From IMG/VR virus record IMGVR_UViG_3300025079_000033, positions 1 to 22,034 of that record: DNA of 22,034 nucleotides; one strand, written 5' to 3'. Of this stretch, positions 1-22,034 are shown in pieces. Position numbers and translations under genes: made by a program. Numbering within the stretch: position 1 is the first letter of the stretch; each line of letters begins with the position of its first letter. The DNA comes from a virus. The notes beneath the pieces were generated by a model. It saw only the letters and a list, made by a program, of their open reading frames with translations. It was not told the DNA's origin and ran no database searches.

Positions 1-222
1 AAAGCCCTGACAAGGTGAGCCGAACATAATCAAATCAAAATGTTCAGTAACCTTTACATCCCTCACGTCACCTATATGTATCATGTTAGGGAAGTTCTTC
101 TTTGCAACAGAGATAGCATACTTATCAATCTCAGATGCAACATACTTCTCTACATCTATACCCAATCGTTGCAATGCAATCTGACCGCAACTCATACCGT
201 CAAATAAACTTAATACTTTCAT
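1..222 (-). CDS. DNA cytosine-C5 methyltransferase, N-terminal part (cut by window edge)
   Basis: Seventy-four codons are visible from the ATG at 222 down to the left edge, with no stop, so the 3' part lies outside the window. The start MKVLSLFDGMSCGQ carries the AdoMet-binding motif I of C5-cytosine methyltransferases (FDGMSCG in place of the usual FxGxGG), as in many phage-encoded enzymes. ASEID at about residues 29-33 fits motif II, GDVRD at 51-55 fits motif III, and GSPCQGF at 68-74 is motif IV with the catalytic cysteine (Cys71). A GAGGAG ribosome-binding site lies just upstream on the coding strand. It should methylate cytosine in phage DNA. No restriction gene is visible nearby, so an orphan anti-restriction role is likely but inferred. 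The target site cannot be told because the recognition domain is missing. Confidence 0.93.
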   Translation of the reverse strand, partial: MKVLSLFDGMSCGQIALQRLGIDVEKYVASEIDKYAISVAKKNFPNMIHIGDVRDVKVTEHFDLIMFGSPCQGF

Positions 223-225
223 CAA

Positions 226-471
226 CTATACTCCTCTGTTTGTAGGTCTATCAGTATGAGACCATCGTTCATCAATGTAAACCCTCAGATTTTTAGAGGC
301 ATATATTGGAGAACCAAACTCATAGTCTCTCCAATTATGGTTCTCACTATCTAAGTTCTGACCCTTACACGTCAGCTTGTAGACATCTCTATTAAGATAC
401 TTCCTCATTAATCTGACCAGCTCTTTACCCTCTGTTGTATTGGGTATCTTTTGGAAATGATATCTTGCCAT
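226..471 (-). CDS. hypothetical protein, 81 aa
   Basis: This is a small leftward gene between the methyltransferase and a 72-aa gene, ending three bases before the methyltransferase ATG. The protein is basic and aromatic (RYHFQKIP near the N-terminus, WRDYEFGSPIYASKNLRVYIDERW in the C-terminal half), with no signal peptide or membrane segment and one cysteine. I do not recognise a domain. Its ATG shares one base with the stop codon of the preceding gene (TAATG arrangement), which argues that it is translated and coupled. Conserved position in a leftward cluster suggests an early gene, possibly involved in host takeover, but nothing in the sequence shows this. Confidence 0.7.
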   Translation of the reverse strand: MARYHFQKIPNTTEGKELVRLMRKYLNRDVYKLTCKGQNLDSENHNWRDYEFGSPIYASKNLRVYIDERWSHTDRPTNRGV

Positions 472-689
472 TATTCTGTTACCTCTTCTTCTTTAATCAT
501 AATCTTAAAACCTAAGTCTCTAATATAATGAAACCTATCTTGAGCTATGTGAGTTCTACCCATTAAGTCACAAAAGAAATTGGATACATCACAGTTAGGT
601 AAATACTTTGTAACGTCATTTTTTATATAACGAGTGACATAAACATTCTTATTAAAATCTACTGTCTCATTTACTATACTTTTCATCAT
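471..689 (-). CDS. hypothetical protein, 72 aa
   Basis: A small leftward gene starting MMKSIVNETVDF and ending in an acidic tail (EEEVTE). It overlaps the preceding 101-aa gene by four bases (ATGA at 686-689) and its stop overlaps the next start by one base, so translation is probably coupled across three genes. A second ATG is the second codon, so the start may be one residue later. It has a few aromatic residues and two cysteines but no motif I recognise. No function is proposed. Confidence 0.65.
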   Translation of the reverse strand: MMKSIVNETVDFNKNVYVTRYIKNDVTKYLPNCDVSNFFCDLMGRTHIAQDRFHYIRDLGFKIMIKEEEVTE

Positions 690-991
690 ACTTTCCCTTC
701 TATAAAATCTACTACATGATTTGCATTATCAGCATTTATAAACCAGTCAGCTATTCCGCCATGTAAGTTTAAACCTTTGTCTTTTATTCCACTCCCATAT
801 CCATCCAAACCCAATAGAGTTGACGCATAGTAACGACCTATAAATTGACCGTATTGAGTGTGGTCGTATCTTGTATCATAAAAACTGACTAACATTTTTG
901 TGGTGTTGTCGTCTTCATTTTCTCTTTCACTAAGTACGACATTAAACATTATGTTCTTGTCGTTTATAACGTGGGTCATTTGATTAAGCAT
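686..991 (-). CDS. hypothetical protein, 101 aa
   Basis: A leftward gene of unknown function. The middle is rich in tyrosine and aspartate (SFYDTRYDHTQYGQFIGRYY), then a Gly-rich turn (LGLDGYGSG) and a C-terminal stretch with WFINADNANHVVDF. There is no signal peptide, membrane segment or cysteine pair. The start lies inside the last codons of the 49-aa gene upstream, an eight-base overlap, and its ribosome-binding site is the purine run GGGAAGGGAA within that gene. Start choice is well supported by this site. It is probably a soluble early protein. Confidence 0.7.
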   Translation of the reverse strand: MLNQMTHVINDKNIMFNVVLSERENEDDNTTKMLVSFYDTRYDHTQYGQFIGRYYASTLLGLDGYGSGIKDKGLNLHGGIADWFINADNANHVVDFIEGKV

Positions 992-1133
992 TGTTTAGTT
1001 CCCTTCCCTTATCAATTATGTTGCTTGCTTGTGTTGGTGTGAAGCCATAATACTCAGCAAATACCGACACTGTTAAAAAGTTATTAAACCAATCTAAATA
1101 CAGTTCAATCAATCTATCCTCTTTAATATCCAT
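984..1133 (-). CDS. small helix-turn-helix-like phage protein, 49 aa
   Basis: A short gene read directly from the complement: MDIKEDRLIELYLDWFNNFL at the start, then TVSVFAEYYGFTPTQASNII and a short tail. The pattern LYLDWxNNFLTVxxFAExYGxxxxxAxxII is one I remember as a widespread tiny phage protein. The second half looks like a helix-turn-helix pair (FAEYYGFTPTQASNII), so weak DNA binding is possible, but this is inference. It has a good ribosome-binding site (AAGAAGGGAAC), an ATG start and an eight-base overlap with the next gene. The composition and in-phase overlap support a real gene despite its length. Confidence 0.75.
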   Translation of the reverse strand: MDIKEDRLIELYLDWFNNFLTVSVFAEYYGFTPTQASNIIDKGRELNNA

Positions 1134-1174
1134 TGTTTAGTTCCCTTCTTTGTAAGTCCCTACTTCGTAGTGAC

Positions 1175-1221
1175 GTTGGTTAATATTAAATAAGGTACTC
1201 CGAAAAATACCCTATAAACTA
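1175..1221 (-). repeat. Duplicated leader hairpin element, copy A
   Basis: In + strand terms the element is GTTGGTTAATATTAAATAA, a 4-base stem arm GGTA (1194-1197), a 10-base loop, the arm TACC (1208-1211), then CTATAAACTA. Copy B at 1521-1567 has identical flanks, the same 10-base loop length and the stem arms CCCA and TGGG. Flanking T1191-A1214 and A1192-T1213 pairs extend the stem past one A/C mismatch. The element lies between the stop of the 90-aa gene and the start of the 49-aa gene on the transcribed strand. Conserved pairing with changed bases points to a structured RNA leader, a processing site or a weak terminator. Confidence 0.75.
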
Positions 1222-1227
1222 TTAACC

Positions 1228-1500
1228 TTAGTTAAGATTAGTTAAGATTAGTTCTCCTCTTTTGATTGCATTTTTTACATGCTGACTAGTCATACCTAAA
1301 TACTGATTAAGATATGTGGAAGTTGTTTTGGAATAGTTCCAATACTTTTCATCCAAATAAGTTTGACAGAAATCTTTTGAACTATCAGACATTGCTACTA
1401 TTACATTATAAGATTGAAAATACATTTTACTGTCACCGTACATAATAATTTGATTAGGAGCTTTTCTACCGTTTGATGATGTCATATTATAAGCTTTCAT
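1228..1500 (-). CDS. hypothetical protein, 90 aa (DUF8033-like)
   Basis: The protein begins MKAYNMTSSNGRKAPNQ and continues with IIMYGDSKMYFQSYNVIVA, then YLDEKYWNYSKTTSTYLNQYLG and ends ELILTNLN. The pattern of PNQ-I-FQSYN, then YLD-YW-YSKTT-YL-LG and a terminal ILTNLN matches a small family I remember from phages and plasmids as DUF8033; its function is unknown. It is soluble, about full length for that family. The ribosome-binding site is AGAAGGGAT just upstream of the ATG. The last codons contain a tandem GTTAAGATTA on the + strand (1231-1250). It lies between hairpin copies A and B. Confidence 0.75.
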   Translation of the reverse strand: MKAYNMTSSNGRKAPNQIIMYGDSKMYFQSYNVIVAMSDSSKDFCQTYLDEKYWNYSKTTSTYLNQYLGMTSQHVKNAIKRGELILTNLN

Positions 1501-1520
1501 TTGTTTTATCCCTTCTGTTG

Positions 1521-1567
1521 GTTGGTTAATATTAAATAACCCACTATAAATAATGGGCTATAAACTA
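1521..1567 (-). repeat. Duplicated leader hairpin element, copy B
   Basis: This is the second copy of the 47-base element, between the 64-aa and 90-aa genes. The first 19 bases (GTTGGTTAATATTAAATAA) and the last 10 (CTATAAACTA) are identical to copy A. The stem arms are CCCA (1540-1543) and TGGG (1554-1557) instead of GGTA and TACC, so three of four base pairs have changed on both sides. T1545-A1552 and A1546-T1551 can extend the stem inward. On the transcribed strand it is followed by a ribosome-binding site and the 90-aa gene start. Confidence 0.75.
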
Positions 1568-1572
1568 CTAAC

Positions 1573-1767
1573 TTACCTTAATCGTTCTTGGTGTATTATT
1601 GCAGAAATATTATAATCTTTACCGTAATAAAAATTTAATGAACTTCCTATCTTTTTATGTTCAGCAATTTCACCAACATATTCTAGTGCAACTTTCTCAG
1701 CTTTTTTGAAAGTTGAAAAAATCATTGTGAAGTCTTCACTTCTTTCCAGTGTGTATACATTTCTCAT
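1573..1767 (-). CDS. hypothetical protein, 64 aa
   Basis: This is the first gene of the leftward block, next to the large non-coding region. It starts MRNVYTLERSEDFTMIFSTF, then a lysine and alanine helix (KKAEKVALEYVGEIAEH), and ends NISAIIHQERLR. No domain is recognised. The alternation of strands and one helix suggests a small alpha/beta fold, which is only inference. An AAAGGATAAACAA leader precedes the ATG and resembles the leaders of the 90-aa, 49-aa and 101-aa genes. Its promoter should lie in 1768-2000, but I see no convincing leftward -35/-10 pair there. Confidence 0.65.
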   Translation of the reverse strand: MRNVYTLERSEDFTMIFSTFKKAEKVALEYVGEIAEHKKIGSSLNFYYGKDYNISAIIHQERLR

Positions 1768-1939
1768 TTGTTTATCCTTTTGTTTGTTTTTCTTGTGTCT
1801 ATTAAGATAATGGCACTATTTCAAATTACAACCCCTAAACAAAAATAAATTTAATGTGGGTATAAAAGATACTATAATATATAAAACCTGGACTGTTCTC
1901 CTTTTGTTCTCTTTTGTAATGTTATCAACACGTTGGTTG

Positions 1940-1979
1940 GATAGTGTGAGAACTAAAGCTATTTGGAACACGCACTATC
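1940..1979. repeat. Inverted repeat, 9-bp arms
   Basis: GATAGTGTG (1940-1948) pairs with CGCACTATC (1971-1979), with one G-U pair, around a 22-base loop. A short T run (1980-1983) follows on the + strand, but the loop is long for an intrinsic terminator. The left arm contains AGTGTGAGA, close to the AGTGTGACA repeats further right, so it may belong to the same protein-binding set. Confidence 0.5.
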
Positions 1980-2006
1980 TTTTAAATGTGATCACAAACG
2001 TAACAC

Positions 2007-2067
2007 CAGTGTGACATTCCAGGCACAGTGTGTCCTGGCAGCAACACATTCTGGGCACAGTGTGACA
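2007..2067. repeat. CAGTGTG repeat cluster (iteron-like)
   Basis: CAGTGTGAC occurs at 2007-2015 and 2058-2066, with the variant CAGTGTGTC at 2026-2034. A longer 19-base unit, ACATTCCAGGCACAGTGTG (2014-2032), recurs 32 bases on as ACATTCTGGGCACAGTGTG (2046-2064) with two differences. An inverted copy of AGTGTGACA sits at 2159-2167. Repeated short sites at multiples of about a helical turn suggest a phage protein that binds several copies, such as a replication initiator, small terminase or regulator. Confidence 0.65.
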
Positions 2068-2079
2068 AAAAAGTAACAT

Positions 2080-2093
2080 GGGGGGTTGGGGGG
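2080..2093 (+). repeat. Paired G6 tracts
   Basis: GGGGGG-TT-GGGGGG stands alone in a low-G+C region. It could take part in a G-quadruplex or mark a packaging or replication site. Only two long tracts are present, so an ordinary four-tract, three-layer quadruplex within one strand is not supported by this piece alone. Confidence 0.5.
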
Positions 2094-2272
2094 TCATCCT
2101 TATTCAGTGAATTGCACCTAAATATTTTCTAATAGTTTTTAGAGCCATGTAAAGCCCTTGTCACACTTTAGGGGGCAACACCCTAGCTAAACACATTTGC
2201 GGCTACTGACGGAGCTAACAGAGCCTCTCAGCTATACTTTAGATTTATTAGTAGGTATGTTTGTGCGGAAGG

Positions 2273-2350
2273 ATTATAGTACACTATAGTTAAACTATAG
2301 TTCTACACCGTAATAACTCACTAAAAAGAAATACTATAGTACACTATAGT
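2273..2350. promoter_or_regulatory. ACTATAGT palindrome array (operator or phage-RNAP promoter candidates)
   Basis: The self-complementary 8-mer ACTATAGT occurs at 2283-2290, 2294-2301, 2333-2340 and 2343-2350, with a 7/8 copy at 2273-2280. Copies within each cluster are 10-11 bases apart, one helical turn, and a 16-base block (TATAGTACACTATAGT) is repeated exactly 60 bases apart at 2275 and 2335. The same block contains CACTATAG, which is the -7 to +1 core of the T7 RNA polymerase promoter. Either repressor or activator binding or a single-subunit polymerase promoter would explain it. No such polymerase is encoded in this window. Confidence 0.55.
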
Positions 2351-2416
2351 GTATATATAGATACCTCTTGTTGTAATTCAAGGACGTGCCTAAAATTTAT
2401 TTGTTGTAATTAAGTA

Positions 2417-2446
2417 TTGACGGAACAACACAATATATGGTATAAT
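2417..2446 (+). promoter_or_regulatory. Sigma70-type promoter driving the rightward operon
   Basis: TTGACG (2417-2422) and TATAAT (2441-2446) are separated by 18 bases, and TGG directly before TATAAT gives an extended -10. Transcription should begin near 2453, leaving about 20 bases before the ATG at 2476. This is the only strong rightward promoter seen before 18828. Confidence 0.75.
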
Positions 2447-2475
2447 GTTTTATAAGTTTATTGTTAGGATGTTAT

Positions 2476-3006
2476 ATGTTGTTTGGAACAGACTTTACTA
2501 AAACTATAAAGGGTGTTGTTCGAACAAAGTCTCTCTTTTACGAACTATCCTATGACAAACCAGACTTCGTTATCTTTACACTTAAAGACAAAGACCTAGA
2601 GCACAATGGTCGAACCTATACATCTATCTCAAATCTTTACAGAAGTTTAGTACCTCAAGATCCAACTGAGTATACATTTGCTATGACAGTGTTTGGAAGT
2701 TGGTATGTGTGGGAAGTAATTCGAGAAGCACCTCAACTCAGACCACATGTGGCTAGATGGAAGAGGGAAGCTGAAGTTAAAGTTAAATCCGAAGCAATCA
2801 AAGCAATAGCCGAAGAAATGAAAAGTCAAGGCCGTAGTTCATTTACTGCGGCTAAACTTCTTTTAGAAAGAGGTTGGATTGAAAAAGAACCTGCATCTAA
2901 AGCTAAACAAAAATTAATTGACAAAGAAGAACAAGATATGGATCGACATGCTCTTAGTCTTTTAGATGAAGAAGCTGAACGATTAGGTCTAAAGAGGATA
3001 AACTAG
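2476..3006 (+). CDS. probable terminase small subunit, 176 aa
   Basis: The central block LYRSLVPQDPTEYTFAMTVF (residues 54-73), followed by W-VWE, a basic helix (WKREAEVKVKSEAIKAIAEE) and a GWIEKEPASKAKQK linker leading to an acidic C-terminal helix, follows the pattern I remember for small terminases of marine podoviruses, in which DPTEYEFA and a GRPSK-type linker are typical. It should bind phage DNA and hand it to the large subunit. I chose the ATG at 2476 because AGGA (2466-2469) lies six bases upstream. The in-frame TTG at 2461 would add 15 residues but would start only about eight bases after the predicted transcription start. The large subunit gene is 10 kb downstream, which is unusual. 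Assignment is from motif memory only. Confidence 0.7.
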   Translation: MLFGTDFTKTIKGVVRTKSLFYELSYDKPDFVIFTLKDKDLEHNGRTYTSISNLYRSLVPQDPTEYTFAMTVFGSWYVWEVIREAPQLRPHVARWKREAEVKVKSEAIKAIAEEMKSQGRSSFTAAKLLLERGWIEKEPASKAKQKLIDKEEQDMDRHALSLLDEEAERLGLKRIN

Positions 3007-3007
3007 T

Positions 3008-4246
3008 ATGGCTAAACAAGCTTCCATTACTACTATTAGTTCAGGATATGCTTCAACTACACAGTTGAATGGAAACTTTGCTGAACTAAATACAGCATTA
3101 ACTAATACTCTATCCAGAGATGGCAGTACTCCTAATACAATGAGTGCTGACTTTGATCTAAACAATAATGATATTCTTAATGGAGCTGTTGGTAACTTTT
3201 CTAATGTTGTTGTAGCAGGAACAAACCTTACAACACAGATTACTAATACTACTAACTCTGCTAATGCTGCAGCAGCTTCAGCTACAGCTTCTGCTAACAG
3301 TGCAACAGCTTCGGCAGGTTCTGCAACAACCAGTGGGAATGAGGCAACTGCTTCAGGAAACAGTGCTACGGCTGCTGCAGCTTCTGCTAGTACAGCATCA
3401 ACTCAAGCTTCACTAGCCACAAGCAATGGTCAAGCACAAGTAGCCCTGGCAACTACCCAAGCTAACAATGCAGCAGCTTCTGCAAGTACAGCTAGTACAA
3501 AAGCTAGTGAGGCGGCAAGTTCAGCTACAGGTGCAAGCTCCAGTGCGAGTACAGCTACGACCCAAGCTGGAACAGCTACAACAAAAGCAGGGGAAGCTTC
3601 AACATCAGCTTCAGCCGCAGCTACGGCTCAATCTGCTGCAGAGGCAGCCAAAGATGCAGCACTAGCTGCCTTTGATAACTTTGATGATAAGTTCTTAGGT
3701 GAGAAGTCTTCAGCTCCAACAGTGGACAATGATGGTGATCCCCTTGCTGCAGGTATGCTTTATTTTAATACCTCAAGCAATGCAATGTTTGTGTATTCGG
3801 GAAGTGCCTGGTTAGCTGCCTATGCTTCACTTGCTGGAGCTTTACTTGTTGCTAACAATCTATCAGACTTAGCTAATGCAGGTACAGCAAGGGGAAATCT
3901 TGGTGTAGCTATTGGATCTAATGTACAAGCCTACGATGCAGACCTAGCAGCAATAGCTGGACTAACATCTGCAGCAGACAAAGGTATTCAGTTTACAGGG
4001 TCTGGCAGTGCAGGAACATATGATTTAACGGCTGCAGGAAAAGCATTACTTGATGATGCTAACAATACAGCACAAAGAACAACACTAGGTTTAGGTACTG
4101 CTGCAGTTTTAAACGTAGGTACGAGTGCAAACAACATTGTTCAACTTGATGGAAGCTCTCGTCTTCCTGCGGTGAACGGTTCACAATTAACAAACTTACC
4201 TGCCTCTGGTGACGGTGGCATAGCAATGGCAATTGCTTTAGGATAA
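3008..4246 (+). CDS. tail fibre protein with Ala/Ser/Thr-rich shaft, 412 aa
   Basis: The N-terminal part has FAELNTALTNTLSRDGSTPN and SADFDLNNNDILN, the form found in many phage fibres where a short attachment domain leads into a shaft. Residues about 80-220 are almost wholly Ala, Ser and Thr (runs such as SATASANSATASAGSATTSG), expected to form a trimeric rod. After a charged break (FDDKFLGEKSS) comes GMLYFNTSSNAMFVYSGSAW (FNTSSN at 253-258), a motif shared with the glycine-rich fibre at 4612. The C-terminal part has repeats such as LGLGTAAVLNVGT and ends in SRLPAVNGSQLTNLP. It begins one base after the small terminase stop with AGAGGA upstream. The role is virion fibre and host contact. Confidence 0.85.
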   Translation: MAKQASITTISSGYASTTQLNGNFAELNTALTNTLSRDGSTPNTMSADFDLNNNDILNGAVGNFSNVVVAGTNLTTQITNTTNSANAAAASATASANSATASAGSATTSGNEATASGNSATAAAASASTASTQASLATSNGQAQVALATTQANNAAASASTASTKASEAASSATGASSSASTATTQAGTATTKAGEASTSASAAATAQSAAEAAKDAALAAFDNFDDKFLGEKSSAPTVDNDGDPLAAGMLYFNTSSNAMFVYSGSAWLAAYASLAGALLVANNLSDLANAGTARGNLGVAIGSNVQAYDADLAAIAGLTSAADKGIQFTGSGSAGTYDLTAAGKALLDDANNTAQRTTLGLGTAAVLNVGTSANNIVQLDGSSRLPAVNGSQLTNLPASGDGGIAMAIALG

Positions 4247-4258
4247 TAGGAGAAGAGA

Positions 4259-4603
4259 ATGGCAAATGCCTTTTTATCAGAAACAGATACAGGAGTTGGT
4301 ACTGGGTTAACCACTATCTTTTCCTGTCCCTCTAGTACAGAGACAACAATAATTGGTTTGTCCATTGCTAATATACACACAGCACAGATTAAAGTAAGTG
4401 TGCAGTTTGCAGGTGCAGGGAGATCATCAGGAGCAGTAGATAATGTGTTCCTAATTAAACTAGCTCCCATTCCTGTAGGTGGTACTCTTGTTGTTGTTGG
4501 AGGGGATCAGAAAGTTGTAATGGAGCCAGGAGATATAATTAAAGTTCAAAGTGACGTAGCATCAAGTGCTGATGTCCACCTGTCTCACCTTGATATTACT
4601 TAG
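4259..4603 (+). CDS. putative virion-associated beta protein, 114 aa
   Basis: This is a beta-rich protein with ETTIIGLSIANIHTAQIKVS, then FLIKLAPIPVGGTLVVVGGD and QKVVMEPGDIIKVQSD, ending DVHLSHLDIT. The pattern APIPVGxxLVVVGGDQKVV with a terminal LxIT is one I remember from small proteins beside fibre genes in marine phages. It has no signal peptide or membrane segment. It begins 12 bases after the fibre stop, behind an AGGAGAAGAG site. It is probably a small structural or fibre-accessory protein; the exact role is unknown. Confidence 0.65.
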   Translation: MANAFLSETDTGVGTGLTTIFSCPSSTETTIIGLSIANIHTAQIKVSVQFAGAGRSSGAVDNVFLIKLAPIPVGGTLVVVGGDQKVVMEPGDIIKVQSDVASSADVHLSHLDIT

Positions 4604-4611
4604 GAGTTAAC

Positions 4612-5940
4612 ATGGCCTACCAAGGAAATAGTCCTGCTGCTAACTTCCAGTCACTCCCAGCAGTACAAAGATTTAATGGTGACGGAAGTGACACAACTTT
4701 TACGTTAGCTTCTGTTATAGCCAACGACCAATCTATCTTGGTGTCAGTTGACGGTGTAACCCAAGACAGCAATGCTTACTCAGTCTCAGGTACAACACTT
4801 ACATTCACTGCCGCACCCTCATCTGGAACAGGTAACATATTTGTAAATACTATTAGCCCTGTTGGCTCTACTGTCGTACCACCTGATGGGAGTGTTACTA
4901 AAGTAAAAACTGATTTTTATATTAGCCAAGCAACAGCTCCCTCAAGTCCAACACAAGGTGACATGTGGTTTAATACTTCTTCTAATATAGTCAGTGGAAT
5001 ATCATCTAAAGCTTTAGCTGCCTATAATGGAACAGCTTGGCAGAAAGCAACAACGGGAATTGTTATGACTGCTACAGGTGGGACTAAGACAACATCAGGT
5101 CTTTATACTTACCACACTTTTACTTCGTCAGGAACATTTAGTGTAAGTGAGACATCGGGAATTATCGATTTTCTTGTTATTGCAGGCGGTGGCGGTGGGG
5201 GTCATGACAACGGCGGCGGTGGCGGAGCTGGGGGTGTCGTGTGGACAACATCCGCAAACGTGGCGACAGGAAACCATACCGTAACCATTGGGGCTGGTGG
5301 AGCACCTTCAGCAGCAGGTGGAATTAATCCAGGGGCTAATGGGGCTAATTCAATTTTTAAAACTGCGACTGCTTTGGGTGGTGGCGGTGCTGGCGGAGCT
5401 GAGACGAATGGTGCTAATGGGGGTTCTGGCGGTGGCGGTTCACGAAACCGTGTTGGCGGTTCATCAACTCAAGGAGCCTCTGGTGGTACTGCTTTTGCTA
5501 ATAGAGCATCTGCATCTACAAACTCCTCGTTTGAAGGCGGCGGTGGCGGTGGCGCAGGTGCGGCAGGTACAGCAGGGACATCTGGAGCTCTCGGGAGTGG
5601 TGGTATAGGCGTTAGTACGTTTGTTAATTCTTCTGCTACCGAAACAACTGCTTTTTTACTGGCGGCCCTTGCAGGAACAAATTCTTCAAACGTAGCAACC
5701 ACATCATCTTCTTCTGGAACTCTCTATATTGCTGGCGGTGGTGCAGGAGGTTCTCAAAATTCAGTAACAGCCGCAACAACGGCAGCAGGTGGTGGTGCTC
5801 CAAGTGTTGGTCACACCAACGCAACAGGCGTTAGTGGGCTAGTGAATACAGGTTCTGGTGGCGGTTCATCAGGTACGGGATCAGGGACTGGCGGTTCAGG
5901 AGGTTCAGGAATCGTAATAATAAGGTACTTAACATCATGA
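4612..5940 (+). CDS. glycine-rich tail fibre/adhesin, 442 aa
   Basis: The N-terminal 90 residues (MAYQGNSPAANFQ, then FNGDGSDTTFTLA and SILVSVDGVTQ) form a beta domain that resembles the start of the fibre at 7043, probably the virion-attachment part. A GDMWFNTSSN motif follows (FNTSSN at 120-125). From about residue 190 the protein is a glycine-rich domain with runs of five or six Gly, such as GGGGGGHDNGGGGGAGG, ending SGIVIIRYLTS. Such domains occur in phage receptor-binding tips, where glycine-rich loops can pack as polyglycine II helices. The Gly stretches use GGC and GGT heavily, so this part is visibly richer in G+C than its neighbours. It overlaps the next gene by four bases (ATGA). 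Confidence 0.85.
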   Translation: MAYQGNSPAANFQSLPAVQRFNGDGSDTTFTLASVIANDQSILVSVDGVTQDSNAYSVSGTTLTFTAAPSSGTGNIFVNTISPVGSTVVPPDGSVTKVKTDFYISQATAPSSPTQGDMWFNTSSNIVSGISSKALAAYNGTAWQKATTGIVMTATGGTKTTSGLYTYHTFTSSGTFSVSETSGIIDFLVIAGGGGGGHDNGGGGGAGGVVWTTSANVATGNHTVTIGAGGAPSAAGGINPGANGANSIFKTATALGGGGAGGAETNGANGGSGGGGSRNRVGGSSTQGASGGTAFANRASASTNSSFEGGGGGGAGAAGTAGTSGALGSGGIGVSTFVNSSATETTAFLLAALAGTNSSNVATTSSSSGTLYIAGGGAGGSQNSVTAATTAAGGGAPSVGHTNATGVSGLVNTGSGGGSSGTGSGTGGSGGSGIVIIRYLTS

Positions 5941-6254
5941 GCCATTTTGCAAAATTAAATAACAATATAGTCACCGAAGTTATAGTAGCCGAACAAGACT
6001 TCATTAACTCAGGTGCAGTAGGGGATTCATTCTTATGGGTTCAAACATCTTACAATGGAAACTTTAGAAAGAACTATGCAGGAGTTGGGTATTCTTACGA
6101 CAAGACAAGAGATGCTTTCATCCCACCTAAACCTTATGCAAGCTGGACATTAGTTGAGGATACCTGTCAGTGGCAAGCACCTGTAGCATATCCAGATGAC
6201 GGCAAAGTATATAACTGGGACGAGAGTTCAACAAAATGGGTAGAGGTGGTTTAG
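5937..6254 (+). CDS. putative fibre-associated structural protein, 105 aa
   Basis: It starts MSHFAKLNNNIVTEVIVAEQ, has QTSYNGNFRKNYAGVGYSYD in the middle, and then FIPPKPYASW and a Trp-rich end (CQWQAPVAYPDDGKVYNWDE). I remember the NGNFRKNYAGxGYxYD-FIPPKPYxSW pattern as a very common small protein in marine phage and cyanophage tail regions, with no established biochemical function. It has no signal peptide. It is translationally coupled to the preceding fibre by an ATGA overlap and stops directly before the next ATG. A role as a small virion or fibre tip protein is inferred from context. Confidence 0.75.
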   Translation: MSHFAKLNNNIVTEVIVAEQDFINSGAVGDSFLWVQTSYNGNFRKNYAGVGYSYDKTRDAFIPPKPYASWTLVEDTCQWQAPVAYPDDGKVYNWDESSTKWVEVV

Positions 6255-6773
6255 ATGGCATTAACTAAAGTAAACTCAGGTGGCATTAATTTTACTATTG
6301 GTAAAGTTTTGCAAGTTGTAAGTGCAACAAAAACTGATACCCAAACAATCCAGAGTACTAATTTTACTGATGTATTTTCTGTAGCAATAACTCCTTCAGC
6401 TACTTCTAGTAAAATTTTTATACTTCTAAATATTAATATAACAGGTAATGTTAGATATGGTGGAGTAAAAATGTATCGAGATAGTACTCAAATTAATTTA
6501 GGAGATGCGTCTGGTAGCAGAACAAGAGTCAGTATTTCTTCAGAGGGAAACCATGACGCAACCAATGATTCGTATGTATTAAAAAATGGTAGCTCTTCTT
6601 TTTTAGATAGTCCAAGTACTACAAATGCAGTTACTTACAAAGTAAAAGTTGGAAGCACACAAGATGCTGATAATAGTAACTACACATATATAAATAGACC
6701 AGCAAATTATGATGACGGAAATTATATAAATAATGGTGCTTCAACATTTACACTTATGGAGATTGCAGGATAA
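6255..6773 (+). CDS. putative tail fibre/receptor-binding protein, 172 aa
   Basis: It begins MALTKVNSGGINFTIGKVLQ and VVSATKTDTQTIQSTNFTD, then alternates beta segments (VAITPSATSSKIFILLNINI, GGVKMYRDSTQINLG) and closes with ASTFTLMEIAG. The GKVLQVV-KTDT-PSATSSKI-FTLMEI pattern is typical of small fibre-like proteins in marine phages as I remember them, with a central variable part. It starts on the base after the previous stop and its stop codon shares one base with the next ATG. It likely forms a beta-sandwich on the virion; ligand unknown. Confidence 0.75.
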   Translation: MALTKVNSGGINFTIGKVLQVVSATKTDTQTIQSTNFTDVFSVAITPSATSSKIFILLNINITGNVRYGGVKMYRDSTQINLGDASGSRTRVSISSEGNHDATNDSYVLKNGSSSFLDSPSTTNAVTYKVKVGSTQDADNSNYTYINRPANYDDGNYINNGASTFTLMEIAG

Positions 6774-7039
6774 TGGTAGACACACACAAAGCAATATTTG
6801 CACTTTACTCAAATGTTAGGTCTGTCAACGGAGACTACAATGCTTATGATGCAAGTGGAAAGTCAGTCACAATAAATCAATCTACAGTTAATGCTTGGGT
6901 AGATCCTAATCTTTACAAGTACAAGAGAGCTAACGAGTACCCATCCATAGCAGACCAGTTAGACAACATCTACCACAACGGTATTGATACATGGAAAGCT
7001 ACGATTAAAGCAACCAAAGACAAGTACCCTAAAGGATAA
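6773..7039 (+). CDS. XkdW-like small tail-region protein, 88 aa
   Basis: The N-terminal half (MVDTHKAIFALYSNVRSVNG, DYNAYDASGKSV) is variable in character. The C-terminal half has NEYPSIADQLDNIYHNGIDT followed by WKATIKATKDKYPKG, which matches the YPxIxDQLDxxYHxG-KATIKAVKDKYPK signature found beside many phage fibre genes and resembling the XkdW domain. Its activity is not known; it may assist fibre assembly or sit in the virion. Its start overlaps the previous stop by one base and the next gene starts four bases after its stop. Confidence 0.7.
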   Translation: MVDTHKAIFALYSNVRSVNGDYNAYDASGKSVTINQSTVNAWVDPNLYKYKRANEYPSIADQLDNIYHNGIDTWKATIKATKDKYPKG

Positions 7040-7042
7040 AAC

Positions 7043-8164
7043 ATGGCATACATAGGAACATCCCCACAGAACGGTGTACGAAATCGTTTCGTCTATGCTG
7101 CTACCCAAGGTCAGACAGCTTTTACTGGTGCTGATGCAGACAGCAAAACACTAGCCATTAGTGACCAACTGTACACAGATGTATACCAGAATGGTGTGAA
7201 GCTAAAGCTAACTACTGACTGGACAGCTACGGCTACAACAGTCACCCTGGTTAACGCAGCAAGTGCAGATGATGTAATAGAGATTGTATCCTTCGATGTA
7301 TTCTCTGTAAGTGACACAGTGCCAGCCAGTACAGGTGGAACTTTCAACGGAGGCATAGGTGCTACTACTGGGACGTTTAGTGGAGCAGTTAGTGGCACTA
7401 CTGGTACGTTTAGTGGTAACGTAGCTGTAACAGGTGTGCAAACTATTACAGCTAACGGAGCACACATAAATCTTGATACTCCTTCTTCTGGTCAAAATGC
7501 TTGGATAACTTGGAAAGACAATGGTGCTTCTAAGTGGGAAGTTAACAAAGGTACAACACATGATTTTAAAATATATAGTTATGCTTTAAGTGCTAACATG
7601 TTAGTTTTAAAAGGAGATGGAGATATCTTTTTTAACTCTGAAAATGCGTCGGGAAATGCTGGTAGAGTTTTTCTTGATCGTCAAGATTCTAATCGTACTG
7701 TTTTAGAAGTTAACCAAAATACAGGTGGTGGTACAGAATTTATGGCTTTCCGTTGTGAAGGTACAAAAATAGGTAGTATTACTCAGAACGGAGGGAGTAA
7801 CACTGCCTTTAATACTTCTTCTGACTATAGGTTAAAAGAAAATATTGCTTTAATTTCTGATGGTATAACAAGAGTAAAAAAACTTAAACCATCTAGGTTT
7901 AATTGGATATCTGATGATACTGATAAACTTCAAGATGGATTTATAGCACATGAAGTTTCACCAGTTATTCCAGAAGCAGTTTCAGGTGAAAAAGATGCAG
8001 TATTTGCAGAAGACACAGACATAGGTAATGATAAAAAAGGTGTTATCAAACCTCAAGCATTAGATTATTCCAAATTAACACCTCTTCTTACTGCGGCATT
8101 ACAAGAAGCTATTGCTAAAATTGAAGTATTAGAAACAAAAGTTGCAGCATTGGAGGCAGAATAA
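7043..8164 (+). CDS. tail fibre/tailspike with C-terminal S74 intramolecular chaperone, 373 aa
   Basis: The first 95 residues (MAYIGTSPQNGVRNRF, TAFTGADADSK, VYQNGVKLKL) are a beta attachment domain related in layout to the glycine-rich fibre. Then come tandem shaft motifs (TTGTFSGAVSGTTGTFSG), a beta region with AWITWKDNGASKWEV, and a C-terminal S74 peptidase/chaperone domain: SSDYRLKEN with the Ser260/Lys265 dyad, then GFIAHEV and a final coiled coil (IAKIEVLETKVAALEAE). In this family the domain helps the trimer fold and is cut off just before the catalytic serine, so the mature fibre would be about 259 residues. The stop shares a base with the next ATG. Confidence 0.9.
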   Translation: MAYIGTSPQNGVRNRFVYAATQGQTAFTGADADSKTLAISDQLYTDVYQNGVKLKLTTDWTATATTVTLVNAASADDVIEIVSFDVFSVSDTVPASTGGTFNGGIGATTGTFSGAVSGTTGTFSGNVAVTGVQTITANGAHINLDTPSSGQNAWITWKDNGASKWEVNKGTTHDFKIYSYALSANMLVLKGDGDIFFNSENASGNAGRVFLDRQDSNRTVLEVNQNTGGGTEFMAFRCEGTKIGSITQNGGSNTAFNTSSDYRLKENIALISDGITRVKKLKPSRFNWISDDTDKLQDGFIAHEVSPVIPEAVSGEKDAVFAEDTDIGNDKKGVIKPQALDYSKLTPLLTAALQEAIAKIEVLETKVAALEAE

Positions 8165-9231
8165 TGAGTAAAGCCGCAGAATTAGCCAGTTTAGCCAGTG
8201 CCTCCGAAACGGCTTTAAGCAATAGAAATATTGTAATTAATGGTGCTATGCAAGTGTCTCAAAGGGCTACGTCAGCAACAGCATTAGGTGGTGCTACCAG
8301 TTATCCAACTTGTGATAGGTGGAATCTGCAAGGATCTTCTGCTGGTAGACTTACGATGACACAAACAGCAGATGGCCCTAGTGGGTTTGCTAATTGTATT
8401 AAACTAGATTGTACCACCGCAGATACCTCTGTTGACGCAGGAGAATATCTTATTCTTAGACAGTTATTTGAAGGACAGAATCTACAGAGAATAAAAAAAG
8501 GTACGTCAGCCGCAGAGCAGATAACAGTAAGCTTCTATGTTAAAGCTAGTGGAGCATTTAACTTTATTTTAGAGTTATTTGATAGAGACAATTTTAGGGG
8601 AGTTTCTAAATTATATGCTACAACAACTGATTGGGTTCGGCACGAAATAACATTTCCAGCAGATACAACTGGTGCTTTTGGTGATGATAATGCTAATAGT
8701 ATGGATCTTGCCTTTTGGTTACACTCAGGATCACAGTATTCTAGTGGTACACTTCAAACTTCTTGGGTATCAAATACTAACGCAAACAGGGCTGCAGGTA
8801 TAGGTAGTTTTTACAGTAGCACTAACAACGAGTTTTTCATAACTGGAGTCCAGATGGAAGTCGGCCCAGTAGCCACACCCTTTGAGCATCGTTCATATGG
8901 GCAAGAGTTAGCTTTGTGTAGTCGTTATTACACTGACATTGTAAGAGCAGATAATAGAACAGCCCATCTAGTAGGTTATGTTCAAACCTCCACTGTTGCA
9001 AGATTTGGTTTTCATATACCTATGAGAACCTCCCCATCCATCACTGAAACAAATTTTAATATACTTTATGCTGGGGGTTCAGAACAAGCAATAACTTCTA
9101 TAGATGATATAAGTCAAGATAACCAGTTTTTGTCTTTTAGAGCCAACGTAGCCGCAAACTTAACTTCAGGACAAGCTGTAGCTTTACATTCTGATGGTGC
9201 AGCAACTCTAACTTTTGATGCAGAATTATAG
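8164..9231 (+). CDS. tail fibre/receptor-binding protein, 355 aa
   Basis: The start, ALSNRNIVINGAMQVSQRAT, is the familiar NRNxxINGAMxxxQRG signature of phage receptor-binding fibre ends. TYPTCDRWN-like sequence (YPTCDRWNLQ) follows, then a carbohydrate-binding-like beta sandwich (ITVSFYVKASGAFNFILELF). The conserved end FFITGVQMEVGPVATPFEHR and SYGQELALCSRYY is followed by about 100 less typical residues, which may form the most exposed tip. It probably binds a surface glycan. It is coupled to the S74 fibre by a one-base overlap and precedes a 55-aa gene with AGGAG upstream. Confidence 0.85.
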   Translation: MSKAAELASLASASETALSNRNIVINGAMQVSQRATSATALGGATSYPTCDRWNLQGSSAGRLTMTQTADGPSGFANCIKLDCTTADTSVDAGEYLILRQLFEGQNLQRIKKGTSAAEQITVSFYVKASGAFNFILELFDRDNFRGVSKLYATTTDWVRHEITFPADTTGAFGDDNANSMDLAFWLHSGSQYSSGTLQTSWVSNTNANRAAGIGSFYSSTNNEFFITGVQMEVGPVATPFEHRSYGQELALCSRYYTDIVRADNRTAHLVGYVQTSTVARFGFHIPMRTSPSITETNFNILYAGGSEQAITSIDDISQDNQFLSFRANVAANLTSGQAVALHSDGAATLTFDAEL

Positions 9232-9239
9232 GAGTGATT

Positions 9240-9407
9240 ATGATTATTAACTCGGCAAGATATACAAGTAATGACGGCCAAAAAGGTATAAAATTAGTTG
9301 CAGATGGGAAGACTATGTTTGTCCCAATAGACCCAGCCAACAGACACTACCAAGCTATCCTTGAATGGGTGGCAGAAAATAATACAATAGGAGTTGCATA
9401 CGAATGA
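9240..9407 (+). CDS. small conserved phage protein, 55 aa
   Basis: This short gene reads MIINSARYTSNDGQKGIKLV and continues with ADGKTMFVPIDPANRHYQAI, ending LEWVAENNTIGVAYE. The pattern of a beta hairpin with DGKxxFVP, then NRHYQAILEWVAEGNTI, is one I remember from many marine phages; function unknown. An AGGAGTGATT site lies directly upstream of the ATG, and the TGA overlaps the next start (ATGA), which supports coupled translation. It has no membrane segment. Its place is the junction between the fibre genes and the membrane-protein cassette. Confidence 0.8.
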   Translation: MIINSARYTSNDGQKGIKLVADGKTMFVPIDPANRHYQAILEWVAENNTIGVAYE

Positions 9408-9634
9408 ACGACCAACCCATAGAAGCTCGTATCAACAAAGTTGAATGGACACTTGATCGACACCAAGAGTCTATTAAAGAATTAAGAAGTGTATCAAAAG
9501 AATTAAAGTCTTCTCTATACTCCATACATAAAACTTTAATTCAAATTAAATGGTTTGCAGTAGGTGCTGCAGTTTTTGTTGTAGCAGATCAAATGGGTTT
9601 AATGGGTCTGCTTAATATTATAGGAATAAAATGA
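9404..9634 (+). CDS. small membrane protein, holin-like (coiled coil + one TM), 76 aa
   Basis: Residues 1-45 are a charged amphipathic helix with heptad-like spacing (EARINKVEWTLDRHQESIKE, LRSVSKELKSSLYSIHKTL). Residues about 48-70 are a single hydrophobic segment (IKWFAVGAAVFVVADQMG). This order, cytoplasmic coiled coil then one membrane helix, is that of XhlA/haemolysin-type accessory lysis proteins and some class III holins. It overlaps both neighbours by four bases. A role in membrane permeabilisation is inferred from topology and from the signal-peptide genes that follow, not from a specific motif. Confidence 0.6.
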   Translation: MNDQPIEARINKVEWTLDRHQESIKELRSVSKELKSSLYSIHKTLIQIKWFAVGAAVFVVADQMGLMGLLNIIGIK

Positions 9635-10281
9635 AACATGTCTTACGTTATTGTTTGGTATCTCTAACACTCTTTGCTTGTAGTCCTGTCCTAGCTGCCG
9701 ATAGTAATACTGTTAGCAGTACAGTAGTTACAGATAAAGCTCCACCAACAGCCAGTGCTCCATCTGTTGTAGTAAACAATAGTGACGTATGTAAGTCTGC
9801 AGCCGCAGCTTCAGTACAAACTCAAGTACTAGGGTTTGCTACAGGAGTTACAATTACAGACCAGAACTGTGAAAGAATAAAACTAGCCAGGTCTTTGTAC
9901 GGTATGGGAATGAAAGTTGCTGCAGTATCTACATTATGTATGGACTACAGAGTTTTTGATGCAATGTGGATGGCAGGTACACCTTGTCCTTTTATGGGAC
10001 AGATTGGCAAAAATGCAAAAGAAACTTGGGAAAAGAATATTGAACTTATACCTGAAGGTTCAGACGTTAAAGTTATCTACGAAGTAAAAAAAATAACTTT
10101 AGAAAAAGAAAAAAAATTAGCAGGTATCAAGGCTAAAAAAGATGCAAAAGAAAAACTACAGTCAGCAAAACAAGAAGCACTACAAATTAAACGAGAGGAA
10201 AAGTTAAGAGCTAATGAATACGAAAGTAAAAATCGTTGGTCTACCCCTTTGTCTATACTTGCTTTTATCCTCTTACTCTAG
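9631..10281 (+). CDS. secreted Cys-containing protein with C-terminal hydrophobic end, 216 aa
   Basis: Residues 1-23 are a signal peptide (MKHVLRYCLVSLTLFACSPV then LAA/DS); LFAC is a poor lipobox, so signal peptidase I cleavage near Ala22-Ala23 is favoured, with a lipoprotein as the alternative. The mature part has four cysteines (54, 80, 103, 119) around LARSLYGMGMKVAAVSTLC and MDYRVFDAMWMAGTPCPF, a pattern I remember from marine podoviruses. From 150 to 200 it is a highly charged helix rich in Lys and Glu. It ends in a short hydrophobic run (PLSILAFILLL). N-terminal export signal, charged helix and C-terminal hydrophobic anchor recall a unimolecular spanin, which is a hypothesis. Its last 68 bases also encode the start of the next gene. 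Confidence 0.75.
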   Translation: MKHVLRYCLVSLTLFACSPVLAADSNTVSSTVVTDKAPPTASAPSVVVNNSDVCKSAAAASVQTQVLGFATGVTITDQNCERIKLARSLYGMGMKVAAVSTLCMDYRVFDAMWMAGTPCPFMGQIGKNAKETWEKNIELIPEGSDVKVIYEVKKITLEKEKKLAGIKAKKDAKEKLQSAKQEALQIKREEKLRANEYESKNRWSTPLSILAFILLL

Positions 10282-11734
10282 TGCAGAATTAAATTGTGCT
10301 ACAGATGTTGTAGGTTTATGTACCCCTCAAGTTGTTATTGACACAACAGAAACCACAACAGTTGAAACAAATAACGATGGTCAAGGTGTGACCACTATTG
10401 AAACTACTGTAACCGATACAACAACTACTACAGTAACTAACGAAGATTCAGGTGATTTATTAGACGGTGGTAATGGGTTCGTGTCTTCATCTAAAGAAGG
10501 TGATATGGACATTGACTGGGGTGGGCAGGGGCCAGCTTCTATGCCAACTGGATCAAGGTGTGGAGATTTAGGTACAGATAAATGTGCAGAGATAAGAGGT
10601 AGTGGCTCCACAACAAGCACAATGGGTGTCCCTAATATGGGAACAACATTTAAACAGACTATAGACATAGAAAATTTAAACATTGACAATGGTGGTAAAA
10701 CAACTTATACTATTAAGGTAGATAAACAAGATGCAAGTGATAGCATTTATATACACATAACTGGCAAAGATGGAAGTGCTACCCAATTTTCGGGAACAGA
10801 CTTTCTATCAGCTTCGGGGGTGAATAGTGGATACTCACAGTATACTGGTAGTTTTAATTTTCATGGTGGGCTTACTTCTATTTTATTGGAGATAGGTGGA
10901 AGAGATATAAACCTAGACATTGGGCCTGTATTTGATGATGTTTCTGTAAACGTACTTTATAATGTAATATCAAGAATAGTCCAACAAACAATAACAACTA
11001 TAGAATCTTATGTTTATTTAAACGGAGATGCCACTCAAGAAGAACTGGACATTGTTGAAGATATATTTGAACACAACGACATTGTTGAACAACCTGACGG
11101 TATGATTGACTTTGAACCAATACAAGATACTGATGTTTCTTATGAAACTGTTGAACTTGAAATGGAACTTCCTGATTTTGAAATAGACTTTAAAGTTCCT
11201 GAAATGAATGTTGAACCAGTAATGACAGAGCTTGAGTTAAATATAGATGTTGAAATGGATATGGAGATGGATATAGAAACTGAAGTTTCACCTCCAAAAC
11301 CAATGGAAGCTCCAGAACCAGAAATAGAACCTACACCACAACCAGAACCTGAACCTGAAAAAGCAGCAGAGGATGTAGTAGAAACAAAAGAAGAACCTAA
11401 GAAAGAAACAAAAGTAGCTGAAAAAAAACCTGAACCCAAGCAAACAAAAGCAGAACAAAAAGAAAAAGCTGCAGGTAAAATAATAAATAAGATGGGTGAT
11501 AAAGGTAGGTACGATGAGACAAACCAACTAAAGACTTTACTTGTTATGCAAGTCTTAGGAAATACAAAAGATTTTTTTAGTAACCAGTTAGCAATACCAG
11601 ATACTCCTGGTTTCTTTTCAGCAACACGAATACCAGACACACAGATAAAAGATAATGGATTAGCTTCGTTTGTTTTATTTGGTGGGTCAAACGCAGCAAT
11701 GGATAATCTTGTAAACATGCAGTATAAAAGGTAA
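10214..11734 (+). CDS. large secreted protein with Thr-rich, acidic and Pro/Glu/Lys-rich regions, 506 aa
   Basis: The start MNTKVKIVGLPLCLYLLLSS is a clear signal peptide with a cleavage site near SYSSA/ELN. A Thr-rich stretch follows (about 43-78), then a putative beta domain (TFKQTIDIENLNI to about 260), then an acidic region (MELPDFEIDFKVPEMNVEP, then MDMEMDIETE). Residues about 357-420 are a Pro/Glu/Lys-rich linker (PPKPMEAPEPEIEP, PEPEPEKAAED) like the periplasm-spanning linkers of TonB and TolA. The C-terminal 90 residues (KTLLVMQVLGNTKDFF, SATRIPDT) look globular. I do not recognise the family. It starts 68 bases inside the previous gene in another frame. Envelope location is well supported; function is unknown. 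Confidence 0.75.
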   Translation: MNTKVKIVGLPLCLYLLLSSYSSAELNCATDVVGLCTPQVVIDTTETTTVETNNDGQGVTTIETTVTDTTTTTVTNEDSGDLLDGGNGFVSSSKEGDMDIDWGGQGPASMPTGSRCGDLGTDKCAEIRGSGSTTSTMGVPNMGTTFKQTIDIENLNIDNGGKTTYTIKVDKQDASDSIYIHITGKDGSATQFSGTDFLSASGVNSGYSQYTGSFNFHGGLTSILLEIGGRDINLDIGPVFDDVSVNVLYNVISRIVQQTITTIESYVYLNGDATQEELDIVEDIFEHNDIVEQPDGMIDFEPIQDTDVSYETVELEMELPDFEIDFKVPEMNVEPVMTELELNIDVEMDMEMDIETEVSPPKPMEAPEPEIEPTPQPEPEPEKAAEDVVETKEEPKKETKVAEKKPEPKQTKAEQKEKAAGKIINKMGDKGRYDETNQLKTLLVMQVLGNTKDFFSNQLAIPDTPGFFSATRIPDTQIKDNGLASFVLFGGSNAAMDNLVNMQYKR

Positions 11735-11738
11735 CGAC

Positions 11739-11879
11739 ATGGCAAAACGAAAAGGCTTATATGCAAACATGAATGAAAGAAAAAAGAACAAGACTTCTCG
11801 TTCTAAAAAAAACAGTACTATTTCCCCAGAAGCATATGCTAATATGAAAGCTGGCTTTCCTAAAAAGAAAAAAGGTTAG
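11739..11879 (+). CDS. tiny basic protein, 46 aa
   Basis: It reads MAKRKGLYANMNERKKNKTS and continues with RSKKNSTISPEAYANMKAGF, ending PKKKKG. It is extremely basic, with the motif GLYANxNxRKK-TSRSKKxSTISPxAYANMKAGF, which I remember as a common tiny protein of marine phages close to the terminase genes. An AAAGG site precedes the ATG and the next gene begins two bases after its stop. High charge suggests binding to nucleic acid or to acidic membrane lipid, which is inference. Confidence 0.8.
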   Translation: MAKRKGLYANMNERKKNKTSRSKKNSTISPEAYANMKAGFPKKKKG

Positions 11880-11881
11880 AG

Positions 11882-12598
11882 ATGGCAGAGGTCGAATACA
11901 AGGGACTGAAGATAGGTGGCTCTAAGCTACTTCTTATTATACCCCTTGTCGGTACAATTATTGGGGGTTTGTATGGGGGATTCGAAGCCTACAATAGATA
12001 CTTGGCAATGGAAAAAAAAATAGCTAATTTTGTAAGCCCTGACCTTAGCCACATTGATAAACATATAACAATGGTAGAGAACCAACTAAACATTATAGAA
12101 GAACAGTTTAGTAATCTCAAAGAAGCAGACTTACTTGTTAACGAAATGATTAGAGAACAGGTTAACTCAATAAAGTCTTCAGTAGCTAACGTATCGGCAA
12201 GTGTCCACGATGCAAAGATAGAACTACGAGAAGACATATCTGGAATAGAAGTCAGTATAAATGAACAAGAAAACAGATTAAAAGAAACTTTAGATTCGTT
12301 TGAAGAAAATATTGAAAAGCAAGAACGAAGAATTAAACTTGATATAAGTAGTGTAGAAAAAGCTATGGACACTCAGAGCACTCAAGTTAAAGAAGACCTA
12401 GACCAAGCTGAGTCTGATATGGCAAAGCAAGAATCACGAAATAGACAAAACATCGAAGACGTTAGAGGTGTAATAAGTTCTTTTGAAATACGAATGGATT
12501 CAAAAGTAGACAGGCTTGACTTAAAAATTGTAACACTAGAAGAAAACTTAGATATGAAAATTAAGCAAGCTTTAACAAATCCACTATTGGATAATTAA
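11882..12598 (+). CDS. membrane-anchored coiled-coil protein, 238 aa
   Basis: Residues 1-14 (MAEVEYKGLKIGGS) are cytoplasmic in character, and 15-38 form one membrane helix (KLLLIIPLVGTIIGGLYGGF). The rest is nearly all helix with repeating Glu, Lys, Ile and Leu at heptad-like spacing, for example ISGIEVSINEQENRLKETLD and ENIEKQERRIKLDISSVEKA, including imperfect repeats of about 22 residues in the second half. The N-terminal pattern EYKGIKVGGSKLLLILPL is one I remember from small marine-phage membrane proteins. It may act in lysis or in membrane contact with the envelope; no catalytic residues are visible. Confidence 0.7.
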   Translation: MAEVEYKGLKIGGSKLLLIIPLVGTIIGGLYGGFEAYNRYLAMEKKIANFVSPDLSHIDKHITMVENQLNIIEEQFSNLKEADLLVNEMIREQVNSIKSSVANVSASVHDAKIELREDISGIEVSINEQENRLKETLDSFEENIEKQERRIKLDISSVEKAMDTQSTQVKEDLDQAESDMAKQESRNRQNIEDVRGVISSFEIRMDSKVDRLDLKIVTLEENLDMKIKQALTNPLLDN

Positions 12599-12613
12599 AT
12601 AAGGAATAGTATT

Positions 12614-12778
12614 ATGATAAATTGGATTAAAGCAAGATCAACCGAACCTTCAAGTTATGCAGCCGTTGGTGTTGGCATAGTTGGATTAGGTGTAATCAGT
12701 GGAGTAGGTGAGCTAATCTTTATTGGTATTGCTTCAGGAATTTTAGGTATTGTGTTAAAAGAAAAAGCTCCAGAGTAA
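12614..12778 (+). CDS. small hydrophobic membrane protein, holin candidate, 54 aa
   Basis: It reads MINWIKARSTEPSSYAAVGV and continues with GIVGLGVISGVGELIFIGIA, ending SGILGIVLKEKAPE. There is a short basic N-terminus, two hydrophobic Gly-rich stretches and a charged C-terminus. WIKARxxEPSxYAAVGVGIVGLG is a pattern I remember as very common in marine phages, usually called hypothetical or holin-like. AAGGA lies upstream of the ATG and the TAA overlaps the next start by one base. Size and topology suit a small holin; this is inference. Confidence 0.75.
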   Translation: MINWIKARSTEPSSYAAVGVGIVGLGVISGVGELIFIGIASGILGIVLKEKAPE

Positions 12779-13035
12779 TGGCTGCTTACCAAGGTAAAAG
12801 TGTAAAGTTAAATAAACCTAGACGTATCTCTAAAGGAGAAACAAGCTACGGTAAAAAGAAATCTGTTGTCTACGTTAAAGACGGTAGTAAAACAAAACGA
12901 GTTACCTTCGGTGATCCTAACATGACAATTAAAAAGAATATTCCTGGAAGAAAGAAAAACTTTAGGGCTAGGCATAACTGTGATACTCCTGGCCCTAAAA
13001 CAAAAGCTAGGTATTGGTCTTGTAGAGCATGGTAG
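12778..13035 (+). CDS. small basic protein adjacent to terminase, 85 aa
   Basis: The sequence has KSVKLNKPRRISKGETSYGK and KKSVVYVKDGSKTKRVTFGD in the first half, then KKNFRARHNCDTPGPKTKAR and YWSCRAW at the end. The pattern VFVKDG-KVKRVTFGDPNM followed by FRARHNC-PGPKTKARYWSCxAW is one I remember in many phages close to head or packaging genes, sometimes as a domain inside larger head proteins. Two cysteines and one histidine in the C-terminal motif could bind metal, but this is not shown. It is strongly basic. It overlaps the large terminase start by seven bases. Confidence 0.75.
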   Translation: MAAYQGKSVKLNKPRRISKGETSYGKKKSVVYVKDGSKTKRVTFGDPNMTIKKNIPGRKKNFRARHNCDTPGPKTKARYWSCRAW

Positions 13036-14567
13036 TAACCCAAGATGACATAAGGGATGCAGCAGAAAGTGATCTAATTACTTTTATTAAACTTATTGCA
13101 CCTGAACAATTACTAGGACAATGTCACGAAGATATGTGTCAGTGGTGGACTAAAGAAAACAGTAAGACCCACCAACTACTACTCTTCCCAAGAGATCATG
13201 GTAAGTCTCGAATGATTGCTTATCGTGTAGCATGGGAGTTAACTAAAGACCCGACACTTAGAATACTTTATATATCTGCGACAGCTAACCTTGCAGAAAA
13301 ACAGTTAGGATTTATTAAAGGAATACTAACATCAAACACCTTCCGTAGATACTGGCCTGACCATGTACAAAAGGAAGAAGGTAAACGTGTAAGGTGGACA
13401 ACATCAGAAATTATGTTAGACCACCCACTTAGAAAAAAGGAAAATGTTCGTGATCCGTCTATATTTACAGGTGGTCTCACTACCTCACTTACTGGTATGC
13501 ACTGTGACATTGCTGTTTTGGACGATGTTGTCGTATATGAAAACGCCTACACAGGGGAAGGTAGAGAAAAAGTTAAGAGTCAGTACTCCCTCTTATCCTC
13601 GATTGAAGGAACTAATGCGAGAGAATGGATTGTAGGAACAAGGTATCATCCTTCTGATCTTTATAGTAACCTAATGAAAATGGTTGAAGACAAGTATGAC
13701 GATGATGGCAACAAAGTATCTGAAGAACAGATATACGAAATTTTAGAAAGAGCTGTTGAGGACAGAGGGGACGGAACAGGAGAGTTCTTGTGGCCTCAAC
13801 AGTCACGAAAAGACGGCAAACAGTTTGGGTTTAATCGACAAATACTAGCTAAAAAAAGAGGACAGTACTTAGACAAGTCTCAGTTTAAAGCACAGTATTA
13901 CAATGATCCTAGTGATCCAGACAACGTACCAGTAGAGAGAAACAAGTTTCAATACTTTGAACGTAAACATCTACGAGAAGAAAGTGGTTACTGGTTCTAC
14001 AAAGAAAGTAAATTAAATATCTTTGCAGCCGTAGACTTTGCATTTAGTTTGTCAAAGAAAGCAGACTACACAGCACTTGTTATTGTAGGAGTAGACTCTC
14101 AAAATAATATTTATGTTTTAGATATAGACAGATTTAGAACAGACAGAATATCTGAGTACTTTAAACATATACTAGAGTTGTCAACTAAATGGTCGTTTAG
14201 AAAAATGAGAGCAGAGGTTACAGTAGCACAACAAGCTATTGTTGTTCAGCTAAAAGAATTAATTAAACAACATGGGTTGTCAATTAGTATAGATGAATAC
14301 AGACCTAACAGACATCAAGGAAATAAAGAAGAACGTATAGCTGCGACACTAGAGCCAAGGTACGATAACCTACAAATATGGCACTATCGTGGAGGAAATA
14401 TACAAGTGTTGGAAGAAGAGTTAATGTCCAGACATCCACCACACGATGATATAAAAGATGCTTTAGCTGCAGCTATTGATATTGCAATTAAACCATCAAA
14501 AAGTATTAATCGTACAATGAAAAACAATATTGTTTGGGCTAATAACAGATTTAGAGGAGCCGCATAA
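13029..14567 (+). CDS. terL: terminase large subunit, 512 aa
   Basis: This is the DNA-packaging motor and nuclease. The ATPase domain has a Walker-A-like FPRDHGKS (residues 53-60, with GKS in place of the usual GKT/S ending), YISATANLAEKQ (a motif typically following it) and Walker B IAVLDDVV (161-168, Asp165-Asp166). The C-terminal RNase-H-type nuclease domain shows FAAVDFAFS (Asp336) and HDDIKDALA (Asp473, Asp474, Asp477) as metal-binding acids. The length is normal for a podovirus large terminase. It overlaps the gene before it by seven bases and its stop shares one base with the portal start, so the packaging pair is translationally coupled. Confidence 0.95.
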   Translation: MVVTQDDIRDAAESDLITFIKLIAPEQLLGQCHEDMCQWWTKENSKTHQLLLFPRDHGKSRMIAYRVAWELTKDPTLRILYISATANLAEKQLGFIKGILTSNTFRRYWPDHVQKEEGKRVRWTTSEIMLDHPLRKKENVRDPSIFTGGLTTSLTGMHCDIAVLDDVVVYENAYTGEGREKVKSQYSLLSSIEGTNAREWIVGTRYHPSDLYSNLMKMVEDKYDDDGNKVSEEQIYEILERAVEDRGDGTGEFLWPQQSRKDGKQFGFNRQILAKKRGQYLDKSQFKAQYYNDPSDPDNVPVERNKFQYFERKHLREESGYWFYKESKLNIFAAVDFAFSLSKKADYTALVIVGVDSQNNIYVLDIDRFRTDRISEYFKHILELSTKWSFRKMRAEVTVAQQAIVVQLKELIKQHGLSISIDEYRPNRHQGNKEERIAATLEPRYDNLQIWHYRGGNIQVLEEELMSRHPPHDDIKDALAAAIDIAIKPSKSINRTMKNNIVWANNRFRGAA

Positions 14568-16303
14568 TGGCAGGAGAAACAATAGAACTTGAGTATATGC
14601 TCGACCCTGACCACATGGCTGTTGAGATAGCTAATCGGTGGAGAGAGTGGAATACTTTAAGACAGAAAAAGATTGAGGAATGGAAAGAACTCCGTAACTA
14701 CATCTATGCCACTGACACTCGAACAACTACAAACTCTATGTTGCCTTGGTCAAACTCTACAACAACTCCAAAACTTACACAGATCATGGATAACTTACAT
14801 GCTAACTACTTTGCATCTTTGTTTCCACAACAGAACTGGATGAAGTTTGAGGCTAGTAATCCTGAAGCTACTGAGTTTGACAAGACAACTATTATTGAAA
14901 ACTTTATGAAATCAAAAATTACTCAGTCTCATTTTACAACTGTAGCTTCTGATTTACTATATGATTATATTCAATACGGAAACTGTTTTGCTACTGTAGT
15001 TTTTGATAGAGATGTCAACGAAAAGAAAGACGGAGAAATAAATGTTAATTACGTTGGCCCAAAAGTAGTTCGTGTTTCACCTTACGATATTGTATTTAAC
15101 CCAACTGCTGCAGAATTTCACAAGACACCTAAGATTATTAAAACAATAAAAACACTAGGTGAAATTAAAACAATGATTGAAAACGATCCGTCAAAAGAAT
15201 ACATGAGTGGTGTCTTTACTAAAATGATGGAAGCAAGAGCAGCCGTTAGAGGTGGTGGTACTTACGAAAAAGCTGATGGCTATATTGCTGACGGATTTTC
15301 CTCAATACAACAATACTACGAGTCTAACTATGTAGAAATTCTTACATTCTACGGTGACTACTACGATGCAGAAACAAATAAATTGTCTACAGATAGAATT
15401 ATTACTGTTGTAGACAGAGCTTATATTTTAGCTAACGAAGAAAATCCAAGTTGGTTTGGCACAGCACCAATCTTTCATGCAGGATGGAGACCAAGACCTG
15501 ACAATCTCTATGCAATGGGGCCACTAGATAATCTTGTTGGACTACAGTACAGAATTGACCACTTAGAAAATCTTAAAGCAGATGTGTTTGACCAGATAGC
15601 TTACCCTATTCTAAAAATTAGAGGGGATGTTGAAGACTTTGTATTTGAACCAGGGGCAAGAATTTATCTTGGTGAAGAAGGTGATGTGGGTTACATGGCT
15701 CCTGACACAACAGCTTTACAAGCAGACTTACAAATAGGAAACATTACTGACATTATGGAAGAGATGGCTGGTGCTCCACGACAGGCTATGGGTATTAGAA
15801 CACCAGGAGAAAAGACAGCTTTCGAAGTACAAAGTTTACAGAACTCTTCTTCAAGAATATTTGAACACAAAACTGCTCATTTTGAAAGAGTATTTTTAGA
15901 GCCAATTCTTAATGCTATGTTAGAAGTTTCTCGAAGAACAATGAATACTTTAGAAACTATTAAAGTAGAAGAGAATGGTAACACTTATTTCATGGATGTT
16001 TCAAAAGAAGACATTGTAGGTAGAGGAAGAATCACTCCCATAGGAGCTAGACATTTTGCTGAAAGAGCAAGAAGATTACAAAACCTTACTCAACTCTACC
16101 AAATTAAATTATCTGATCCTACTGTTGCTGTCCATCTTTCAGGAAAAGAATTTGCTAGAATTCTAGCTGATGAATTAGGAGAACCTTCTATCTTTAAAGA
16201 AAACATTGGTGTAGAAGAACAAATGGAAACTCAACAAGAAGCTCAGTCTGCTGAAACAAAAGACATTGAACAACAAATGTTAGCTGACGAGTTAGGAATA
16301 TAA
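14567..16303 (+). CDS. portal (head-tail connector) protein, 578 aa
   Basis: The N-terminal region has WREWNTLRQKKIEEWKELRN and SMLPWSNSTTTPKLTQIMDN, followed by YFASLFPQQNWMKF (81-94). A wing-like centre has VGPKVVRVSPYDIVFNPTA. A conserved block around 400-440 contains AGAPRQAMGIRTPGEKTAFE and SSRIFEHKTAHFERVF, characteristic of podovirus portals in marine phages. The C-terminal end is a Gln/Glu-rich helix. Position directly after the large terminase and before a scaffold and capsid gene supports the call. It should form the dodecameric ring at the packaging vertex. Confidence 0.9.
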   Translation: MAGETIELEYMLDPDHMAVEIANRWREWNTLRQKKIEEWKELRNYIYATDTRTTTNSMLPWSNSTTTPKLTQIMDNLHANYFASLFPQQNWMKFEASNPEATEFDKTTIIENFMKSKITQSHFTTVASDLLYDYIQYGNCFATVVFDRDVNEKKDGEINVNYVGPKVVRVSPYDIVFNPTAAEFHKTPKIIKTIKTLGEIKTMIENDPSKEYMSGVFTKMMEARAAVRGGGTYEKADGYIADGFSSIQQYYESNYVEILTFYGDYYDAETNKLSTDRIITVVDRAYILANEENPSWFGTAPIFHAGWRPRPDNLYAMGPLDNLVGLQYRIDHLENLKADVFDQIAYPILKIRGDVEDFVFEPGARIYLGEEGDVGYMAPDTTALQADLQIGNITDIMEEMAGAPRQAMGIRTPGEKTAFEVQSLQNSSSRIFEHKTAHFERVFLEPILNAMLEVSRRTMNTLETIKVEENGNTYFMDVSKEDIVGRGRITPIGARHFAERARRLQNLTQLYQIKLSDPTVAVHLSGKEFARILADELGEPSIFKENIGVEEQMETQQEAQSAETKDIEQQMLADELGI

Positions 16304-16543
16304 ATGCTTTCCGTATGGGTAAAAGGTTACAAGACTGAAGAAAAAGAAAAAAGAAAAGCAGAAGTATTAGGATACAGAAATGCTTTTGATGATTTAAAAA
16401 GAATTCTCGAACAAGAATATAAAAGAAAAGATTCTGTTCGTGACTATGAAGTTCCAAATTGGGAGCTTCGACAAGTGAGTGTTAACGAGTACAACCAAGT
16501 CCTCGATGACATTTTTAAATTAATTACTTTAAGTAAGGAATAA
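16304..16543 (+). CDS. hypothetical protein between portal and scaffold, 79 aa
   Basis: It begins MLSVWVKGYKTEEKEKRKAE and continues with VLGYRNAFDDLKRILEQEYK. It is strongly helical and rich in Lys and Glu, ending NEYNQVLDDIFKLITLSKE. The pattern KGYKTEEE-RKAEVL-YRNAFDDLxxILExEY is one I remember next to portal genes of marine podoviruses. No function is established. It starts immediately after the portal stop. It may help head assembly, judging only from its position. Confidence 0.75.
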   Translation: MLSVWVKGYKTEEKEKRKAEVLGYRNAFDDLKRILEQEYKRKDSVRDYEVPNWELRQVSVNEYNQVLDDIFKLITLSKE

Positions 16544-16546
16544 CTT

Positions 16547-17320
16547 ATGAGTGTATTTACTGAGAGCAGTCCAACCACGGACACAACTCAGCCAGAGTTA
16601 CAAGCTACACAAGAAACTAAACCAGTAGAATCTTATGTTACTAAACTCGCAGAGGCCAAAGGAGATAATTGGAAAGACCCTGAAGTTCTGGCTAAAGGAA
16701 AAATAGAAGCCGACAGCCATATAGAACAACTTGAACGTCAACTTTCAGAAATGAAAGAAGACTTGGGTAAACAAGATTATTCTAAACAACTCCTAGAAGA
16801 ATTGCAGAATAAGGCCGCAGACCCCACCACTGCGAATACTGCAATGCCAAACAATAATAATGGTGGCACTGTACAGGAGAACACCAACTCCAATGTTAGT
16901 GAGGCAGACCTGAAGAGCCTTGTAGAGAAAACACTATCTGAAAGAGACAGAGAGTCTGTGATTAAACAGAATCTAAGTCTTGTCGATCAGGAACTAGAAA
17001 GTAGTTTTGGGACGGAGGCTCTTAACAGAGTCAAAGAGAAGTCTAAAGAACTGGGAATTAGTATGCAACGTCTTCAAGAAGTCGCATCTGAATCTCCAAA
17101 TGCTTTTTTTAGTCTGATTGGTGAACCAAAGAAAGACTTTAAGCCAATGGTTCAAGGTTCGGTTCGTACAGAAAGTGTTAACATGCAATCCTCGTCAGAA
17201 AGAAATTGGAAATACTACCAAAATCTTAGACGAGAAAACCGAAACCTATACTATTCCTCAAAAATACAACAACAAATCTTACAGGATAAACAAAGATTAG
17301 GGGAACAGTTTGGAAACTAA
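16547..17320 (+). CDS. scaffolding protein, 257 aa
   Basis: This is a highly charged, Glu/Gln/Ser-rich protein without cysteine, with predicted coiled coil (SHIEQLERQLSEMKEDLGKQ) after a Thr/Pro-rich N-terminus. A low-complexity Asn/Thr linker follows (TANTAMPNNNNGGTVQENTN), then another helical part (DLKSLVEKTLSERDRESVIK). The C-terminal end is basic and aromatic (RNWKYYQNLRRENRNLYYSS), like the capsid-binding ends of scaffolds. The position directly between portal and major capsid genes is diagnostic for podoviruses. It should template procapsid assembly and leave before DNA fills the head. Confidence 0.85.
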   Translation: MSVFTESSPTTDTTQPELQATQETKPVESYVTKLAEAKGDNWKDPEVLAKGKIEADSHIEQLERQLSEMKEDLGKQDYSKQLLEELQNKAADPTTANTAMPNNNNGGTVQENTNSNVSEADLKSLVEKTLSERDRESVIKQNLSLVDQELESSFGTEALNRVKEKSKELGISMQRLQEVASESPNAFFSLIGEPKKDFKPMVQGSVRTESVNMQSSSERNWKYYQNLRRENRNLYYSSKIQQQILQDKQRLGEQFGN

Positions 17321-17332
17321 AGGAGAAACCAC

Positions 17333-18298
17333 ATGTCGGGTATGAATACGACAAACTCTGCTCTCCTCATTCGGACTAATCTATGGTCAGCCGAACTGAA
17401 GGAGATACTAAGAGATGAGATGATGGCACAACGGTACGTCCGTATGCTTGATGGGTTCCCAGATGGAAACACATTTAACATCCCATCTATCGGACAAGCA
17501 CAGGTAGAGAACTATGCAGAAGATGCAGCAGTTACTTACCGTCCACTTGATACAGGAAACTTTACTTTCACCGTTGACAAGTATCTGTCCTCAGCTACTT
17601 ACATGACAAAGAAAGCTGAACAAGATGTATACTATTCTTCGGAATTAATATCTCGTTTTGTTCCTGAGCAAGAACGTGCAATCATGTCTCACTTTGAGAC
17701 AACTACAATGGCAGCACCAGAAGTAGGTATTTCTGCTAACTCTCAAGAGGACATTGATGGTGTTCATCACCGTTTGTCTGGGGGTAATGCTGGTAAAATC
17801 GAAGTTGCTGACTTTGCTTATGCTAGATATGCTCTTAAAAAGGCTAATGTACCAGACCAAAATCTGATTGCTATAGTTGATCCATCTGTTGAGTTTGCTC
17901 TCAACACTCTAACCGACCTAGTGGCTGTGTCAAGCAACCCTAAATGGGAAGGTATTGTAAGAGATGGTATTGCTACTGGAATGAGATTTGTTGCAAGTGT
18001 ATATGGGTTTGATGTTTATACTTCAAACTTCTGTGCAACTGCTACAGATGGTGCTTTACCTGATAGAGAAGGTGGCGGTAATGTTGACTTTAGCACTAAC
18101 AACGGTAAGACTAACTTGTTCTTCTCTGCCTCTCAAACTGTAAACCCATTTGTGGGTGCATGGAGACAAGAGCCAGAAGTAGACTTTGAGTATAACAAAG
18201 ATTACCAAAGAAACGAGTTTGTAACCACTGCTCGTTATGGTGTTAAGTTGTATCGTCCTGAAAATATGATTCGTATTATTACGAATCCAACAGTATAG
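17333..18298 (+). CDS. major capsid protein, 321 aa
   Basis: The gene follows the scaffold and has the best ribosome-binding site of the block (AAAGGAGAAACCAC before ATG). Recognisable parts are LWSAELKEILRDEMMAQRYV and FPDGNTFNIPSIGQAQVENY near the N-terminus, LSSATYMTKKAEQDVYYSSE in the middle and VTTARYGVKLYRPENMIRII at the end, a form I remember from marine podovirus capsids. The size fits an HK97-fold subunit without a large insertion, and no N-terminal delta domain is visible because a separate scaffold is encoded. HK97 fold is inferred, not visible in motifs. Confidence 0.88.
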   Translation: MSGMNTTNSALLIRTNLWSAELKEILRDEMMAQRYVRMLDGFPDGNTFNIPSIGQAQVENYAEDAAVTYRPLDTGNFTFTVDKYLSSATYMTKKAEQDVYYSSELISRFVPEQERAIMSHFETTTMAAPEVGISANSQEDIDGVHHRLSGGNAGKIEVADFAYARYALKKANVPDQNLIAIVDPSVEFALNTLTDLVAVSSNPKWEGIVRDGIATGMRFVASVYGFDVYTSNFCATATDGALPDREGGGNVDFSTNNGKTNLFFSASQTVNPFVGAWRQEPEVDFEYNKDYQRNEFVTTARYGVKLYRPENMIRIITNPTV

Positions 18299-18309
18299 GG
18301 GGATAACTT

Positions 18310-18783
18310 ATGTCTTACACAAACTCAGATGGACTTTATGTCTTATCAAATGGAGATGAAGGTGCTGTCGTCAATGACGGTGGTGCTCTTAACTCTGTTA
18401 AATATCTAGTGGTAGATATACCTGATGCAACATTAGTAGCATCGGGTGCTGTAGCACCTACACCGAATGAAGCTTACATTCCAGCAGGTTCTTATATCAC
18501 TATGGCAAAACTAGTTGTTACAACTGCTTGGACTTCAGGTGGTTCTGGAACACTAGGTATCGGTCTGCAAACTGCAGCTGGTTCAGCTATTGATGCCGAT
18601 GGTATCGATGCAGCTATTGCCAAAACAGCTTTAGCAGCAAACACTGCGGTCAACTGTAACGGAGCATTAGTTAATGCTGCTGCTACAGTAGGTGCAGCAG
18701 ATGCTTACATTGCTTTAAACTACGGCACGGCTGTCTTTACAGCAGGTGCTGGTAAACTTGTTATCCAATACATAACAGTTTAA
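18310..18783 (+). CDS. putative head decoration/structural protein, 157 aa
   Basis: The sequence is Ala/Gly/Thr-rich with regular beta alternation: SYTNSDGLYVLSNGDEGAVV, then YLVVDIPDATLVASGAVAPT, AYIPAGSYITMAKLVVTTAW and finally AGAGKLVIQYITV. There is no signal peptide or membrane segment. It follows the capsid gene after 11 bases with a GGGGGATAACTT leader. Genes of this kind after the capsid gene usually encode decoration or head-fibre proteins; that is inference from position and composition. A hairpin lies just after its stop, so it ends this part of the operon. Confidence 0.65.
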   Translation: MSYTNSDGLYVLSNGDEGAVVNDGGALNSVKYLVVDIPDATLVASGAVAPTPNEAYIPAGSYITMAKLVVTTAWTSGGSGTLGIGLQTAAGSAIDADGIDAAIAKTALAANTAVNCNGALVNAAATVGAADAYIALNYGTAVFTAGAGKLVIQYITV

Positions 18784-18790
18784 AAACAAC

Positions 18791-18818
18791 AGGGTTGGCT
18801 CTTTCGGGGGCCAACTCT
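18791..18818 (+). terminator. Hairpin after capsid block, possible intrinsic terminator
   Basis: AGGGTTGGCTC (18791-18801) pairs with GGGCCAACTCT (18808-18818) over 11 bp, including two G-U pairs, around the 6-base loop TTTCGG. The following bases ACTTTATTG are only moderately T-rich, so termination may be partial. It begins eight bases after the stop of the preceding gene. Confidence 0.7.
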
Positions 18819-18827
18819 ACTTTATTG

Positions 18828-18856
18828 TTGACATAAACGTCAATAAGATGTATAAT
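18828..18856 (+). promoter_or_regulatory. Perfect consensus sigma70 promoter
   Basis: TTGACA (18828-18833) and TATAAT (18851-18856) match consensus exactly with the ideal 17-base spacing. It would start transcription near 18863 and serve the genes from 18883 onward. Together with the hairpin just before it, it makes a separate transcription unit inside the structural region. Confidence 0.85.
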
Positions 18857-18882
18857 TAAGTATTACTTATTAAGGAAAAACA

Positions 18883-19353
18883 ATGGCTAACGTAAATCAC
18901 AGTACTCTTACTGGATCATTTTTACATGAACCCAAAGGGGTTGCTGCTGCTGGAGCTAGTACAGTTTATCTTGCTAACGGATCAGGAAGTGGTGTGTGGA
19001 CAAACCCACAAACAGTTGTTCCCTTAACTTTAACAGGTGTTATCGACAATGTTTCTACAGCATCAACAATTCATTTTGGTATTCCTTATGCTGGTACTAT
19101 TGAAAAAGTTGTAACAGTTTTAGAAGGAGCTATCTCTGGTTCTGATGCAACCATAACTGTAAAAAATGCTTCGGCTGCATCAATGGGAACAATTACTGTT
19201 GCTAATAGTTCATCGGCTGCAGGGGATGTAGACACTTTATCTCCTTCGTCTAACAATTCAATTTCTGCAAATAGTTTTATGACTGTGGAAACTAACGGAG
19301 CTTCTACAGGAAACAAAAAATTATATGTAACTGTTACCCTGGATAGAACCTAA
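18883..19353 (+). CDS. putative virion surface protein, 156 aa
   Basis: It begins MANVNHSTLTGSFLHEPKGV and AAAGASTVYLANGSGSGVWT, a start I remember from proteins close to the capsid gene in marine phages (HSTLTGxxLHEPKGV-YxAxGxGSGxW). The rest is beta-rich with Thr, Ser and Gly (STIHFGIPYAGTIEKVVTVL, GSDATITVKNASAASMGTIT). There is no signal peptide. AAGGA lies upstream of the ATG, and a consensus promoter lies 27 bases upstream of it. High expression from that promoter fits a protein needed in many copies such as a decoration protein. Its stop shares a base with the next ATG. Confidence 0.75.
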   Translation: MANVNHSTLTGSFLHEPKGVAAAGASTVYLANGSGSGVWTNPQTVVPLTLTGVIDNVSTASTIHFGIPYAGTIEKVVTVLEGAISGSDATITVKNASAASMGTITVANSSSAAGDVDTLSPSSNNSISANSFMTVETNGASTGNKKLYVTVTLDRT

Positions 19354-20084
19354 TGAAACAAACATTATTACAAATGACTCAGTCCATTCTTAGTGACATG
19401 GACTCTGAAGCTGTAAACTCAATCAGTGATACAGTAGAAGCACAACAGATAGCTTCGGTAATTGAAGATACCTTTTATAATATATCTTCGGCAAGAGATA
19501 TACCAGAGCATCACCAGTTGTTAAAGCTAACTTCTTTGTCTACTACAGCTAAACCAACTCACTTTCAGTACCCAACAAACACAAAAGAAATTGTCAGTTT
19601 AAGGTACAACGTAGCCACAACTGGTTACTCGTACATTGATATATTTTACAAACATCCACTAGACTTTATTAACTCAATGAACTACGCAACTACAGGTGTA
19701 ACAGTTGTTGCTGACGTTGCTGGTGGTACAGATTTGTTTATTGATAATACAGCAATGCCATCGTACTACACAAGCTTTGATGACTTACACATTGTGATGA
19801 ACTCTTTTGATAGTTCTGTTGAAACTATTTTATCAGCTAGTAAGACACAAGCTTACGGAACAATCTACCCTACCTTTAGTCAGACAGATAGTTTTGAACC
19901 AGACCTAGACGACACACTAATACCTTACCTTTTAGCTGAGGCTAAGTCTACATGTTTCTCTTTATTTAAATCAGGTTCTGACCCTAAAATAGAACAAGCT
20001 GCAAGGAGATTAAAAACATATGTACAAAACGATATGTACAAAACTAAGCAAGCTCCTCAACGTCCTACTTATGGAAGAAGTTAA
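19353..20084 (+). CDS. tail adaptor (tubular A / gp4-like head-tail connector), 243 aa
   Basis: The first 50 residues are helical with LLQMTQSILSDMDSEAVNSI and SDTVEAQQIASVIEDTFYNI, the pattern of the short-tail adaptor that docks under the portal. HFQYPTNTKEIVSLRYNV follows, then a beta part (GTDLFIDNTAMPSYYTSFDD) and a C-terminal helix (IEQAARRLKTYVQNDMYKTK) ahead of a basic tail. Length is near that of P22 gp4- and T7 gp11-type adaptors. It is coupled to the preceding gene and to the 97-aa gene by one-base overlaps. Confidence 0.8.
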   Translation: MKQTLLQMTQSILSDMDSEAVNSISDTVEAQQIASVIEDTFYNISSARDIPEHHQLLKLTSLSTTAKPTHFQYPTNTKEIVSLRYNVATTGYSYIDIFYKHPLDFINSMNYATTGVTVVADVAGGTDLFIDNTAMPSYYTSFDDLHIVMNSFDSSVETILSASKTQAYGTIYPTFSQTDSFEPDLDDTLIPYLLAEAKSTCFSLFKSGSDPKIEQAARRLKTYVQNDMYKTKQAPQRPTYGRS

Positions 20085-20377
20085 TGGTAGAATTTATAGA
20101 AGACACAGTAAACCAGACTTGTATCTGTAAATCCGACAAACTTGTTACTGATATTTTAATTGAAAAAGCTAACGATGGTTTTGTTTTCTTTGAATTTAGA
20201 GTTACAAAAGGTTCTGTACCAAAAGAATTATCAGGTAAATACTCTAGTATAAACAAAGCTAAAGAAGCTGTAACTGCCTACCTTAATCAAAAAAGTGAAT
20301 CAGTAGCTGTTAAAAGAGCATACTTTGCAAAAAGTTTAGAAGAACGGAAAGAGCTTAATGCCTCAAAGCATCAATGA
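20084..20377 (+). CDS. hypothetical protein, 97 aa
   Basis: The first half alternates beta strands (FIEDTVNQTCICKSDKLVTD, then FVFFEFRVTKGSVPKELSG), and the second half is helical and basic (INKAKEAVTAYLNQKSESVA, VKRAYFAKSLEERKEL). CIC near residue 14 is the only cysteine cluster. I do not recognise the family. It sits between the adaptor and the nozzle gene and overlaps the latter by 20 bases, so a small tail-assembly or virion role is plausible but unproven. Confidence 0.65.
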   Translation: MVEFIEDTVNQTCICKSDKLVTDILIEKANDGFVFFEFRVTKGSVPKELSGKYSSINKAKEAVTAYLNQKSESVAVKRAYFAKSLEERKELNASKHQ

Positions 20378-22034
20378 AAAAGTAGTTAACACGTTTATAA
20401 AGGGTTTAATTACAGAAGCAGGTGAACTTACCTTTCCACCTGATGCTTCTATTGACGAGTCTAACTGTTTACTTCAAAGAGATGGGTCTCGAAGACGAAG
20501 ACTAGCTGTTGAGTACGAAACAGATGCAGCTAATTCTAGCTTTGGTTTAACAGATACACAAGTTTTTACAACAACACTATGGACAAATGTAGCAGGTCAA
20601 GCTGGTCTTACTTTTTTAACAGTTCAAGCTGGGTCTGTTCTTTACTTTTATAATACTGCTACTCAACCTTACTCTGCACAACAAAAATCTTTTACTGTTA
20701 ATCTTGCTTCTTTTGAGTTTTCAGGAAGTGCAGGAGCATCCACAGTTAAAGTCCAAACAAGTTCAATAAATGGTAGTCTTGTTGTTGTGTCAGGAGCTAT
20801 ATCTCCTTTTTACATCGAGTACAATCCTTCTAATGACACAATAAGTACAAGCTCTGCTATTACTTTTGAGACAAGAGACTTTGAGTGGCAAGGTGATCTT
20901 ACTACTTATGATGCTGTAAGTTCTGGAACTGTTCCTGACTCTCGCAAGTGGGATACTTTTAACTCTGGGTGGGTTGGAACTAAAGGAGAAGCTGCTAGAG
21001 CAAGTTGGAGTTCATCAAATAGTGGTAATTACCCACCTTTAACTCATCCTTGGTACTCAGGAAAAAATGCAGCAGGTGACTTTGGTGTTAGTGAATGGGA
21101 TCAAGTTTTTGGTGGTTCAACACTAACAGCTAACGGTCATTTTGTTTTAGACTTTTTTAATAAAGCAAGAGCCACAGGTGGAACCACTTATGTAGCAACA
21201 GAAGTAGAAGCAAGTAGACCTAGAACAGTTGCAGCATTTTCTGGTCGTGTGTTTTATGCTGGATTAAATAGTGCTAAAAACGGTGGTCGAATTTTATTCT
21301 CTAAAGTTATTGACAATATTTCTGAGGTTGGTCGGTGTTACCAACAGAACGACCCAACAGCCGAACATGTTTCAGATTTATTAGCTACAGATGGTGGTGT
21401 TATAAACTTACCTGATGCTGTAAACATTCAAAAGTTACACGTACAAGGAAGCTCTATACTAGTCTTTGCTGAGAATGGTGTGTGGCAAATAGCAGGTGTG
21501 GACAATGTCTTTAGAGCTACAGAATATTCTATATCTCACATTAGTTCAATAGGAATAAACAATCCAGAAACATTTGTAGATGTTGGTGGTGTCCCTATAT
21601 GGTGGTCTAAAGTTGGTATTCACACCCTATCAGTAGACCAAGTGTCAGGGAATGTTCAAGAACAAAGTTTAACAATTACTACTATACAAACTTTTTGGGA
21701 TTTAATTGACGGTAATGCTAAAGCTGAATGTACTGGTGTATTTGACGAGATAAATAAGAGAGCCTTATGGTTTTATCCTAGCAACGGAGAGTCAAACAAA
21801 AACAAAAAAAATAAAGTTCTTACACTAGACATGAACTTACAAGCTTTTTACCCTTGGGAAATTGCCGACAGTTCTTCTGATGTTGACTATGTTATTGGTG
21901 CTCAGTTTTTTTCAGGGTACGGATCAGACTTTGTACAAGCTGATGTAAAACTATCTAACGGTAATGATGTTGTTCTTTCTAACGGTGACGATGTTGTCCA
22001 ATCCGTACTATCAGAACTATCAAGTGCTGACTCT
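20358..22034 (+). CDS. tail nozzle-like protein (tubular B-like), N-terminal 559 aa, cut by window edge
   Basis: The reading frame is open from the ATG at 20358 to the right edge. It begins MPQSINEKVVNTFIKGLITE followed by FPPDASIDESNCLLQRDGSR and RRRLAVEYE, the familiar start of the short-tail nozzle in marine podoviruses (VKGLITEAxxLxFPxxASxDExNCxLxRDGSRxRRxGxDYE). The rest is a long beta-propeller-like chain with FSGRVFYAGLNSAKNGGRIL, VFAENGVWQIAGVDNVFRAT and VPIWWSKVGIHTLS. It should form the tube below the adaptor. GAGCTTA before the ATG is a weak site, and the start is supported by the conserved N-terminus. Confidence 0.82.
   Translation, partial: MPQSINEKVVNTFIKGLITEAGELTFPPDASIDESNCLLQRDGSRRRRLAVEYETDAANSSFGLTDTQVFTTTLWTNVAGQAGLTFLTVQAGSVLYFYNTATQPYSAQQKSFTVNLASFEFSGSAGASTVKVQTSSINGSLVVVSGAISPFYIEYNPSNDTISTSSAITFETRDFEWQGDLTTYDAVSSGTVPDSRKWDTFNSGWVGTKGEAARASWSSSNSGNYPPLTHPWYSGKNAAGDFGVSEWDQVFGGSTLTANGHFVLDFFNKARATGGTTYVATEVEASRPRTVAAFSGRVFYAGLNSAKNGGRILFSKVIDNISEVGRCYQQNDPTAEHVSDLLATDGGVINLPDAVNIQKLHVQGSSILVFAENGVWQIAGVDNVFRATEYSISHISSIGINNPETFVDVGGVPIWWSKVGIHTLSVDQVSGNVQEQSLTITTIQTFWDLIDGNAKAECTGVFDEINKRALWFYPSNGESNKNKKNKVLTLDMNLQAFYPWEIADSSSDVDYVIGAQFFSGYGSDFVQADVKLSNGNDVVLSNGDDVVQSVLSELSSADS

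Follow-up and report, generated by a model that had tools for sequence, protein, structure and literature searches.

We propose that the short palindromes lying between the terminal repeat and the late genes of this phage make up a terminal-junction short-repeat array that works like the SRR of T7, a reading to which we give a probability of about 0.5 and which stops short of saying that the array is a T7 SRR. (SRL and SRR are the short-repeat arrays that flank the T7 terminal repeat.) In function, the array is probably a site that a protein binds when concatemers are processed or packaged. The protein, a dimer or a ring, would occupy neighbouring sites about one helical turn apart and, once bound, may mark or shape the concatemer junction as the place for terminase to cut and package; it could be a small terminase or another phage protein.

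The window, by which we mean the whole 22,034-nucleotide stretch of viral DNA analysed here, is by its predicted genes and their order a podophage of the Cobavirinae (Zobellviridae) that spans a concatemer junction. Its large terminase (13029-14567, plus strand) is 76.5% identical to the homologue in Roseobacter phage CRP-5 and 73% identical to that of Lentibacter phage ICBM2, both of which are Cobavirinae in the Zobellviridae. These phages are its nearest kin by terminase and by first late gene, and the window has divergent arms with a terminal repeat between them: early genes (1-1767, minus strand) run away from the junction and are followed by a terminal repeat whose last base is 2112, then by the array, a sigma70 promoter, and the late genes. 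Two further contigs come from the same phage, G014 (99.993% identical to the window over 13,877 bases and 100% over 1,355) and G013 (100% over 2,093 bases). Together the window and G014 close a map of about 42 kb (35,281 + 8,157 - 1,374 bases), in which the window's contig is the sole one to show bases 2113-8157, the array included. G014 encodes a ribonucleotide reductase, a family A DNA polymerase, a helicase-primase, and a cytosine methylase, and it is through G014 that the cobalamin-dependent ribonucleotide reductase looked for in Cobavirinae was found (PF02867, E 4.5e-48; the B12-type insertion domain scored only below its cut-off). The cytosine DNA methylase gene lies in the early arm (window 1-225; 1150-1944 of L134) and, among ten other genomes or partial genomes compared, was matched in G003 and G004 only. 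Bases 1-19 of the window match neither G013 nor G014 in what is otherwise an identical stretch, and are likely an assembly error.

The direct terminal repeat, present as one copy in this concatemer-like contig, occupies 1950-2112. Its late-side edge, 2112/2113, is the point at which G013 ends exactly and aligns with the annotated repeat edges of ICBM1 and ICBM2; its start near 1950 is placed only by reference to the repeats of those two phages, which are 172 and 159 bases long, respectively, and are annotated at both genome ends. In ICBM1 and ICBM2 the early genes leave one end and the late genes the other, and joining the ends as in a concatemer puts the repeat between the arms. The window shows such a joint, with minus-strand early genes up to 1767 and plus-strand late genes from 2476. 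The array thus lies near the terminal repeat at a concatemer junction, starting about 160 bases from the repeat edge. Beside the genome end stands a terminus box, AGAAAAT (2124-2130, minus strand), that is conserved in Cobavirinae junctions: it is exact at the same distance in 38 of 48 distinct junction sequences, window included, and within one mismatch in 44 of the 48, in a set gathered by repeat-side patterns (for the window, by its own letters), so that conservation on the repeat side is selected and conservation on the AGAAAAT side is not. T7 carries AAAAATCTGAGTGACTA immediately before its terminal repeat. The Cobavirinae box (window 2113-2130) resembles the AAAAATCTGA box that precedes the T7 terminal repeat. 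At the repeat edge itself, window 2100-2112 reads ATTCACTGAATAAG and most of the 48 junctions read ATTGTACATA, on the side that lay within the search pattern. T7-like concatemers and packaging have been proposed for cobaviruses in passages of PMC6775973 that also describe a conserved region in the terminal repeats; "promoter" and words starting with "palindrom" are absent from the main text of that paper.

Within the array, the word ACTATAGT occurs exactly at 2283, 2294, 2333, and 2343, with a near copy, ATTATAGT, at 2273, and successive starts are 10, 11, 39, and 10 bases apart. The copies form one cluster of three (2273-2301; steps 10 and 11) and another of two (2333-2350; step 10), while a 16-base block, TATAGTACACTATAGT, at 2275-2290 returns at 2335-2350, an offset of exactly 60; a separate repeat search agrees, with a 33-base direct repeat (79%) at a spacing of 60. 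Our word scan therefore bears out both the two clusters of copies and the recurring block, as described in an initial annotation of this DNA. The number of copies exceeds chance: in dinucleotide shuffles of the 348-base interval 2113-2460, an 8-mer present four times turned up in 3 of 5000, and one present three or more times in 108 of 5000. If one mismatch is allowed, the count over the whole window, 25, is no striking excess over the shuffle mean of 17.35 (4 of 100 shuffles reach it). The description of the palindromes as helically phased stands for the word starts, with their steps of 10, 11, and 10, but base-by-base periodicity falls short of significance (22 of 44 bases match at period 10, a value reached by 60 of 200 shuffles); phasing in the window is a property of the word copies alone, over few steps. 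It might be argued that the interval is simply a passive, AT-rich, low-complexity stretch in which words recur by chance, and its AT-richness and lack of significant base periodicity would suit that idea. We consider it very unlikely, given the rarity of such word counts among shuffles, the excess of palindromes across the family, and the recurrence of the array beside the terminase gene in other phages. The window gave nothing at gathering score in an Rfam scan and no hit in a tRNA search.

The block also contains CACTATAG, the core of the T7 promoter, at 2282 and 2342. This observation is correct as first made, and it had raised the possibility that the repeats are tandem promoters for a single-subunit phage RNA polymerase encoded outside the window, a proposal that has since failed and that we regard as scarcely credible. 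PF00940, the profile for this polymerase, was matched in none of 20 different Cobavirinae-type records (several of the contigs are partial), which comprised a first set of 12 contigs (with no control signal), a second set of 11 records (six named genomes and five repeated contigs) in which the T7 positive control was matched, and G013 and G014; for window bases 1374-8157, beyond the coverage of G014, the polymerase was judged from the list of open reading frames only. Parts of PMC6775973, PMC6918029, and PMC9960094 likewise describe Cobavirinae-type phages as being without an RNA polymerase. A T7-type promoter was also rejected on its letters, as the 23-base T7 consensus (entered from recall) is matched at 9-13 of 23 positions and the best match elsewhere in the window reaches 15; the promoters of T7 itself score 20-23, and phiOR 23. 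Moreover, promoters spaced at steps of 10-11 bases would overlap, and further sites before other gene blocks are missing, with no other exact copy of ACTATAGT in the window, G013, or G014. Even in G015, a marine phage that does have such a polymerase, no common flanking sequence is visible by eye around the ACTATAG sites.

Comparison with other cobaviruses indicates that palindromes are a feature of this interval across the family. We collected loci by the first late gene, phrog_8035, first 44 and then the best 80 of 163, largely on the same contigs. The upstream set combined the best 80 of 163 loci with 14 of the 44 earlier ones, the window, CRP-4, CRP-5, ICBM1, and P12053L; 94 rows had at least 250 bases, of which 92 were retained after two (by their distances, ICBM1 and P12053L) were excluded for an interval of less than 120 bases, and shared 8-mers reduced these to 37 non-redundant regions. 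Where no terminus was recognised, a fixed position of -420 or the contig end was used instead. The 37 intervals from terminus to late -35, the window's among them, hold 250 perfect palindromes of at least 8 bases, compared with 131 expected (200 dinucleotide shuffles; mean 131, sd 12, maximum 161). Palindromic words across the regions include TACTATAGTA, TACTTAAGTA, TACTTTAAGTA, TACTAATAGTA, and CTTTAAAG, and CTATAG occurs 25 times against 7.3 expected, in 17 of the 37 regions. Motif palindromes of similar format are present in 21 regions; the tested motif was not found in the other 16, and this lack of universality counts against a role at the junction. Close relatives of the window carry different words at the same place, which suggests rapid turnover of the word within a lasting arrangement. 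ACTATAGT itself was not found in ICBM1 or P12053L, whose interval is only about 100 bases long. When a fixed pattern, TACTnnAGTA, was scanned genome-wide, the densest cluster fell at the junction in only some genomes; the actual format is looser.

The main rival to the junction reading arises from the promoters around the array. The late sigma70 promoter predicted at 2417 is borne out by consensus, with a match of 11/12 (TTGACG-18-TATAAT, 2417-2446, plus strand) and TG before the -10, and a late site of at least 10/12 is present in 35 of the 37 regions. The palindromes stand 67-144 bases ahead of the late -35 and could be operators, bound cooperatively by a phage regulator that controls the promoter at 2417, an outward-facing promoter, or both. 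The array would then act as an early-to-late transcription switch using the host polymerase, and we infer that in a phage without its own RNA polymerase such a switch must go through the host enzyme. Tandem short palindromes bound cooperatively near a promoter are known from operators of the MetJ and TrpR types, which the window resembles in having tandem short palindromes near a promoter; no such regulator was found among the early proteins scanned. An operator upstream of the promoter at 2417 had been one of the two readings first put forward; it was right about the position and overlooked the terminus and the concatemer junction. We judge the operator reading possible and tentative, below the junction reading in likelihood.

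Further evidence for operators comes from the spacing of the arrays and from a second promoter. Among the 21 of 37 regions that bear the motif, the distance from array to late -35 is steadier (sd 37) than that to the terminus (sd 60, with fallback values for some termini), which favours a promoter role and counts against the junction reading. A degenerate sigma70-like site faces outward in the window (2354-2381, minus strand, 8/12), and in this place sites toward the genome end score at least 10/12 in 28 of the 37 regions, as compared with a mean of 4.7 and a maximum of 10 in composition-only shuffles, and 12/12 in 22. The outward site lies on the late side and is directed at the terminal repeat; it is perhaps a host-polymerase counterpart of T7 phiOR, which is annotated on the strand running to the T7 right end. 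Where the outward promoter is strong, 17 of 29 motif palindromes fall between +1 and +60 relative to it, an operator-like place that again argues against the junction reading. Regions with a weak outward site are also richer in motif palindromes, with a mean of 4.22 (n=9) compared with 0.86 (n=28; Mann-Whitney p=0.002). Two of these nine regions (L217 and L224) have no motif palindrome, however, and the seven array-rich phages include six from a single clade (support 92/78), the seventh, CRP-4, standing apart on a long branch, so the association represents at most two independent cases. It also counts against operators that no second exact site was found elsewhere in the genome.

A point against operators is that identical 8-mers form arrays in another phage family, the marine Autographiviridae of the Pelagibacter type and their relatives. 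When viral contigs were scanned for pairs of ACTATAGT 10 or 11 bases apart, 51 stretches were returned, a total that may be near chance, and 21 of the 51 follow a T7-like large terminase gene at a distance of 48-750 bases, with steps of 10-12; these 21 are not independent, as many of their terminases are 94-100% identical to those of the G018 or G020 group. For 16 of these 21 stretches, all copies lying no more than 1200 bases from the terminase gene precede a AAAATCTG box; the box was not found in the other five. G018 and G019 have 11 copies each, mostly at 11-base steps, and the G018 array is clearly periodic (42 of 44 bases match at period 11; 0 of 200 shuffles as high). The G018 terminase shares 77% identity with its counterpart in Pelagibacter phage HTVC011P. 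These arrays differ from the window's in belonging to another family, in reaching 11 copies, in lying downstream of the terminase gene, between it and the terminus box, and in occurring in phages of which three (G015, G016, and G022, the contigs of L077, L114, and L115 among the 21) have a single-subunit RNA polymerase. They also have no sigma70 promoter alongside: a site of at least 10/12 facing the terminus was found in none of 16 such intervals, and one facing the terminase in a single interval, against a shuffle mean of 4.95. Two of the loci, L115 and L124, each combine three copies of ACTATAGT with three of CTTTAGG, the reverse of CCTAAAG, in one shared interval.

CCTAAAG is the heptamer of the T7 repeats, known ever since T7 was sequenced, whose role is, to our knowledge, still unsettled. 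T7 has twelve CCTAAAG-like words (at most one mismatch) at 175-332, mostly at 13-base steps. Seven more lie at 39606-39734, ahead of the terminal repeat at 39778, in the place where the marine T7-like phages have ACTATAGT. The periodicity of the left array is strong (36 of 44 at period 13; 0 of 200 shuffles as high) and that of the right array weak (14 of 200). The window and T7 are alike in their short words, which share CTAwAG and recur roughly every helical turn close to the terminal repeat, and both have, on the same side, a conserved AAAAT box at the genome end. They differ in several respects. The window word is not the T7 heptamer, although ACTATAGT is one change from CTAAAG in its core, and it is palindromic, whereas CCTAAAG is one-sided. 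Instead of the mostly 13-base steps of T7, the window has four exact copies and one near copy in only two clusters, with steps of 10-11. Its array is about 160 bases from the terminus, compared with tens of bases in T7, and lies upstream of late genes that leave the junction, in a phage without an RNA polymerase. By eye, similar words occupy this place in HTVC011P, CRP-171, and CRP-227; periodicity is clear only in CRP-171 (1 of 200 shuffles as high, compared with 9 in HTVC011P, 10 in HTVC025P, and 45 in CRP-227). Such arrays are not universal: in HTVC201P a lysozyme gene abuts the box, and in HTVC019P a lysozyme gene occupies the place and the exact box was not found. We found no paper in the open-licence PMC literature that describes the T7 repeats or cobavirus promoters. 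It is because the arrays of cobaviruses, marine T7-like phages, and T7 share a terminus and not a type of promoter that we rank a junction or packaging role first.

Which protein might bind the array was considered on both sides of the junction, and that none was found counts against the junction reading. Repeated protein-binding sites near the packaging cut are known from the R sites of lambda cosB and from other small-terminase sites. The window shares repeated, putatively bound sites near the cut, but they are palindromes of 8-10 bases, and its small terminase is a candidate only. That candidate is the first late gene in the cobaviruses examined, phrog_8035 (2476-3006, plus strand; 176 amino acids), which might encode the small terminase on the strength of synteny in Vibrio phage ICP2, where its homologue overlaps the large terminase gene. 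Its profile gave an hhalign probability of 0.4 percent against T7-type small terminases, a PDB sequence search returned nothing useful and NCBIfam nothing, and two structure models (mean pLDDT 60 and 71.6) had no significant match in the PDB. Against BFVD the fold had four matches, with E up to 0.001, all unnamed or uncharacterized, and two small terminases appeared only at E >1.

On the early side, the scanned proteins yielded neither a recognised regulator, which weakens the operator reading, nor a recognised replication initiator. The latter bears on the idea that the genome end holds a replication origin with the palindromes as its iterons. An AT-rich junction with short recurring sites, in a phage that has its own DNA polymerase and primase-helicase, would suit such an origin, but no initiator was recognised and T7-type origins operate through transcription and not through iterons; we consider iterons improbable, if somewhat less so than chance recurrence. 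HTH_39 was found in only 4 of 19 records (ICBM1, ICBM2, P12053L, and SIO1). Of the early genes in G014, a Cas4-type exonuclease (L134 6660-7526) is the one gene present in both array-rich complete genomes and missing from all six array-poor ones; it is matched in G001 and CRP-4 and not in ICBM2, CRP-5, G002, G003, G004, or G005. That an exonuclease and no regulator tracks the array-rich genomes is a further point against operators; by annotation, ICBM1, P12053L, and SIO1 also have such exonucleases or an exonuclease in that position.

Our findings may fit into a broader pattern, which we offer as a speculation that we think more doubtful than the operator reading. Phased short-repeat arrays could be a general, fast-changing junction part of T7-supergroup phages, in which place and format are kept while the word turns over, and the cause may be a rapidly evolving packaging protein, the small terminase or a partner, that wraps the junction. 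The cobavirus palindromes would then be the form taken in phages without an RNA polymerase, with a host-type outward promoter in place of T7 phiOR. Whichever role the arrays have, the same kind of array, built on the same word, near the genome ends of two marine phage families provides a set of natural variants. Because these variants differ in word, spacing, number, and neighbouring promoters, they make the packaging and operator readings separable, and cultured relatives, including ICBM2, CRP-4, and HTVC025P, exist in which this could be pursued.
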